NCBI RefSeq assembly: GCF_003206065.1
Contig: NZ_PZJQ01000002.1
Coordinates: forward strand, 260,790 to 324,789
Length of the DNA: 64,000 nucleotides
DNA from: Salinicola halimionae
GTDB taxonomy: Bacteria > Pseudomonadota > Gammaproteobacteria > Pseudomonadales > Halomonadaceae
Direction of reading: 5' to 3'
Within the stretch, counting starts at the first letter, position 1. Every line of letters begins with the position of its first letter. Below the pieces are notes generated by a model. The model did no database searches, was not told the origin of the DNA, and saw nothing but the letters and a program-made list of their open reading frames with translations. This document shows positions 1 to 64,000 of this stretch, piece after piece. A program made the position numbers and the translations under genes.

Positions 1-331
1 AGCCGTCCTGGGTAAGCTCGAGTCTGGGTAGCGCCATGATCCCCGCGTTGTTGATCAGCCGTTGCAGCGAAGTCTCACGCTCCTGCAGGCGGGCGGCAAA
101 CTGGCGCACCGATTCGAGGCTATCGAGGTCGAGCAGCTCAAAGTGAACGTCGGCGCCGGGCTGATGGGCGCGAATCGCGTGGCAGGCAAGCTTGGCTTTT
201 TCGGCATTGCGGGCCGCGACGATGACGCGATATCCCTTCGTCGCGAGGCCCTTGGCGGTTTCCAGCCCGAGCCCGGCGGTGGCGCCGGTGACGATGGCCA
301 AAGGGGCGGATGGTGAGGTCATATCGCGCAT
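1..331 (-). CDS. Short-chain dehydrogenase/reductase, C-terminus beyond window
   Basis: Read on the minus strand from ATG at 331, this frame is open to the window edge (about 110 codons). The Rossmann cofactor motif TGATAGLG lies near residue 15 and the NNAG motif near residue 98, both diagnostic of classical SDR oxidoreductases. The spacing and the AARN segment resemble retinol-dehydrogenase/WW-oxidoreductase-like SDRs, which reduce or oxidise carbonyl/alcohol substrates with NAD(P). The catalytic YxxxK lies outside the window, so substrate and completeness cannot be judged. A second in-frame ATG at 322 is an alternative start. The gene points away from the downstream HdeD gene, so the two are divergent and share about 145 bp. 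Confidence 0.85.
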   Translation of the reverse strand, partial: MRDMTSPSAPLAIVTGATAGLGLETAKGLATKGYRVIVAARNAEKAKLACHAIRAHQPGADVHFELLDLDSLESVRQFAARLQERETSLQRLINNAGIMALPRLELTQDG

Positions 332-475
332 CAAGCGTTCTCCTGCCGAAAAGGGGCGCTGACAAAGGGTGAGTCGAGCAAAATGGAGTCGAGAAAAGTG
401 GGCGTGGAGCATAGCGACCCGGTCAAATTCGGGCACTTTGCTATTCTAGGGGGGCAATCAGACAGGAGTCGAACG

Positions 476-1018
476 ATGGCGAGCGGAGCACAAGGATTCG
501 TAGGTCGCAGTTGGGGGATATTGATGGCATTTGGCGTCGTTGCCATCATTTTCGGGCTGTTTGCCATTTTCCGGCCGCTTGCGGCGATCGCCGCGATGAC
601 CTGGATCATGGGCATCATGGCGCTGGCGGAGGGCGTTACCAGTCTGGTCACGCTGGCTACCGTGCCGGCAGGTGCCCGCAAGCGCTGGCTGGTATTCTAC
701 GGTGTCATCTCGGTGCTGTTCGGGCTGTTTGCCATTTTCAATCCGCTTTCCATGGCCAGTGCGCTGTTGGTGCTCGTCGGGCTATGGCTGGTCGTTGCCG
801 GCGTCAATCGTCTGATCCTCGGCTTGCGGGTGCGTCGTGGCGTGCCGGGTGAAGGGTGGACGGTACTGAGCGGGGTCATTGCCTTGCTACTGGGGATTGC
901 CCTGATGGTCAGTCCGTTGAGTGGCTTGATCGCCACCGCGCTGTGGATCGGTATTCTCGCCTTGCTCTTCGGCATCGCGCAGACAGTGGCAGCATGGCGG
1001 TTGCGAAAAGCCCTTTAA
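476..1018 (+). CDS. HdeD family (DUF308) membrane protein
   Basis: A 180-aa very hydrophobic protein with about six predicted membrane segments arranged as three repeats, each with GI/GLFAIF-type hairpins (for example FGLFAIF appears twice, near residues 26 and 88). This is the DUF308/HdeD pattern; HdeD of E. coli is linked to acid resistance at high cell density, but the biochemical role of the family is not established. ATG at 476 is chosen because AGGAG lies 8–12 bases upstream; an in-frame start at 383 would add 31 residues lacking membrane-protein character. The gene stands alone and is followed by a hairpin at 1097. Confidence 0.85.
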   Translation: MASGAQGFVGRSWGILMAFGVVAIIFGLFAIFRPLAAIAAMTWIMGIMALAEGVTSLVTLATVPAGARKRWLVFYGVISVLFGLFAIFNPLSMASALLVLVGLWLVVAGVNRLILGLRVRRGVPGEGWTVLSGVIALLLGIALMVSPLSGLIATALWIGILALLFGIAQTVAAWRLRKAL

Positions 1019-1096
1019 CGCTTGAGCGAAGCCGTCTGTGCAGGAGCTAGAGCGAGTCCGTCTGAGCGAGATCAGGAACGGTCGATTCAACGGACG

Positions 1097-1130
1097 CCGC
1101 CGGAAACCATGAGATTTCCGGCGGTATCGT
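1097..1130 (+). terminator. Hairpin terminator after the DUF308 gene
   Basis: A perfect 10-bp stem (CCGCCGGAAA / TTTCCGGCGG) with an 8-nt loop is followed by TATCGTTTT. It lies about 80 bp past the DUF308 stop and before the convergent 1181 gene, so it may serve both directions. Confidence 0.7.
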
Positions 1131-1180
1131 TTTGCCTCTGAATCCACAAACGGGTTCAGGAATCCAGAAAGGATTCTGCC

Positions 1181-3175
1181 TCACGTCTCCGTCAGACGTT
1201 CCGCGCCCCAGCTACGCCGCAAATAGCCCATCACGTCGGCCAATTCCTCGCCGTGCACGTCGGCAGGCGCGCCTTGCTCCTGCGGATCGAGATGGAAGAT
1301 GTAGAGCCGAGAGGCGAATTGCGCAAAGGGGAGAGATGCCTCGCCAAAGCGTTCACCATTGCCTGCGGTGCTGACCACGACACCATCGCCCCAATCCTGG
1401 CCGCTGTCATTGTTGGGATTGAAGAAGTAGATCCGCATGGTGTCATCGGGGCCGAGTGCGGCGCGCAGAATCGTGATCGCGTGCCAACCGATGAAGCGGG
1501 ATGCGCTATCGGTCACGGCGATACCGGCTGGCTGAGGATGTACCAGCGGCTGGTTGCCGTTGTAGAACGGATGGTAGGTGGCATAGAAATGGCGATAAAA
1601 GGTCTCTGGCGCTTCAATCTTGCCGGTAGTGACATCCACAATGATATGGAAGCCACGTCCTGCCCACCAACCGTGAAATTCCGGATTGACCCAGCGATGC
1701 GGATCGCCCTCTCGATCGATGCACAATCGCCCCATTTCGGCGTAGATGCGGTCAAGATGCGGTACGACCAGTAACGACACGGGATCGAGATCCAGCGATA
1801 GTCCCGTCGAAAGCCCGGCGCCGCTGGTCATCGAAGAGATTGGCTGACCTTCGAATTGCATCACGATTTCATCGTCGCGCGCCGCCCAGGCCACCATCTG
1901 CAGCAGATAGTCCGGGTCGTTGTAAGCCCACATCGACAGCGCCCGTGCCGACTGACAGGTCGGGTTGTTGCCTTGCCCCACGCCCAGAGGCAGACCCAGC
2001 ATGCACAGCACGCCCTCGAGCAGTCTCGCTTCGGGAGACGCGCTTTGCCCGTAGGCCAACGTCAGACGCTGGCGCGACCAATTGCTTAGCGGCAGTGCCA
2101 ACTGGCGCCAGAGAGCGGGAGCCAATGGCGGTTGGTAGAGAATGCCGCGCTCGAGCAGCATCGCCAGACCGTAGATGGCCTGTGCCGTCGCCGGGTAGGC
2201 AATACCATCGACCAGGGCTTTTATCAGTTGGTGGTAACACAGCAGACAGTCGCGCCCGGTCGTCGACAGTCCCAAGGCTTCGCTGATCAGGTGATCGTTG
2301 TGGTCGAGCAGATAGCGCAGGAGTACCGGGTGGTAGGGCGATACGAGCCCGATATCGCGCATGGCGCGTGCCATGCCAGAGGCTTCCTGCTGCAACCCAG
2401 GAATGTCCATTGCCGACAGTCTTTCCGCATAGACGTCGACACCGGGGTCTTCACGACATCCCTGGGTCGGGCCGAACAGGCTACTGACCAGACGGGCAGC
2501 GCCCTGCCCACTGGTACCAAGATCGATCTCCGGGTTGGCCTGGCAGAGCGCGATTTGGGTAATCATCTGGCGGATCGAATCCGTCAGAAGGGGACGCTGT
2601 TCCAGCAACCGCCAGATTTCATCGATCATCACATCGATGATGAACTCGAAGCCGATGCGCTCGGCCAGATAGCGAAAAAGCGCACGCGGAACGTCGGCCA
2701 GACGACCTTGAGTTTCGCGTTCCGCTTCGCTGGTCATGTCGAATAGCCGAGGCAGATTGAGCGCCAGCACCTGAGTGAGATAGTGGTGGGCGTGCTCGGC
2801 GGAGATCAGGGCATGCGGATAATCGCCTTTTGCCACCGCCAACAAGCGCAGCTCGCTCAGCGACTCGATCATCACCGTATCGGCGTCGGGGCTACCTAGG
2901 GATAGCGGCGTCAACGCTGGCAACAGGTGCTGCGGCGTTGACCAGTCGGAGTCGGCGAAGAGCCCGGAGCGATCGATTACCGCGGCGCGATGCTCCAGCG
3001 CCTGACAGCCACCAGGTTCCAACAGGACACGACGGGCGATGTCGAAAACACGCTTGGCACGCATGGCTCGAGAGAAGCTTGGCGCCTGCGCCAGCACGGC
3101 CAGCGCTTCGTCAAACTGCTCCAGCCGTTGCGGTAGACGCGCCTCAACGGCCGGGGAATCGGTATCCAACGGCAT
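1181..3175 (-). CDS. Unassigned protein with papain-like signature in its C-terminal half
   Basis: A 664-aa protein that I cannot place in a named family. ATG at 3175 is chosen because GAGGAG sits just upstream; a GTG at 3193 is part of that site. The first 390 residues look helical, with no membrane segment or signal peptide. The C-terminal half carries QG-x4-C (Gln 401, Cys 407), GWHAITI (His 565) and FNPNND followed by DWGDG (Asn 586). Gln six residues before Cys, then His and Asn followed by a WG-x-G stretch, is the order and spacing of papain-fold cysteine peptidases. This is inference from motifs only. It lies 62 bp downstream of an ATP-grasp gene on the same strand, suggesting a two-gene operon. 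Alternative: a catalytically dead or unrelated fold. Confidence 0.75.
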   Translation of the reverse strand: MPLDTDSPAVEARLPQRLEQFDEALAVLAQAPSFSRAMRAKRVFDIARRVLLEPGGCQALEHRAAVIDRSGLFADSDWSTPQHLLPALTPLSLGSPDADTVMIESLSELRLLAVAKGDYPHALISAEHAHHYLTQVLALNLPRLFDMTSEAERETQGRLADVPRALFRYLAERIGFEFIIDVMIDEIWRLLEQRPLLTDSIRQMITQIALCQANPEIDLGTSGQGAARLVSSLFGPTQGCREDPGVDVYAERLSAMDIPGLQQEASGMARAMRDIGLVSPYHPVLLRYLLDHNDHLISEALGLSTTGRDCLLCYHQLIKALVDGIAYPATAQAIYGLAMLLERGILYQPPLAPALWRQLALPLSNWSRQRLTLAYGQSASPEARLLEGVLCMLGLPLGVGQGNNPTCQSARALSMWAYNDPDYLLQMVAWAARDDEIVMQFEGQPISSMTSGAGLSTGLSLDLDPVSLLVVPHLDRIYAEMGRLCIDREGDPHRWVNPEFHGWWAGRGFHIIVDVTTGKIEAPETFYRHFYATYHPFYNGNQPLVHPQPAGIAVTDSASRFIGWHAITILRAALGPDDTMRIYFFNPNNDSGQDWGDGVVVSTAGNGERFGEASLPFAQFASRLYIFHLDPQEQGAPADVHGEELADVMGYLRRSWGAERLTET

Positions 3176-3237
3176 GACGATATTGCTCCTCACCCAACGG
3201 TGGCAGTGATCGACGAATTTTTTGCCACTGTCGCGGA

Positions 3238-4461
3238 TCAGACGTAAAAATCAAGTTCTTCCTGATGCTTGAGCAGGTCACGCATGCGCTGAGGGTCGTC
3301 GCCGAAGAAGAATATCAGCCCCCAATGTGTGCCGAACGCCGTGCGTTTGGTCACCGTCGCTTCGAGGGGAGCGGTCAGCTCGTGATAGTCGAAGTAAGGG
3401 TGCTGTTCGGTTTCCTCCGGCAGTTCGAGCCGGCTAACCACACGCTTGCGCGGATACACTCCGAAGCAGCCTGCACACCCTTTGGCGTCTTCCAGAGGCG
3501 TGGGGAAGAATGCCGCGACTTCCTCCTCGGTTGCCTTGGGATCGAACACCAGCATCGATGCCTGATAGGCATTGAAGCCATAAGCGCGCTCGATGAGCTC
3601 GAACGCCTTGAATCCCGGTGGACGATAGGCGACCTCGCCGAAGTACATGGTGCCGTCGTTGGTCACGAAATATTCAGGATGAATTTGCCCGAAACGAATA
3701 TCGAACGCTTCTATCAGCAGTTCTATCTGGCGAGTGATTTGCTCGCGATAGCGTTCGAGTTCCGGTGTCGCCGGCACGAAAACGGAATATCCCAGCGTGA
3801 CGTATTCGGAAATATTGAGAAACTGAATCTTGCCATTCCAGACCCAGGCTTCAACGGCAAATTCCCATCCGTCCAGATGGCTTTCCATCAATAACGGATA
3901 CTCGCTTTCCGAAATATATTCTATTTCATCCGGTGAGCGAATAATCCGATGCCCAAGGCAACCGGCTTTATCGAAGGCTTTTAGATGGATGGGATCGTCG
4001 GGGTCGCCATCCAATTTCAGCAGCGTCTGGTTGACACGTTTGAAGAAGCGAATGACGTCACTTTTTTCATGAGCTTCTTCGAAAATACCGACGCGAATAC
4101 CACCCAGTTGAGCGCGTCGTTTCATTAGCGCCTTGTCGCGGAACAGCACGGCTTGGCCATGCAGGCGCGGATTCTTCATCAACACCGAATTGATGGCACC
4201 CGCCCATTCTACGGTTTCTTCGAATAGTGGAACGGCAGCATCCACGCCCATATCTCTTAGCGTTTCCGCAATTTCGAGTGAGCGATCATTCAGACGTTCG
4301 AAATTCCACGAGACATAGGGAATATTGTGCTGAGTGCAGTATTCCTCTGCCCAATCCGGTGCCACGACCACATAGCGTCGATCAAAATTTTCTGCAGCTT
4401 CCACCGCGCCCAAGCTCCAGCCCAGCAGTGCGATATAACCTTTTTCGGTATTCTTCTCCAT
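3238..4461 (-). CDS. ATP-grasp carboxylate-amine/thiol ligase-like enzyme
   Basis: A 407-aa protein starting at ATG 4461 behind a strong GGAGGGAGG. Residues 8–100 form a PurK-like pre-ATP-grasp fold (GYIALLGWS at the start). The ATP-grasp part follows, with the nucleotide-binding stretch HLKAFDKAGCLG near 159, an LLMESHLDGWEFAVEAWV segment near 190, and the metal-binding GEVAYRPPG near 275. The last matches the family's E-x-x-x-R-P-P-G pattern. Such enzymes form an acyl-phosphate and pass it to an amine or thiol. The substrate is unknown. The downstream partner looks like a papain-fold enzyme, so a ligase plus amidase/peptidase pairing is conceivable. It is not a biotin carboxylase or RimK by sequence feel. 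Confidence 0.8.
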   Translation of the reverse strand: MEKNTEKGYIALLGWSLGAVEAAENFDRRYVVVAPDWAEEYCTQHNIPYVSWNFERLNDRSLEIAETLRDMGVDAAVPLFEETVEWAGAINSVLMKNPRLHGQAVLFRDKALMKRRAQLGGIRVGIFEEAHEKSDVIRFFKRVNQTLLKLDGDPDDPIHLKAFDKAGCLGHRIIRSPDEIEYISESEYPLLMESHLDGWEFAVEAWVWNGKIQFLNISEYVTLGYSVFVPATPELERYREQITRQIELLIEAFDIRFGQIHPEYFVTNDGTMYFGEVAYRPPGFKAFELIERAYGFNAYQASMLVFDPKATEEEVAAFFPTPLEDAKGCAGCFGVYPRKRVVSRLELPEETEQHPYFDYHELTAPLEATVTKRTAFGTHWGLIFFFGDDPQRMRDLLKHQEELDFYV

Positions 4462-4719
4462 AAATTAACCTCCCTCCATATTAGGACTGTTATTGATGTT
4501 CAATCCATTATAGATGAAAGGGCAGGAACTGTCAGTTGGGCCGGTCAGGCTCACCAGCGCTGAAAGCATAGGTGCTTGTTATGCAACACTCATTTCGATG
4601 ATGTAAATCTTGGGTAGACGAATGAAAATCAGACAAATGGGTCAGTGGTTTTTTAGAAAAACAGTTCAATAGCGTGCTTTCAATTCTGTTTTTTCGAGTT
4701 AAAAATGAACGGGGATATC
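4462..4719. other. AT-rich gene-free stretch upstream of the ATP-grasp gene
   Basis: About 260 bp of lower GC than its surroundings, between the ATP-grasp start and the mltA remnant. Presumably it holds the promoter of the ATP-grasp/papain-like pair. I see no convincing coding frame and no clear operator. Confidence 0.5.
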
Positions 4720-4842
4720 GGGCATCAGTATCCACATTTTTCTTTCTATTTCATTCGGCTGGTGGCTTTTCCGGAGGCATCGCCATGACCTCAGGAGAAG
4801 TCCGCTCGGTAGCACATCAGGCGCTGTAGTGACTCGTTGGAG
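4720..4842 (-). pseudogene. Decayed copy of the mltA 3' end
   Basis: The stretch from GGCATCAGTATCCACATTT to GACTCGTTGGA aligns with the end of the intact mltA at 5040–5195. Shared blocks include GGCATCAGTA-CCACATTT, TTCAT-CGGCTGG-GGC, CCGG-GGCATCGCC, AGAAGTCCGC and CATCAGGCGCTG. Relative to mltA it has a one-base deletion, a CAG-to-TAG stop and an internal loss of roughly 35 bp, so it cannot encode the domain. It lies between mltA and the ATP-grasp gene, in the same orientation as mltA. Confidence 0.75.
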
Positions 4843-4954
4843 ATCGGGCCCGTATGCACGTGACATCCACTGAGGCGGCGATGGTCGCTAAGCATGGCGT
4901 GTCGGATCATCGATGGGTGGCAGAGGTGTGATTGGCGTCGATTCTCGAGACGCC

Positions 4955-4982
4955 AACGAAAACCGGGAGCTTTCGGCTCCCG
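4955..4982 (-). terminator. Terminator of mltA
   Basis: On the minus strand CGGGAGC-CGAAA-GCTCCCG forms a perfect 7-bp stem (4964–4982) followed by GGTTTTCG, about 47 bp after the mltA stop. Confidence 0.7.
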
Positions 4983-5028
4983 ATTTCTCATGCGGATCGT
5001 CTGCGTCGGACGCCACGAACGTCTCGAC

Positions 5029-6159
5029 CTATTCGGTTCTCGGCATCAGTACCCACATTTCGCCGCGCTGCTTCATGCGGCTGGCGGCCTCTCCGGCGGC
5101 ATCGCCGTGGCCCCAGTAGAAGTCCGCCCGTACCGCGCCCTTCACCGCGCTGCCGGTATCCTGCGCCACCATCAGGCGCTGCAGCGGTTGGTTGGAAAGC
5201 GGCTGGGTGGTAGAGAGAAATACCGGCGCGCCAAGCGGGATCTCGCTGGGGTCGACCGCGATGCTGCGCTCGGAGGTCAGTGGTACACCCAGGGCGCCAA
5301 CCGGGCCGCTGGTATCAGCCAGGGCCTCGCTGCCCTTGAGCTCGCGGAAGAACACCATGCGCGGATTGACGTTGAGCATGTCTTCGACCTCGCCCGGATG
5401 ACGGCGCGCCCAGTCACGCACGCCGGGCAGCGTGGCTTCGGCGGGCGTGATCTCGCCACGGTCGATCAAGCGCCGGGCGAAGGACTGGAACGGCTGATTG
5501 TTGGTGCCAGAATAGGCAACGCGCATGGTGGTGCCATCGGTCATCTCGACACGGCCCGAGCCCTGAATCTGCAGGTAAGCCGCTTCCACCGGATCATCGA
5601 CCCACACCAGTTCGGTGCCGTTGAGATCGCCACTTCGCATCAGCTCGGCTCGGGTTGGGCCGACGTGGGTATGGCGCTTCCAGTATTTCGGATATTGGTA
5701 GAGCGGCGTCTGGTAAGGCCCGCCGCGCACGCGAGAACCGCGCAGAATCGGCTCGTAGTAGCCGGTAATCAGGCCGGTAGCACTGCCGTCGCTGTTGGTC
5801 ACGCGGAACGGTGTAAAACGGCTCTCGAAGAAATTCTGGATCGCCTGGGCGTTGAGCGGATCCACCGACTGGGCATCGTGGCAGACGCTTTTCCACGCCG
5901 CCTTGCGCTGGAGCCGCGTGCAGCTCTCCCGAAATGCGCTCCACGCCGCCATCGGCTGATCCCGGTTCCAGCCCGGCAGATTGTGCCAGGTGGTCTTGCG
6001 TGCCGGCTGTTCGACCCGCGCTTCCGGACTTCCACTCGGGGACGTGGTCATGACCGGGCCGCTGGAACAGCCCGCGACGAGCAGCGCGAACAGCACGGAG
6101 GCCAGCAGCGAGGGAAAACGGAGTAATGAGGCGCGCTGGCGCGGGACGCTTGAAAGCAT
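5029..6159 (-). CDS. mltA: Membrane-bound lytic murein transglycosylase A
   Basis: A 376-aa lipoprotein that cleaves the MurNAc–GlcNAc bond of peptidoglycan with formation of 1,6-anhydroMurNAc at the outer membrane. ATG at 6159 is chosen because it gives a compact lipoprotein signal: charged start, hydrophobic core, then LVAGC lipobox at about residue 28. The MltA core has TGYYEP near residue 140 and the C-terminal 3D domain has AQDTGSAVKG and DFYWG, where the family's catalytic Asp lies. Length fits the family. A decayed copy of its last 120 bp follows the gene. pdxY is divergent, with about 230 bp between. Confidence 0.93.
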   Translation of the reverse strand: MLSSVPRQRASLLRFPSLLASVLFALLVAGCSSGPVMTTSPSGSPEARVEQPARKTTWHNLPGWNRDQPMAAWSAFRESCTRLQRKAAWKSVCHDAQSVDPLNAQAIQNFFESRFTPFRVTNSDGSATGLITGYYEPILRGSRVRGGPYQTPLYQYPKYWKRHTHVGPTRAELMRSGDLNGTELVWVDDPVEAAYLQIQGSGRVEMTDGTTMRVAYSGTNNQPFQSFARRLIDRGEITPAEATLPGVRDWARRHPGEVEDMLNVNPRMVFFRELKGSEALADTSGPVGALGVPLTSERSIAVDPSEIPLGAPVFLSTTQPLSNQPLQRLMVAQDTGSAVKGAVRADFYWGHGDAAGEAASRMKQRGEMWVLMPRTE

Positions 6160-6386
6160 GCAGAGTCGATCCTTGAACACGATGCAGCAAATAGGGTGAA
6201 TAAAGCGGTCGAATAAAAGCTGAAAGCGAGCATATCGCCGCCGCTCGACGGCGTCGAGCGAGGTATCGACCCAAGACAGGCGCTGCAAGTTCCTTCCCCG
6301 TCGCATTACACTATGTCCTGTAACGATGTCTTTTAACTAAGTCTTTTCACGACTTACGCCCTTGGCTTTCCCGGCAGGACCGTCTC

Positions 6387-7259
<873 letters not shown>

Positions 7260-7267
7260 ATCAGGCC

Positions 7268-8140
7268 ATGAACCTGAACGCTCATCACACACCGCCGCTC
7301 TATCTGGGCATGGCGATGTGGGCCAACGCTGACTGGCAGGGCATCCTGTTGCCCGCTCACGGCGACGTCGATCTGCGCGACTACGCCAGCGTGTTCAACG
7401 CCGTGGAAGGCAATACCACTTTCTACAGCGGCATCCCCAAGGCGGAAACGGTCGCAGCCTGGGCCGAACAGGCGCCGGAAACGTTCCGCTTCTGCTTCAA
7501 GCTGCCCAGCCAGTTGACCCACGGCAAACGCCTGCGCGATGTCGACGACGAGTTCGAGCGCTTCCTCGAACGGCTTTCTCCGTTGAAAGATCGTCTAGGC
7601 CCGATCATGGTTCAGCTGCCGCGAGATTTCGGTCAGGCCGAGTTACCGGCGCTGGAGCGATTGCTCACTCACTGGCCACGGGAGATACCCCGTGCGGTCG
7701 AGGTCCGGCACAGTGATTTTTTCCACAAAGGGCCTGCGGAACAGGCATTCAACCGCTTGTTGATAAGTCAAGACGCCAATAGGGTAATGCTCGACGTGCG
7801 AGCGCTCTTTGCGACACCCGCAGGGCTTGACAACCGGCTCGCCAAAGCGCAAGGCGAAAAGCCGAAAGTCCCATTACACGTGCTCTGCACGGCGGTCAAT
7901 CCCATTATTCGTTTTATCGGACACTTCGACGAAGCCATCAATCTGGCCCGTTTCGAGCCGTGGATAGAACGCCTCATCCTGTGGATAAAACAGGGGAAAA
8001 CCCCTTTTCTCTTTGTGCATACACCGGATAACCGCCAGGCGCCGGAACTGGCACGAAAGTTCTACAACAAGATCGTTGAACGGATCGAATTGCCGCCACT
8101 CGCGGCCTTCCCGGGTGAGCGGCAGGAGTCGCTGTTTTAG
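7268..8140 (+). CDS. DUF72 family protein (YecE-like)
   Basis: A 290-aa protein of the DUF72/YecE family, a TIM-barrel-like group of unproven function. Visible marks are LYLGMAMWANADWQG at the start, the YASVFNAVEGNTTFY segment near residue 42, and FRFCFKLPSQLTH near residue 75, all typical of the family. The ATG at 7268 overlaps no other gene; a TTG at 7256 overlapping the pdxY stop is an alternative start. It is likely cotranscribed with pdxY. Nothing in the sequence indicates the substrate. Confidence 0.88.
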   Translation: MNLNAHHTPPLYLGMAMWANADWQGILLPAHGDVDLRDYASVFNAVEGNTTFYSGIPKAETVAAWAEQAPETFRFCFKLPSQLTHGKRLRDVDDEFERFLERLSPLKDRLGPIMVQLPRDFGQAELPALERLLTHWPREIPRAVEVRHSDFFHKGPAEQAFNRLLISQDANRVMLDVRALFATPAGLDNRLAKAQGEKPKVPLHVLCTAVNPIIRFIGHFDEAINLARFEPWIERLILWIKQGKTPFLFVHTPDNRQAPELARKFYNKIVERIELPPLAAFPGERQESLF

Positions 8141-8259
8141 CCAAATCTGAAACAGGCTGTTGATAACTCAAGTGCCATTCTTCGCCGCGATTTCACCCGT
8201 TCATTCATTGCCGAGCGCCTGCCCCGGGCACCGATGAGTGTAGAAAACAACGCTTAAAG

Positions 8260-8275
8260 TTGATCTTCACGTAAA
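8260..8275. promoter_or_regulatory. Possible LiuR autoregulatory site
   Basis: TTGATCTTCACGTAAA, about 48 bp before liuR, matches the TTGACGTTAACGTCAA palindrome found upstream of the liu and bkd operons at 12 of 16 positions. It is weaker than the sites at 25200, 25308 and 34338. Confidence 0.4.
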
Positions 8276-8322
8276 GGTTAAACAGCGCTAGGGTGGGGGA
8301 AATCAGATAAGAGAATAACGAC

Positions 8323-8724
8323 GTGTCCGGCCAGACCTACGCCATTGGCGAACTCGCGCAGCACTTCGACGTGACCACCCGCACCATCCGCTTCTACGAG
8401 CAGGAAGGCCTGCTCTCCCCGGAGCGGCGCGGCAAGACCCGCGTCTACCGTGAGAAGGACCGCGTTCGCCTCAAGCTCGCCCTGCGCGGCAAGCGCCTGG
8501 GTTTCTCGCTGATCGAGATTCGCGAAGTGCTGGATCTCTACGACACCCGCCACGACGGTAGCGTCCGCCAACTCGAACGCCTGCTCGAGATCCTCGCCGA
8601 CAAACGCGCCAACCTCGAACGCCAGCTCGAAGACATCCGCATCATGCAGCGCGAACTCGACCAGGTCGAAGAACGGTGCAAAGGTGCATTGGGGGAGTTG
8701 AAGGCGGCGGAAGAGGGTCACTGA
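8323..8724 (+). CDS. liuR: MerR-family regulator of leucine/isovalerate catabolism
   Basis: A 133-aa MerR regulator with GTG start. Residues 6–40 form the winged helix-turn-helix (YAIGELAQHFDVTTRTIRFY, then EQEGLLSPERRGKTRVY), and LRGKRLGFSLIEIREVLDLYD is the signature of the LiuR subgroup. The rest is a coiled coil (residues 75–125) for dimerisation. In proteobacteria LiuR controls liu genes, which are present at 18.4–25.2 kb, but here it is separated from them by a 9.6-kb accessory block. The coding frame is intact, unlike the decayed copy at 10340. The effector is unknown from sequence. Confidence 0.85.
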   Translation: MSGQTYAIGELAQHFDVTTRTIRFYEQEGLLSPERRGKTRVYREKDRVRLKLALRGKRLGFSLIEIREVLDLYDTRHDGSVRQLERLLEILADKRANLERQLEDIRIMQRELDQVEERCKGALGELKAAEEGH

Positions 8725-8793
8725 GCGCTATCGGTACACACGGTTCTGCTCTGCGGCTCCTTCGATGGTAGTCAGTCTGCACGGAGCAACGGT

Positions 8794-9177
8794 ATGCAAC
8801 ATGACCTGGAAGCCAACAAGCGCAATGCTATCGCTTTCTATCGCACGGCCTATCTCGGCGACCCTACCCTTGCCGTCGAAACGTACGTCGGCGCTGACTA
8901 CATTCAGCACAACCCGGTGGTCGGTAATGGAAAGCAGGCGTTCATCGATTACTTCACGGCAATGGCTGAGCAGTATCCCGGGAAGGAAATCGAGTTCGTG
9001 CGCGCGGTCGCCGAAGCCGATCTGGTCTCTCTCCACACGCACCAGACCTGGCCCGGCGGCGATGAGTACGTCACGATGGATTTTTTCCGTTTCGACGATA
9101 GCGGCAAGATCGTAGAGCATTGGGATTCCATTCAGAGAATTCCGGATGAGACCAAGAACGGAAATCCGATGTACTGA
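8794..9177 (+). CDS. SnoaL-like / NTF2-fold protein
   Basis: A 127-aa small cytoplasmic protein with the pattern of SnoaL-like polyketide-cyclase relatives: an N-terminal helix (ANKRNAIAFYRTAY), the YVGADYIQHNPVVGNGKQAF segment near residue 30, and a C-terminal sheet ending IVEHWDSIQ. The HNP and EHWD elements are common in NTF2-like proteins annotated as predicted aldol-condensation enzymes. ATG at 8794 follows GGAGCAACGG. It is the first gene after liuR, 69 bp on, on the same strand. The actual reaction is unknown. Confidence 0.75.
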   Translation: MQHDLEANKRNAIAFYRTAYLGDPTLAVETYVGADYIQHNPVVGNGKQAFIDYFTAMAEQYPGKEIEFVRAVAEADLVSLHTHQTWPGGDEYVTMDFFRFDDSGKIVEHWDSIQRIPDETKNGNPMY

Positions 9178-9188
9178 GTATCGGCGGG

Positions 9189-9411
9189 CTAGCGCTTCAG
9201 GTAACGACTTTTTAGCCTCAGGTCAGATGGCTCCAAATTGAGAAGCGTTGCGCGCTGTGCGCTGGGCTTGGCTTGGCTCCAGTCCCCATAGTCCCTGGCG
9301 TCATGGCCTTCCCAGAACGCGCGCTCTTGCTCTCCACGCTTGGGCTCAGGCGTCGTCGTCACGGAGTCGAGAATCGCAATTCCGTCGTCCACGGCATGGA
9401 GAAAAAACAGG
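9189..9411 (-). pseudogene. Possible remnant of a CopG-type antitoxin
   Basis: On the minus strand an open stretch ends with RAFWEGHDARDYGDWSQAK…LLNLEPS, which recalls the xFWExHDxTDYxDWSKA…xPNLKPS core of CopG/BrnA-type antitoxins. The expected ribbon-helix-helix end (SLRLP…LL) is missing, and the upstream part lacks a proper start. It overlaps the beginning of the convergent N-formylglutamate amidohydrolase region. This is motif recall only; it may be coincidental. Confidence 0.3.
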
Positions 9412-10182
9412 ATGCGCAAGGCGCAGGGGTTGCTAGCAGAGAACGAACCGGGTCCTGTCATCGTCACGCGACCCGAGGGAGCATCGCCATTTTTCCTGAC
9501 CTGCGATCATGCCGGCCAGCGCATCCCAAGCGTTCTTGGTGATCTCGGCGTCTCGGAAGCGGAGCGGCAACGCCATATCGCCTGGGACATCGGCTCGGCA
9601 GCCGTCGCCCACCACCTTTCGGCATTGCTGGACGCCTGTCTCGTCGAGCAAGTCTATTCACGGCTCGTCATCGACTGCAATCGGGATCCGTCGGTACCGA
9701 GTTCAATACCGGTGGTGAGCGAATGCACCACGATCCCCGGCAATATCGGGCTTTCGGAGGCCGAGCGGGCGAGGCGTGTCCGAGAGATCTTCGAGCCCTA
9801 TCAGGCGCGAACGCGAGCGGAACTCGACCATCGCCAATCGGCGGGGCGCGAGACTGTCCTCGTCGCGATTCACAGCTTCACACCCATTTTCAAGGGCGAC
9901 CACCGGCCATGGCATGTGGGCGTGCTTTATCATCGGGATGACCGTCTGGCGCATGCCCTGATGGATCTTTTTGGGCGGGAAGGCGATCTCATCGTCGGTG
10001 ACAACGAACCCTATCAAGTCAGCGACGAGATGGATTACGGCATCCCCGTTCACGGTGAAAAGCGAGGCCTCGTTCATGTCGAACTCGAACTACGTCAGGA
10101 CCTGATCGCCAATGACGAAGGGCAGAAGGCTTGGGCCGAGCGTCTGGCACGGCTCCTTCCACAAGCGCGCGAGCGTCTTTGA
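9412..10182 (+). CDS. N-formylglutamate amidohydrolase family protein
   Basis: A 256-aa protein of the FGase family, which hydrolyses N-formylglutamate or related N-acyl amino acids. Visible motifs: FFLTCDHAGQRIPSVLG near residue 26 (the family's SxPHxG/CDHAG metal site region), HIAWDIGSAAVAHHL near residue 52, YSRLVIDCNRDP near residue 78, and VAIHSFTPIF near residue 145. ATG at 9412 follows GGAGA; upstream in-frame starts would add residues unlike the family. It has no histidine-utilisation neighbours, so a role in histidine breakdown is not supported by context. It lies in the accessory block after liuR. Confidence 0.82.
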   Translation: MRKAQGLLAENEPGPVIVTRPEGASPFFLTCDHAGQRIPSVLGDLGVSEAERQRHIAWDIGSAAVAHHLSALLDACLVEQVYSRLVIDCNRDPSVPSSIPVVSECTTIPGNIGLSEAERARRVREIFEPYQARTRAELDHRQSAGRETVLVAIHSFTPIFKGDHRPWHVGVLYHRDDRLAHALMDLFGREGDLIVGDNEPYQVSDEMDYGIPVHGEKRGLVHVELELRQDLIANDEGQKAWAERLARLLPQARERL

Positions 10183-10339
10183 TGGCCCTTCCTCGTCTGT
10201 CGTATCTCCGGGCCATGCTGTTGGCCAGCGTCTCGATCGGCCGCAGAATCTACGACTCCCGTTGACCTTGATCTGGAGACGATCCCGCAGCAATGTAGGC
10301 CGCCTCAGAGAGATCGCCCTTACCGGTGACTTCAGTTTG

Positions 10340-10652
10340 GCAGCGACGCATGCTCGGTTTGCCACCCGTCGCACGCCTCTGCTTCTACGAGCACTCGCTT
10401 CAAGCTCGCTCTATGCAGCAAACGCCCGGGTTTCTTGCTGATCGAGATCCGCGAAGTGTTGGTCTTTACGACATCCGCGTTGATGGCAGCGTCCGCCAAC
10501 TCGAGCGCCTGCTCAAGATCCTCGCCGACAACCGTGCCAACCTCGAACGCCAGCTCGAAGATATCCGCGTCATGCAGCGCGAACTCGACCAGGTCGAAGA
10601 GCGGTGTGAAGGCACATTGGAGGAGTTGAAGGCGGCGGAAAAGCGTTCTTGA
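10340..10652 (+). pseudogene. Decayed second copy of liuR
   Basis: From about 10340 the sequence aligns with liuR (8335–8724). The ends match closely: GSVRQLERLLKILADNRANL and the following coiled coil differ from liuR at few positions. The DNA-binding part has lost roughly 60 bp after the CTTCTACGAGCA block and carries frameshifts, so no regulator can be made, although the C-terminal coiled coil frame is still open. It has the same orientation as liuR, about 2 kb downstream, and marks the left edge of the cassette region. Confidence 0.85.
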
Positions 10653-10821
10653 GCACAAGTTGCTCGACACGGCTAGCATGAGGCGGTGCACATCCTTCCT
10701 TACGGATATTTCTTTCTAAGAGACAAGGAACCGGCGCATCCGAGATGGGGACGCAGTTAATGCGTTCGTAGCGTTGTTTCTAATGTAACACTTGGTTACT
10801 GTGAACAGAGACACTCAAGAA
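10653..10821. other. Gene-free stretch after the liuR remnant
   Basis: About 170 bp between the liuR remnant and a possible 41-codon frame. I see no coding frame, operator or clear inverted repeat in it. Confidence 0.4.
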
Positions 10822-10947
10822 ATGGTTTACATAGTCAAAAGCTCAAAGGGAAAGCCGCGCTGGGATGATGGGGATCATCGTTCTGCATGGCGGGCGGTAG
10901 CGTGGCGGATTTCTCCAGAAGGCAACCGAATGACCTCCATCACATAA
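10822..10947 (+). CDS. Possible 41-aa cassette ORF
   Basis: ATG at 10822 opens a 41-codon frame ending TAA at 10945–10947. The product is basic and Trp-rich (MVYIVKSSKGKPRW at the start) and matches nothing I know. Its stop lies inside CATAACTG, where a decayed attC left end could begin, as is usual for integron cassettes. No strong ribosome site is seen. It may be a small real cassette gene or chance. Confidence 0.28.
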   Translation: MVYIVKSSKGKPRWDDGDHRSAWRAVAWRISPEGNRMTSIT

Positions 10948-11060
10948 CTGTATCTATGCACAGTCATATCAGACCGCGCAAAACGCGCGAGCACGCGAAT
11001 TTTGCATAGTTTGCCGAGTTATTTTAATGCTCTTGAGAACCAATGCATTGTGCGCTAAAG
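10942..11060 (+). other. Possible decayed attC site
   Basis: Between the small ORF stop (CATAACTG) and GCGCTAAAG before the next gene lies about 115 bp with weak complementary blocks (GCACA near the left, TGTGC near the right). Position and size fit an attC that has lost its consensus core. It is much weaker than the four sites that follow. Confidence 0.28.
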
Positions 11061-11076
11061 AGATACCGAGGACTTT

Positions 11077-11412
11077 ATGTTTAAAGGCGAACTATACTTT
11101 GATGATGGAGAGCTGATAAATGTTCCTTCATTTATCGTGAGGTCGGAAAATGAAATAGCTTTTTCTCTTATAGCCAATTGGGCTGGCCAGGGGCGGTGGG
11201 CAAAAACCGGTTCTGCCTTTCGGGACGGCATCGGTTATAAATCCGATTCCGAACCGGCGGTTCAAGTTGAAACTGGAGAAAAGGGGCCTCCTTGCGATAT
11301 ATCTTTTGTGAGTGTGGAGGTGGATGGCGATTTCTTGTCAGTTAAGGGTATATGGCGAGAAGAGGATCAGGAACATGGATTTTCCGGAGATTTGGAACTT
11401 CCACGCGAATAA
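11077..11412 (+). CDS. Integron cassette ORF, unknown function
   Basis: A 111-aa acidic, beta-rich protein (FKGELYFDDGELINVPSFIV at the start) with no membrane segment. I do not recognise the family. GC is lower and codon use differs from neighbouring catabolic genes. The ATG at 11077 follows GAGGAC by a few bases. The TAA stop lies at the left end of an attC site, the standard layout of an integron cassette, so it is read as a one-gene cassette. The sequence gives no hint of function. Confidence 0.65.
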   Translation: MFKGELYFDDGELINVPSFIVRSENEIAFSLIANWAGQGRWAKTGSAFRDGIGYKSDSEPAVQVETGEKGPPCDISFVSVEVDGDFLSVKGIWREEDQEHGFSGDLELPRE

Positions 11413-11487
11413 TGCCAGTCACCGTGACGCCTACTGCATTGCGGCTTCGCCTCCACTCCGTAGGCGCGCGTGCTGCGGGCGTTAGCC
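11407..11487 (+). repeat. attC recombination site 1
   Basis: About 81 bp from the gene stop to GCGGGCGTTAGCC. The inner arms GACGCCTAC and GTAGGCGCGC pair around GCGGCTTCGCC, and the right end carries the GCGTTA core of the R' box. The left core (AATAATGCC) is degenerate. Layout fits a folded single-strand attC substrate of an integron integrase. Confidence 0.65.
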
Positions 11488-11513
11488 TTCTTAAAAGAGC
11501 ACGGAGAAATTGA

Positions 11514-12326
11514 ATGAGTTCAGTTTTTAAGTATACTGAATATAGGCCGGAGTTTTTTGATAATTTCTTTTTGAAAGTATCTCGATTCGGTGAGTTCAAT
11601 GATCCTTTTGAAATGGTTATGGGTAATTACTTAAACTCTGTAGATGAACAAGAGGCTGAGCTCATAATATCTCTTGCAAACACGCTCTCTGATGGCGCTG
11701 CTTGCTATAATTATGCTTGGGATGCTCAATGTGGAGTGAGAGCTTCTGTTGGTGTTTTGTGTTTTACCTCTAAGGAAGACAACCTTCTTATGTGGGCTCA
11801 CTATGCCAAAAATCATGAAGGTATATGCATCGAATTTGATGGCAGTTCAGAGTTCTTCCATGGGAAATATAAAGATGTGGGCAAGTGTTTTGATCAGCCT
11901 GTAAAAGATCATTATCGTAATATCGGTGAGCTTCGCAAGGTTGATTACAAACTAGAGCGTCCTATGTATCTTGAACCAAGTGAACTTGAGTCTGACACTG
12001 AAGCTTGGTTTGTAAAATCACCAGAATGGCAATATGAAGAAGAGCTACGTATTTTGTTACCTTTAGATATAGCACAAGAAGTTTCTGGTTTGAATATGCC
12101 TTTTTATGCTGTTGACCCTCATGTGATCAAGTCGATAGTACTTGGGTGTCAGATGTCGCCTACTTCTAAACGAGAAGTTGCGGAACATTGTAAGTTACAT
12201 GGTATTAAAGTGCGCGAAGCGTTTATTCACTCACACCAATTTAGATTGGATATTGTTGATTATAATGAGGCTAATCAATATCAATTCCAGGATATGTATA
12301 ATTTAAGCCGGATTACACGTTGGTGA
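11514..12326 (+). CDS. DUF2971 family cassette protein
   Basis: A 270-aa DUF2971 protein of unknown function. The hallmark blocks are present: FKYTEYRPEFFDNFF at the start, VLCFTSKEDNLLMWAHYAKN near residue 78 with HEGICIEFD, and the SPEWQYEEELRILLP segment near residue 170. The gene is strongly AT-rich against the host background. ATG at 11514 lies behind GGAGAAATTGA. It sits between two attC sites, and DUF2971 genes are frequent passengers in integron cassettes. Phage-defence or signalling roles have been guessed for some relatives, but nothing here proves one. Confidence 0.82.
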   Translation: MSSVFKYTEYRPEFFDNFFLKVSRFGEFNDPFEMVMGNYLNSVDEQEAELIISLANTLSDGAACYNYAWDAQCGVRASVGVLCFTSKEDNLLMWAHYAKNHEGICIEFDGSSEFFHGKYKDVGKCFDQPVKDHYRNIGELRKVDYKLERPMYLEPSELESDTEAWFVKSPEWQYEEELRILLPLDIAQEVSGLNMPFYAVDPHVIKSIVLGCQMSPTSKREVAEHCKLHGIKVREAFIHSHQFRLDIVDYNEANQYQFQDMYNLSRITRW

Positions 12327-12429
12327 TAACAAAGGGTGGTAACTCGTTTAAAAGGACAAAAACAGTTGATTTTTGCTCCTTCGGCGCTAATTTAGCTAGC
12401 AATTTTTGCCTCTTAACGAAACGTCAGGC
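12324..12429 (+). repeat. attC recombination site 2
   Basis: Starts TGATAACAAAGG at the DUF2971 stop and ends GAAACGTCAGGC. Internal blocks AAAAACAGTTG, TTTTTGCTCCTTCGGCGC and GCAATTTTTGCCTCTTAACG are those of long attC sites of marine chromosomal integrons. The R' core reads GTCAGGC instead of GTTAGGC, a one-base change that would probably weaken recombination. Confidence 0.8.
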
Positions 12430-12450
12430 GGATCAAAAAACGGGGAAATA

Positions 12451-13056
12451 ATGGCTTCACTTGTAGAGAAAGACCTACTAGATACGATCAGTGCAATAGC
12501 TATGCTAATCACGCCGTTCTTGCTGCTTGGTCTGGGCGGGCTTGGTTGGTTAATCAAAAGTAAGATCCAGGTATCGCAAACGAAAGTAGAGTCAAGAGAC
12601 GCAAGGATTCGTGAGCTGGAGGATAAACTACGTGAAGACCGGATCAAGACATACAATGCCATTCTTGAGCCGTTCTTTTTGCTTTTTACAAGCGAAGAAG
12701 CATTTGCAAAAGATCCTAAATTTAAAAATAAGAATAAAAATGATCTTGCTATGGAAAGAATGTTATCTGTTGAATACCGCGAAGTTGGTTTCAAGCTGTC
12801 TCTGGTAGCGAGTGACTCAGTAGTTCGCGCCTATAATAAGTTGATGCAGTACTTCTATCACACTGAAAAAGACCAAAGACCGATTGACGAGAAAGTATGC
12901 GATTGGATCGCCTTAATGGGAGATCTTTTGCTTGAAATCCGCAAAAGTATGGGCAATGAATCAAGTGCCTTGGATCGCTGGGAGATGGTCGAATGGTTCA
13001 TGACGGACGCTCCGAAACTAAAGGAGCAGCAAAGTTCTAGGGCCATTAAAGCCTAA
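12451..13056 (+). CDS. Membrane-anchored coiled-coil cassette protein
   Basis: A 201-aa protein of unrecognised family. Residues 9–33 form one hydrophobic segment (AIAMLITPFLLLGLGGLGWL), followed by a charged coiled coil (residues 36–60, RDARIRELEDKLRED) and a helical domain of about 140 residues that would lie in the cytoplasm. ATG at 12451 follows GGGGA; the upstream frame overlaps attC 2 and is not used. AT-rich like the other cassettes. A single N-terminal membrane anchor with a helical cytoplasmic part is seen in many small defence or stress proteins, but no motif assigns it. Confidence 0.65.
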   Translation: MASLVEKDLLDTISAIAMLITPFLLLGLGGLGWLIKSKIQVSQTKVESRDARIRELEDKLREDRIKTYNAILEPFFLLFTSEEAFAKDPKFKNKNKNDLAMERMLSVEYREVGFKLSLVASDSVVRAYNKLMQYFYHTEKDQRPIDEKVCDWIALMGDLLLEIRKSMGNESSALDRWEMVEWFMTDAPKLKEQQSSRAIKA

Positions 13057-13154
13057 AGAATAGTTCCAGCTCGTTCCGGGCCTGACGGCCCTCCACCGGA
13101 CGCCCTTTTCTCTGCTTCGCTGCAAAAGTTCGCTGCTGAACAAAAGCGTTATAT
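13051..13154 (+). repeat. attC recombination site 3
   Basis: Runs from GCCTAAAG at the gene stop to AAAAGCGTTATAT. The outer arms GTTCCAGC and GCTGAAC pair with one extra base, as expected for the unpaired bases that orient integrase, and CGGGC/GCCC type blocks pair inside. Confidence 0.7.
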
Positions 13155-13168
13155 TTTTGTGAGTATAA

Positions 13169-13654
13169 ATGATAAATTCAATATATAAGATTGAGGGGCT
13201 TTGTGATGATCAGTTTGCTATCATGCCTCACCCGCAAGGAGGTGATTTTCTCGAACAGAGTGTAGAGCAAATCAAGCTGACAGGTTATGAAATCGTAATT
13301 TCCATGCTGACGATTGGAGAACAAGCGGAGCTTGAACTTCTTGCTGAGGGGGAGGTTTGTCAGAACAAGGGAATTTTATATCTCAATTTTCCGATTAGAG
13401 ATGAAGTGGCCGACAGTGATAGGGAAGTGATGCAGTTCATCGATTCCTTGGCGCTTTTACAGAAAAAGAAGAGAAAAATGGTATTTCACTGTCGAGGAGG
13501 CATTGGGCGTTCGTCGATGATGCTTAGCCTTTTGGCCGCAAGGCTGGGCGTGAAGCCTCAGGAGTCCTTCGAATTAATCACGCAATTCAGAGGTGAGAAA
13601 GCGCCTGAAACGGAGTTCCAAAGGCAGTGGGTAACCAAGCTGGCAGAATGCTAA
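13169..13654 (+). CDS. Dual-specificity phosphatase-like cassette protein
   Basis: A 161-aa protein with the cysteine-phosphatase loop VFHCRGGIGRSSMM: Cys 108 is the nucleophile and Arg 114 binds phosphate (C-x5-R). The preceding LYLNFPIRDEVADSD (residues 70–84) is a plausible general-acid loop. Length and order fit small dual-specificity/tyrosine phosphatases that dephosphorylate proteins or other phosphoesters. ATG at 13169 has only a weak ribosome site. It lies between two attC sites and has cassette-like base composition. The substrate is unknown. Confidence 0.78.
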   Translation: MINSIYKIEGLCDDQFAIMPHPQGGDFLEQSVEQIKLTGYEIVISMLTIGEQAELELLAEGEVCQNKGILYLNFPIRDEVADSDREVMQFIDSLALLQKKKRKMVFHCRGGIGRSSMMLSLLAARLGVKPQESFELITQFRGEKAPETEFQRQWVTKLAEC

Positions 13655-13779
13655 TCGGGCGTCAGCGCCTTACTTCATTAGCGACCATAGCATTCAAATC
13701 CACTAACCAAGCCACTAACTTAGCCCCTTGCGTTTTTTGCGGCTAGATGAGCTTGCTGGCGCCTGCAAGTGTTTAAGGC
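13652..13779 (+). repeat. attC recombination site 4
   Basis: From GCTAATCGGGCG at the phosphatase stop to GTTTAAGGC. CAGCGCC on the left pairs with GGCGCCTG on the right with one bulged base, and CTAACTTAGCC pairs with GCGGCTAG inside. Both outer cores are degenerate, so this is the least certain of the four clearer sites. Confidence 0.5.
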
Positions 13780-13802
13780 AATAGGCTCAAAAAGGACAAC
13801 AT

Positions 13803-14427
13803 ATGGATCGTCCCAAACTTCTCAGCGAAAAAAAAGGCGCTCGATATTCGATTGTCCCAAGTTAACGATGCCCATATGGTTACATTAACTAATTTCGTCC
13901 ATCGTCTTCGTGAACGCATGGGAACCCAAGTCGTAATTCCCTATATTAACCCTTGGGATGGGGGCATCGAGGCAAAGGTCATGTTTTTGCTTGAGGCACC
14001 TGGGGCTAAGGCAAGAAATTCAGGCTTCGTTTCAATGAACAATCCAGACGAAACGGCCAAGAACTTTTTTGAGATCAGTCGCGAATCTGGCATAGATAGA
14101 AAGCAGATAGTTACTTGGAATACTGTCCCTTGGTATATCGGCTCCGATAGTAAAATTCGCCCGGCTAATTCATCTGACATATCGGCTGGCGTTGGGTCCC
14201 TTGCAGAGTTGCTCGAGCTCCTACCAAAATTGAAAGCTATCGTGTTAGTGGGTGGGAAAGCTCAAAAGGCTGAGGATCATATTCGCCAGACGGCGCCCTA
14301 TCTTCAGATATTTAAAAGCCCTCATCCAAGCCCCTTGTTCGTGAATCGAAAACCTGAAAATCGGCTGATTCTGCTCAAACATTGGCAAGCCGTGCAGCTT
14401 TTCCTCGAAGATAGTGCCCTAGGCTAG
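13803..14427 (+). pseudogene. Uracil-DNA-glycosylase-like gene with frameshift in an A8 run
   Basis: From 13852 a 191-codon frame encodes a uracil-DNA-glycosylase-superfamily-like protein: VMFLLEAPGAKARNSGF near residue 43, NNPDETAKNFF near 62, and FKSPHPSPLF near 165, the HPSP motif of UDG-fold enzymes that excise damaged bases. The expected start is ATG 13803 behind AAGGAC. It reads MDRPKLLSEK and then meets a stop because the A tract at 13828–13835 is one base too long; removing one A joins both parts into one protein. It may therefore be a pseudogene, a slippage-expressed gene or a sequence error, or may start at TTG 13852/ATG 13876. No attC follows it. Confidence 0.7.
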
Positions 14428-14457
14428 AATTTCTAGAGCTGTGGCGTGGTCATATGA

Positions 14458-14650
14458 TCACTTCGCCGCCAGCGCCACGCCCACCTTCGATCGATTCGGC
14501 TTGCCGATGGTTTGGGTTATCCACACCCCTGTCTCTGCCAACGTATCCAGATCCACGCCGCTTTCGATACCCAGGCCATTGAGCAGGTAGATCAAGTCTT
14601 CCGTGGCGACGTTGCCGGTGGCGCCCTTGGCGCGGGTTGCGCCGTAGACC
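14458..14650 (-). pseudogene. Decayed copy of the mvaB (liuE) 3' end
   Basis: On the minus strand it encodes KGATGNVATEDLIYLLNGLG and continues to SKVGVALAAK then stop, nearly identical to the last 60 residues of the intact HMG-CoA lyase at 18379–18560. The homology stops just before the active-site GGCPYA block. Same orientation as the intact gene, 3.9 kb away, so the two form direct repeats around the gntR–dehydrogenase operon. Confidence 0.88.
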
Positions 14651-14750
14651 GGCCCAGATTGAGAAAGCCGTTGCCGGTGGCACATTCAGTTCATGGATGC
14701 TTCACGTCTTGTCTTGTGGTGTTTCCCTCCTGTCTGTTGCAACGTCATAT

Positions 14751-15419
14751 CTATCCCAGCAGTGGCTTCAGGATCTCACGCACTAGATTGCGGTGGTTCT
14801 GGCAGAGCCTCCGCGCTTCCTCACGGTTCCCAGAGGTGATCGCGGCGATGATCAGCCGGTGCTCACGCACCGAATTCTCTCGATCGACATGGATCGGGCT
14901 GATGAAAGACAGGACCAACTTCATTCGAATGCGAACGGAGTAATAGCTGCTCGCAATTAGCGTGTTATCGCACATGTCGAAGATAGTCTGGTGAAAGCGC
15001 GTATCGAGTTCCGCCCATTTTCTGACCTGGTCGCGCTCGAGCTTCTGCTCCATTTCGTCAACGAGGGGCGTGAGTTTGGCTTCGAGCGTAATCCCGTCGA
15101 TCTCGTTCGCGGCGACCCGTTCGGCCACCAGGTAACCTGCCATGCCATCCAACGCTTCCACGAGTTCGTAGCCGCGGATGAGGTCCTGGATGGTGAAGTC
15201 CCGCACGAAGGTGCCTGAGCGGGGAATGACTTCGACCAACCCGTCCGTCTCGAGTTTCTTGATAGCGTTACGCACCGGCGAGACGCTCATCTCGAGTTCT
15301 GCGGCGATGCGCTGGATGTCGAGCGGCGCCGATGGGCGTAATTCCCCCCTAACGATGCGATCCCTGAGCGTGTCATACGCTTTTTCCGAAAAACTCTGCG
15401 CCACGTCCTCGCTTCTCAA
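14751..15419 (-). CDS. GntR-family regulator (FCD domain)
   Basis: A 222-aa FadR/VanR-type GntR regulator. Residues 10–75 form the winged helix (AYDTLRDRIVRGELRPSAPL…SVSPVRNAIKKLETDGLVEV), followed by the all-helical FCD ligand domain with the metal-binding Asp/His pattern (ELDTRFHQTIFD near 140, REHRLIIAAI near 192). TTG at 15419 is the likely start, behind AAGAGG. It lies 15 bp downstream of the alcohol dehydrogenase gene in the same operon and probably controls it in response to a small carboxylic acid. No operator could be fixed by eye. Confidence 0.85.
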   Translation of the reverse strand: MRSEDVAQSFSEKAYDTLRDRIVRGELRPSAPLDIQRIAAELEMSVSPVRNAIKKLETDGLVEVIPRSGTFVRDFTIQDLIRGYELVEALDGMAGYLVAERVAANEIDGITLEAKLTPLVDEMEQKLERDQVRKWAELDTRFHQTIFDMCDNTLIASSYYSVRIRMKLVLSFISPIHVDRENSVREHRLIIAAITSGNREEARRLCQNHRNLVREILKPLLG

Positions 15420-15434
15420 TGTTCCACAGCCTCT

Positions 15435-16547
15435 TCACATGAGTTGGTTGTATACCTGAACGATATCGGCTTTCGAAAGAGGCGTGTAGTTGTTCACTAG
15501 AAGCCGTTGCTGGGTTTCGATGACCTTGTCGGCATAGCGATCGGCATCGCTAGCATCCATGCCATATCCGCTCAGCCGCTGCGTCGGAACGACCTTGGCG
15601 AGAAGCGCATCCAGCACATCGAAGGGCGTTCGCCCTGGACGGCAGGGTCCCAGAACTTCCTCGATTAGCTGCGCGATATTCGCGATCTTTCCAGTGGGCA
15701 CTTTTTCATAATAGGTTTTAAAGACAGACGGCAGGAATAGTCGTGTTGCCTCTCCATGCGGCACATGATGTTCGCTACCGAAATGCATTGCGATCGCGTG
15801 CACGCCGCCGGCCAGCACGTTCGCTAGCGCGATCCCGGCCATATTGCTCGCGGCGAGGTAGGCTTTGGCATCTTCTTGAATCACGCTAGGCCCGAACTCG
15901 ACGATCCGCATATATCCCTGAAGAAGCGACCGCGTGGCTGCGAGGCAGAACACGTCTGTGTAGGCGTTCGCTTTCGGAGCGAGATAGATCTCGAGTGCAT
16001 GGACAAGCGCATCGGCCGACGATGTTGCGAAGATCTGGTAAGGGATCTTCGAGAGAAGTTCGTCGATCAGTACCGCGTGATCGGCAAAGCCCGCATCGAA
16101 TCCCTTGCCGATCTTACTGCCGATCTCGGGGAAGTCGAAAACCGAGACGCAGGTTACCTCAGAGCCTGTCCCGCAGGTCGTCGGGGATAGGATCAGTTCA
16201 ACCTTGCGTTCAGGCTGCACTCCTGACGCGAACAGGGATGCGACGGTGTCGTTCGAATCTAGTGCCAGTACCTTGGCGCAGTCGAGAATCGAGCCGCCAC
16301 CGATCGCGATCAGCCGGTCGAAATCGCGCGAGCGCACCTCGATCAACATGGCGTCGACGGCGGTATCCGTCGGTTCGCCGCCGCAGAAGTCGTCATAGAA
16401 CAGCGTCTGCGCCTGGGTTTGTGCGAAGAACGTCTCGTGAAGGATTCGCTGTGTGAATATCAGATCTCGCGGGCCAACTGCGTTCGCCTGCTCGAAGGCA
16501 GCAAAGGTGTCGTAGCCATGAATCTTGGGACGAATGGCGAACTGCAT
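15435..16547 (-). CDS. Iron-dependent alcohol dehydrogenase, 4-hydroxybutyrate dehydrogenase type
   Basis: A 370-aa group III (Fe) alcohol dehydrogenase. NAD-binding AIGGGSILDCAK lies near residue 82 and SPTTCGTGSEVT near 121. The metal ligands are in DALVHALE (about 180) and HAIAMHFGSEHHVPHGEA (about 250). The overall pattern, including GEPTD and the ending LLVNNYTPLSKADI, is that of clostridial 4-hydroxybutyrate dehydrogenase (NAD), which oxidises 4-hydroxybutyrate to succinic semialdehyde. Only 5 bp separate it from the upstream acylating aldehyde dehydrogenase, matching the 4hbD–sucD pairing. Other omega-hydroxy acids such as sulfonates are possible substrates. Confidence 0.82.
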   Translation of the reverse strand: MQFAIRPKIHGYDTFAAFEQANAVGPRDLIFTQRILHETFFAQTQAQTLFYDDFCGGEPTDTAVDAMLIEVRSRDFDRLIAIGGGSILDCAKVLALDSNDTVASLFASGVQPERKVELILSPTTCGTGSEVTCVSVFDFPEIGSKIGKGFDAGFADHAVLIDELLSKIPYQIFATSSADALVHALEIYLAPKANAYTDVFCLAATRSLLQGYMRIVEFGPSVIQEDAKAYLAASNMAGIALANVLAGGVHAIAMHFGSEHHVPHGEATRLFLPSVFKTYYEKVPTGKIANIAQLIEEVLGPCRPGRTPFDVLDALLAKVVPTQRLSGYGMDASDADRYADKVIETQQRLLVNNYTPLSKADIVQVYNQLM

Positions 16548-16552
16548 GGTCG

Positions 16553-17965
16553 TTATACCCCCGGTGTGAGGTGTAGATCAGCGATCTTGTCGAGCAGATG
16601 CCCATAGATCGCCGCTTCGTCCGGAACTGTGCGCTCAAGCGGTTCCGCAACCCTCGTCGTGTTGTAGTAGTGCTTTTGGGTCACGTTCTCGGAAACCGAA
16701 TTCCCGCCCCAGCTCCCACAGCCGAGCGAGAAGGTCTTGGCAAGACCGTTCGACCAGCTGCCGGAATTGGCCACGCCATGGGGCTGACGAACGACGACTC
16801 TGGAGGTACGTGTCTCCAGTCCGAGTTTGAGGATGCGGGCACTGTCGTGGGAATGGATCCCACAGGAATGGCCGGCGCCCGAGTAATCGGTGATCTTGTT
16901 CACCAGCGCCACCGCTTCCTCGAAGCTTTCGTACTTGTAGCAGGTCAGCACAAGGCACAGCTTCTCGCCCGAGAAGGGGAAGTCAGGACCGGCGCCGGTC
17001 TCCTCGACGACGATGAAGCTACTGTCCGCCGGCGGCTCGATTCCGGCCAGCGCTGCAATTTCCGTGACAGGTCGTGCGACGACCTTGCGGGACACGTGTC
17101 CATCCTCCCACATCACTGCCTGCAGCTTTTTCTTGTCTTCCATGGTCGCGATATAAGCGCCCTGGGCTTCCAGAGCACGGAGAAAGTCATCGTAGATCGA
17201 GGCGTGAACGATGATCGAGTTCTCCGCCGAGCAACCCGAGGCGTTGTCGCCAGTCTTGCCGGTGCTGATCTTGGCCGTGGTTTCCTCTAGATCGACGGTT
17301 TCGTCGATGATCACCGCGGTATTGCCGACTCCCACACCATAGGCTGGTCGGCCCGAGGAATAGGCTGCCTTGACCATGTCGCCAGAGCCCGTGGCCATCG
17401 TCAGATCGCATTGCGCCATCAGCTCGCCCGCCAGCGCCTTCGACGGTGCATCGATGCATTGGACAAGGTCTTCCGGCGCATCGAGGGTCCGCAGGATTTC
17501 GCGGATGACGTTGACAACGAACTGGGTTGTGTTCTTGCTCGCCGGATGCGGGGCGCAGATCACCGCGTTACGGGCACGGATACTGAGGACTGCCTTGAAG
17601 ATCGGGGTCGCCTCGCAATTTGTACTCGGCACAAGGGCGGCAATGACCCCGAAAGGCTTTGCGATGGTCGTGATGCCGTTTTCTTCATCGCGGTCGATAA
17701 CGCCGACGGTCTTTTCTCTACGGATGTCATGGAAAATGGCAGGCATCTTCTGGGTGAGCTTGGCGCGCTTGCTCTCGATCAGGCCCATCCCCGTCTCTTC
17801 GTAGGCCATCTCGGCGATTCGGGTTGCAAGGCCTGGACGCGATAAATGGTAGACGATAGCCGCAGCAATCAGGTCAACCTGATCCTGGCTATATCCATTC
17901 AGGATCGCTTGAGCTTTTCGTGCTTTCGAAACGAGTTCACTGATGACATCTGGAGCGTTGATCAT
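16553..17965 (-). CDS. CoA-acylating aldehyde dehydrogenase (succinic-semialdehyde/sulfoacetaldehyde type)
   Basis: A 470-aa acylating aldehyde dehydrogenase that converts an aldehyde, CoA and NAD(P) to an acyl-CoA. Markers: KARKAQAILNGYSQDQVD near residue 14, the cofactor site ATGSGDMVKAAYSSGRPAYG near 191, the active-site Cys 245 in GCSAENS, and LGCGSWGGNSVSENVTQKHY near 425. The same blocks occur in clostridial SucD (succinic semialdehyde to succinyl-CoA) and in sulfoacetaldehyde dehydrogenase SauS. The adjacent 4-hydroxybutyrate-dehydrogenase-like gene favours the first. It is the first gene of the operon, with ATG at 17965 behind GAGGAGGAA. Confidence 0.82.
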   Translation of the reverse strand: MINAPDVISELVSKARKAQAILNGYSQDQVDLIAAAIVYHLSRPGLATRIAEMAYEETGMGLIESKRAKLTQKMPAIFHDIRREKTVGVIDRDEENGITTIAKPFGVIAALVPSTNCEATPIFKAVLSIRARNAVICAPHPASKNTTQFVVNVIREILRTLDAPEDLVQCIDAPSKALAGELMAQCDLTMATGSGDMVKAAYSSGRPAYGVGVGNTAVIIDETVDLEETTAKISTGKTGDNASGCSAENSIIVHASIYDDFLRALEAQGAYIATMEDKKKLQAVMWEDGHVSRKVVARPVTEIAALAGIEPPADSSFIVVEETGAGPDFPFSGEKLCLVLTCYKYESFEEAVALVNKITDYSGAGHSCGIHSHDSARILKLGLETRTSRVVVRQPHGVANSGSWSNGLAKTFSLGCGSWGGNSVSENVTQKHYYNTTRVAEPLERTVPDEAAIYGHLLDKIADLHLTPGV

Positions 17966-18378
17966 ATCTTCCTCCTCTCAGGCCAAGTGATTTTTTGTTA
18001 TTCCTATTGCCATGCTAATTGAAATCATAACTGAAATTTCAGAAAATATACGGGCTTTGTGATGCGACTTTCGTCGGGCGGATAACCAAGCCTATGCAAA
18101 ACAAATACTATAAAGAAGGGTACAAAAATATTTTTAAAGCAAAGGATTGCACTCTTGCTCATCAATGATCGAATACCGAGCTCGTGCATGATCAGAGGTG
18201 TCGGTAGAATCGCGGTCCTTTTGTAACCCGGTTGCCGGACGTCTGGCATGAAGCTCCTGAAGGAACTCGGCAAGACGGTCTGCGGGGATCTCTTTTGCTG
18301 GCTTCGGGCAGGCGCTTGGGGGGTAACCGTCTAGTTCGGGGCTTTTGCGTTTTGTGAGAGTCTTTATTGGCCTGACGA
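17966..18378. other. Intergenic region between aldehyde dehydrogenase and mvaB
   Basis: About 410 bp, partly AT-rich near 18000–18150. It must contain the promoter of the aldehyde dehydrogenase operon. Short frames exist on the minus strand (for example 18134–18290) but none has a ribosome site or family likeness. No clear terminator for mvaB was found. Confidence 0.45.
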
Positions 18379-19278
18379 TCACTTCGCGGCCAGCGCCACA
18401 CCCACTTTCGACCGATTCGGCTTGCCGATGGTTTGGGTTATCCACACCCCCGTTTCCGCCAACTTATCCAGATCCACGCCGCTCTCGATTCCCAGGCCGT
18501 TGAGCAGGTAGATCACGTCTTCGGTGGCGACATTGCCGGTGGCGCCCTTGGCGTAGGGGCAGCCGCCGAGACCGGCGACGGCGCTGTCGATCGCGCCGAT
18601 GCCTTCTTCGAGCACGGCGTATAGGTTGGCGAGTGCCTGGCCGTAGGTGTCGTGGAAGTGGGCGGCGAGCTTGTTCATAGGAACGTCGTGCGCCACGGCT
18701 TCGATCAGGCGTTTGGCGTGGAGCGGAGTGCCGACGCCGATGGTATCGCCGAGCGAGACTTCATAGCAGCCCATCTCGTACAGTGCCTTCGAGACCTCGG
18801 CGACTCTGGCGGGGGCGATTTCGCCTTCATACGGGCAGCCGAGCACGCAGGAGACATAGCCGCGCACGCGCACGTTTGACTCACGGGCGCGTTCGATCAC
18901 CGGGGCGAAGCGATCCAGCGATTCGGCGATGGAACAATTGATGTTCTTTTGCGAGAAACTCTCGCTGGCCGCTGCAAAGACGGCGACTTCCTCGACGCCG
19001 CACTCCAGCGCAAATTCCAGCCCTTTGATGTTGGGCGTGAGCGCGGAATAGATCACGCCCGGCCGGCGGCGAATGCCGGTCATCACCTCGCGGTGATCCG
19101 CCATCTGCGGCACCCATTTGGGCGAGACGAAACTCGCCGCTTCGATTCGTTTGAGCCCCGCCGCGCCGAGCCGCTCGATCAGTTCCAGCTTGGCGGCCGT
19201 GGCGATGGGCTCGGCTTCGTTCTGCAGCCCGTCGCGCGGGCCGACTTCGACGATACTGACGTGCTTAGGCATCCCCAT
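18379..19278 (-). CDS. liuE: Hydroxymethylglutaryl-CoA lyase
   Basis: A 299-aa HMG-CoA lyase (also called mvaB) that splits HMG-CoA into acetoacetate and acetyl-CoA, the last step of leucine breakdown. VEVGPRDGLQNE near residue 10 (catalytic Arg and metal-binding Asp), HFHDTYGQALANLYAVLEEG near 210 and the active-site loop GLGGCPYAKGATGNVATED near 237 are all present. ATG at 19278 lies one base after the liuD stop, so translation is probably coupled; the frame upstream lies within liuD. Last gene of the liu operon. Its 3' end exists in a second decayed copy at 14458. Confidence 0.95.
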   Translation of the reverse strand: MGMPKHVSIVEVGPRDGLQNEAEPIATAAKLELIERLGAAGLKRIEAASFVSPKWVPQMADHREVMTGIRRRPGVIYSALTPNIKGLEFALECGVEEVAVFAAASESFSQKNINCSIAESLDRFAPVIERARESNVRVRGYVSCVLGCPYEGEIAPARVAEVSKALYEMGCYEVSLGDTIGVGTPLHAKRLIEAVAHDVPMNKLAAHFHDTYGQALANLYAVLEEGIGAIDSAVAGLGGCPYAKGATGNVATEDVIYLLNGLGIESGVDLDKLAETGVWITQTIGKPNRSKVGVALAAK

Positions 19279-19279
19279 G

Positions 19280-21390
<2,111 letters not shown>

Positions 21391-21394
<4 letters not shown>

Positions 21395-22254
21395 GAGCGC
21401 GGCTCCTTGTTATCCGTATTGCCGTCCTGATCCCCGTTGGCATCCCCCGTGCGTTGCCAGGCGGGTGGGCGCTTGTCGAAAAACGCCGCGAGCCCCTCCT
21501 GACCTTCGCGGCTGACCCGCAGTTCGCTGATCGTGCGGCAGGTGGCGTCCACTGTGGCGTCGCTGTCGGGATCGCGGTCGACACGGGCCAGCAGCGCCTT
21601 GGTCGCGCGCTGGGCCTGGGGCGAGGCGGCGAGCAGCCGATCGATCATCCGGTCGATGTGGACGTCCAGTGTTTCCCCATCGGCCACCTCATGCACAAGG
21701 CCGAGCGCCTGCGCGGTAACTGCGTCGATCACCTCGGCGGTGAGCGCGTAGCGGCGCATCTGGCGCGGGCCGATGGCGCGCTGTACATAGGGGCTGATCA
21801 CCGCCGGCGACAGGCCGATACGCACTTCCGACAGGCAGAATTTCGCCTTGTCGGAAGCGATCACCACATCGCAGCAGGCGGCGAGCCCCACCGCACCGCC
21901 GTAAGCTGCGCCCTGCACGCGGCACAGGGTCGGGCAGGGCAGCGCGTCCAGCTGCTGCATCAGGCGCGCCAGCGCGCGGGCGTCTTTGAGGTTATCGTCG
22001 AAGCTGAAGTCGACCATACGCTTCATGCCGTTGAGATCCGCCCCGGCGGAAAAGTGCCTGCCGTCGGAGCCCAGCACCACCACCCGCACTTCGCTACGTT
22101 TTGCCAGCGCGTGCAGGCGCTCAAGATGGGCGTTGAGCTCGACGATCAACTCATCGTCGAAGGCGTTGTGCACCTCGGGGCGGTCCAACGTCAGCCGCGC
22201 GACGCCGCGGGGATCGATGGACAGATGGGTGAAGCTATCGGATATGGCTGCCAT
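21391..22254 (-). CDS. liuC: 3-methylglutaconyl-CoA hydratase
   Basis: A 287-aa enoyl-CoA hydratase/isomerase superfamily enzyme. RPEVHNAFDDEL near residue 25, the oxyanion-hole segments HFSAGADLNGMKRM near 70 and GAAYGGAVGLAACCDVVIA near 117, and the catalytic region FCLSEVRIGLSPAVISPYV near 143 are visible. Position between liuB and liuD indicates hydration of 3-methylglutaconyl-CoA to HMG-CoA. The C-terminal 15 residues are polar and poorly conserved. Confidence 0.9.
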
Positions 22255-22277
22255 GGCGGCCTCTCGTGATCATGTTT

Positions 22278-22319
22278 GCTTCGAGCTTCGAGCTTCGAGC
22301 TTCGAGCTTCGAGCTTCGA
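22278..22319. repeat. Six tandem copies of GCTTCGA
   Basis: A perfect 7-bp repeat six times over, between liuC and liuB. It lies in the 110-bp gap where the rest of the operon is packed with overlaps or gaps of about 10 bp. Its role is unknown; copy number could vary by slippage. Confidence 0.9.
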
Positions 22320-22366
22320 ACTGCTCGTGGCTCGCTGTCCGTCGCTCGTGGCTGAGCGCGCAGCGC

Positions 22367-23974
22367 CTACATCCTAAACACGCCGAAGCGCGTCTCCTCT
22401 ATCTCCGCATTCATTGCAGCGGATAGCGCCAGTCCGATCACGTCGCGGGTCTGCAGCGGGTCGATCACGCCGTCGTCCCACAGCCGGGCGCTGGCGTAAT
22501 AGGGGTGGCCCTGGCGTTCGTACTGTTCGCGAATCGGCGTCTTGAACGCCGCTTCCTCGTCTTCCGGCCAGTCGCTGCCATCGCGTTCGAACTGCTCGCG
22601 TTTCACCTGGGCCAGCACGTTGGCGGCCTGCTCGCCGCCCATCACCGAGATGCGCGCGTTGGGCCACATGAACAATAGGTTCGGGTCGTAGGCGCGACCG
22701 CACATGCCGTAATTGCCGGCACCGAAGCTGCCGCCGATCAGCACGGTGAATTTGGGCACCTTGGCGCAGGCCACGGCGGTGACCAGTTTGGCGCCGTGCT
22801 TGGCGATGCCTTCCTTCTCGTACTGGGAACCGACCATGAAGCCGGTGATGTTCTGCAGAAAGATCAGCGGAATCTGGCGCTGAGCGCATAGCTCGATGAA
22901 GTGCGCGCCTTTCTGGGCGGATTCCGAGAACAGCACGCCGTTGTTGGCGACGATCCCCACCGGATGGCCGCACCAGTGGGCGAAGCCGGTGACCAGGGTG
23001 TCGCCGTAGTAACGTTTGAATTCGTCGAAGTCGGAATCGTCCACCAACCGCCCGATCACTTCGCGCACGTCATACGGCTTGCGCAGGTCGGTGCCGACGA
23101 TGCCGTAGAGCTCCGCCAGGTCGAGACGTGGCGGTGCGGGTTTTTTCATCGTCAGCTGACCGCGCTTTTGCCAATTGAGACGAGAAACGGCGCGGCGGGC
23201 GAGCTGCAGCGCGTGGGCGTCGTTTTCGGCATAGTGGTCGACCACACCGCTGATCTTGGCGTGCACGTCGGCACCGCCCAGATCCTCGGCGCTGATGGTT
23301 TCGCCGGTGGCGGCCTTCACTAGCGGCGGGCCGCCGAGAAAGATGGTGCCCTGGCCGCGCACGATGATCGATTCGTCGGCCATCGCCGGCACGTAGGCAC
23401 CACCGGCGGTGCACGAGCCCATCACCACCGCGATCTGCGGAATGCCGGCGGCGGAAAGCGTGGCCTGGTTGTAGAAGATGCGGCCGAAGTCATCGACGTC
23501 GGGGAAGACCTCGTCCTGCTCGGGCAAGTAGGCACCGCCGGAGTCGACCAGGTAGACACACGGCAGGCGATGCTTGCGGGCGATCTCCTGGGCGCGAAGA
23601 TGCTTCTTCACCGTCAGCGGGAAGTAGGTGCCGCCCTTGACCGTGGCGTCGTTGGCGACGATCACGCACTCCACGCCGCTGATCCGGCCGATCCCCGCCA
23701 CCACGCCGGCGGCGGGCACGGGGGAGTCGTAGACCTCGTGCGCCGCCAGAGCGCCGATTTCCAGAAACGCCGCGCCTTCGTCGAGCAGGTGGTCGATCCG
23801 GTCGCGGACGAACAGCTTGCCGCGGGATTCATGCCGCGTGCGGGCCTTGTCGCCGCCGCCCCGGGCGATGCTGGCGGTCAGTTCGCGCAGCTTGTCGACT
23901 TCGCCCCGCAGCGCCGCCTCGTTGGCCTGGAAGGCTTCCGTACGCGGATTGATCTGGGTGGTCAGAATAGACAT
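22367..23974 (-). CDS. liuB: 3-methylcrotonyl-CoA carboxylase beta (carboxyltransferase) subunit
   Basis: A 535-aa carboxyltransferase with crotonase-like N and C halves. [16 protein letters not shown] near residue 48, [11 protein letters not shown] near 150, [14 protein letters not shown] near 184 and [19 protein letters not shown] near 413 are typical of the MCC/PCC beta family and form the acyl-CoA and carboxybiotin sites. It transfers CO2 from LiuD's biotin to 3-methylcrotonyl-CoA. It starts 11 bp after the liuA stop; about 110 bp with a heptamer repeat follow before liuC. Confidence 0.95.
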
Positions 23975-23985
23975 CGCCGTGTCCC

Positions 23986-25155
23986 TTACGCGGATTCAGA
24001 GAACAGTTCGCGCCCGATCAACATCCGCCGGATCTCGCTGGTCCCCGCGCCGATCTCGTAGAGCTTGGCGTCGCGCAGCAGGCGCCCGGTGGGGTATTCG
24101 TTGATATAGCCATTGCCGCCGAGCAGCTGGATCGCGTCCAGCGCCATCTGGGTCGCTTTCTCGGCGCAGTAGAGAATCACCCCGGCAGCGTCCTTGCGGG
24201 TGGCGCGGCCGCGATCACAGGCGCCGGCCACCGCGTAGAGATAGGCGCGGCAGGCGTTGAGCGTGGTGTGCATGTCGGCGAGCTTGCCCTGCACCAGCTG
24301 GAACTCGCCGATGGGCTGACCGAACTGCTTGCGCTCGTGAACGTAGGGCACCACCACGTCCAGGCACGCCTGCATGATGCCGACAGGGCCGGCGGCGAGT
24401 ACGGTGCGCTCGTAGTCGAGCCCGCTCATCAGCACTTTCACGCCGCGGTTCTCTTCTCCCAGCACGTTTTCCGCCGGCACCTGGCAATCCTCGAACACCA
24501 GCTCGCAGGTGTTGGAGCCACGCATGCCCAGTTTGTCGAGCTTCTGCGCGGTGGAAAAACCGGCGACTCCCTTCTCGACGATGAAGGCGCTGATGCCCTT
24601 GGCGCCGGCCTCCGGGTCGGTCTTGGCGTAGACCACCAGCACGTCGGCATCGGGGCCGTTGGTGATCCACATCTTGTTGCCGTTGAGCACGTGGTGATCG
24701 CCGTGCCTGTCGGCACGCAGGCTCATCGAGACCACGTCCGACCCCGCGCCGGGTTCGGACATCGCCAGTGCGCCGACGTGCTCGCCGCTGATCAGCTTGG
24801 GCAGGTATTTGGCCTTCTGTTCCGCGCTGCCGTTGAGCTTGATCTGATTGACGCAGAGATTGGCGTGGGCACCGTAGGAGAGCCCCACCGACGCGCTGGC
24901 CCGAGAAATCTCTTCCATGGCGATGCAGTGAGCGAGATAGCCCATGCCGCTGCCGCCGTCTTCTTCGCTGACAGTGATGCCGAGCAGGCCCATGTCGCCG
25001 AACTTCTGCCATAGATCGGCCGGGAAGAGGTTGTCGTGATCGATCTGGGCCGCACGGGGAGCGATCTCGTCTCGGGCGAAGGCGTTGACCTGCTCGCGCA
25101 GCATGTTGAGCGTGTCGTCGAGGCCGAAATCGAGCTCGGTATAGGGGGCGTGCAT
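23986..25155 (-). CDS. liuA: Isovaleryl-CoA dehydrogenase
   Basis: A 389-aa FAD acyl-CoA dehydrogenase oxidising isovaleryl-CoA to 3-methylcrotonyl-CoA. ATG at 25155 is chosen because GAGGA precedes it; an upstream start would run into the palindromic operator. [13 protein letters not shown] near residue 135, the [12 protein letters not shown] segment near 248 (its Glu is the catalytic base in isovaleryl-CoA dehydrogenases) and [20 protein letters not shown] near 350 are visible. It heads the liu operon; a LiuR-type palindrome lies 45 bp upstream. Confidence 0.94.
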
Positions 25156-25199
25156 GGTGGAATCCTCGCTGTCGGATACAGCTTCTACGGCTTGATACG

Positions 25200-25215
25200 T
25201 TGACGTTAACGTCAA
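25200..25215. promoter_or_regulatory. LiuR-type operator in front of liuA
   Basis: TTGACGTTAACGTCAA is a perfect 16-bp palindrome 45 bp upstream of liuA. Near-identical copies lie at 25308 and 34338, only in front of branched-chain catabolism genes. Assignment to LiuR is inference from the regulon content and the presence of liuR. Confidence 0.75.
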
Positions 25216-25307
25216 TATGCGAAGGCGGCTAGAGTCCCCCGACCATGGTCTAGGATGAAATGAGCAAACCCGATTCGCTCATTTCGAAGGTCCGGAATCC
25301 GAGTGGA

Positions 25308-25323
25308 CTGACGTTAGCGTCAA
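25308..25323. promoter_or_regulatory. LiuR-type operator in front of the thioesterase gene
   Basis: CTGACGTTAGCGTCAA differs from the liuA palindrome at two positions. It lies about 80 bp before the divergent thioesterase gene and 108 bp from the first site, so both promoters of the divergent region may share control. Confidence 0.65.
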
Positions 25324-25402
25324 TGTGATAAGACATGAGCTCGTCGGAGAAGACGCGTTCTCTCACAATTTCTCTCTCTAACTCACGACGCCGAGGCCTT
25401 TC

Positions 25403-25828
25403 ATGTCGATCTGGAAACGCGAGTCATCCCTTAACGACCTCACCGCCGAGTGTCGGAATACGCTGGTCAGCCATGTCGGCATCGAATTCACCGAGCTGGG
25501 CGATGACTGTTTGCGCGGGCGAATGCCCGTGGACGCGCGAACTCGCCAGCCTTACGGATTGCTTCACGGCGGCGGCTCGGTGGTGCTAGCGGAGACGCTC
25601 GGCAGCATTGCCGCCAATCTCTGCCTGGCCGATCCGAACAAGATGGCGGTCGGGCTCGATATCAATGCCAACCACGTACGCGCGATGCGTGAGGGATGGG
25701 TCGAAGGCTGTGCCCGGCCGCTGCATCTCGGAGCCACCACCCAGCTGTGGGAAATTCGCATCGAAGACGAGCGCGGCCGGCTGGTGTGCATGTCGCGGCT
25801 GACCATGGCGGTAGTCAACCGCGGTTGA
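25403..25828 (+). CDS. PaaI/MenI-type hotdog thioesterase
   Basis: A 141-aa hotdog-fold thioesterase. The segment GRMPVDARTRQPYGLLHGGGSVVLAETLGS (residues 38–67) contains the HGG motif with the downstream catalytic Glu typical of PaaI/YdiI/MenI enzymes that hydrolyse acyl- or aryl-CoA thioesters. ATG at 25403 starts after a plain stretch with weak ribosome site. It is divergent from liuA and has a LiuR-type palindrome upstream, which suggests release of CoA from a branched-chain catabolism intermediate. The exact substrate cannot be told. Confidence 0.85.
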   Translation: MSIWKRESSLNDLTAECRNTLVSHVGIEFTELGDDCLRGRMPVDARTRQPYGLLHGGGSVVLAETLGSIAANLCLADPNKMAVGLDINANHVRAMREGWVEGCARPLHLGATTQLWEIRIEDERGRLVCMSRLTMAVVNRG

Positions 25829-25867
25829 ATCAGGCCTCCGCAGAGGCAGCGTAGGTCAGGCCGTTTG

Positions 25868-26224
25868 CTAGGCGTCGCGTTTGTCGATCGTGGCGGCGAT
25901 CATCTCGGTATGCTGATCTCCCCAACTGCACAATGGCCTGAGTGCTTCACACAGACTGTGGCCCAGCGGCGTCAAGGCGTAATCCACCCGGGGCGGGATC
26001 TCCCCATAATCTGTTCGCGACACGATGCCATCGCGTTCCAGCGTCTTGAGTTGCTGAATCAGCATTTTATGACTGATGCCACGCACGCTGCGTTTCAGCT
26101 CGCCGTAGCGCTGAGAGCCATGCTTCAGAAAGTAGAGAATGAGCGGCTTCCACTTGCCTCCCATGACATGGAGCGTGGCGTCGAGACCACAAATGAAAGG
26201 TGAGGATACTGATGTCTCGTTCAT
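25868..26224 (-). CDS. HxlR-family regulator
   Basis: A 118-aa HxlR winged-helix regulator: ICGLDATLHVMGGKWKPLIL near residue 10, GSQRYGELKRSVRGISHKML near 38 and the wing YGEIPPRVDYALTPLG near 75. ATG at 26224 is chosen because the longer frame runs through the divergent promoter and its dyad. HxlR proteins often sense redox or electrophile stress through a cysteine; here Cys lies near residue 11 (FICGLD). It is divergent from the SDR gene at 26309, its most probable target. Confidence 0.87.
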   Translation of the reverse strand: MNETSVSSPFICGLDATLHVMGGKWKPLILYFLKHGSQRYGELKRSVRGISHKMLIQQLKTLERDGIVSRTDYGEIPPRVDYALTPLGHSLCEALRPLCSWGDQHTEMIAATIDKRDA

Positions 26225-26244
26225 CTGGTACTTACCAAAAGGTG

Positions 26245-26256
26245 CATACTTGTATG
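26245..26256. promoter_or_regulatory. Possible HxlR operator
   Basis: CATACTTGTATG, a 5-bp inverted repeat with a 2-bp centre, lies 21 bp from the hxlR-type start and 53 bp before the divergent SDR gene. Position and dyad fit an HxlR binding site. Confidence 0.5.
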
Positions 26257-26308
26257 AAAGAATGTTAGTTCTTAACCTGCTTGGACTCAACATCGGGAGT
26301 GCAGGCAG

Positions 26309-27043
26309 ATGGGTAAACTACAGGGAAAAACCGCCGTCATCACAGGCGGCGCATCGGGGATTGGCCTGGCCACGGCGCAGCGTTTCACCGCCGAGGGCGC
26401 GTTCGTCTATCTCTTCGGGCGCAGGCAGCAAGCTCTCGACGAAGCCCTGGCCGAACTCGGATCCAATGCGCGTGCCATTCAGGGCGATGTTTTGAAATCG
26501 GAAGATCTCGATCGACTGTTCTCTGCGGTGAAATCTGAAAAGGGCAGTCTCGATATTCTGTTCGCGAATGCCGGGGTCGGTGAACTGGTGGCTCTCGGTG
26601 TCATCACGCCAGAGCATTTCGACCACACTTTCGATATCAACGTCAGAGGAACGCTATTCACGGTGCAAAAGGCGCTGCCTTTGATGCCATCCGGCAGCTC
26701 GATCATTTTGACGGGGTCTACGGTAGGCGTGACGGGTACGCCAGCGATGAGCGTTTATAGCGCTTCCAAAGCGGCTGTTCGCAACTTCGCCAGGAGCTGG
26801 GCCCAGGATCTCCGAGGAACTGGCATCCGGGTCAACGTTCTGTCTCCCGGCCTGACGGAGACGGACACGGTGAAAGCGCTACTGGACGATGACATCCTTG
26901 CCGGGCAGAGGGAGGCCACGCCGCTCGGACGGATGGGGGATCCCGCCGAAACGGCTGCGGTCGCCGCGTTTCTCGCTTCCCATGACAGTAGCTTCATGAC
27001 GGGTAGCGAAGTGTTCGTCGATGGCGGTTACGCTCAGGTCTAA
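26309..27043 (+). CDS. SDR family oxidoreductase paired with HxlR
   Basis: A 244-aa classical SDR. TGGASGIG near residue 12 binds the cofactor, NAG lies near 86, the catalytic YSASK near 151 and PGLTETD near 183. The C-terminus FVDGGYAQV is typical. NADP preference is suggested by GRRQQ after the second strand. The divergent HxlR regulator is the common partner of this kind of SDR, which usually reduces reactive carbonyls or quinones; substrate unknown. ATG 26309 follows GGGAGTGCAGGC. Confidence 0.9.
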   Translation: MGKLQGKTAVITGGASGIGLATAQRFTAEGAFVYLFGRRQQALDEALAELGSNARAIQGDVLKSEDLDRLFSAVKSEKGSLDILFANAGVGELVALGVITPEHFDHTFDINVRGTLFTVQKALPLMPSGSSIILTGSTVGVTGTPAMSVYSASKAAVRNFARSWAQDLRGTGIRVNVLSPGLTETDTVKALLDDDILAGQREATPLGRMGDPAETAAVAAFLASHDSSFMTGSEVFVDGGYAQV

Positions 27044-27178
27044 CGTTAAAGGTGCCGGTCATCGATGCCGGTCATCATTGAGCGATGAGTTGCTGGGGCC
27101 GACTCCCACGCAAAGGTAGTTGGCGCTGGCTTTTCATTCGATTCGCTTTGAACGTGAGCGTCTCTTCATCAAGCCTCG

Positions 27179-28909
27179 TTACGGATCCAACCCCAGCTCC
27201 TGGCTCGTTGTCTGGCGCATGCGGAATTTCTGGACCTTGCCGCTGACGGTCATCGGGAACTCGTCGACGAAGCGCACATGGCGCGGAATCTTGTGGTGAT
27301 CGATGCGGTCACGGCAGTAATCGCGGATGGCGTCTTCGTCGAGCTCGGCGCCCTCCACCAAGCGTACCCAGACCGTGACCGCCTCGCCGTACTTCGGGTC
27401 CGGCACGCCGAAGACCTGGGCGTCAGATATCGCCGGGTGGGTGTAGAGAAACTCTTCGATTTCGCGGGGGTAGAGGTTCTCGCCGCCGCGAATGATCATG
27501 TCCTTGATGCGTCCGGTGATCGCCACGAAGCCGTCGTCGTCCATCATCGCCAGATCCCCGGTGTGCATCCAGCCCTGCGGATCGATCGACTGGCGGGTCG
27601 CGGCGTCGTCGTTCCAGTAGCCGAGCATCACGCTGTAGCCACGGGTGCAGAGCTCGCCGCTGACGTCGCGCGGCACGATCCGGCCGCTGGCGGGGTCGAC
27701 GATCTTCACTTCCAGATGCGGGTGAATGGTGCCGACGGTGGCAACGCGTTTGGCTAGCGGAGCGTCCGGCCGGGTCTGCAGGCTGACCGGGCTGGTTTCG
27801 GTCATGCCATAGGCGATGGTGACGTCTTCCATGTGCATGCGCTCGATGACGCGCTTCATCACCTCGATGGGGCAGTTGGAGCCGGCCATGATCCCGGTGC
27901 GCAGGCTGGAGAGATCGAAATCATCGAAGCGCGGATGCTCGAGTTCGGCGATGAACATCGTCGGCACGCCGTAGAGCGCCTGGGCGCGTTCGGTTTCCAC
28001 CGCGCGCAGCGTCGCTTCGGGGTCGAAACCGTCGTTGGGATAGATCGCCGTGGCGCGATGGGAAAGACACGCCAGATTGCCCATCACCATCCCGAAGCAG
28101 TGATACAGCGGTACCGGAATCACCACCCGCTCGCCGGGCTGCAGGTTCATCCCGCCGCCGACGAAGAAGCCATTGTTGAGAATGTTGTGATGGGTCAGCG
28201 TGACGCCCTTGGGTGCGCCGGTGGTACCGGAGGTGTACTGAATGTTGATCGGGTCGTCGAACTGCAGCTCGGCCTGCTGCGCCGCCAGCCGGTCGGCGGG
28301 CACGTTTTCGGCCAGGGTGTGCAGATCGGACCAGTGCCACATCCTCGGCGTCGCCAGCGCGTCGTCGAGACAGATGACGTGCTTGAGCTGGGGAAGCGTG
28401 TCACAGGTCAGGGTGCGTTCGCCGGCCAGCGGCCTGTCGTCGCTCATCGGCGGATCGCGTAGTGCCGGTGCCAGCTCGCAGAGGATGTCGACGTAATGTG
28501 ACTTGACCGTGCCGCCGATTCGATAGGCGCCCTGCAGCACCAGGGTGGAAAGGCCGGACTGAGTCAGCGCATGTTCGAGCTCGTGGGCGCGATAGCTGGG
28601 ATTGAGGTTGACCAGAATCGCGCCGATCTTGGCGGTGGCGAGTTGGGTCAGCGCCCACTCGGCCCCGTTGAGCGACCAGATGCCGACCCGGTCGCCGCGC
28701 CCGACGCCCAGCGCCATCAGCCCTCGGCCGATACGATCCGCTTCCGCGCGCAGTTCGGCGTAGGTGTAGCGCAGATTCTGGTGGCAGCTGACCAGCGCCT
28801 CGCGGTCAGGGCATTCGCTGGCGGCCGCATCGAGGCAGTCGCCGATGGTCATGCCGATCAGCGGCAGATCGCTGGTACCGCTGACGTAGCTCATCTCGTT
28901 CGTGCTCAT
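27179..28909 (-). CDS. AMP-forming acyl-CoA synthetase
   Basis: A 576-aa ANL-superfamily ligase that adenylates a carboxylic acid and then forms the CoA thioester. The P-loop [18 protein letters not shown] lies near residue 218, [15 protein letters not shown] near 370 and the C-terminal [20 protein letters not shown] near 468; the conserved Lys is in [12 protein letters not shown] near 558. It is the last gene of the second branched-chain/fatty acid operon, 29 bp after the thiolase. The chain-length preference is not clear; branched short or medium acids are plausible from context. Confidence 0.88.
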
Positions 28910-28938
28910 GCTGGCGTCCCCTCGAAGTCTCGATCCCG

Positions 28939-30144
28939 CTATCTCAATCGCTCGATACCCACTGCGGTCGCTTCACCGCCGCCGATGCAGATGGCCGCCA
29001 CGCCCCGCGTCACTCCGCGCTGGGTCAGCGCATTCAACAGCGTGACCAGTATCCGCGCGCCGGAGGCGCCGATGGGATGACCCAGGGCGCAGGCGCCGCC
29101 GTGCACGTTGACTCGTTGATGATCGAGCCCGAGTTCGTGCATGGCTGCCATCGCCACCACCGCAAAGGCCTCGTTGATCTCATAGAGATCGACGCTCTCC
29201 CGCGACCAGCCGAGCCGTTCATAAAGCTTGGTGATGGCGTGGATCGGTGCCACCGGGAAATCACCGGGACGCATGGCGTGGCTGACATGGCCATGCACCC
29301 GCGCCAGCGGCGTCAGGCCCAGCCGCTCGGCCTCGCTTTGGCACATCAGTACCAGCGCCGCGGCGCCGTCGGCGATCGAGCTCGAATTGGCGGCGGTGAC
29401 CGTGCCGCCGTCGCGGAAGGCCGGTTTCAACTGCGCAACGCGGTCGATATTGGCCTTGTACGGCGGTTCATCGTGTTCGACGCGATCCGTACCGCGCCCG
29501 GCCGGCGCTTCCAGCGCCACGATCTCGCTGGCGAACACCCCGGAATCGATCGCTCGTCTGGCCCGGGTCAACGAATCGATGGCGTAGGCATCCTGGCGTT
29601 CGCGGGTGAAGCCGAAGGCCTGGGCGCAATCCTCGGCGTAGGTGCCCATCAGTCGGCCCGGTTCGTAGGCGTCCTCCAGGCCGTCGAGAAACATGTGATC
29701 GAGCATCTGGGCATGCCCCATGCGCAGCCCGGCACGGGCCTTGGGCAGCAGGTAAGGCGCGTTGCTCATGCTCTCCATGCCGCCGGCGATGGCATGCCCG
29801 GCGCTGCCAAGCGACAGCGCGTCGAACGCCTGCATCACCGCTTTCATGCCGGAACCACACATCTTGTTGATGGTGGTGCATGGCGTCGATTCGGCGAGCC
29901 CGGCCCCGAGGGCCGCTTGGCGTGCGGGAGCCTGGCCGAGGCCCGCCGGCAGCACGCAGCCCATGAGCACTTCATCGATGGCCGCTTCGTCAACGGCGTC
30001 CGGCGCCAGCCCGGCGTGTACGAGTGCGCCGCGAATCGCCGCCGCGCCCAACTGCGGGCAGCTCAAGCCGCCGAGCGCGCCCTGGAAAGCGCCCATCGGC
30101 GTGCGTTTGGCACCGACGATCACGATCGGGTCTTCGGATTTCAT
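28939..30144 (-). CDS. Acetyl-CoA acetyltransferase (thiolase)
   Basis: A 401-aa thiolase II. The nucleophile Cys is in [12 protein letters not shown] near residue 93, the His in [16 protein letters not shown] near 355 and the second Cys in AICIGGGEA near 387. It cleaves acetoacetyl-CoA or 2-methylacetoacetyl-CoA. With the 3-hydroxyacyl-CoA dehydrogenase directly upstream this fits the last steps of isoleucine degradation (to acetyl-CoA and propionyl-CoA). ATG at 30144 lies 27 bp after the preceding gene. Confidence 0.92.
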
Positions 30145-30171
30145 CGCGTTTCTCTCTGTGAGTTCGTGGCA

Positions 30172-30957
30172 TCAATTGGCATTCATTCGAATGCCGCCGT
30201 CGAGCCGGATCACTTCCCCATTGAGATAACGGTTCTCGAGGATCTGGCGCACCAGCGAGGCGTATTCCTCGGCGTGGCCCATCCGCATGGGAAACGGCAC
30301 CTTGGCGTTGAGGCCGTCGCGTACCTCGGCGGGCATGCCTTGCATCATCGCGGTGTCGAAGATGCCGGGGGCGATGGCCATGACACGAATACCGGAGGCC
30401 GCCAGTTCGCGGGCGGCGGGCAGTGTCAGCCCGACCACGCCAGCCTTGGAGGCGGCGTAGGCAGCCTGGCCGATCTGGCCTTCGAACGCGGCTATCGACG
30501 CCGTATTGATCACCACGCCGCGCTCGCCGTCGTTGTCGATAGAGACGCCGTCATTCGAAGCCCTGTCCTGCATCGCGGCTACCGCCAGACGCAGCATGTT
30601 GAAGGTGCCGACAAGATTGATATCGATGGCGCGGCGGAAACTGTCGAGACCGTGCATGCCGCGCTTGCCGTGGATCTTCTCTGCTGGCGCGATGCCGGCG
30701 CAGTTGATCAGCCCGTGCAGAGCGCCGAACCGCTCGAGCGTGTCGGCGATCGCCCGCTCGCCATCGGCTTCGCGGGTCACGTCCGCCTGCAGGGCCAGCG
30801 CCGTCTTGCCGAGCGCGTCCGCCTGGCTGCGGGCCGCTTCGATATCCTGATCGACCAGCGCCACGTTGGCGCCGGCCTCGATCAACATCCGTGCCGTGGC
30901 GGCGCCCAACCCGGAGCCGCCGCCGGTGACGAGGAAAGTGCGTTCAGCCAGTTGCAT
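30172..30957 (-). CDS. 3-hydroxyacyl-CoA dehydrogenase, SDR type (HSD17B10-like)
   Basis: A 261-aa SDR: VTGGGSGLG near residue 11, INCAG near 84, the catalytic Tyr in YAASKAGVVGLTLP near 163 and PGIFDTAMM near 195. The FEGQIGQAAYAASK and MRMGHAEEYASLV segments are typical of the type-10 17beta-HSD/2-methyl-3-hydroxybutyryl-CoA dehydrogenase group. ATG at 30957 with AAGGAG upstream is chosen; it overlaps the previous gene by 14 bp. Expected step: 2-methyl-3-hydroxybutyryl-CoA to 2-methylacetoacetyl-CoA. Confidence 0.88.
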   Translation of the reverse strand: MQLAERTFLVTGGGSGLGAATARMLIEAGANVALVDQDIEAARSQADALGKTALALQADVTREADGERAIADTLERFGALHGLINCAGIAPAEKIHGKRGMHGLDSFRRAIDINLVGTFNMLRLAVAAMQDRASNDGVSIDNDGERGVVINTASIAAFEGQIGQAAYAASKAGVVGLTLPAARELAASGIRVMAIAPGIFDTAMMQGMPAEVRDGLNAKVPFPMRMGHAEEYASLVRQILENRYLNGEVIRLDGGIRMNAN

Positions 30958-32137
30958 GAGTCGGCTCCTTATCGGCAGGCCGATCGACGAGATCGCGCAG
31001 TGGATGGCCATCGCAATCCCACGGGGAAACGAAGCAGGCCTGGATATCGGCGTCGGGTACTTCGCCGTGCATGTGCTGCCATCGGGGGTTCCGGTCCTTG
31101 TCGATCAATAGCGCCCTGACGCCTTCGGCGAGATCGCCCCGGGCGGCGCAGGCGAGCGAGAGATTCAGCTCCTGGCGCAGCACCTCGGCCAGTGACAGCC
31201 GTCGGCAGCGAGACAACTGACGCAGGATCAGTCGGGCCGAGAGCGGGGACCCGGCGGCCAGATTTTTCGCCGCCCAAGCGATCCACGGGTCGTCATCGCT
31301 GCCGGCGTCGATGACCCGGCGAATCAGCGTCGCGTCGTTATCGGCATCGGTCAGCGAGTCGAGAGTATCGAGCCGTGGCTGGACCTCGGGCGGTGGCGCT
31401 TGCTCGCGATTGGCGGCGGCGTGTTGCCGCAGCACGCGGCCCACGGCGAGAGCGGGCTCGCGCCAGTCTGCCTGGCGCAGATCATCGATCACGGCCTCTC
31501 GACGTGTGTCGTCGATCAAGCGGTCGGCAAGACCGACGAACAGCGCGTCGCTGGCGTTGAGTCGGGCGCCGGTCAACCCCAGGAACAAGCCGCTGCGGCC
31601 GGGCATGCGATTCAGAAACCAGCTGGCGCCGACGTCCGGATAGAGCCCGATGGTGATCTCCGGCATCGCCAGCATCGAACGCGGCGTGACCACACGATGC
31701 GAGGCACCGGCCATGAGGCCGATACCACCGCCCATGACGATGCCATCGCCCCAGGCGATGACAGGCTTGGGGTAGCCGTGGAGGATGTGATCGAGGCGAT
31801 ACTCGTGACTGAAATAGCGCGCCACGAAACTCTCGTCGTTTCGATGCTCGGCGGCGTCCGGGACGTGGCCGGCCTGGCCGTCGACAATGGCACGATGCAG
31901 CGTGACCACATCGCCGCCGGCGCAGAAGGCCTTGTCGCCGGCGCCTTCCAGCCAGACGGCCACGATGGAGGGTTCCGCGGCCCAGGCATCGAGCCGTGAC
32001 TGCAGGCCGTCGATCATCTCGAGCGTCAGCGCATTGAGGCTCCTGGGCGCGTCGAGCGTCACTCTGCCGATGCGGTGGCCGTCGGCGGTGGCCAAGGTCT
32101 CTAAATGAAGAGAGTCGAATCGGACCGGGTCGCTCAT
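30944..32137 (-). CDS. 3-hydroxyisobutyryl-CoA hydrolase-like enzyme
   Basis: A 397-aa crotonase-superfamily protein with the length and marks of HIBYL-CoA hydrolases: LDAPRSLNALTLEMID near residue 28, AFCAGGDVVTLH near 70, GDGIVMGGGIGLMAGASHRV near 128 and MPEITIGLYPDVGASWFLNR near 157. It would release 3-hydroxyisobutyrate in valine catabolism. It overlaps the upstream enoyl-CoA hydratase by 4 bp and the downstream dehydrogenase by 14 bp. A general enoyl-CoA hydratase/isomerase role is the alternative. Confidence 0.87.
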   Translation of the reverse strand: MSDPVRFDSLHLETLATADGHRIGRVTLDAPRSLNALTLEMIDGLQSRLDAWAAEPSIVAVWLEGAGDKAFCAGGDVVTLHRAIVDGQAGHVPDAAEHRNDESFVARYFSHEYRLDHILHGYPKPVIAWGDGIVMGGGIGLMAGASHRVVTPRSMLAMPEITIGLYPDVGASWFLNRMPGRSGLFLGLTGARLNASDALFVGLADRLIDDTRREAVIDDLRQADWREPALAVGRVLRQHAAANREQAPPPEVQPRLDTLDSLTDADNDATLIRRVIDAGSDDDPWIAWAAKNLAAGSPLSARLILRQLSRCRRLSLAEVLRQELNLSLACAARGDLAEGVRALLIDKDRNPRWQHMHGEVPDADIQACFVSPWDCDGHPLRDLVDRPADKEPTHATG

Positions 32138-32997
32138 GACTCATTTCCGCCCGATTTTGATGTTTCGTGCTCGGTCGCCCCGGAATCGAGCCTCCAGCGG
32201 GGCTCGCGCTTGTCGAGGAAGGCGCCGATGCCCTCGGTGGGCGCGTCGGTGTCGAACAGCTCCAGGAACAGCTCGCGCTCCATCCGGTAGCCGCTGGGCA
32301 GATCTTGGTGACGGGCGTTCATGATCAGGCGCTTGCAGCGCGCCAGCGCCTCCGGGCTCTGCTGCGTGCTGTTGGCGGCCAAGGCGAGCGCGGCTTCCAG
32401 CGCGGTGCCGGTGTCGACGACTTCTTCCACCAGGCCGATGGCGAGCGCGCGTTCGGCATCGATGCGCTCGCCGCACAGAATCATGCGCTTGGCCCAGCCT
32501 TCGCCCACCAGCCACGGCAGATGCTGGGTACCGCCGGCGCAGGGCAAAAGACCCACCTTGGCCTCGGGCAGCGCCAGCTGCGCCTGGCGTTCGGCGATAC
32601 GAATATCGCACGCCAGCGCGCATTCGAGTCCGCCACCCATGGCGTAACCGTTGATCGCGGCGATACTGACGCCCCGATAGGCGCCGAGTGCCTCGAACGC
32701 CCGGCCGAAGCGGGTCGCCATTTCCAGCGCCGCGGGCTTGCCGCCTTCGCTGAAGCGCTTGAGATCGGCCCCGGCGGAAAAGAACCGGTCTCCTGCACCG
32801 ACGACCACCAGCGCCTGGATCTCGGGGTCGGCGTTGAGCGCCTCGATGTGATGCTCCAGCGCGGTCAGCGAGGCCTCGTGCCAGGTATTGGCGGGCGGGT
32901 TGTCGATGGTGATCAGCGCCACCGCGCCGCGTCGTTCGAGGTGCAGACCGGTGTTAGTGGCGTCGTCGTGGGATGAAGAGTCGTGATCGGTCGTCAT
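32134..32997 (-). CDS. Enoyl-CoA hydratase
   Basis: A 287-aa crotonase-family enzyme: NPPANTWHEASL near residue 38, FFSAGADLKRFSEGG near 71, GYAMGGGLECALACDIRIA near 115, and the LALPEAKVGLLPCAGGTQHLP segment near 140 carrying one of the catalytic Glu residues. In this operon it most likely hydrates methacrylyl-CoA and tiglyl-CoA. The N-terminal 15 residues are acidic and low in complexity. Overlaps the acyl-CoA dehydrogenase gene by 4 bp. Confidence 0.9.
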   Translation of the reverse strand: MTTDHDSSSHDDATNTGLHLERRGAVALITIDNPPANTWHEASLTALEHHIEALNADPEIQALVVVGAGDRFFSAGADLKRFSEGGKPAALEMATRFGRAFEALGAYRGVSIAAINGYAMGGGLECALACDIRIAERQAQLALPEAKVGLLPCAGGTQHLPWLVGEGWAKRMILCGERIDAERALAIGLVEEVVDTGTALEAALALAANSTQQSPEALARCKRLIMNARHQDLPSGYRMERELFLELFDTDAPTEGIGAFLDKREPRWRLDSGATEHETSKSGGNES

Positions 32998-34172
32998 GAC
33001 AGATTCTCCAGGTCGTCCTTGGCCAGCAGTCGGCGAGCTACCACCAGGCGCATGATTTCGTTGGTGCCCTCGAGAATCTGATGGACCCGGCAGTCGCGAA
33101 CGTGGCGCTCCAGCGGGTAGTCGCGCAGATAGCCGTAGCCGCCATGAAGCTGCAGCGCGTCGTTGCAGATCGAGAAGCCTTCGTCGGTGGCGAAGCGTTT
33201 GGCCATGGCGCAGTAGAGTGCGGCGTCGGGATCGTTGCGGTCCAGCTTGCTGGCGGCCAGCCGCACCATCTGGCGCGCCGCGACGAGCTGCGTGGCCATG
33301 TCGGCGAGCTTGAACTGCAGTGCCTGGAAACTGGCCAGCGGCTTGCCGAACTGTTCCCGCGTCTCGATATAGCGATGTGCGGTTTCCAGCGCGGCCTGGG
33401 CCGTGCCCACTGAGCAGGTGGCGATATTGATGCGCCCGCCGTCCAGCGCCTGCATGGCGATCCGGAAGCCTTCGCCTTCTTCCCCCAGGCGATGGTCAGC
33501 CGGCACGCGCACGCCGTCGAAGCTGACGGCTCGGGTCGGTTGGCTGCGCCAGCCCATCTTCTCCTCGTGCTTGCCGTACTCGATGCCGGGGGTGTCCGCC
33601 GGTACCGCGAAGGCGGAAATCCCATCGGCGCCGCTGTCCGGCTCGCCGGTGCGTGCCATGACCACCAGCAGATGCGTACTGCCGGCGCCGGAGATGAACA
33701 TCTTGCTGCCATCGATGACATAGCCGTCTTGATCGCCGTCGCCATCACGACGTGCCCGCGTTCGCAGCGCCGCGGCGTCGGAGCCGGCGCCGGGTTCGGT
33801 CAGGCAGTAGGAGCCCAGCTTCTCGCCGGTGATCATGGCCGGCAGCCAGGCCTCGCGCACGGCGTCCGTGGCGTAGCGGGAGAGAATCCCGTTGACCATA
33901 TTGTGGATGGTCAGAAAAGCGGTGGTGGTGGTGCAGCCCTTGGCCAGCTCCTCGATGATCAGGGTGGCATCGAGCCGACTCAGCCCCAGGCCACCGTGAG
34001 CCTCGGGGATATAGAGCCCGCAGAAGCCCATCTCGCCAGCGCGGCGCAACGTTTCCACGGGAAAGACGCTGTTGGCGTCCCATTCGGCGGCATTGGGCGC
34101 CAGTTCGCGCCGGGAAAACTGGCGTGCCGCTTCCCGGTAGGCCAACTGATCGTCGTCGAGTTCGAAATTCAT
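32994..34172 (-). CDS. Acyl-CoA dehydrogenase, isobutyryl-CoA dehydrogenase-like
   Basis: A 392-aa acyl-CoA dehydrogenase. TEPGAGSDAAALRTRA near residue 127, LHGGYGYLRDYPLERHVRD near 344 and QILEGTNEIMR near 366; the Glu of the last motif is the catalytic base in short-chain and isobutyryl-type enzymes, unlike LiuA. ATG at 34172 (MNFELDDDQ) gives family length although its ribosome site is poor; the longer frame adds 47 unlikely residues. It heads a six-gene operon with overlapping ends. A LiuR-type palindrome lies 166 bp upstream. Confidence 0.88.
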   Translation of the reverse strand: MNFELDDDQLAYREAARQFSRRELAPNAAEWDANSVFPVETLRRAGEMGFCGLYIPEAHGGLGLSRLDATLIIEELAKGCTTTTAFLTIHNMVNGILSRYATDAVREAWLPAMITGEKLGSYCLTEPGAGSDAAALRTRARRDGDGDQDGYVIDGSKMFISGAGSTHLLVVMARTGEPDSGADGISAFAVPADTPGIEYGKHEEKMGWRSQPTRAVSFDGVRVPADHRLGEEGEGFRIAMQALDGGRINIATCSVGTAQAALETAHRYIETREQFGKPLASFQALQFKLADMATQLVAARQMVRLAASKLDRNDPDAALYCAMAKRFATDEGFSICNDALQLHGGYGYLRDYPLERHVRDCRVHQILEGTNEIMRLVVARRLLAKDDLENLS

Positions 34173-34337
34173 GACGAAGGGATTTCCATCGCTGAGGGGG
34201 TTCGGGTTCGATAAACGTCTTTTGACGTGCCACGCCTTGTAGGCCTGGGGCACATACCATCTTCCAGTTCTAGCGATGCCTTCCGCGCTGCCACAATTGG
34301 ACCTAATGCTCAAAGACCAAGGTCGGATGGCGACAAG

Positions 34338-34353
34338 TTGACATTAACGTCAA
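34338..34353. promoter_or_regulatory. LiuR-type operator between the two catabolic operons
   Basis: TTGACATTAACGTCAA differs from the liuA palindrome at one position. It sits midway (166 and 168 bp) between the divergent acyl-CoA dehydrogenase and bkdA1 starts. Confidence 0.7.
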
Positions 34354-34521
34354 GGTCACATGTTGAAGCGACTGCCGAAATCGGTCGGTTTCCGACCTGT
34401 CGACTGGCGAGGCAGGGCGGTTCCCAGGCAAGAGAAAAGTGAAAGAAAGAGTGGAAGAAAGAGTGAAAGAGCGGCTCACGAGGCGGCTCCTACCCCGGTC
34501 ATCGATCTCAGGAAGCATCCG

Positions 34522-35730
34522 ATGAAGACGACCCGATCCACGGTGAAGCCGGTGCACAAGCCGATCTTTGCCAACGGCGACGACATCCAGATCCCCGTTT
34601 TTACCCAGCTCAAACCCGATGGCACCGTTTACGCCGATGCCGGGCCGAGCTCCCTCGACCAGGCCACGGCGCGGCGCATCTATCGCGCGATGCTCTACAC
34701 CCGCGTGCTCGATGAACGCATGCTGGCGGCCCAGCGCCAGGGGCGGCTCAGCTTCTACATGCAGTGCACCGGCGAGGAGGCAGCGGTGATCGGCAGCACC
34801 GCGGCGCTGGACGATGCCGACATGATCATGGCGCAGTACCGTGAGCAGGGGGCGCTGGCCTACCGTGGCTTCACCACCGATGAGTTCATGGATCAGCTGT
34901 TCGGCAACGAGCGCGACACGGCCCACGGCCGTCAGATGCCGATTCACTACGGCTCGCGAGATCTCTACTACCTGACGATTTCTTCCCCACTGGCGACCCA
35001 GATTCCCCAGGCCACCGGCTACGCCTATGGCCAGAAGCTGGCCGGCAAGGGCAACTGCACGCTGACGATCTTCGGCGAAGGCGCGGCCTCGGAAGGGGAT
35101 TTTCATGCCGCGCTCAACATGGCATCGGTGCACAAGGTCCCGGTGATCTTCCTGTGTCGCAACAACGGCTATGCCATCTCCACGCCGGTCGCCGAGCAGT
35201 TCGCCGGCGATGGTATCGCTGCTCGCGCTTTCGGCTATCGCATGCAGTCGATCCGCGTCGACGGCAACGACATCCTGGCGATGTACGAGGCGACTCGCGA
35301 AGCGCGCCGGCTGGCGGTGGAGCACAACGAACCGGTATTGATCGAGGCGATGACCTATCGTCTGGCGGCCCACTCTTCCTCCGATGACCCTTCCGGCTAT
35401 CGCAGCAAGAAGGAAGAGGAGGCGTGGCACAAGAAAGATCCGCTGCGCCGCATGCAGCGCTGGCTGATCGACCGTGGCTGGTGGAACGAGGACGAGGAAC
35501 GCGAACTGACCGAGTCGCTGCGTCGGGAGGTGCTGGAAACCATGAAACAGGCGGAGAAACGCCGCCCGCCGGCACTCGGGACGTTGGTCAGCGACGTCTA
35601 TGCCGAGACACCACCGCTATTGCGCGAGCAGTTCGAGGCGCTCGAGGCGCATATCCGACGTCATCCCGAGACCTATCCCAGAAGCGCGCCGTGGCTGGAC
35701 GACGACAGCGCGACGGAGGGCTGGGCATGA
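34522..35730 (+). CDS. bkdA1: Branched-chain 2-oxoacid dehydrogenase E1 alpha subunit
   Basis: A 402-aa E1 alpha. The thiamine-diphosphate motif [15 protein letters not shown] lies near residue 187 and continues to [11 protein letters not shown] near 212; MYRALY-like [12 protein letters not shown] near 60 and [16 protein letters not shown] near 280 (phosphorylation-loop region in mitochondrial homologues) are present. ATG at 34522 follows AGGAAG; the frame is open back to 34360 but that part is Arg/Lys-rich and unlike the family. With E1 beta and E2 it decarboxylates the oxoacids of Leu, Ile and Val. Stop overlaps bkdA2 start by 4 bp. Confidence 0.94.
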
Positions 35731-36704
35731 GCCGAATGAATCTGCTCCAGGCGGTCAACAACGCGCTGGATACTGCCATGGCGGCCGATGAACGCGTGCT
35801 CTGCTTCGGCGAGGACGTGGGTATTTTCGGCGGTGTGTTCCGCGCCACCAGCCATCTGCAAGAAAAATACGGCCGCGCCCGCTGCTTCAATACGCCGCTG
35901 GTGGAGCAGGGCATCATCGGCTTCGCCAACGGCCTGGCCGCGCAGGGTTCGGTACCGGTCGCCGAAATCCAGTTCGCCGATTACATCTATCCGGCGTTCG
36001 ATCAGTTGGTGAACGAGACCGCCAAGTTTCGCTATCGCTCCGGCAATCTGTTCGATGTCGGCGGCCTCACCGTTCGGGCGCCCTACGGCGGTGGCATCGC
36101 CGGTGGCCACTATCACTCACAGTCGCCGGAGGCCTATTTCGCGCATACACCGGGGCTGACGGTGGTGGTGCCGCGCAATCCCCATCAGGCCAAGGGGCTG
36201 TTGCTGGCCTCGATCCGCTCGCCGGATCCGGTGATTTTTTTCGAGCCCAAGCGCCTCTATCGCGCTTCGGTGGGTGAGGTACCCGACGAGGACTACGAAT
36301 TGCCGCTGCGTCAGGCGGAGGTGATCAAGGAAGGTAACGACATCACGCTGCTGGCCTGGGGCGCGCAGATGGAAGTGATCGAACAGGCCGCCGAGATGGC
36401 CGAGAAGGAGGGCGTCTCCTGCGAGCTGATCGATCTGCGCACGATCGTGCCATGGGATATCGAAATCGTGGTGCAGTCCGTGCTCAAGACCGGGCGCCTG
36501 ATCGTCAGCCACGAGGCGCCGCTGACCGGGGGATTCGCCAGCGAAATCGCGGCGACGATCCAGAGCCGCTGCTTCCTCTACCTGGAGTCGCCGATCGAAC
36601 GGGTTACCGGGCTCGATACGCCGTTCCCGCTGACGCTCGAGAAGGAGTACATGCCGGGGCCGTTGAAGGTACTCGATGCCATCCACCGCACGATGGGCTT
36701 TTAG
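35727..36704 (+). CDS. bkdA2: Branched-chain 2-oxoacid dehydrogenase E1 beta subunit
   Basis: A 325-aa transketolase-like subunit: [15 protein letters not shown] near residue 27, [17 protein letters not shown] near 54, [15 protein letters not shown] near 84 and [16 protein letters not shown] near 264. These are typical of BCKDH E1 beta, which completes the thiamine site. ATG at 35727 (GGAGGG upstream) overlaps the bkdA1 stop; the frame extends further upstream only as a shadow within bkdA1. E2 follows 9 bp later. Confidence 0.95.
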
Positions 36705-36713
36705 GAGGGTGAG

Positions 36714-38414
36714 ATGAGCGACTTTCTACTGCCCGATATCGGTGAAGGCATCGTCGAATGTGAAGTGGTCAAGTGGCTGGTCAGCGAGGGCGATATCATC
36801 GCCGAGGATCAGCCCGTCGCCGAGGTCACCACCGACAAGGCGCCGGTGGAAATTCCCGCGCCCCAGGCCGGTCGCGTGACACGGCTCTATTATCGCGAAG
36901 GTGAAACGGCGCGGGTTCACGCGCCGCTGTTTGCTATCGAGAGCGTCGGGGATAGCCCCCGATCCGGCTCCGGCGATCGATCCGATCCAGATACCCGTTC
37001 TCATCACGACGCCCGGCCACCCGAACCGATCGCCGCCACGCCTGAAGACGAGGCGCTGCAGCCGCCCGCACCGGACACCGATAGAGAAGCGACGACGAAG
37101 GATTTCATCCTGCCTGATCTGGGCGAGGGCATTGTCGAGTGCGAGGTGGTGGCATGGCGCGTCGCGGAGGGCGACGAGATCGCCGAAGATCAGCCGGTGG
37201 TCGAAGTCAGCACCGACAAGGCGGTGATGGAGATCACCGCGCCGGAAGCGGGGCGAATGGTGCGCCATTACTGTCAGCTCGACGAGATCGCCAGGGTGCA
37301 TTCGCCGCTGTTCGCCTACGTACCGCAGGTCAGCGACGACAGTCGCGATTCAGCCGATGCTGACTTAGCGTCAGCTCCAGCCGGTATTGTTCCACGTGAA
37401 ACCACAGCGACCCGGGGGGATGACGAGACTTCGGGGGTATCGCAGCCAGTCATTGGCTTATCCTCATCGAATGCTGGCCGCCAACGGATTCCGGCCAGCC
37501 CGGCCGTACGCCGTCGAGTGCGCGAGCTCGGCGTGCGCCTCGAGGAGATCCCCGGCAGCGGCAAGGATGGCCGGGTGCTCAAGGAAGACGTATTGGCGTT
37601 TCGGCAGGAACAGGAGAAGCGCCAAGAACAGCGCCACGCGGAATCGCAGAATTCACAGCCGAAAGTTGCAACGTTGGTGAGTGGAACGCTGGCGTCAGAC
37701 GCCGCTTCCGAAGAACGGATCGAACCGCTGCGCGGCGTCCGCGCGGTGATGGCCCGGCGGATGAGCGAGGCGGCGTCGACGATCCCCCACTTCGCCTACG
37801 GCGAAGAGTTCGACGTTACCGAGCTGCTGGCATTGCGGGAACGGCTCAAGGGTGATTTCGAGGCCCGCGGCGAGCGGCTGACGTTGATGCCGTTGTTGAT
37901 GAAGTCGCTGGCGCTGGCCGTGGCGGAGTTCCCGCTACTCAACTGCCGGCTCAATCCGGCAGCCGACGCCATTCACTACCAGACCTCGTGCAATATCGGG
38001 ATGGCGGTGGATAGCGCCAGCGGCCTGCTGGTACCCAACGTCAAGCACGTCGAGGGATTGAGTCTGCGCGAGGTGGCCGCCGAGGTGGAGCGGCTGACCC
38101 GAGCGGCTCGTGACGGGCGAGTCGAACCGGCCGATCTCAAGGGCGGCACGATCAGTATCTCCAACATCGGCGTGCTGGGCGGCACCTACGCCATGCCGAT
38201 CATCAACGCGCCGGAGGTGGCGATCGTCGCCCTCGGCCGAGTCCAGCGTCTGCCGCGTTTCGCGGAAGATGGGTCGGTGGTCTCTCGGGCGATCATGACC
38301 GTGACCTGGTCCGGCGATCACCGGGTGCTGGATGGCGGGACCATGGCGCGTTTCTGCAACCGCTGGAAGGGGTATCTGGAAGGGCCGGAGACGATGCTGG
38401 TAGATTTGCACTGA
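36714..38414 (+). CDS. bkdB: Branched-chain 2-oxoacid dehydrogenase E2 with two lipoyl domains
   Basis: A 566-aa dihydrolipoyl acyltransferase. Two lipoyl domains (residues 1–76 and 128–204) carry Lys 42 (TTDKA) and Lys 169 (STDKA). Acidic/Ser linkers follow, then the E1/E3-binding domain near 270–305 (ASPAVRRRVRELG…GSGKDGRVLKEDV), and a C-terminal catalytic domain ending SGDHRVLDGGTMARF with the active-site His. It transfers the acyl group from E1 to CoA. Many bkdB products have one lipoyl domain, so the doubling is notable. No E3 gene follows; a shared dihydrolipoamide dehydrogenase elsewhere must be used. Confidence 0.93.
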   Translation: MSDFLLPDIGEGIVECEVVKWLVSEGDIIAEDQPVAEVTTDKAPVEIPAPQAGRVTRLYYREGETARVHAPLFAIESVGDSPRSGSGDRSDPDTRSHHDARPPEPIAATPEDEALQPPAPDTDREATTKDFILPDLGEGIVECEVVAWRVAEGDEIAEDQPVVEVSTDKAVMEITAPEAGRMVRHYCQLDEIARVHSPLFAYVPQVSDDSRDSADADLASAPAGIVPRETTATRGDDETSGVSQPVIGLSSSNAGRQRIPASPAVRRRVRELGVRLEEIPGSGKDGRVLKEDVLAFRQEQEKRQEQRHAESQNSQPKVATLVSGTLASDAASEERIEPLRGVRAVMARRMSEAASTIPHFAYGEEFDVTELLALRERLKGDFEARGERLTLMPLLMKSLALAVAEFPLLNCRLNPAADAIHYQTSCNIGMAVDSASGLLVPNVKHVEGLSLREVAAEVERLTRAARDGRVEPADLKGGTISISNIGVLGGTYAMPIINAPEVAIVALGRVQRLPRFAEDGSVVSRAIMTVTWSGDHRVLDGGTMARFCNRWKGYLEGPETMLVDLH

Positions 38415-38430
38415 GTCGGAGCGGATAGCC

Positions 38431-40245
38431 ATGACCGAGCCGACGGAGCTGCAGCAGTTCTACATTCCCGAGGAGCAGTCGGTCTATCTGCTCAGCCAGA
38501 GCCAGGCCCGGCAGCTGCGCGAATGGATCGAACGCTGCCGTCATCAGCTCGCCCAGGTCGGCTACCGGGAGGTCGAACTTGTCGGCAAGGGCGCCTATGG
38601 TTTCGTCTTTGCGGGTATCGATAGCGCCGGCGACAGCCACGTCTTCAAGTTCACTCGTCAGAATCTACCGACTTCGTTTCACGAGCGCCTCGAGGAAGAG
38701 GCGTTCATGCTCGAACAGGTGGATCATCCCCGCGTGCCTCGGTTGATCGCCTATCGCACTCTGCGTCACCAGGCGATGCTGGTGATGGCGCGTGCCCCGG
38801 GCATCAACCTGGAGGAGTTTTCGCTGCGCCAGGGTCGGCTGACGACGCGGCTGGTGATCGGGATCGCCACGCAGCTGGCCGACATCCTGCGCGCGCTGCG
38901 CCACGAATCCGCCGAAGGCCGGCTCGTGGTACACGGGGACATCAAACCTTCCAATCTGATGTTCGATCCCCTCACCGAGCAGATCGCACTGATCGACTGG
39001 GGCTCCTCGGTCTTCGCTCAGCTCGATGCCGAGGGGCAGTTCCTGTCGCGTAACGTGATGGAGCTGATGTCCGCCGATATTCAGCACACCAACGCCCGCA
39101 TGGGCGATGTCTATTACATCGGCGAGGAGCAGTTGAACGGTGCGCTATCGTCGCCGCGCTTCGACGAACAGGGCGCCGCCGCGACGCTCTATGCCCTTGC
39201 TACCGCACAGTCCAGCCGCTTCGGACATGAGACGATCCCGGCAACCTCGCTGGATTTGCCGATCGAGTTCGCCCGGATACTGGATGCCATGCTTAGCGAC
39301 GACGCCGCGCTGCGTCGCCGGGCCGGAGATTATTTTCTCCAGCACATGCCGCGCATCGCCCGCACCCTCATCCGCGAACCGGTGGCTGCGCCGGAAATTC
39401 CGCTGGTGCCGGTCTGGGTGCGTTCGCTGGAGCAGGAAATCGAGACGGTGATCTACAGTTCGCGCAAGGCGTTTCTGCGTGACGATCATCGCCAGGATGA
39501 CGCGCGCGATGACACCCTGAGCGCGATCAATGATGTTCAGCTCGATCGCTACTACAAGCATTTCATGCAGGGCATGGGCGATCTCGAGAAGGCTTTCCTG
39601 GTGGCAGTGGGGCGACTGGGCAAGTATCCGGTGGTGGGTGGCCTGGCGGTGCGCTGGAGCGACGCCGGCGTCGAGTTCGACACCACGCTGAGTCTCAACG
39701 AGCCCTCGCTCCGGACGGCCTTCGTCGCGGCGGTGAACAACATGATCACCCTGGCCCGGTCGATTCGCCGCCGCGATGGGGTGTTCAAGGCGTGCCTGTT
39801 CAACGCCCGGCGCACCCTGCACGTCGATCGCGACGATGCCTCGCAGCCCTTCGTGCCCGATGCCGATTGCGTGATTCCCTACGAGGTCAGCCCCACGCCG
39901 GAACTGGAAGACGCCAGCCGCGAACACTCCTACTTCGAGGACGGCCCGGACCCCGAGGAGTTCCTGCGGCTGCCGACGGTGATGATCGAGGCGCTGTCGC
40001 GGCTCAATGCCATCCATCACACCGGCATGATCATCTTCGAGGCCTTGCCGACCCACTTGAAGATCCACAGCTACTATCGCCTGCTCGATCCGGCACGGGA
40101 GAACGAGTTCCGCGCCTGTCTGGAGACGCTGCTGGCGGCGGTGCCGCAGATCGATGGCCTCGGCGTCTCCGGATACATGAAGATGCCGTACAAGAACACC
40201 CGGCATTTCGCGCATCGAACAAGGCTGGCCGAGCCCCGAGCGTGA
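38431..40245 (+). CDS. Ser/Thr protein kinase-like protein at the end of the bkd operon
   Basis: A 604-aa protein with a eukaryotic-like kinase domain at residues 45–300. Glycine loop VGKGAYGFVF (51–60), ATP Lys 73 in VFKF, catalytic loop VVHGDIKPSNLMF (Asp 170, Lys 172, Asn 175) and metal Asp 189 in LIDWG are all in place, so activity is plausible, although HRD reads HGD and DFG reads DWG. Residues 330–604 form a second domain I do not recognise (GVSGYMKMPYKNTRHF near the end). It starts 16 bp after bkdB on the same strand, suggesting cotranscription. Possible role: controlling the dehydrogenase complex; this is inference. Confidence 0.8.
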   Translation: MTEPTELQQFYIPEEQSVYLLSQSQARQLREWIERCRHQLAQVGYREVELVGKGAYGFVFAGIDSAGDSHVFKFTRQNLPTSFHERLEEEAFMLEQVDHPRVPRLIAYRTLRHQAMLVMARAPGINLEEFSLRQGRLTTRLVIGIATQLADILRALRHESAEGRLVVHGDIKPSNLMFDPLTEQIALIDWGSSVFAQLDAEGQFLSRNVMELMSADIQHTNARMGDVYYIGEEQLNGALSSPRFDEQGAAATLYALATAQSSRFGHETIPATSLDLPIEFARILDAMLSDDAALRRRAGDYFLQHMPRIARTLIREPVAAPEIPLVPVWVRSLEQEIETVIYSSRKAFLRDDHRQDDARDDTLSAINDVQLDRYYKHFMQGMGDLEKAFLVAVGRLGKYPVVGGLAVRWSDAGVEFDTTLSLNEPSLRTAFVAAVNNMITLARSIRRRDGVFKACLFNARRTLHVDRDDASQPFVPDADCVIPYEVSPTPELEDASREHSYFEDGPDPEEFLRLPTVMIEALSRLNAIHHTGMIIFEALPTHLKIHSYYRLLDPARENEFRACLETLLAAVPQIDGLGVSGYMKMPYKNTRHFAHRTRLAEPRA

Positions 40246-40392
40246 CCCGCCCGCCCCGGGGGCAGCGAGGTCGGGGTGGGGAGTTCGATGAGATCCGGCG
40301 ATTTGTGCGCGATCGTTGCGTTTTCGAGACTTTTTTCACCCCATTTGGCCGTTTTTATGGCGGAACCAGGGATGAAACGGATTCGAGCCGTT

Positions 40393-40398
40393 ATAATT
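40393..40398 (+). promoter_or_regulatory. Candidate -10 element of the symporter gene
   Basis: TATAAT lies 91 bp before the symporter start in the gene-free stretch 40246–40488. No good -35 hexamer is visible at 16–18 bp, so it may rely on an activator or be coincidental. Confidence 0.35.
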
Positions 40399-40488
40399 CG
40401 CGCCGACAAGAGAAGCCCTCAGGCGTGACTGACGCCCGTCATGCAGCGCTACGGGCTTCCGACAACAGCAATACTCGATGGTGAATTC

Positions 40489-41835
40489 ATGGCCAAGCAA
40501 TCCCATACCCATGCGCAGTGGTCCTCCCGTACGGCGTTCGTTCTGGCGGCGACCGGTTCGGCCGTGGGCCTCGGCAATATCTGGAAGTTCCCCTACATGG
40601 TGGGCGACAGCGGCGGTGCGGTCTTCGTGCTCGTCTATCTGGTCTGTATCGCGCTGATCGGCCTGCCGATACTGGTCTCCGAATGGCTGCTGGGACGGCG
40701 CGGGCAGGCCAACCCGATCAACACCATGCAGAAGCTCGGCCGTGATTCGAAGCTGTCTCCCGACTGGGTGCTGGTGGGGATCGCCGGCGTGCTGGGCTCG
40801 TTCCTGATCCTGTCGTTCTACAGCGTCGTCGGCGGCTGGTCGCTCAACTACACCTGGAGCACGCTGACCGGCGACCTGGGTAAATCCAGCGGGGTCGACG
40901 TCGGCGATTACTTCACCACGCTGCTGGGTCAGCCGGGCACGCTGCTGTTCTGGCATACGCTGTTCATGTTGATCACGTTCGGGATCGTCGCCGGCGGCGT
41001 CAAAGGCGGCCTGGAGCGGGCGGCCAAATGGCTGATGCCGCTGTTGATCGTCGCGCTGGTCGGTCTGGTCGGTTTCGGCGCAACCACTAGCGGCTTCGGC
41101 GAAGCGGCCAGGTTCATGTTCTCGCCCGACTGGAGCAAGCTCAACGGTGGCGTCGTTCTCGCCGCGTTGGGTCACGCCTTCTTCACGCTGTCGCTGGGGA
41201 TGGGGATCATGATGGCGTACGGCTCCTACCTGGGTCAGGACGTCGACCTGATCAAGACGGCGCGCACCGTGGTGATTCTGGATACCGTCATTGCGCTGGG
41301 CGCCGGCATGGCGATCTTTCCGGTGGTGTTCGCCAATAACCTGGATCCGAGCGCGGGGCCGGGCCTGCTGTTCGTCACCCTGCCGTTGGCCTTCATCGAC
41401 ATGCCCTGGGGGCTGGTGTTCGGTACGGTGTTCTTTGCGCTGCTGACCGTGGCCGCGATCACCTCGGCGATCTCGCTGCTGGAGCCGGTGACGGAGTTTC
41501 TGGAAGAGCGTACGTCGCTGTCTCGGCTGGGTTCGGCGTTCGTCGCCGCGCTGGCGACCTGGTCACTGGGGATCGCGGCGCTGCTGGCGTTCAACGTCTG
41601 GTCAGGCTTCCAGCCGTTCGGCTTCAACGTCTTCGATCTGCTCGACGCGCTCACCAGCAAGCTGATGCTGCCGCTGACGGGGCTGGCCGCGATCGTCTTT
41701 ACCGCCTGGTTCCTGGATAGCGAGGGTGTGAAGCAGGAGCTGGGTTTGGGGCCGAGGGGTCGGGTGCTGTGGCACTACGTATCGCGTTACGTGGCGCCGA
41801 TCGGGGTGGTCGTGGTGTTCTTCAATAGCCTGTAG
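40489..41835 (+). CDS. Sodium-dependent transporter of the neurotransmitter:sodium symporter family
   Basis: A 448-aa inner-membrane protein with 11 or so hydrophobic segments. TM1 has the family signature GSAVGLGNIWKFPYMVGDSG (residues 20–39), whose backbone forms the Na+ and substrate sites in LeuT-type carriers; GMGIMMAYGSYLG near 243 matches TM6. NSS proteins import amino acids or related compounds with Na+. ATG at 40489 gives the usual short cytoplasmic N-terminus. The substrate cannot be read from sequence; placement after the branched-chain operon is only suggestive. A strong hairpin follows. Confidence 0.9.
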   Translation: MAKQSHTHAQWSSRTAFVLAATGSAVGLGNIWKFPYMVGDSGGAVFVLVYLVCIALIGLPILVSEWLLGRRGQANPINTMQKLGRDSKLSPDWVLVGIAGVLGSFLILSFYSVVGGWSLNYTWSTLTGDLGKSSGVDVGDYFTTLLGQPGTLLFWHTLFMLITFGIVAGGVKGGLERAAKWLMPLLIVALVGLVGFGATTSGFGEAARFMFSPDWSKLNGGVVLAALGHAFFTLSLGMGIMMAYGSYLGQDVDLIKTARTVVILDTVIALGAGMAIFPVVFANNLDPSAGPGLLFVTLPLAFIDMPWGLVFGTVFFALLTVAAITSAISLLEPVTEFLEERTSLSRLGSAFVAALATWSLGIAALLAFNVWSGFQPFGFNVFDLLDALTSKLMLPLTGLAAIVFTAWFLDSEGVKQELGLGPRGRVLWHYVSRYVAPIGVVVVFFNSL

Positions 41836-41879
41836 ATCGTCGATCGCCTTGGCACGCTTCGACGCGTGACAGGGCTCTG

Positions 41880-41927
41880 CCGTCGGAGAGGGCTCCGACG
41901 GTTCAGGCAGCGGCCGCGGTTTTTTTC
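41880..41927 (+). terminator. Terminator of the symporter gene
   Basis: CCGTCGGAG–AGGG–CTCCGACGG is a perfect 9-bp stem (41880–41901), followed within 20 bp by GCGGCCGCGG and a run of seven T. Confidence 0.75.
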
Positions 41928-42053
41928 GAGCACGCGGCCGCTGATCGTTGAGGCCGGCGAAGCGAATGAGTGGTGAAAGAGTGGCGAAACGGTGGCGAAA
42001 GAGCGGACGGCTGCTTGTCAGCGATGCTTCTCCGGCTTTGCCACGGGTTTGCG

Positions 42054-42242
42054 CTACTCAGGCATCTCGGCGATCTCTTCCGCCAACTGGCGCTTTTCCT
42101 GACGCTGCTCGATACCGCGCCGGGCCTTGAGGTAGCGAACGGCGGCCCTGCGCTTGCGCTGTTCGTGCTCGCTGACCTCCAGCGTCATGAAAATGTCGAT
42201 GATTTCGCTTTTCAGGGTGTGAAGATGTTCGACGGTCGTCAT
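42054..42242 (-). CDS. Small charged protein, possibly PA3496-like
   Basis: A 62-aa soluble, helical and highly charged protein. ATG at 42242 is chosen because AGGAG lies 9–13 bp upstream. The second half (EQRKRRAAVRYLKARRGIEQ and the following EKRQLAEEI) resembles the small basic-helix proteins of the PA3496 group, tentatively linked to envelope integrity in pseudomonads. This likeness is weak. The gene stands alone, convergent with the symporter gene and divergent from hexR. Confidence 0.6.
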   Translation of the reverse strand: MTTVEHLHTLKSEIIDIFMTLEVSEHEQRKRRAAVRYLKARRGIEQRQEKRQLAEEIAEMPE

Positions 42243-42458
42243 GCTCGAATCTCCTGGCATCTTCGGATCTGTCGGTTAGCACCCGACATGCATACTATGC
42301 CTAACATTACAAGAACGTGACGGTTAGCTTTTGTCATGCTTTCAACGTCGTTTGTCCCATGTGTCACCGACGCCATGAGTCGGGCATACTGAGCAACGAA
42401 TTCCCTATCGAAACATAACGACACGAGACCGCCTGATGTCGCCATCCGAGGGCCAGCC

Positions 42459-43316
42459 ATGAGCCGTTCCCTGTTCGATGAATTGCGCGTGCACATGGAT
42501 CGCCTGCGCCGCTCCGAGCAGAAGGTGGCGCGCTTCGTGCTGCGCAACCCCGAAGAGGTGATCCTGATGCGGATCACCGATCTGGCCAGCGAGGCGCAGG
42601 TCAGCGAGCCGACGGTGGTGCGTTTCTGTCGCGCCATGGGCATGGCCGGGTTCCAGGAGTTCAAGCTCAAGCTGGCGCAGATGATGGCCAAGGGCAGCCA
42701 GTACGCCCAGTTCACCATGAACGACGGCGACAGCGTGGCCGAGTTCTCCCACGGTATCTTCGACAGCACCATCGAGACGCTCGAACAGGTCCGCGATCAC
42801 CTGGACAACGAGGCGCTGGGCCGCGCGATTGCGGCGCTGGCGGTGGCCAATCGGGTCGAGTTCTACGGTTACGGCGCCTCGGGCATCGTCGCCGCCGATG
42901 CCCAGCACAAGTTCTTCCGGCTGCAGATCCAGACCTCGGCCTACTCCGATCCGCATTTGCAGGCGATGTCCGCCGCGACCCTGAAAGCGGGCGACGTGGT
43001 GGTGGCGATCTCCCAGACTGGCCGCACCCGGGCGCTGATCGCCAGCGCCAGGACGGCGGTCAAGGCCGGGGCGACCGTGATCGGCCTGTGCCCCAGCGAT
43101 TCGCCGCTGGCCCGCGAGGTGACGTTGACATTGCCGGTCGACGTGCAGGAAGACACCGAAGTCTACATTCCCATGACCTCACGTATTGCCCATTTGCTGA
43201 CCATCGACGTGCTCGCCGTCGGCGTGGCCAAGAATCGTGGCCCGCAGATCAGCGATCAGCTCAAGGCGATCAAACGCAGCCTGGGGTCGCTGAGGGTCTC
43301 CAACAACGTGTCATGA
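42459..43316 (+). CDS. hexR: HexR, RpiR-family regulator of sugar metabolism
   Basis: A 285-aa RpiR-type regulator: N-terminal helix-turn-helix (ITDLASEAQVSEPTVVRFCR near residue 38) and a C-terminal SIS sugar-phosphate-binding domain (FYGYGASGIVAADAQHKFF near 130, VVAISQTGRTRALIASA near 182, VQEDTEVYIPMTSRIAHL near 227). These blocks closely follow HexR, which responds to 2-keto-3-deoxy-6-phosphogluconate and represses Entner–Doudoroff genes. No zwf/edd/eda genes are next to it. ATG 42459 follows GAGGG. Ends with a strong terminator. Confidence 0.87.
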   Translation: MSRSLFDELRVHMDRLRRSEQKVARFVLRNPEEVILMRITDLASEAQVSEPTVVRFCRAMGMAGFQEFKLKLAQMMAKGSQYAQFTMNDGDSVAEFSHGIFDSTIETLEQVRDHLDNEALGRAIAALAVANRVEFYGYGASGIVAADAQHKFFRLQIQTSAYSDPHLQAMSAATLKAGDVVVAISQTGRTRALIASARTAVKAGATVIGLCPSDSPLAREVTLTLPVDVQEDTEVYIPMTSRIAHLLTIDVLAVGVAKNRGPQISDQLKAIKRSLGSLRVSNNVS

Positions 43317-43330
43317 CGGCTTCGTGACCG

Positions 43331-43359
43331 GAAAACGTCGCCTACGGGCGACGTTTTTT
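43331..43359 (+). terminator. Terminator of hexR
   Basis: AACGTCGCC–TACG–GGCGACGTT is a perfect 9-bp stem followed by TTTT, 15 bp after the hexR stop. Confidence 0.88.
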
Positions 43360-43371
43360 GTGTCTCGATTA

Positions 43372-43387
43372 CTGTATATATAGACAG
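43372..43387. promoter_or_regulatory. LexA box in front of imuA
   Basis: CTGTATATATAGACAG matches the enterobacterial-type SOS box CTGT-N8-ACAG exactly in both half sites and in AT-rich spacer. It lies 124–139 bp upstream of imuA, the usual target of LexA in the imuA-imuB-dnaE2 cassette. Confidence 0.88.
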
Positions 43388-43510
43388 TAATCGTGTTCTG
43401 AGTGACACTGTCGGCAACGTTTCAACCGTCTCGGCCACCCTCATGTCGTCACTCGCTTCCCGCCGTTTCCGATGGATATTGCTGCCGCTGCCCGTTACGG
43501 GGGCCGGCCG

Positions 43511-44122
43511 ATGAGCAGCCTGGAATCCCTGCTCGACAGCCGTCAGGTCTGGCGTGCCCAGGCGGGCGGCGTCAGCGACGGTGGCGAAGCGATTGCCAGC
43601 GGGCACGCCGAGCTAGACGAGCTATTGCCGGGTGGCGGCTGGCCGTCGGCCGCCATCAGCGAGCTGCTGTCGTCGGGGGCCGGCAACGGTGAGCTCGCCC
43701 TGCTGTGGCCGCTGCTTTCGCGGATGACCCGCGAGGGCCGGCCGGTGGTGCTGGTATCGCCACCGGGTGTGCCGTATCCGGCGGCGTGGCGGCAGGCGGG
43801 CGTGGCGCTCGAACAGTGTCACTGGCTGGATGTGCAGGGGCGCGAGGCGCTGTGGGCGACGGAGCAGTGTCTTCGTGCCGGCTGTTGCGCAGTCGTCGTC
43901 GCCTGGCTGCCGCAGGCCGATAGCCGTCTCATGCGCCGGCTGCAGGTGGCGGCGGCGAGCGGGAATACGCTGGCGTTCGTTCACCGGCCGCTGGCGAAAG
44001 TGTCCGAAGCCTCGCCAGCGCCACTGCGAATACGACTGCACCGGCATGCCGAGCTGGAGATCCTCAAGTGTCGCGGTGGCTTTGCCCCTGCGCGGCGAAT
44101 CGCCTTCGGCGCCGGAGCGTGA
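43511..44122 (+). CDS. imuA: ImuA, RecA-like SOS mutagenesis protein
   Basis: A 203-aa protein of the ImuA/SulA-like RecA-fold group. LDELLPGGGWPSAAISELLS near residue 33 and LLWPLLSRMTREGRPVVLVSPP near 65 are characteristic, as is the C-terminal RHAELEILKCRGG. ATG at 43511 (MSSLESLLDSR) matches the usual beginning; an in-frame ATG at 43472 adds 13 residues. First gene of a LexA-boxed operon with imuB 4 bp downstream. ImuA helps load the error-prone polymerase module. Confidence 0.85.
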   Translation: MSSLESLLDSRQVWRAQAGGVSDGGEAIASGHAELDELLPGGGWPSAAISELLSSGAGNGELALLWPLLSRMTREGRPVVLVSPPGVPYPAAWRQAGVALEQCHWLDVQGREALWATEQCLRAGCCAVVVAWLPQADSRLMRRLQVAAASGNTLAFVHRPLAKVSEASPAPLRIRLHRHAELEILKCRGGFAPARRIAFGAGA

Positions 44123-44126
44123 CGCC

Positions 44127-45662
44127 ATGCGCTGGGTCTGCCTGCTGTTTCCGCGCCTGGCCCTGGAGGGTGCGCTGCGCCGCCGTCCCGATCCCGAGGC
44201 GCCGTTCGCGCTGATCGACGGGCCGGTACAGCGTCAATGCATTCGCGCTGCCAATCGCGCCGCGCGTAAGCAGGGCGTCAAGCCCGGGCAGGCGCTGGGT
44301 TTCGCCGAAGCGCTCTTCAATGCACCCGAACATGTGCAGGTTAATGCGCCGCTTTCCAAGGCGCCCGGACACGCGCACTTCAACGCGCCCGATGCCGCGC
44401 CAGATAGGGGTTCTCGATCCGGTTCGAGTCAGCGGCTCGAGACGGCACTCTTCGATGTCGAATCGGTGGAGCGCTGGCGCCGACGGTTAGCGACCTGGGC
44501 CTACGGCTTCAGCGCCCAGGTCAGCCTTCACTACCCGCATGCGCTGGTGTTCGAGGTCGCCAGCAGTCTCGACCTGCTGGGGCCGTGGCCGCGGCTGGAG
44601 ACGAGGCTTCGCGCGGAACTCACCGCACTTGGTTTTTCGCATCGGCTGGTGATAGCCCCTAACCCGGCGGCGGCGCGAGTCCTGGTCAATGTCCACGACG
44701 GGCTGGCGGTGGACGACACCGGGCTGGAGTCGGCACTGGCAACGCTGCGTCTCGACCGCGCCGGGCTGGCGAGCATCGATGCCGATCGTGACATCCTGCA
44801 GACCCTGAATCGCAGCGGTTTCCAGCGGCTGGGCGAGCTGTTCGCCCTGCCGCGCAACGCCTTGGCCCGACGTTTCGGTGGCGGTCTGATGCGCCACCTG
44901 GCCGAACTGCGCGGGGAGTGGCCACTGGCGCTCGATTATCACCGCCCGACGCCGCGGTTTTCCCGCACCTTCGAATTCGACCAGCCGGTACATGCCATCG
45001 CCGGTCTGGCCTTTCCGCTCAAGCGGCTGTTGCAGGAGCTGGGCGTGTTTCTGATGGGGCAGGATGCGGGCGTCGAGCGCTTCTGTCTGACGTTCGAGCT
45101 GGAAGATGGCCCGCCGCAGCGCGTCGAGATCGGTCTGATATCGGTACAGCGCGATCCCGACACGCTGCTCGAACTCACCCGTGCTCATCTGGAGCGCATG
45201 CGTCTCGCTGGCCCGGTGATGACACTGACGCTCTCCGCCCCGCGATTGGCCGGCTATGCGCCGACTCGGCGGGAGTTGCTGGAAGGGCCGGCGCGTCAGG
45301 CCCAGGCCTGGGCCGCGCTTCACCAGCGTCTGGTCGCGCGGCTGGGGCAACCGGCACTCAAGCCGCTGGTGGAGCATCGCGAGCACCGGCCGGAAGCCGC
45401 GGTGCTCAACGGTGCCGGGCCGCGGGCGCGCGAAGCCTCGATCGGACCGCCGCGACCCGGCTGGCTGGCTAGCGTGCCGCAGCGCTGCGATGGTGACGTG
45501 GTGCAACTTTTAGCGGGGCCGGAGCGAATCGAAAGCGGCTGGTGGGACGGTGGGGACATTCGGCGCGACTACTACCTGGCCCAGTGGGCCGACGGTCGCC
45601 ATGCCTGGGTCTGGTGCGAGCCGGAGCGGCAGGGCTGGTATCTGCACGGGTGGTTCGGATGA
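44127..45662 (+). CDS. imuB: ImuB, Y-family polymerase-like mutagenesis protein
   Basis: A 511-aa DinB/UmuC-like protein beginning [19 protein letters not shown], as expected for ImuB, a catalytically inactive Y-family relative that bridges ImuA, DnaE2 and the sliding clamp. HhH-type segment [20 protein letters not shown] lies near residue 224 and [19 protein letters not shown] near 270. Residues 66–100 contain an Ala/Pro-rich insert with repeated NAP steps ([22 protein letters not shown]) not expected in the family. ATG 44127 follows the imuA stop by 4 bp; the stop overlaps dnaE2 by 4 bp. Confidence 0.9.
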
Positions 45663-48600
45663 ACGATGGCTTTTCATCGCAGCCCGACGCTGCCGCCTTA
45701 TCGCGGCCCGACACTGCCGCTTCGGACGCCCGAAAAAGCCTGGGCGCGACACCGGGTGCGGCACTGGGTGCGGCACTGGGCACCGATAAAAAGCGCACCG
45801 ATAAAAAGGGCGCCTGCAGGATCGACGCGAATTCGGGCGCCCGTGAGTCGACAGGCGCGGGTTCGGGCGCCCGTGAGTCGACAGGTGCATCTTCGGGCGC
45901 CTTTAGGATAGGCGTGGATTCGGACGCCTCCTATAGAAAACCCTACGCCGAGCTGCACTGCCTCTCCGCGTTCAGTTTCCAGCGCGGGGCTTCCACCGCG
46001 CATGAACTGTTCGAGCGCGCGGCTAGGCTCGGCTATCGCGCCCTGGCGATCACCGACGAGGCCACGCTGGCGGGCATCGTGCGCGGCTGGCAGGCGTCGC
46101 GGGAGCACGGTATCGATCTGGTCGTCGGCGCCGAGTTTCGCACCGAGTGCGGTATCAAGATCGTGTTGCTGGTAGAAAACCGGCGCGGCTACGAGGCGCT
46201 GTGCGGGTTGATTACCCGTGTCCGCGGTCGCGCGCCCAAGGGCGAGTATCGACTGATCGAAGCGGATCTCCGAGAGCTCGACGGCGGCGAGGGCCTGTTC
46301 GCGCTGTGGATCCCTGGAGCCGTACCGGATCAGGAGGTGGGCGAGAGGCTGGCCCGCGCCTTTCCCCGGCGGCTGTGGCTGGCGGTGGAACTCCACTACG
46401 GTTTCGACAATGGCTGCGACAACGCCGCGCGTTTGGCTCAACTGCAGGCCCTGGCTGAGACGCTGGGTATTCCGGCTCTGGCGGCGGGGGACGTTCACAT
46501 GCATGCCCGGGGGCGGCGTGCGCTGCAGGATTGCCTCACCGCGATCCGCCACCATCAGAGCGTCTTCGAGGCCGGCGACGCTCTATTTCCCAACGGCGAG
46601 CGCCATCTCCGCAGCCGTGATGCGTTGTCCGCGATCTATCCCGCTGAGCTGATGGCAGAGAGCGCGGCGCTGGCAGTGCGCTGCGACTTCGATCTCGGCG
46701 AACTGAACTACACCTATCCGCATGAAGTGGTACCGGCCGGAAAGACACCGGCGGAGTGGCTGCGCGAGTTGACCGCCGAAGGTGGCGCCCGACGCTGGCC
46801 GGATGGCGTGCCGGAGAAGGTTGCCGGGCAGATCGACCATGAGCTCACGCTGATCGAAGAGCTCGGCTACGAGCACTACTTTCTCACCGTGCACGACATC
46901 GTCGACTTCGCGCGTCGCCAGCACATTCTGTGCCAGGGGCGCGGCTCGGCGGCCAACTCGTCGGTCTGTTACGCGCTGGGTATCACGTCCATCGATCCCT
47001 CGCAGTCATCACTGTTGTTCGAGCGCTTCATCTCCCGTGAGCGTGACGAGCCGCCGGATATCGATGTCGATTTCGAGCACGAACGCCGCGAAGAAGTGAT
47101 TCAGTACGTCTTTCGCCGCTACGGCCGTCACCGCGCGGCGTTGACCGCCGTGGTCAGCCATTACCACGCTGCCGGGGCGATCCGCGATATCGGCCGGGCG
47201 CTGGGCTTCGCGCCGGAGCGCATCGATCAGTTGGCCCGCTGCGCCGGACGCTGGACGGACGTCATTCCTGACGAATCGCGACTCAGAGAGCAGGGCTTCG
47301 AGCCGCAAGAGCCGATGCTCAAACGCCTGCTGGTGCTGGCCGGCACGCTGGTCGGCTTTCCGCGCCATCTCTCTCAGCACCCGGGCGGGTTCGTGATTTC
47401 GGAGGCGTCGCTGCAGACGCTGGTGCCGGTGGAGAACGCCGCCATGCCCGATCGCACCGTGATTCAGTGGGACAAGGACGATCTCGATCTGGTCGGCCTG
47501 CTCAAGGTCGACGTACTGTCGCTGGGTATGCTGACGGTGCTGCGGCGCAGTTTCGATTTGCTCAAGCGACATAGAGGACTCGATTACGGGCTAGCGGATC
47601 TGCCACCTGACGACCCCGAGACCTACGCCATGATCCAGCGCGCCGACACGATAGGCGTGTTCCAGATCGAATCCCGCGCACAGATGGCGATGCTGCCGCG
47701 GCTCAAGCCGGCCAAGTTCTACGATCTGGTGATCGAAGTGGCGATCGTGCGCCCCGGGCCGATCCAGGGCGACATGGTTCATCCCTATCTCAAGCGGCGT
47801 AACGGCGAGGAACCGGTGACCTATCCTTCCGAGGCGGTCAAGGCGGTGTTCGAGCGCACGCTGGGCGTCCCGCTGTTTCAGGAGCAGGTGATGGCGCTGG
47901 CGATCGAAGCGGCCGGCTACAGCCCCGGCGAGGCCGACCAGTTGCGCCGTTCGATGGCCGCCTGGAAGCGTCACGGTGGGCTCGAACCTCATCGCCAGCG
48001 CATCGTCGAAGGCATGCTGGAGCGTGGCTACGAGCTGAGCTTCGCCGAGCGCATCTTCGAGCAGATCAAGGGTTTCGGCAGCTACGGTTTTCCCGAATCC
48101 CACGCCGCCAGTTTCGCGCTGTTGACCTACGCCAGCTGTTGGCTCAAGCGTCACGAACAGGCGATCTTCGCCTGCGCCTTGATCAACAGCTGGCCGATGG
48201 GCTTCTATTCGCCGGACCAGGTGCTGCAGGATGCCCGCCGTCACGGCGTCGAGGTGCGTCCGGTCGACATTCGCACCAGCCAGTGGGAAAGCACGCTGGA
48301 GCCCGGCCTGGGTAGCACCGAAGAACTGGCGATCCGGTTGGGCCTGCACATGATCAAGGGTCTTGCCGAGAGCGACGGCGAACGGCTGTTGGCGGCACGC
48401 GACACGCCCGGCTGCGACAGCGTCGAGCGTCTGGCGGCACGGTCTGGAATCAAACGGACGGTGCTCTCGCGGCTCGCCGATGCCGGAGCGCTGGAAGGGC
48501 TCGCGGGGGATCGTCATCGGGCGCGCTGGGCCACGGCCGGTATCGAGGATTCGCTGCCGCTGTTTGCCCAGGCTGACGTTGAGATCGTCACTGACGCTGA

Positions 48601-49066
48601 AGAGGAGGCACTGGTGTTGCCGGCCATCGAAGTGGGTGAAGCGATCAAGGCGGATTACGCCACGCTCGGCACCACGCTGGGACCGCATCCGATGTCGCTG
48701 CTGCGCCAGCGCTGCCACACGAACGGTATTCGGGGGCTGGGGGGTGTGGTGGATTCGAAACGCCTGGCCGATCTGCCGAGCGATATCGGCGTGGCGATTG
48801 CCGGACTGGTGGTCGGGCGACAGCGTCCCGGCTCTGCCAAGGGGGTGACTTTCCTCACCCTCGAGGACGAATTCGGCATGGTCAATGTCGTGGTCTGGCC
48901 GCATCTGGCCGTGCGCTACCGTCGTATCCTGCTGGAATCACGCTTGCTGCGGGTGAACGGCAAGCTGGAGAGTCAGGAAGGCGTGCGTCATATCATCGCC
49001 AAGCGTCTGACCGACCTTACCGGCCTGCTGGAAGGATTGAGCACGCGTAGTCGGGACTTTCATTGA
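45659..49066 (+). CDS. dnaE2: Error-prone DNA polymerase DnaE2
   Basis: A 1135-aa C-family polymerase. The PHP domain starts near residue 97 ([19 protein letters not shown]), polymerase blocks include [17 protein letters not shown] near 425 and [19 protein letters not shown] near 465 (catalytic Asp residues), and an OB-fold lies near 1030 ([19 protein letters not shown]). It performs translesion synthesis in the SOS response together with ImuA and ImuB. The first 95 residues are an unusual low-complexity extension of repeats ([10 protein letters not shown] twice) not seen in standard DnaE2. The start overlaps imuB (ATGA); a start after the repeats would be possible but lacks a better ribosome site. 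Confidence 0.93.
45756..45901 (+). repeat. In-frame minisatellites at the dnaE2 5' end
   Basis: Three successive tandem repeats: GTGCGGCACTGG twice (45756–45779), a 15-bp unit starting CACCGATAAAAAG twice (45781–45810), and a 30-bp unit starting TTCGGGCGCCCGTGAGTC twice plus a third of a copy (45832–45901). All unit lengths are multiples of three, so copy changes keep the dnaE2 frame. Confidence 0.9.
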
Positions 49067-49281
49067 AACAGGCTTCTCCGTCATGGCTCTGTTGTGGTGG
49101 CGGCGAGTGAGCACGGCGGCGTGGACTGGCAAAACGGCCGGATCCTGTGGTTAGGTAAGGAACCATTGTGCTACGCAACCGGTCTTCACTGTCATGCTTA
49201 CGGCGGCGTAGCCACACAGCGACGAGTTTTTCTTTCAGGCACACGACTTTTTCTTTCAAACACAAAAGAGGCGACGGATTT
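49067..49281. other. Gap between dnaE2 and the DUF1043 gene
   Basis: About 215 bp without a supported gene. It contains a short direct repeat of TTTTTCTTTCA near 49227 and 49248. A promoter is expected here, but no convincing -35/-10 pair was fixed. Confidence 0.4.
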
Positions 49282-49995
49282 ATGGAGAGCATTGGCGTAG
49301 GACCCTGGATTGCCATTGCGGTGGCCGTCGGTGCCATTGGCGTGCTGGTCGGCTACTGGCTGGGCACCAGGATGGGCGGGCACAACACCGAACCGATGCG
49401 CGAGCTCAACCGCGAACATAAAGTCTACAAGGAAGACGTGCGCGAACATTTCGAGCAGGTTTCCGCGACCATGACCCGAATGGTCGAGGACTACCGCGAG
49501 ATGTACCAGCACGTCGCCAAAGGGGCCGAGAAGCTGGCCGACATGCATCACGAAACGGTGATCGAGCCGCCGCCCAAGCCCGAGGCGATCACTCAGGACC
49601 TGCACGAACCGGAGGCGTCTTCCGGGGTGTCTGACAAGGCATCCGACAAGCCGTCCGAAAAGATATCCAGCGCCGAGAAGCCGGCTGCCGGATCCGAGCA
49701 CCGCGCGTCGCCGGGTGTCTCCGCCTCTCCCAGTGCTGCGACATCGCCAGGCGTTTCGGCCTCTCCAAACGCTTCGGCATCGTCAAGCGCTTCGGCATCA
49801 TCGCCAGGCGTCTCGGCGTCGCCAAGCACCACTAGTGCTGACGTGAACGCTGGACACGCCAGCGACTCGAAAACGGCCGCGTCGGCTGCGTCCAGCACCT
49901 CCAGGCCTTCCTCGGAACGCCCGCAGGATGCGGCGATCCGTGCAGCCGCCGAGGATGCCGCCACCCAGCGTGGGCACTCTTCAGACAAGCGCTAA
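49282..49995 (+). CDS. ZapG/YhcB-like (DUF1043) inner-membrane protein
   Basis: A 237-aa protein with one N-terminal membrane segment (residues 7–27, PWIAIAVAVGAIGVLVGYWLG) and a coiled coil (ELNREHKVYKEDVREHFEQV, then MTRMVEDYREMYQHVAKGAEKL), the DUF1043 pattern. YhcB/ZapG of E. coli acts at the division and envelope-growth machinery. The last 110 residues are a Ser/Ala/Pro-rich tail with repeats of SASP and PGVSASPS, much longer than in E. coli. ATG at 49282 follows AAGAGGCG; the longer frame upstream is not needed. Confidence 0.82.
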   Translation: MESIGVGPWIAIAVAVGAIGVLVGYWLGTRMGGHNTEPMRELNREHKVYKEDVREHFEQVSATMTRMVEDYREMYQHVAKGAEKLADMHHETVIEPPPKPEAITQDLHEPEASSGVSDKASDKPSEKISSAEKPAAGSEHRASPGVSASPSAATSPGVSASPNASASSSASASSPGVSASPSTTSADVNAGHASDSKTAASAASSTSRPSSERPQDAAIRAAAEDAATQRGHSSDKR

Positions 49996-50075
49996 GCGCC
50001 CCGGCGGGGCTTGCCGGCTATGTTAAGCTGGCATGCTCTGTCCCATTCCCAGCAGCAGGCCCCGCACGGTACCCA

Positions 50076-52316
50076 ATGGATGATGTCTCGGCACTAATCG
50101 ACTCCCTCAACGCCAATCAGCGCGAGGCCGTCGCCGCGCCGCCCGGCAATATGCTGGTGCTGGCCGGCGCCGGTTCCGGCAAGACCCGGGTGCTGGTGCA
50201 CCGCATCGCCTGGCTGATGCAGGCCGAAGGCGTCTCCCCCTACGCCATTCTGGCGGTGACCTTCACCAACAAGGCGGCCCGCGAGATGCGCACGCGTCTC
50301 GAGGCACTGCAGGGCGCTTCGCTGCGTAACATGTGGGTCGGCACCTTCCACTCCATCGCCCATCGCCTGCTGCGCACGCACTGGCACGACGCGCGGCTGC
50401 CCCAGCATTTCCAGATCATCGACAGCGACGATCAGCTGCGGCTGGTCAAGCGGCTGTTGCGGGATCACAACGTCGACGACGAGCGCTATCCGCCCAAGCA
50501 GGTGCAGTATTTCATCGGCGGCTGCAAGGAGGAGGGGCTGCGTCCACAGCAGGTGTCGACTCACGGCGACCCCTACATGGCCAAGATGGTCGAGCTCTAC
50601 GAGCTCTATCAGTTGACCTGCGAGCGTGGCGGGCTGGTCGACTTCGGCGAACTGCTGCTGCGCAGCCTGGAGCTGCTGCGCGATACGCCGGCGCTGCTCA
50701 AGCATTATCGCGAACGTTTCGGGCACATTCTGGTCGACGAGTTCCAGGATACCAACACCCTGCAGTACGCCTGGTTGAAATTGCTGGCCGGCGCTGATGG
50801 CAATGGGGGGAGCGATGACGATCGCGCGGCCATGATAGTGGTCGGTGACGACGATCAGTCGATCTACGGCTGGCGCGGGGCCAAGGTCGAGAACATTCGC
50901 CGTTTCGAGAGCGAGTTCGCCAATACCCAGACCGTGCGCCTGGAGCAGAACTACCGCTCCACCAGCGTGATTCTGGATGCCGCCAATGCGCTGATCAGCC
51001 AGAACAGCGGGCGCATGGGCAAGGAGCTGTGGACCGATGGTGAGACCGGAGAGAAGATCTCGGTCTATGCCGGTTTCAACGACCTCGATGAGGCGCGCTT
51101 CATCGTCGATACCATCGGTGAGCAGTCGCGCAACGGTTTCTCTCGGCGCGAGATGGCGATTCTCTATCGTTCCAACGCCCAGTCACGTGTGATCGAGGAG
51201 GCGCTGATCCGCAGCGGCGTGCCGTATCGCATCTACGGTGGCCAGCGCTTCTACGAACGCCTCGAGATCAAGAACGCGCTGGCCTATCTGCGGCTGTTGC
51301 TCAATCGCGAGGACGACGCGTCGCTGGAACGGGTGATCAACGTGCCGCCACGCGGTATCGGCACGCGCACGGTGGAGATTCTGCGCCATCGCGCCAGAGA
51401 CACCAATGTCTCGCTGTGGCAGGCGCTGCACGACAGCCTGAGCGATGGCACGCTCAAGGGGCGCGCGGGCAATGCGCTCAACGCTTTCGCCGAGCTGATC
51501 GAACGTCTCGACAACGACACCGCCGGGATGGCGCTGTACGAGATCATCGATCACGCCATTCAGATTTCGGGGCTGATCGAGCACCACCGCAGCGAGAAAG
51601 GCGAGAAGGGCCAGGCGCGAGTGGAGAACCTCGAGGAACTGATCAACGCGGCGCGTAACTTCTCGCAGAATGCTCAGGCCAACCCGATCGACCTGCAGGA
51701 GGTCGGCGAAGGCGCCGCGGCGCTGGAGCCGTTTCTGGCGGAGGCGGCGCTCAATGCGGGCGATCATGAAGCCGACGAGTTCGAGGACTGCGTTCAGATG
51801 ATGACGCTGCACTCGGCCAAGGGGCTGGAATTCCCGGTGGTGTTCGTGGCCGGCATCGAGGAAGGCCTGTTTCCGCACAAGATGTCGCTGGAAGAGCCGG
51901 GGCGTCTCGAGGAAGAACGTCGACTCTGCTATGTCGGCATGACCCGCGCCATGCGCAAGCTCTATTTGACCTACGCCGAAATTCGCCGTCTGCACGGCCG
52001 CGAGACGATGGCGCGGCCGTCGCGCTTCCTGCGTGAAGTGCCCGAGGAGCTGCTCGAGGAAGTGCGTCTGCGCGGTCAGATATCGCGACCGGTGACGTCG
52101 CGACCGAATATGGGTCCGGCGCGTCAGCAGGGCGTCGAAGGCGGTGACGATCTGCCGTCTTTATCGCTCGGCCAGCGCGTCAGCCATCCGTTGTTCGGTG
52201 AAGGCGTGATTCTCGATGCTGAAGGCGAAGGGGCTCGTGCCCGGGTTCACGTCAGCTTCGAGGGTGAGGGTGACAAATGGCTGGTGTTGGGATTCGCCAA
52301 ATTGACGCCGTTGTGA
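50076..52316 (+). CDS. uvrD: DNA helicase II UvrD
   Basis: A 746-aa SF1A helicase. Walker A VLAGAGSGKTRVLVHRIAWL lies near residue 29, motif Ia TFTNKAAREM near 65, the DEFQDTN Walker B near 221, GDDDQSIYGWRGA near 256, LEQNYRS near 288, TLHSAKGLEFPVVFVAGIEEG near 570 and YVGMTRAM near 620. It unwinds DNA 3'–5' in nucleotide-excision and mismatch repair. Length is close to E. coli UvrD (720 aa), and the C-terminus LSLGQRVSHPLFGEGVIL with a Tudor-like end favours UvrD over Rep. Confidence 0.93.
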   Translation: MDDVSALIDSLNANQREAVAAPPGNMLVLAGAGSGKTRVLVHRIAWLMQAEGVSPYAILAVTFTNKAAREMRTRLEALQGASLRNMWVGTFHSIAHRLLRTHWHDARLPQHFQIIDSDDQLRLVKRLLRDHNVDDERYPPKQVQYFIGGCKEEGLRPQQVSTHGDPYMAKMVELYELYQLTCERGGLVDFGELLLRSLELLRDTPALLKHYRERFGHILVDEFQDTNTLQYAWLKLLAGADGNGGSDDDRAAMIVVGDDDQSIYGWRGAKVENIRRFESEFANTQTVRLEQNYRSTSVILDAANALISQNSGRMGKELWTDGETGEKISVYAGFNDLDEARFIVDTIGEQSRNGFSRREMAILYRSNAQSRVIEEALIRSGVPYRIYGGQRFYERLEIKNALAYLRLLLNREDDASLERVINVPPRGIGTRTVEILRHRARDTNVSLWQALHDSLSDGTLKGRAGNALNAFAELIERLDNDTAGMALYEIIDHAIQISGLIEHHRSEKGEKGQARVENLEELINAARNFSQNAQANPIDLQEVGEGAAALEPFLAEAALNAGDHEADEFEDCVQMMTLHSAKGLEFPVVFVAGIEEGLFPHKMSLEEPGRLEEERRLCYVGMTRAMRKLYLTYAEIRRLHGRETMARPSRFLREVPEELLEEVRLRGQISRPVTSRPNMGPARQQGVEGGDDLPSLSLGQRVSHPLFGEGVILDAEGEGARARVHVSFEGEGDKWLVLGFAKLTPL

Positions 52317-52472
52317 AACGGTCGTCGTGATCACCATTGGCGTCATGAGACTGCAACAATCCTGTGCCATCATCGCCAGTGCGTCTTAGCGCGCCTTTCA
52401 TGATCGTGTTTTGCAACCCAGCTTCATGACTGCTTTACGACCCTGTTTCACGCCTCAGCGCCGGAGTCTTGC

Positions 52473-53204
52473 ATGGATATCACCAGCGATACCCACAGTC
52501 AGCATATCTCGCAGCAGTTCAACCAGGACCTGGAAGCCATCAAGACGCAGCTGATGGCGATGGGTGGTCTGGTCGAGAAACAGCTCCAGGAGGCTCTGGC
52601 GGCATTGCTGGATGGCGATAGCCAGTTGGCGATACGAGTGCGCGATAACGATACCAGCGTCAACGACATGCAGCTCAAGATCGATGAGGAGTGCGTGCGG
52701 ATTCTGGCGCGTCGTCAGCCCGCCGCTTCCGATCTGCGGTTGGTCATTGCGGTCATCCGGGCCACCAACGATCTCGAGCGCATGGGCGACGAAGCCAACA
52801 AGATCGCGCGTAATGCGCTCGATCTCATCGAGGCCGGGCGTATTCCTCAGGGTAGCGTCGAGATTCGTCACATCAGCGAGCATGTTGGCCACATGTTGCG
52901 TGATGCGCTGACCGCCTTTGCCCGTTTCGATACCGAACTGGCGTTGAAGGTGGTTCAGGAGGATGCCTCGGTGGATAGCGAATACACTACCGCCATGCGC
53001 TCGTTGGCGACCTTCATGATGGAAGACTCGCGCTCCATCGGCGGCGTCCTGAGCGTGATGACGGTGCTGCGGGCACTGGAGCGGATCGGCGATCACGCCG
53101 ACAATCTCGCCGAACATGTCATCTATCTGGTCAAGGGACACGACATTCGCCATATCTCGAAGAAAGAGCTGGATCAGGAAGCTCTCCGCGGCACCAAACG
53201 CTGA
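52473..53204 (+). CDS. phoU: Phosphate uptake regulator PhoU
   Basis: A 243-aa all-helical protein with two repeated PhoU halves. Metal-binding E/D-rich repeats ATNDLERMGDEANKIARNAL (about residue 90) and VLRALERIGDHADNLAEHVI (about 195) are typical. PhoU represses the Pho regulon under phosphate sufficiency by linking the Pst transporter to PhoR. No pst genes are in the window, but phoR and phoB lie 6–8 kb downstream on the other strand. ATG 52473. Confidence 0.94.
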   Translation: MDITSDTHSQHISQQFNQDLEAIKTQLMAMGGLVEKQLQEALAALLDGDSQLAIRVRDNDTSVNDMQLKIDEECVRILARRQPAASDLRLVIAVIRATNDLERMGDEANKIARNALDLIEAGRIPQGSVEIRHISEHVGHMLRDALTAFARFDTELALKVVQEDASVDSEYTTAMRSLATFMMEDSRSIGGVLSVMTVLRALERIGDHADNLAEHVIYLVKGHDIRHISKKELDQEALRGTKR

Positions 53205-53215
53205 TCGCCAGCGTC

Positions 53216-53261
53216 GCGTTAACGCCACGCCGACAGGACTGTGTTAGCGTGGCGTTAACGC
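53216..53261. repeat. Perfect 15-bp inverted repeat between phoU and cysZ
   Basis: GCGTTAACGCCACGC pairs exactly with GCGTGGCGTTAACGC around a 16-nt loop. There is no T run, and the right arm ends 28 bp before the cysZ start. It could act as a terminator of phoU, a cruciform or an operator for cysZ. Confidence 0.85.
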
Positions 53262-53289
53262 AACGTATTGTATGATCGGCGGATTTGGC

Positions 53290-54018
53290 ATGATCTATTC
53301 CCTGCAAGCAATTCTCGACGGTACGCGCCTGGTTTTCGAACCCGGTCTGCGCCGCTTCGTCATCGGGCCCATCGTGGTCAACCTGCTGCTTTACGGCGGC
53401 ACGCTTTTCTATCTCTTCGAGAACTTCGGCGGCTGGCTCGATTACGGCATGGGTCAGATACCCAGCTGGCTGACCTGGCTTGAGTGGCTGATCTGGCCGC
53501 TGCTGGTGATCGCGCTGGCATTGATCGTCTTCTTTACCTTTACGCTGGTTTCCAACCTGATCGCGGCGCCGTTCTACGGCTTTCTGGCCGAGAAAGTCGA
53601 AAGCCGGGTCACCGGGCGGCCGCCGAGCGACGAACGCGGCCTGATGAAAGCCGGTGTGGATGCGCTGGGTCGTGAGCTGGTCAAGCTGGGCTATATCCTG
53701 CCGCGGATGGCGGTGCTGTTTCTGCTGGGCTTCGTCCCCGGCCTGAATCTTTTCACGCCGTTTTTGTGGGCGGCGTTTTCGGCCTGGATGATGGCGGTTC
53801 AGTACCTCGATTACCCGATGGACAACAACCAGGTTGGCTTTACCGACATGCGTCGCCGTCTCCGCGCGCGCTGGTGGCCGACGCTCACCTACGGTGCCTG
53901 TATGTCGCTGGCGACCTGGGTGCCGGTGCTCAATCTGATTTTGTTGCCCGGCGGCGTCGCCGGCGGAGTGATGCTGTGGGATCGCTACTATCGTTCCCTG
54001 GTGCCAGCTACCCGCTGA
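53290..54018 (+). CDS. cysZ: Sulfate transporter CysZ-like (EI24 domain) membrane protein
   Basis: A 242-aa membrane protein of the CysZ/EI24 family: FVIGPIVVNLLLYGGTLFY near residue 24, NLIAAPFYGFLAEKVE near 86, FLLGFVPGLNLFTPFLW near 145 and a C-terminal hydrophobic stretch. CysZ mediates sulfate uptake feeding cysteine synthesis. Four or so membrane segments are visible. ATG at 53290 (GGCGGA upstream) is preferred; ATG at 53272 would add six residues. No cys genes flank it. Confidence 0.87.
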   Translation: MIYSLQAILDGTRLVFEPGLRRFVIGPIVVNLLLYGGTLFYLFENFGGWLDYGMGQIPSWLTWLEWLIWPLLVIALALIVFFTFTLVSNLIAAPFYGFLAEKVESRVTGRPPSDERGLMKAGVDALGRELVKLGYILPRMAVLFLLGFVPGLNLFTPFLWAAFSAWMMAVQYLDYPMDNNQVGFTDMRRRLRARWWPTLTYGACMSLATWVPVLNLILLPGGVAGGVMLWDRYYRSLVPATR

Positions 54019-54122
54019 AGACCGGGTGGTACGAGCGCGGCTGATGTCGAGCGGGGCAAGAAAAATGCCATCCGGGGTTGAAAGCGGCCGCCGGACACGC
54101 CATCTAAGAGAGGACGACACGG

Positions 54123-54171
54123 AGATTTTCCGAAGCCTCGAGGCCAACTCAGCCAAGGCCTCGGAAAATCT
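54123..54171. terminator. Long inverted repeat after cysZ
   Basis: AGATTTTCCGAAGCCT pairs with AGGCCTCGGAAAATCT at 15 of 16 positions around a 17-nt loop. It follows cysZ by about 105 bp and lies upstream of the sodA promoter, so it probably separates the two units. Confidence 0.7.
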
Positions 54172-54226
54172 TTGAAAATCAAGGTGATTTATTATTGGAG
54201 CAGCATCGGACAGCGCTAGAGCTTGC

Positions 54227-54256
54227 TTGACACTGTGACCTGTTGCTCACTATTTT
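54227..54256 (+). promoter_or_regulatory. sigma70-type promoter of sodA
   Basis: TTGACA (54227–54232) and TATTTT (54251–54256) with an 18-bp spacer, ending about 60 bp before the sodA start codon. Confidence 0.6.
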
Positions 54257-54315
54257 GATTCACCCGAGAGGCGCCCGCATTGGGCAACGCCTCCTCACGA
54301 AAGGGAGTTTTGATC

Positions 54316-54927
54316 ATGGCTCATAGCTTACCGTCGCTACCCTATGCGTATGACGCGCTGGAACCCAAGATCGACGCAATGACGATGGAAATCCATCACA
54401 CTCGTCACCATCAGACTTACGTCAACAACCTCAACGCTGCGCTGGAAGGCACGGGGCTCGAGGAGGTTCCGGTCGACAAGCTGATGGCGGACATCGAGAA
54501 GGTGCCGCAGGACAAGCGTCAGGCTGTCATCAACAATGGTGGCGGGCATGCCAACCATTCCCTGTTCTGGACCGTGATGTCCAAGGACGGTGGTGGCGAG
54601 CCGACCGGCAAAGTGGGCGAAGCCATCAGCAGCGAGCTTGGCGGCTACGACACTTTCAAGGAAGAGTTCAAGAAAGCTGCCACTGGCCGTTTCGGCAGCG
54701 GTTGGGCGTGGCTGGTCGTCACCCCCGAGAAAAAGCTCAAGGTCATCAACACCTTGAATCAGGATAGCCCGCTGATGGAAGGCCTGACGCCGATTCTCGG
54801 TCTGGACGTCTGGGAACACGCTTACTATCTGAAGTATCAGAACAAGCGTCCGGACTACATCGCTGCGTTCTATGACGTCATCGACTGGAATGAAGTCAAC
54901 CGCCGCTATGCCGAAGCGACTGCCTGA
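54316..54927 (+). CDS. sodA: Superoxide dismutase, Mn type
   Basis: A 203-aa Fe/Mn superoxide dismutase. Metal ligands lie in [15 protein letters not shown] (His 27), [11 protein letters not shown] (about 80) and [13 protein letters not shown] (Asp and His, about 165). The pattern [11 protein letters not shown] and the NQDSPL segment near 150, with its active-site Gln, point to the Mn-type rather than the Fe-type enzyme; cambialistic use is possible. ATG 54316 follows AAGGGAG. A strong hairpin ends the unit. Confidence 0.93.
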
Positions 54928-54966
54928 TAGTCAGCGCTGATCGTACCCGGTCAGCGCGGTAGTCTT

Positions 54967-55009
54967 CGAGATGCCCCTGGTTCGGATCAACCGAATCAGG
55001 GGCATCTCG
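54967..55009. terminator. Hairpin terminator after sodA
   Basis: CGAGATGCCCCTG pairs perfectly with CAGGGGCATCTCG, and the stem continues with GTTCGG/CCGAAT (one G·T), leaving a 5-nt loop. It lies 40 bp after the sodA stop. Confidence 0.8.
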
Positions 55010-55123
55010 CGTTGGTGCCCGACTTGGCATGGTTTCCCTCCTCAGCAGCTTTTCTGATAGGCTGACCGTGCTGGCGTCCTGCCGGCTCAGCTCCTCGATC
55101 CACCCTCGCGACGATCCGATACC

Positions 55124-56182
55124 ATGACTGCACAACGCTGCGAAGCCACTCTGACGCTCACTGATGTAAATAATTTTCAATTGCGCCTGAGATCGTTTCT
55201 GGATGAGTACGACGTGGCCTATCGCAGCGACGAGCGCCAGGTAGCGATCGAATTGCCGGGGGGGGAGGCGCGCTTCTCGGTCAGTCGGGTCGGGCTGCAT
55301 GTCGAAGCCGAGGCGGCGACGCGGGATGGGCTGGAAACGCTGCGCAGCATCATCGAACACTACGTGTCGCTATTTGCCGGCGAGAACGCGCTGCCACTGC
55401 ACTGGCACGGCGATGTCGTGGCCGCCCCCACCTTTGCCAACTTTCGCGAGATGCGCGTGACGCGGATCGAGGACCTGAGCCCCAGCATTCGCCGGCTGAC
55501 GTTGAGCGGCGAGAACCTGGCTCGTTTCGATCACCCGGAAGAGTGGCACGTCCGTCTACACTTCCCGCCGGTCGGCATCGAACGGCCGCAGTGGCCGCGC
55601 CCCACCGCGGAAGGCGGCACCCAGTGGCCGCCGGAAGATCAGCGCGCCGAGATCCGCTACTACACCATTCGTCGTCTGGACGTGGTCAGCGGTGAGGTCG
55701 AGATCGACTTTCTGCTGCATGACGCACCTGGGCCGGGCGGCGATTTCGCCCGCCGTGCCCGGTCGGGCGACATCTGTGGCATGGCCGGACCCTACGGTAG
55801 AGGTGTCGCGCCAGCGTCGCACTATCTGCTGGCGGGTGACGAGACCGCCATTCCCGCCATCACGCGATTGATGGAAATGCTGCCGGCCAGCGCCCATGTC
55901 GAAGCCTGGCTCGAGGTCGAATCGCCGGTCGATGCCCTCGAGCTATCGGTTCCCGATCACTGCGACGTCCGTTGGCGCTATCGCTGCCACGGCTACGCGC
56001 CCAGCGAGCAACTCGCTTCGGCGGTGGTCGAGTCGATGCCCGTGGCTCGCGACGATCTGTTCGTCTGGTTCGCCGGCGAGGCGGATGTCAGCCAGCGCCT
56101 GCGCAAGCGTCTCAAACAGGAATTCGGCCTGCAGAAAGGGCAGCATCTGGTGACGGGGTATTGGAAACGGGAAAGCGCCTGA
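55124..56182 (+). CDS. Siderophore-interacting protein with N-terminal DUF2218-like domain
   Basis: A 352-aa protein of two parts. Residues 5–87 resemble DUF2218 (TLTDVNNFQLRLRSFLDEYD, then ARFSVSRVGLHVEAEA). Residues 100–350 form a siderophore-interacting flavoreductase: FREMRVTRIEDLSPSIRRLT near 108, the FAD-binding RYYTIRR near 180 (R-x-Y-T/S), LHDAPGPGGDFARRARSGD near 205, YLLAGDETAIPAI near 237 and WFAGEADVSQRLRKRL near 312. Such enzymes reduce ferric siderophores in the cytoplasm to release iron. Both domains are also known as separate proteins; the fusion is noted. Converges with the M23 peptidase gene 20 bp away. Confidence 0.87.
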   Translation: MTAQRCEATLTLTDVNNFQLRLRSFLDEYDVAYRSDERQVAIELPGGEARFSVSRVGLHVEAEAATRDGLETLRSIIEHYVSLFAGENALPLHWHGDVVAAPTFANFREMRVTRIEDLSPSIRRLTLSGENLARFDHPEEWHVRLHFPPVGIERPQWPRPTAEGGTQWPPEDQRAEIRYYTIRRLDVVSGEVEIDFLLHDAPGPGGDFARRARSGDICGMAGPYGRGVAPASHYLLAGDETAIPAITRLMEMLPASAHVEAWLEVESPVDALELSVPDHCDVRWRYRCHGYAPSEQLASAVVESMPVARDDLFVWFAGEADVSQRLRKRLKQEFGLQKGQHLVTGYWKRESA

Positions 56183-56202
56183 CGGAGACGCTCCCGCTTC
56201 GT

Positions 56203-57147
56203 TCAAGGCGTGCGTTCGAGTACGAGTAGCGGATCGATTCGGGTATCGAACCAGTTCATGCCCCAGTGCAGATGCGGTCCGGTAGCCCGGCCGGTCGCGC
56301 CTACCGCACCGATGACCTGGCCCTGTTCGACGCTGTCGCCGACTTTCACATCGATCCGCGAGAGGTGCAGAAAGTTGGAGCTGATACCGTAACCATGGTC
56401 GAGCAGTATCGTGCCGCCGGTCAGATAGAGATCGTCGGCAAAGGTGATCACGCCGCTGGCCGGCGCTTTGACCGGCGTGCCTTTGGCGGCAGCAATGTCC
56501 ATCCCCGAGTGCGCCGACCCCGGCGTGCCGTTATAGACGCGCTGGTTGCCGAAGCGCCCGCTGATGCGGCCCTCGACCGGCCAGATGAACGTCTGGGCGA
56601 AACCCACCCGATCGTCGTTACGCGCGCGTTCGGCGCTGACGGCGGCCTGCTCGTGCTGGATACGCTGGGCGATCTCCGGTAGCGGCGAGACGGTCTTGGG
56701 CGGTACACCGTCGATGCGCTCGATCGGCCAATCCCGAGGCGTGACCGCGACCGACATCTGACGACTCCGCCCGTCGGGGGTGGTGATATCGACGGTCTCG
56801 GTGCCGCTGGCATCCCGGCCCACACCGAACACCACGGTGCCATAGCCGGTGACGCGCAGATCATGTCCCGCCGTCGCCACCTGACTGCCTGGCGGAACGC
56901 GGCCGATCACCATCGAGCCTTGCTGAACGCTGTCGGGGAAGGTGATCGGGATGGTATCGATACGAACGGTGTCGGCACGAACGATGTCGGCACGAACGAT
57001 GTCGGCACAAACACTGCCCATGGCGCATGACAGCAGCAGGGTAGAGACAATGACACCGACAAGTCGGTGCCATGAGGGGAGAAAAGGGATTGTCGGCAGG
57101 ATTGTCGGCACCGGGTGGAACTCCGTATCGCTGGATGCCGCCACCAT
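56203..57147 (-). CDS. Secreted M23 (LytM) metallopeptidase
   Basis: A 314-aa periplasmic peptidase or divisome activator. An N-terminal hydrophobic segment (LVGVIVSTLLLSCAMGSVCA, ending near residue 48) serves as signal sequence. The M23 domain covers about residues 200–310 with zinc motif AHSGMDIAAAKGTPV near 222 and HLHWGMNW near 292, both metal-binding elements complete. It would cut peptidoglycan cross-links. A 15-bp repeat gives the odd stretch IVRADIVRADTVRID after the signal sequence. ATG at 57147 is chosen as the first plausible start; translation from further upstream is possible. Confidence 0.85.
   Translation of the reverse strand: MVAASSDTEFHPVPTILPTIPFLPSWHRLVGVIVSTLLLSCAMGSVCADIVRADIVRADTVRIDTIPITFPDSVQQGSMVIGRVPPGSQVATAGHDLRVTGYGTVVFGVGRDASGTETVDITTPDGRSRQMSVAVTPRDWPIERIDGVPPKTVSPLPEIAQRIQHEQAAVSAERARNDDRVGFAQTFIWPVEGRISGRFGNQRVYNGTPGSAHSGMDIAAAKGTPVKAPASGVITFADDLYLTGGTILLDHGYGISSNFLHLSRIDVKVGDSVEQGQVIGAVGATGRATGPHLHWGMNWFDTRIDPLLVLERTP
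56962..57006 (-). repeat. 15-bp tandem repeat in the M23 peptidase gene
   Basis: ACGAACGATGTCGGC (plus strand) occurs three times, the first copy with one change. It keeps the frame and lies directly after the predicted signal peptide. Confidence 0.85.
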
Positions 57148-57197
57148 AACCCGATGCCCCGGTGGGGGAAACGGCAGCGGCAACGAGCGGAGGCTCC

Positions 57198-58886
57198 CTA
57201 GAAAGATTCCCAGTCGTCGTTATCGTTCGGCGTTGTCCGACTTGCCGAGGTCGAGGCCGGTGTCTGGGGCGAGGCCAGTTTCTGCGGCGAGGCCATTGTC
57301 GGCGCTGATGCTGACGACCCTGGCGTCCGATAGCGGGCGACCAGATCGTCGTACTCGACGTTGGCGACCTTGAACCCGGCCAACGCCTGTTCCAGCGTCA
57401 CCACCTGCGTATTGAGCGTGGCGGCGGCGGCAGAAGCCTGTTGCACCAGCGAGGCGTTCTGTTGCGTCACCTGATCCATCTGCACCACCGCCTCGTTGAC
57501 CTGGTCGATCCCGTTGGACTGCTCGCCGGAAGCCACCGAGATCTCTTCGATCAGATCTGTCATGCGTGCCACGGACTGGACGACGCGACGAATGGTGTCA
57601 CCTGCCGTCGCCACGATCTCGGAACCGGCATCGATCTTGCGGTTGGAGGCATCGATCAGCCCCCGAATCTCGCGGGAGGCGTCGGCGCTGCGGCTGGCCA
57701 GCGTACGCACTTCATTGGCGACCACGGCGAAGCCCCGTCCCTGCTCGCCGGCCCGCGCGGCTTCCACCGAGGCATTGAGCGCCAGGATATTGGTCTGGAA
57801 GGCGATCGAGTCGATGACGCCGACGATCTCGGTGACCTGTCGCGAGCTGTCGGTAATGCCCTGCATGGTCGAGACGACCTGATCCATCATCTCGCCGCCT
57901 TCCGCGGCAGTGGTGCGCGCCTCACCGGCCAGACCGCTGGCCTGGCGGGCGTTATCGGCGTTCTGGCGTACGGTCTGGGTCAGCTCTTCCATGCTGGAGG
58001 CGGTTTCGCCGATGGACGCGGCCTGCTGCTCGGTACGTGCTGCCAGATCCTGGTTGCCGTTATGAATCTGGCCTACCCCGACGGTAATGGTGGACGAAGC
58101 GTAACGAATATTACCCATCGATTCGGCCAGATGCCGGCGCATGCCCTCGATCGCGGAGAGCAGGCTGCGGTCGTCGCCTGACTTCACGTTCAGCGAGGTG
58201 GTGAGATCGCCTTCGGCCATGATCTTGACCGCATCACGAGCCTGACGCGGATCGCCACCGAGATCACCCAGCACATTGCGGATGATCCAACCCATGATCA
58301 GCGTGATGATCGCGCCGATGATACCGGCAATGAGGCTCATCTTGAGCACGCCGGTCCAGAATGCCTGCTGGATATCGCTGATGTAGACGTTGGCCGCGAG
58401 ATACCAGTCCCACTCGGGGACGTAGCGCACGTAGTTGATTCGGGACACGTCTTCGCCGTCGGCATTGGTGGAAACGTACTCCAGCGTGTCGTCGGCGGGG
58501 GAATCCGCCACGGCCTTGAGTTCGCGATAGAAATAGACCCCCTTGTCATCGCGGAACCCGCTCATGTCGGTGCCGATCTCGCGCTTGGGGTGATAGACCA
58601 GGTGAATGTCGCTGTCGAAGGCATAGACATAGCTGCCGTCGAGGTCCAGCGCCGAGAGGTTCTTACGTGCGAAGCCTTTTGCAGCTTCTTCGGAAAATTC
58701 GCCGCTGTCGGCGCGTTCGACATAGCGCTCGACCAGGGTCTGGGCGCTGGTCACGAAGCTCTTGAGGCTGTTGATACGCTCGGTCATCAGCGTGTCGCGT
58801 TTTTCCAGGGCCATCCAGCCCACCAGAATCAGCATGCCCAGCCACATCAGGCCGACCGTAATCCAGAGTTTTTGCCGCATCGTCAT
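57198..58886 (-). CDS. Methyl-accepting chemotaxis protein with Cache sensor
   Basis: A 562-aa chemoreceptor. TM1 spans residues 7–27 and TM2 about 180–203, enclosing a single Cache (sCache_2-like) periplasmic sensor with LVYHPKREIGTDMSGFRDDKG near 96 and WDWYLAANVYI near 160. HAMP and the signalling domain follow; the hairpin tip carries EVRTLASRSADASREIRGLI near 395. The protein ends NDDWESF, a WxxF-type tail like the NWETF peptide that binds CheR/CheB. No che genes are adjacent, so it acts through a pathway encoded elsewhere. The ligand is unknown; such sensors often bind small carboxylates. Confidence 0.92.
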   Translation of the reverse strand: MTMRQKLWITVGLMWLGMLILVGWMALEKRDTLMTERINSLKSFVTSAQTLVERYVERADSGEFSEEAAKGFARKNLSALDLDGSYVYAFDSDIHLVYHPKREIGTDMSGFRDDKGVYFYRELKAVADSPADDTLEYVSTNADGEDVSRINYVRYVPEWDWYLAANVYISDIQQAFWTGVLKMSLIAGIIGAIITLIMGWIIRNVLGDLGGDPRQARDAVKIMAEGDLTTSLNVKSGDDRSLLSAIEGMRRHLAESMGNIRYASSTITVGVGQIHNGNQDLAARTEQQAASIGETASSMEELTQTVRQNADNARQASGLAGEARTTAAEGGEMMDQVVSTMQGITDSSRQVTEIVGVIDSIAFQTNILALNASVEAARAGEQGRGFAVVANEVRTLASRSADASREIRGLIDASNRKIDAGSEIVATAGDTIRRVVQSVARMTDLIEEISVASGEQSNGIDQVNEAVVQMDQVTQQNASLVQQASAAAATLNTQVVTLEQALAGFKVANVEYDDLVARYRTPGSSASAPTMASPQKLASPQTPASTSASRTTPNDNDDWESF

Positions 58887-59042
58887 CGGGGGGAATGTCC
58901 TTTTTCTCGCAACGGGCGAATCATATAGAGGATTGGATTAATGCAATCGCATTCTCTATCGGCCGACGACGATGAAGATTGAGAAAAGGCACTGAGAAAA
59001 GGGACCAAGAAAAAATTGTCGAGAAGGTCAGGAAATGTGGGT

Positions 59043-60401
59043 TCAGGTCCGGATGTCGGACATGCCGGGCACCGGCTGCGATGGCGTGGCCGGTGGCGTC
59101 AGACGCGCCGCTGGAAACACGCAGCGAAAGCGCGCGCCGAGGCCGGGGCGGCTGACGATCTCCAGCGTGGCATCGTGACGGAGCAGCACGTGCTTGACGA
59201 TGGCCAGACCCAGGCCGGTACCGCCGGTAGCGGCGCTACGCCCCTTGTCGACGCGATAGAAGCGCTCGGTCAGCCGCGGGATATGAACGGGGTCGAAGCC
59301 GTCACCATTGTCTTCGACTTCGATGGCAGCGCCGTCGTGCCACGGTTTCCAGCGCAGGGTGATGGTACTGCCCTCGGGCGTGTAGCGCACGGCGTTGAAC
59401 ACCAGGTTGGAGACGGCACTCCGGATCTCCTTGGTATTGGCCACGAGCTGCCGCGGCTCCTCGATCTCGAGTAATAACGAGTGGCGACCGGTGCTCAGTT
59501 CTCGGGCATCGGCGACGATGCCGTCGAGCAACGTCGACACGTTCAGCGTATCGCGATCGTTGTCGGGACTATCGATCTCCAGTCGCGAAAGCAGCAGTAG
59601 ATCCTCGACCAGATTCTGCATCCGCATGGTCTGTGACTGCATCTGGCCGAATCCCCGCTGCCAGCGTTCGGGAAGCTGGTCGGCATGATCCGAATAGGTC
59701 TCGAGATAGCCGGCCAGGACCGTCAGCGGCGTACGCAGTTCATGAGAGACGTTGGCGACGAAGTCTCGGCGCATCATCTCGAGCTGGTGCAGCCGGGTCA
59801 CGTCACGCGCCATCAGCAGACGTTCGTTGTCGCCGAACAGGGTGAGATGAAACTGCAGGGTGCGGTTGGCTTGAAGCGGAGACGGAATCAGCAGTGGCTC
59901 GCCGTAATCACCTGCTTCGAAATAGCTGATGAAGCGTGGATCACGCAGAAAGTTGGCGATGGGCTGGCCGCGATCGTGATCGGGCTGCAGGCCCAGCATA
60001 TCGCTGGCAGCGCTATTCCACCAGTCGAGGTCGCCGCGGGAATCGAGCATCACCACGCTATCGCGCATCGCCTCGCAGGAGTCCTGAATTCGCCGCAGGA
60101 TATCGCGCAGACGCCCCTGTAGTTGGGTCTGGGCTTTCTGGTAGCTGTACAGCCGGTCGAATAGATCGCCCCACACGCCAGTGCCCGGCGGCGGTGCTTC
60201 GCGGGGGTTCTTCAATAGCCAGACGTAGAGCATGCGCACGTGGCGCAGATGCAGAAACACGTAGAGCCCGAGACCGGCGGCCAGCCCCCAGCCGAGCCCG
60301 GCGACCAGGTTGTCGCCCAGCTCGCCGAGCAGTAACCCCATCGCGCCGAGCCCGAACAGCATGTAGCCGAGGCGCCACAGTTCGTTGATCCAGTAGCGCA
60401 C
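59043..60401 (-). CDS. phoR: Phosphate regulon sensor kinase PhoR
   Basis: A 452-aa histidine kinase. Two N-terminal membrane segments (residues 12–52) anchor it without a large periplasmic part, followed by a PAS domain (about 103–200, DSVVMLDSRGDLDWWNSAA), the phosphoacceptor His 220 in NVSHELRTPLTVLAGY, and ATPase motifs NLVFNAVRYTPEG, DNGDGFDP and GGTGLGLAIVKHV. This is the PhoR architecture: it phosphorylates PhoB on phosphate shortage. It lies 8 bp downstream of phoB in one operon. ATG 60401. The C-terminal 20 residues are variable and Pro-rich. Confidence 0.94.
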   Translation of the reverse strand: MRYWINELWRLGYMLFGLGAMGLLLGELGDNLVAGLGWGLAAGLGLYVFLHLRHVRMLYVWLLKNPREAPPPGTGVWGDLFDRLYSYQKAQTQLQGRLRDILRRIQDSCEAMRDSVVMLDSRGDLDWWNSAASDMLGLQPDHDRGQPIANFLRDPRFISYFEAGDYGEPLLIPSPLQANRTLQFHLTLFGDNERLLMARDVTRLHQLEMMRRDFVANVSHELRTPLTVLAGYLETYSDHADQLPERWQRGFGQMQSQTMRMQNLVEDLLLLSRLEIDSPDNDRDTLNVSTLLDGIVADARELSTGRHSLLLEIEEPRQLVANTKEIRSAVSNLVFNAVRYTPEGSTITLRWKPWHDGAAIEVEDNGDGFDPVHIPRLTERFYRVDKGRSAATGGTGLGLAIVKHVLLRHDATLEIVSRPGLGARFRCVFPAARLTPPATPSQPVPGMSDIRT

Positions 60402-60409
60402 GTTCTACT

Positions 60410-61099
60410 TCACTCCCGGGTCGAGAAACGGTAACCGGTGCCGCGCACGGTCTGGACCAGATGCTGATGCGCTTCACCCAGGGCTTTGCGTAGACGACGG
60501 ATGTGCACGTCGACAGTACGCTCTTCCACGTAGACGTTGCCGCCCCAGACCTGGTCCAGCAGCTGACTGCGAGTGTAGGCGCGCTCCTGATGGGTCATGA
60601 AGAACTGCAGCAGGCGATATTCGGTGGGGCCGATTTCCAGTGCGCCGCCGTGGGAGGTGACGCGATGACTGGAAGGATCGAGACGCAGCCCGTCGACCTC
60701 GACCGCCTCCTCGATGCCCGGCGGCGTGGCCCTGCGCAGTACGGCCTTGAGTCGGGCGACGAGCTCGCGGGGTGAAAACGGCTTGGTGATGTAGTCGTCG
60801 GCGCCGGCTTCCAGCCCCTGCACCTTGTTGTCCTCCTCACCCTTGGCGGTGAGCAGGATGATAGGCATCTCGGCGGTGGCTTCCTCGCGCTTCAGCCGAC
60901 GGGCCAGTTCGATGCCGCTGGTACCGGGCATCATCCAGTCGAGCAGGATGAGGTCGGGCTTCTGGTCCAGCGCCATGGCGTGGCCGGTCTGGGCGTTTTC
61001 CGCCTCCAGCACGCGGTAGTCGGCCATTTCCAGGGCGATGGCGATCATTTCTCGGATCGGTGCTTCGTCGTCAACGATGAGTACGGTCTTGGAGCTCAT
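60410..61099 (-). CDS. phoB: Phosphate regulon response regulator PhoB
   Basis: A 229-aa OmpR-family regulator, the same length as E. coli PhoB. The receiver has Asp 10, Asp 11 and phosphoacceptor Asp 54 ([10 protein letters not shown]), and Lys near 105 ([16 protein letters not shown]). The C-terminal winged helix includes [20 protein letters not shown], then [23 protein letters not shown] at 61099 ([11 protein letters not shown]) is chosen for family length; ATG 61105 lies two codons upstream. A Pho box upstream indicates autoregulation. Confidence 0.95.
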
Positions 61100-61207
61100 G
61101 CGCATGCCTCGAGTGAGCCGCCGGATAACCATGCCGCGTGAGGCGAATGGCACGCTAGGTGATGGCTTCCGGCCGTGACAGAACGGTGACGATTACATCG
61201 TGAAAAT

Positions 61208-61225
61208 ATGACAGCGATATGACAG
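61208..61225 (-). promoter_or_regulatory. Pho box in front of phoBR
   Basis: On the minus strand CTGTCATATCGCTGTCAT contains two CTGTCAT half sites separated by 4 bp, matching the PhoB-binding consensus. It lies about 110 bp upstream of phoB, in the correct orientation for autoregulation. Confidence 0.88.
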
Positions 61226-61253
61226 GGGCGCCAGTCGTCTCGATCTTGGCGAG

Positions 61254-62183
61254 TCAGGCGGGGGGCCACAGAGTGAGCGCCAGTCCTGCAAACAGCACCA
61301 GCCCGGACCAAAAATTATTGAGAAAGGCGCGGAAACAGGCGTCGCGCGCGCGTTCGCGGATCAGCCATTGCTGATAGACGAAAGTCGCTGCCATCGCTGC
61401 TAACCCCAGCCAGAAAAATCCGCCCAGTAGGGTCTGCTGTACGCCGACCCAGGCCAGCAGGATCAGCGTCAACAGCTGCAGCAGGCCGATGATCCGCTTG
61501 TCCCACTGTCCGAACAGGCGCGCCGTGGATTTGATCCCGATCTTGATGTCGTCATCGCGATCGACCATTGCATACTGGGTGTCGTAGGCCACGGTCCAGG
61601 CAACGTTGGCGACCAGCAGCAGCCAGGCTTCCAGCGGCACCTCGCGACTGACCGCCATGAACGCCATGGGAATGCTCCACGAGAACGCCATGCCCAGCAC
61701 CACCTGGGGCAAATGGGTATAGCGCTTCATGAACGGATAGATCGCCGCCAACGCGACGCCGACGAAGGAGAGCAGTACGGTGGCGAGATTGGTCAGGCAG
61801 ACCAGCAAGAAAGCCAGCACCACGAGGCCCGCGAACAGGATCTTGGCTTCCTTCTCGCTGATTCGCCCGGTCGCCAGCGGGCGTTCCTTGGTGCGTTTGA
61901 CGTGGCCGTCGAGGTGTCGGTCGGCATAGTCGTTGACCACGCAGCCGGCGGCACGCATCAGATAGACCCCAAGCACGAAGATGATCAGCGTGGCACGATC
62001 CGGCAGACCGTCGGCGGCCAGCCACAGCGCCCACAGCGTCGGCCACATCAGCAGCCAGGTGCCGATCGGCTTGTCCAGGCGCGTCAGTCGCAGGAAGTCA
62101 GGCAGACGCGCCAGTCCGCGGGGGTGCGCGGACGACTCGTCTTCGCCGCGGGGACGGGCAGGAGGGGAACCGGCGCTGAGCAT
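61254..62183 (-). CDS. ubiA: 4-hydroxybenzoate octaprenyltransferase UbiA
   Basis: A 309-aa membrane prenyltransferase that attaches the polyprenyl chain to 4-hydroxybenzoate in ubiquinone synthesis. The two Asp-rich motifs are NDYADRHLD (residues 84–92) and [12 protein letters not shown] (about 211), the latter preceded by VAYDTQYAM. Nine hydrophobic segments are visible. The N-terminal 25 residues are polar and may be partly spurious. It lies 85 bp from ubiC on the same strand and the two catalyse consecutive steps. Confidence 0.95.
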
Positions 62184-62268
62184 ACGAATCTCCGAAACGG
62201 CAAAGCCTGAAAAATCGCCAATGACTTTACTGCAACTGCGGCTTCGCTTCGAGGAGTGGATGCCTCGT

Positions 62269-62853
62269 TCAGCTCAGGGGGAGTCCCAGATCCTCGGCCA
62301 TTTCACGCCGAAAACACTCCTGAACCAGCAGCTGAATGCCGCCGTGGCGAAAGCGTGAGCGCCGCAGCCACGGCCCCTCTCCTCCGGGCGATACCCGCGC
62401 CACCTCGATCGGTTCGCGCGCGAGGTCCGGCTGGGCGAACAGCCAGCTGCCCAGCGAACGCTCCCCCAACGTGCGCAGACGGCGGCAGCCGATGCGATCC
62501 AGCGGTGCAATCGAGCGTGCCGCAACCCAGGGCCGGTTGCCGCTCATCAGCATCACCTCGCGGACCCAGGCGACTCGGGTGGCGTCCAGGCCCAACGTCT
62601 GACATTCGTCGCGCCGCGGTCGCTCGACGCCCTGATGTACCAGCTTGACCCGAAAAGGACGGGCGGAGGCCGCGATCAGCCGCGCCGTCAACGAGTCGGT
62701 CGAGGCCACCCACTGCCACCAGGCGGCGCTCATCTCGGGGCGCTGAGCGGCGGCCGGTGTCCAGTGAACCCAGCGCCAGGATTGCTCGGCGGGTGAGAGG
62801 GCATGGCAGTGACAGGCTGGGGGCACGCGAAACGACTCCATGTAAAGCACCAT
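62269..62853 (-). CDS. ubiC: Chorismate lyase UbiC
   Basis: A 194-aa chorismate pyruvate-lyase making 4-hydroxybenzoate for UbiA. Family features include [19 protein letters not shown] near residue 96, [13 protein letters not shown] near 125 and [20 protein letters not shown] near 158, whose RRS segment is typical. ATG at 62853 has AGGGTG upstream; ATG 62841 four codons later is an alternative. It is divergent from the flavoprotein gene at 62958 and directly upstream of ubiA. Confidence 0.9.
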
Positions 62854-62957
62854 GAAAAGACACCCTGGGAAGTGCCAGCAGCCGCGTGGCGACGCGGTCG
62901 GGAGGCCGCGTAGTGTACCATGGCGCTTCGAGACGACCGACCGAACGAGCTCCCGTA

Positions 62958-64000
62958 ATGCGTCAATTCGATCTTGCTTCAGCGCCACTCACGATCATCG
63001 GTACCGGGATGGCGGGTTTGAACCTGGCCCGGGCGGTTCGGAGCCGCGATCCCCGGCGGGCGATCACCCTGATCAGCGCCGATAGCGGCGACGAGTACGC
63101 CAAGCCGCTGCTTTCCAGTGCCTTCACCAAGCGCCAGACCGCCTCGGCGCTGGTTGTTCGCGATGCCGTAGGCATTGCCGAGTCGCTGAACGTGCAGCTT
63201 CGCACCCATACTCTCGTGGATGCGATCGACACGGGCCGTCGTTGCCTGCATATCGGCGCTGAAACGCTGCCCTACGGCCAACTGGTGCTGGCGACCGGCG
63301 CCGCGCCCTGGCAGCCGTTCGACGTTGATCCGGCACTGCGGAATCGGGTCTTCCAGGTCAACGATCTCGACGACTATCGACGCTTGCGGGATGTGCTGGA
63401 TCGCCATCCCGAGCGTCAGGCTCGTATCGCCATCATCGGCGCCGGGCTTGTGGGCTGCGAATTTGCCAATGATCTGCACGCCGGCGGCCATCGGGTAGCC
63501 CTGGTCGCGCCCGAAACGGCGCCTTTGCCTCGTCTGTTACCCCCGCCGCTGGGGCGGGCGTTGGGTGACGCTTTCAAGGAAGCAGGCATTCGCGGCGTTT
63601 TCGAGCGTCAGACGACGGCGCTTAATGACAACGGCGAAGGCGTGACGCTGACGCTCAACGATGGCGAGACGCTGGAGGCGGATCTTGTCCTGATCGCGAC
63701 GGGCCTGCGCGCTCGCACGGGGTTGGCCGAGGCCGCGGGTTTGGCGGTCTCGTCGGCCGGAATCCTTACCGATCGCATCCTGGCCACCAGCGACCCGAGT
63801 ATCCATGCATTGGGCGACGTGGCCTGCGTCGATGGGCTTGGTACTCGCCCCGACGGCGGCTTGAATGCCATGTACGTGCAGCCGCTGCAGGCCAGCGCCA
63901 AGGCGCTGGCGGCCACCTTGACCGGTACGCCGACGCCGGTGAGCTACGGTGCCTGGCCGGTAATGGTCAAGACGCCGCTGCTGCCGATTGCTGCTCTGCC
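62958..64000 (+). CDS. Rubredoxin-NAD+ reductase-like flavoprotein, 3' end beyond window
   Basis: At least 347 codons, open at the right edge. The FAD-binding motif TIIGTGMAGLNLARAVR lies near residue 12, LVLATGAAPWQPF near 109, the NAD-binding IAIIGAGLVGCEFANDL near 155 and the second FAD motif IHALGDVACVDG near 284. This is the class I pyridine nucleotide-disulfide oxidoreductase layout; the start and the genomic neighbourhood with ubiC/ubiA resemble the rubredoxin reductase (RubB/AlkT) of pseudomonads. A nitrite-reductase-like FAD subunit is an alternative. ATG 62958 has GAGCTCCCGTA before it, a weak ribosome site. Confidence 0.85.
   Translation, partial: MRQFDLASAPLTIIGTGMAGLNLARAVRSRDPRRAITLISADSGDEYAKPLLSSAFTKRQTASALVVRDAVGIAESLNVQLRTHTLVDAIDTGRRCLHIGAETLPYGQLVLATGAAPWQPFDVDPALRNRVFQVNDLDDYRRLRDVLDRHPERQARIAIIGAGLVGCEFANDLHAGGHRVALVAPETAPLPRLLPPPLGRALGDAFKEAGIRGVFERQTTALNDNGEGVTLTLNDGETLEADLVLIATGLRARTGLAEAAGLAVSSAGILTDRILATSDPSIHALGDVACVDGLGTRPDGGLNAMYVQPLQASAKALAATLTGTPTPVSYGAWPVMVKTPLLPIAAL

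Follow-up and report, generated by a model that had tools for sequence, protein, structure and literature searches.

A strictly co-occurring pair of genes for a putative ATP-grasp ligase and a papain-like protein, and its possible place beside ectoine metabolism

The glutathionylspermidine synthetase/amidase of E. coli (GspSA) is a fusion of two enzymes in one protein, with the substrates that its name tells. Its CHAP amidase is placed in the papain superfamily, as MEROPS C51.A, in the available text of PMC10318531. The same text puts BtrH, from butirosin biosynthesis, in the papain/staphopain cluster, and BtrJ is named as an ATP-grasp enzyme in what is available of PMC4431377. Ectoine synthase (EctC) also occurs away from the other ectoine genes; a 2018 review (PMC5924519), as far as its available text goes, calls the function of such solitary EctC unresolved. 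In the literature on ectoine and ATP-grasp, going by titles and the starts of abstracts in open-licence papers (subscription journals being mostly outside), no pair like the one below is described.

The window, by which we mean the whole stretch of DNA analysed (64,000 nucleotides of Salinicola halimionae), contains two neighbouring genes, here called A and B. An earlier note, made from the sequence alone, gave A as a 664-residue protein with Gln401, Cys407, His565 and Asn586, the last followed by WG-x-G. All of this, coordinates included, is as it claimed. The features are listed in Table 1.

Table 1. Positions in the window of the two genes, the candidate active-site codons of A and a promoter-like site.
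Feature	Position	Strand	Basis
Protein A gene, 664 aa	1181..3175	-	ORF, AlphaFold2 models, homologues
Asn586 codon, candidate third triad residue, after predicted strand	1418..1420	-	Identical in 138/138
His565 codon, candidate catalytic base, in predicted strand	1481..1483	-	Identical in 138/138
Cys407 codon, candidate nucleophile, N-terminus of predicted helix	1955..1957	-	Identical in 138/138
Gln401 codon, candidate oxyanion-hole residue	1973..1975	-	Identical in 138/138; role by papain analogy
Protein B gene, 407 aa, ATP-grasp enzyme	3238..4461	-	ATP-grasp_4 below cut-off, PDB ligase matches, invariant motifs
Promoter-like site upstream of B	4507..4535	-	CTGACA-17-TATAAT, 11/12 consensus matches

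A starts with the ATG at 3175, which is preceded by a GAGGAG stretch; a longer alternative is the GTG at 3193, which would give 670 residues. The AlphaFold2 models predict a helical N-terminal part (about 1-367) and a papain-like C-terminal domain (about 368-664). The alignment of A consists of 137 distinct full-length, stop-free homologues plus the window's A, with fragments left out. Each of the four residues is identical in all 138 sequences, and this includes Cys407 and His565, whose conservation the earlier note had singled out beforehand as decisive. A has eight cysteines, and Cys407 is the sole one that is invariant in this alignment. Asn586 is followed by W595-G-D-G, with W595 kept in 137 of the 138. 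Judged on the alignment, the four papain-signature residues are not there by chance.

Known families do not cover A. Pfam, searched at E up to 10 with both of the window's proteins, returns 0 families for A. Seven families turned up among 28 A sequences, each in one to three members and with a best E of 0.013; among 64 C-terminal domains, DUF2891 and DUF4274 turned up 15 times each, with a best E of 0.024. Both results were taken as chance. A PDB search with a profile of A gave just three matches, none of them better than E 0.43. No secretion signal is evident from the sequence of A. As far as these searches go, A is a conserved family of apparently cytosolic papain-like enzymes that has no Pfam entry.

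The earlier note had called A papain-type. This agrees with the residues, the order of the structural elements and the kind of matches found, but no match is significant alone. The full-length model places Cys407 at the N-terminal end of helix 406-416, and in the domain model the helix runs from 406 on; pLDDT there is low, below 50 for 396-444 in the full model and for 395-406 in the domain model. In both models His565 lies within strand 561-574 and Asn586 just past strand 580-585, so the order of Cys, His and Asn on helix, strand and strand in the C-terminal model is the papain-like one. Foldseek comparison of this model with the PDB has papain-type peptidases as 10 of the best 13 matches, the best match of all having E 0.14 and probability 0.63. 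In a viral structure library, papain-type structures appear at ranks 2, 8 and 13, at best with E 0.016. The fold search with the full-length model was uninformative, with no papain-type structure among the 50 matches listed. Taken together the fold evidence, weak but consistent, supports a papain-type C-terminal domain.

B lies upstream of A on the same strand, with a gap of 62 bases. It had been described as an ATP-grasp ligase with intact motifs, and D109, K149, K161, E193, E263, E276 and R280 are indeed invariant in 139 of 139 aligned sequences. The ATP-grasp signature (K149, K161, E263, E276, R280) is kept in full, and its two glutamates, E263 and E276, line up with those of the ligases. 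In Pfam the window's B matches only ATP-grasp_4 (PF13535), at E 1.7e-5 and 24.9 bits, below the cut-off of 27; all 21 of 21 B homologues match this family at E up to 0.1. In the PDB it matches the L-amino acid ligases 4wd3 (E 5e-4) and 3vot (E 8e-4), and by this likeness B is a distant relative of such enzymes. That both proteins look unlike known members, as claimed earlier, fits the missing Pfam match of A and the sub-threshold match of B.

No terminator-like site was found between A and B on either strand. The promoter-like site is about 45 bases upstream of B; consensus matching found 2 such sites, against 1.9 expected by chance, and a match of this kind says nothing about function on its own. 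Given the short gap, the lack of a terminator-like site between the genes and this upstream site, the cotranscription proposed earlier is plausible. An alignment of 19 genomes has no conserved regulatory block upstream of B.

The pairing itself holds across genomes. In one order, represented by an even sample of 293 genomes out of a larger group, A and B are present in the same 40, and among 58 genomes of relatives they are present in the same 23. The thresholds were E 1e-3 for A and E 1e-30 for B (the lowest B hit kept in the order has 811 bits), strict enough that weaker relatives are not seen in these counts. Probabilities for such counts treat genomes as independent and ignore relatedness. 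In these two sets neither is found alone, as expected of obligate partners. Co-occurrence was, like residue conservation, a point on which the earlier note could have been refuted, and both came out in its favour.

They are also neighbours. B adjoins A at 74 of 80 loci, two of those 74 being cut by a contig start. At the other six the adjacent B is lost or eroded, and each of these is in a genome with an intact second B elsewhere. Of the 137 distinct A sequences, 113 have a same-strand B no more than 3 kb upstream, 4 a divergent B and 2 a downstream one; for 18, the stretch examined shows no B. In both trees the rearranged pairs group together as a second clade.

The pair goes with ectoine genes. 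EctC and EctA are found in 40 of 40 pair genomes, against 151 (EctC) and 148 (EctA) of the 293 overall. In five genomes (G038, G482, G576, G662 and G491) ectC is separated from A or B by 32 to 1830 bases; it also adjoins B in Halomonas salicampi, and an eroded B in G588. Where ectC is at the side of A or B, ectAB is absent from the stretch examined, the G038 contig stopping within ectC itself. The neighbouring EctCs retain their iron and substrate residues. In four genomes (G491, G662, G588 and G531) ectAB has no ectC beside it, and in the first three the EctC beside A/B (in G588, beside the eroded B) is the only one found, with ectAB elsewhere. Around other detached ectC genes, those of G575 and G531, the 13 kb examined contain neither A nor B. 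The pair occurs only in genomes that have ectoine genes and lies next to a detached ectC in several of them, which gives a concrete lead on what detached EctC does.

The association has its bounds. Ectoine making does not need A/B, because 111 of the 151 EctC genomes lack the pair. In 35 of the 40 genomes that carry the pair, that of the window among them, no intact EctC lies as close as 2.5 kb to A or B. In the window's own genome ectC is part of a normal ectABC on another contig (C6); the pair is not located with ectABC there, nor in the examined stretches where A or B is near ectC.

It could be that the link to ectoine is indirect. A and B would then be a general salt-adaptation or marine pair, brought near ectC by the sharing of gene islands. 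Those of the 40 pair genomes that have a named taxon belong to saline or marine lineages, and the genome-level correlation could stem from a shared saline niche. The pair is patchy within its genus (8 of 18 genomes), and the EctCs of two loci, L192 and L274, are 95% identical across families, which suggests block transfer. Against this reading stand five EctC genes no more than 2.5 kb away from A or B, where about 0.09 would be expected by chance, an estimate that uses assumed round figures of about 65 loci and 44 EctC copies. It also sits badly with an ectC arrangement that varies by case: upstream, downstream, divergent or convergent. We think it possible, if somewhat unlikely.

A second association, also new relative to the earlier note, is with a group of HDAC-type deacetylases. 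Counted at E up to 1e-110, where weaker relatives are not seen, this group is present in 23 of the 293 genomes, all inside the 40 with the pair. Without the four genomes that supplied profile sequences, this is still 19 of 19. At the same threshold 17 of the 40 pair genomes, again including the window's, are without it. Past ectC, GNAT and the deacetylase, no neighbour is conserved beyond local synteny in the loci compared, where longest-ORF gene calling, sometimes antisense, may have missed genes. The links to ectoine synthase and the deacetylase point to osmolyte or diamino-acid chemistry.

The reading we prefer, with about an even chance of being right, is that A and B are an intracellular pair that makes an amide and cleaves or transfers it, within or parallel to the ectoine metabolism of halophilic and marine Gammaproteobacteria. 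B, as an intracellular ATP-grasp ligase, would activate a carboxylate and couple it to an amine. A, as a cytosolic papain-fold cysteine enzyme with Cys407-His565-Asn586, would hydrolyse or transfer the amide that B makes. The product would most likely carry its amide bond on a diamino acid, be it 2,4-diaminobutyrate, its N-acetyl form or ectoine, or on a comparable small osmolyte. Some of the genomes have the HDAC-type deacetylase, which may take an acyl group off the same compounds. What the comparisons show is that A and B occur together and are linked, that their residues are conserved, and that the pair both co-occurs and is linked with ectC and the HDAC-type gene; from this we infer the amide chemistry, the direction of A's reaction, the small-molecule substrate and the osmoadaptation role.

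A more specific version, which is tentative and rather doubtful, has A, B, detached ectoine synthase and the deacetylase form a new osmolyte pathway leading to an undescribed ectoine derivative. B would link a diamino acid from the ectoine route to an amino acid or some other acid. The amide so formed might be ring-closed by ectoine synthase, and the product would be broken down again by A together with the deacetylase. If true, some of the ectoine synthase genes that lie apart from ectAB would gain a role. Should a new osmolyte or ectoine derivative be made, that would also be relevant to industrial ectoine producers such as Halomonas.

Alternatively, A would be no hydrolase but an acyl- or aminoacyl-transferase that finishes a biosynthesis begun by B, as BtrH and BtrJ do for butirosin. 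We regard this as unlikely. The strict co-occurrence would fit a two-step synthesis, the order B-A-ectC on one strand in G038 would suit it, and the predicted domain of A resembles the papain/staphopain-type fold, BtrH's cluster in the available text of PMC10318531. In the loci compared, however, neither a carrier protein nor any other natural-product gene is a recurrent neighbour of the pair, and with A lacking any Pfam match BtrH_N goes undetected.

The substrate might instead be a protein. B would add an amino acid to it and A remove that, with GNAT and the HDAC-type enzyme acting on the same target. The counterpart in logic is the set of tubulin tail enzymes: tyrosine ligase, vasohibin, HDAC6 and ATAT1. 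An ATP-grasp ligase, a papain-like cysteine enzyme, a GNAT and an HDAC-type deacetylase are close together in two stretches, L201 and L204, but A itself was not found within either. HDAC6 provides the best PDB matches of the deacetylase, and the large helical part of A could bind a protein. The linkage to ectoine synthase points to a small molecule instead, and no conserved gene for a protein target was seen near the pair among the automatic ORFs. This we hold to be decidedly unlikely.

A strict glutathionylspermidine-type synthetase/amidase, the metabolism of which the earlier note was reminded, likewise combines an ATP-grasp ligase and an amidase of the papain superfamily, and is almost certainly the wrong identity: at E up to 10 Pfam finds no CHAP in A and only ATP-grasp_4, not GSP_synth, in B, which resembles L-amino acid ligases instead. 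What stands of that ligase/papain reading is the papain-type domain, the ATP-grasp motifs and the co-occurrence.

Some other identities were tried and rejected. For anti-phage defence, A, B and the HDAC-type protein match 0 PADLOC families at E up to 0.1. Phage cargo found no match in phages and none in PHROGs, and the 75 pattern matches on viral contigs include no relative. As a plasmid-borne system, the pair is on 1 of 72,556 plasmid records, which is a 1.83-Mb Halomonas replicon. The sequence comparisons support A/B being an undescribed pair, with neither protein in a described family.

GspSA resembles the pair in combining an ATP-grasp type ligase with a papain-superfamily cysteine amidase, but its CHAP and GSP_synth domains are fused in a single chain, whereas A and B are separate polypeptides without either. 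The L-amino acid ligases (BL00235, PDB 3vot; PDB 4wd3) share with B the ATP-grasp core, with the metal/ATP-site glutamates and arginine aligned, although only the central third aligns, at E 5e-4 to 8e-4, and ATP-grasp_4 stays below its cut-off. Like the cathepsins (C1), PepW and the staphopains (C47), A has Q-x5-C, then His, then Asn, with the Cys at a predicted helix start; unlike them it has a 367-residue helical N-terminal part, no evident secretion signal and no Pfam or PDB match by sequence. With BtrH, a papain-like acyltransferase, and BtrJ, an ATP-grasp ligase, butirosin formation also has both kinds of enzyme in a single pathway, but A has no BtrH_N domain, and neither a carrier protein nor an antibiotic cluster was seen near the pair. 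Solitary EctC, in the available text of PMC5924519, is similarly away from ectAB; here, such EctCs have an ATP-grasp neighbour.

Protein A, which carries papain-signature residues, and protein B, an ATP-grasp enzyme, belong together. Within the order, each is found in 40 of 293 genomes, and these are the same 40. Among the relatives, each occurs in 23 of 58 genomes, again identical sets. Across the phylum, where the count covers A only, it is found in 11 of 398 genomes. B adjoins A in 74 of 80 A loci, two of these being cut by a contig start. At the other six (L046, L062, L064, L071, L078 and L081) the adjacent B is lost or reduced to a remnant, and all six genomes have an intact second B elsewhere.

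There are 137 distinct A genes, and for 113 of them B lies upstream in the same orientation, at most 3 kb away. Four pairs are divergent, two have B downstream, and for 18 A genes the examined stretch holds no B, in some cases owing to a contig end. In the A and B trees, which use 45 of 119 pairs, five of the six rearranged pairs fall into a single clade in each; the sixth (G244) stands apart. Several genomes have more copies of A than of B: G055 for example has five full-length A's, a sixth short A match, and only two B's. In another genome, G014, A is split into pieces in different frames (L023, L026, L028, L030), and in G025 (L021) B is broken. Either assembly error or decay could be behind this.

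The host genome is Salinicola-like (Halomonadaceae). Its closest named relative is Salinicola halophyticus, with an A that is 95% identical.

Genes of the window, and placement of HDAC-family and ectoine synthase (ectC) genes near A or B in other genomes
Where	Feature	Position	Strand	Arrangement
Window	B	3238-4461	-	407 aa, upstream of A
Window	A	1181-3175	-	664 aa, starts 62 bases after B
Window	MerR-like regulator	8323-8724	+	
Window	ORF	10326-10652	+	
L105	HDAC	beside pair		order B-A-HDAC, one strand
L225, L201, L204	HDAC-family gene	adjoins A or B		
L200	HDAC-family gene	3 kb away		
G038	ectC	32 bases after A		order B-A-ectC; contig ends inside ectC
G482	ectC	235 bases before B		order ectC-B-A
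G576	ectC	713 bases before B		
G662	ectC	726 bases from B		B divergent
G491	ectC	1830 bases from B		
L192 (Halomonas salicampi, outside the 293)	ectC			convergent with B; genome also has normal ectABC
G588	ectC	beside eroded B		

Some 45 bases upstream of B there is a promoter-like site, of a kind that turns up about equally often by chance. No terminator-like site was found in the gap between B and A. The G+C content of B is 0.526 (0.586 at third positions), versus 0.611 (0.707) for A and 0.616 for the window; the 429 bases upstream of B have 0.46. The low value for B possibly reflects foreign origin or strong protein constraint. Elsewhere in the window, the tabulated ORF appears to be a partial duplicate of the MerR-like regulator: by eye, it repeats the C-terminal stretch of that protein in altered form.

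Against Pfam ATP-grasp_4, the window's B scores 24.9 bits, below the 27-bit cut-off. In one set of homologues, 21 of 21 B sequences match this family, at E up to 0.1. A B profile finds L-amino acid ligases in the PDB, 4wd3 (E 5e-4) and 3vot (E 8e-4). B is more conserved than A: over 139 sequences, 172 of 405 columns are invariant, among them the ATP-grasp residues D109, K149, K161, E193, E263, E276 and R280.

Searches with A gave no match in Pfam (E up to 10), by sequence in the PDB, or in PADLOC and PHROGs; its NCBIfam matches are very weak (best E 0.096). The papain-signature residues listed in the earlier note, Gln401, Cys407, His565 and Asn586, are indeed present. In an alignment of 137 distinct full-length, stop-free sequences plus the window's own, Q401, G402, C407, H535, H565, N586 and G596 are invariant in all 138, and W595 is identical in 137. 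C407 is the sole invariant one among the eight cysteines of A. The C-terminal part is the more conserved, with a mean identity to the window's A of 0.75-0.82 over residues 368-630, versus 0.51-0.68 over residues 1-367.

An AlphaFold2 model of the whole of A (64 rows) has a mean pLDDT of 72.4 and a pTM of 0.58, is poor over 396-507, and gave no papain-type enzyme among the 50 PDB structures listed as its matches. A model of residues 368-664 reaches 74.3 and 0.71. In both, Cys407 sits at a helix start, a strand contains His565, and Asn586 follows the strand after that; this is the papain order. In Foldseek, the best E for the domain model is 0.14 and no match is significant. Papain-type enzymes make up 10 of its 13 best matches, none individually significant: cathepsins B and L, PepW, staphopains, falcipain and a plant endopeptidase. 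In a viral structure library they rank 2, 8 and 13. On this evidence, the C-terminal domain of A is probably papain-like.

Some A or B genes have an ectoine synthase gene nearby, its identity confirmed by Pfam and NCBIfam. EctC is found in 151 of the 293 genomes (149 over cut-off) and EctA over cut-off in 148. None of the 40 pair genomes lacks either one. The probability of this by chance is around 1e-13 if genomes are treated as independent, and around 8e-6 by genus (20/20 versus 70/118). A shared saline niche could by itself explain this correlation. It less easily explains the physical linkage: ectC is close to A or B in five cases, against some 0.09 expected by chance. Counting against the link, the remaining pair genomes have no EctC close to either gene.

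No ectAB was found beside the linked ectC genes in the stretches examined (that of G038 being cut short by the contig end). The aminotransferase near ectC in L192 differs in type from EctB, with which it shares 27% identity. Four genomes, G491, G662, G588 and G531 (L285, L286, L287, L289), have ectAB without ectC, which is elsewhere in the genome. No A or B was found near the detached ectC of G575 and G531, which also speaks against the link. In genus g265, ectC is away from ectA in the three pair genomes, and near it in the two genomes that lack the pair.

The B-adjacent EctCs retain the iron-binding and most substrate-binding positions that are known from PMC6344544. His replaces Asn38, as in most cluster-type EctCs compared. 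The EctC at 10933-11328 of L192 is 95% identical to that at 5992-6393 of L274, from a genome of another family. Given this identity across families, and that both genes adjoin B or a B remnant, block transfer between the lineages is likely.

HDAC-type enzymes take acyl groups off amines. An HDAC-family protein (PF00850), with HDAC6 as its best PDB matches, is encoded near some A/B genes, and a GNAT is also present in L201 and L204. A profile built from four of these proteins finds the group in 23 of the 293 genomes, all within the 40 pair genomes; without the four source genomes, this is 19 out of 19. At the threshold used, the group was not found in the other 17 pair genomes, including that of the window.

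B would activate a carboxylate with ATP and form an amide. Cys407 of A would attack an amide or ester, leading to hydrolysis or transfer. According to PMC4795551 and PMC6344544, ectoine synthase cyclises N-gamma-acetyl-diaminobutyrate and is also known to act on other amides in side reactions. An acylated diamino acid is a compound that B, A, ectoine synthase and an HDAC-type enzyme could all handle. Because it fits all these enzymes, the favoured substance is a small amide-bonded osmolyte or ectoine derivative, which B would make and A would take apart, a chemistry we infer next to genetics that are observed. Alternatively, the pair may modify proteins, or there may be a transferase role.

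The logic of the pair is like that of glutathionylspermidine synthetase/amidase, which the earlier note had brought up, and like that of BtrJ/BtrH. Actual membership of the glutathionylspermidine enzymes is excluded by domain tests, and these found no BtrH_N domain. No description of such a pair was found in the open-licence literature searched. A ligase with a papain-fold partner is a known type of pairing; the papain-like family and the genomic setting appear to be new.
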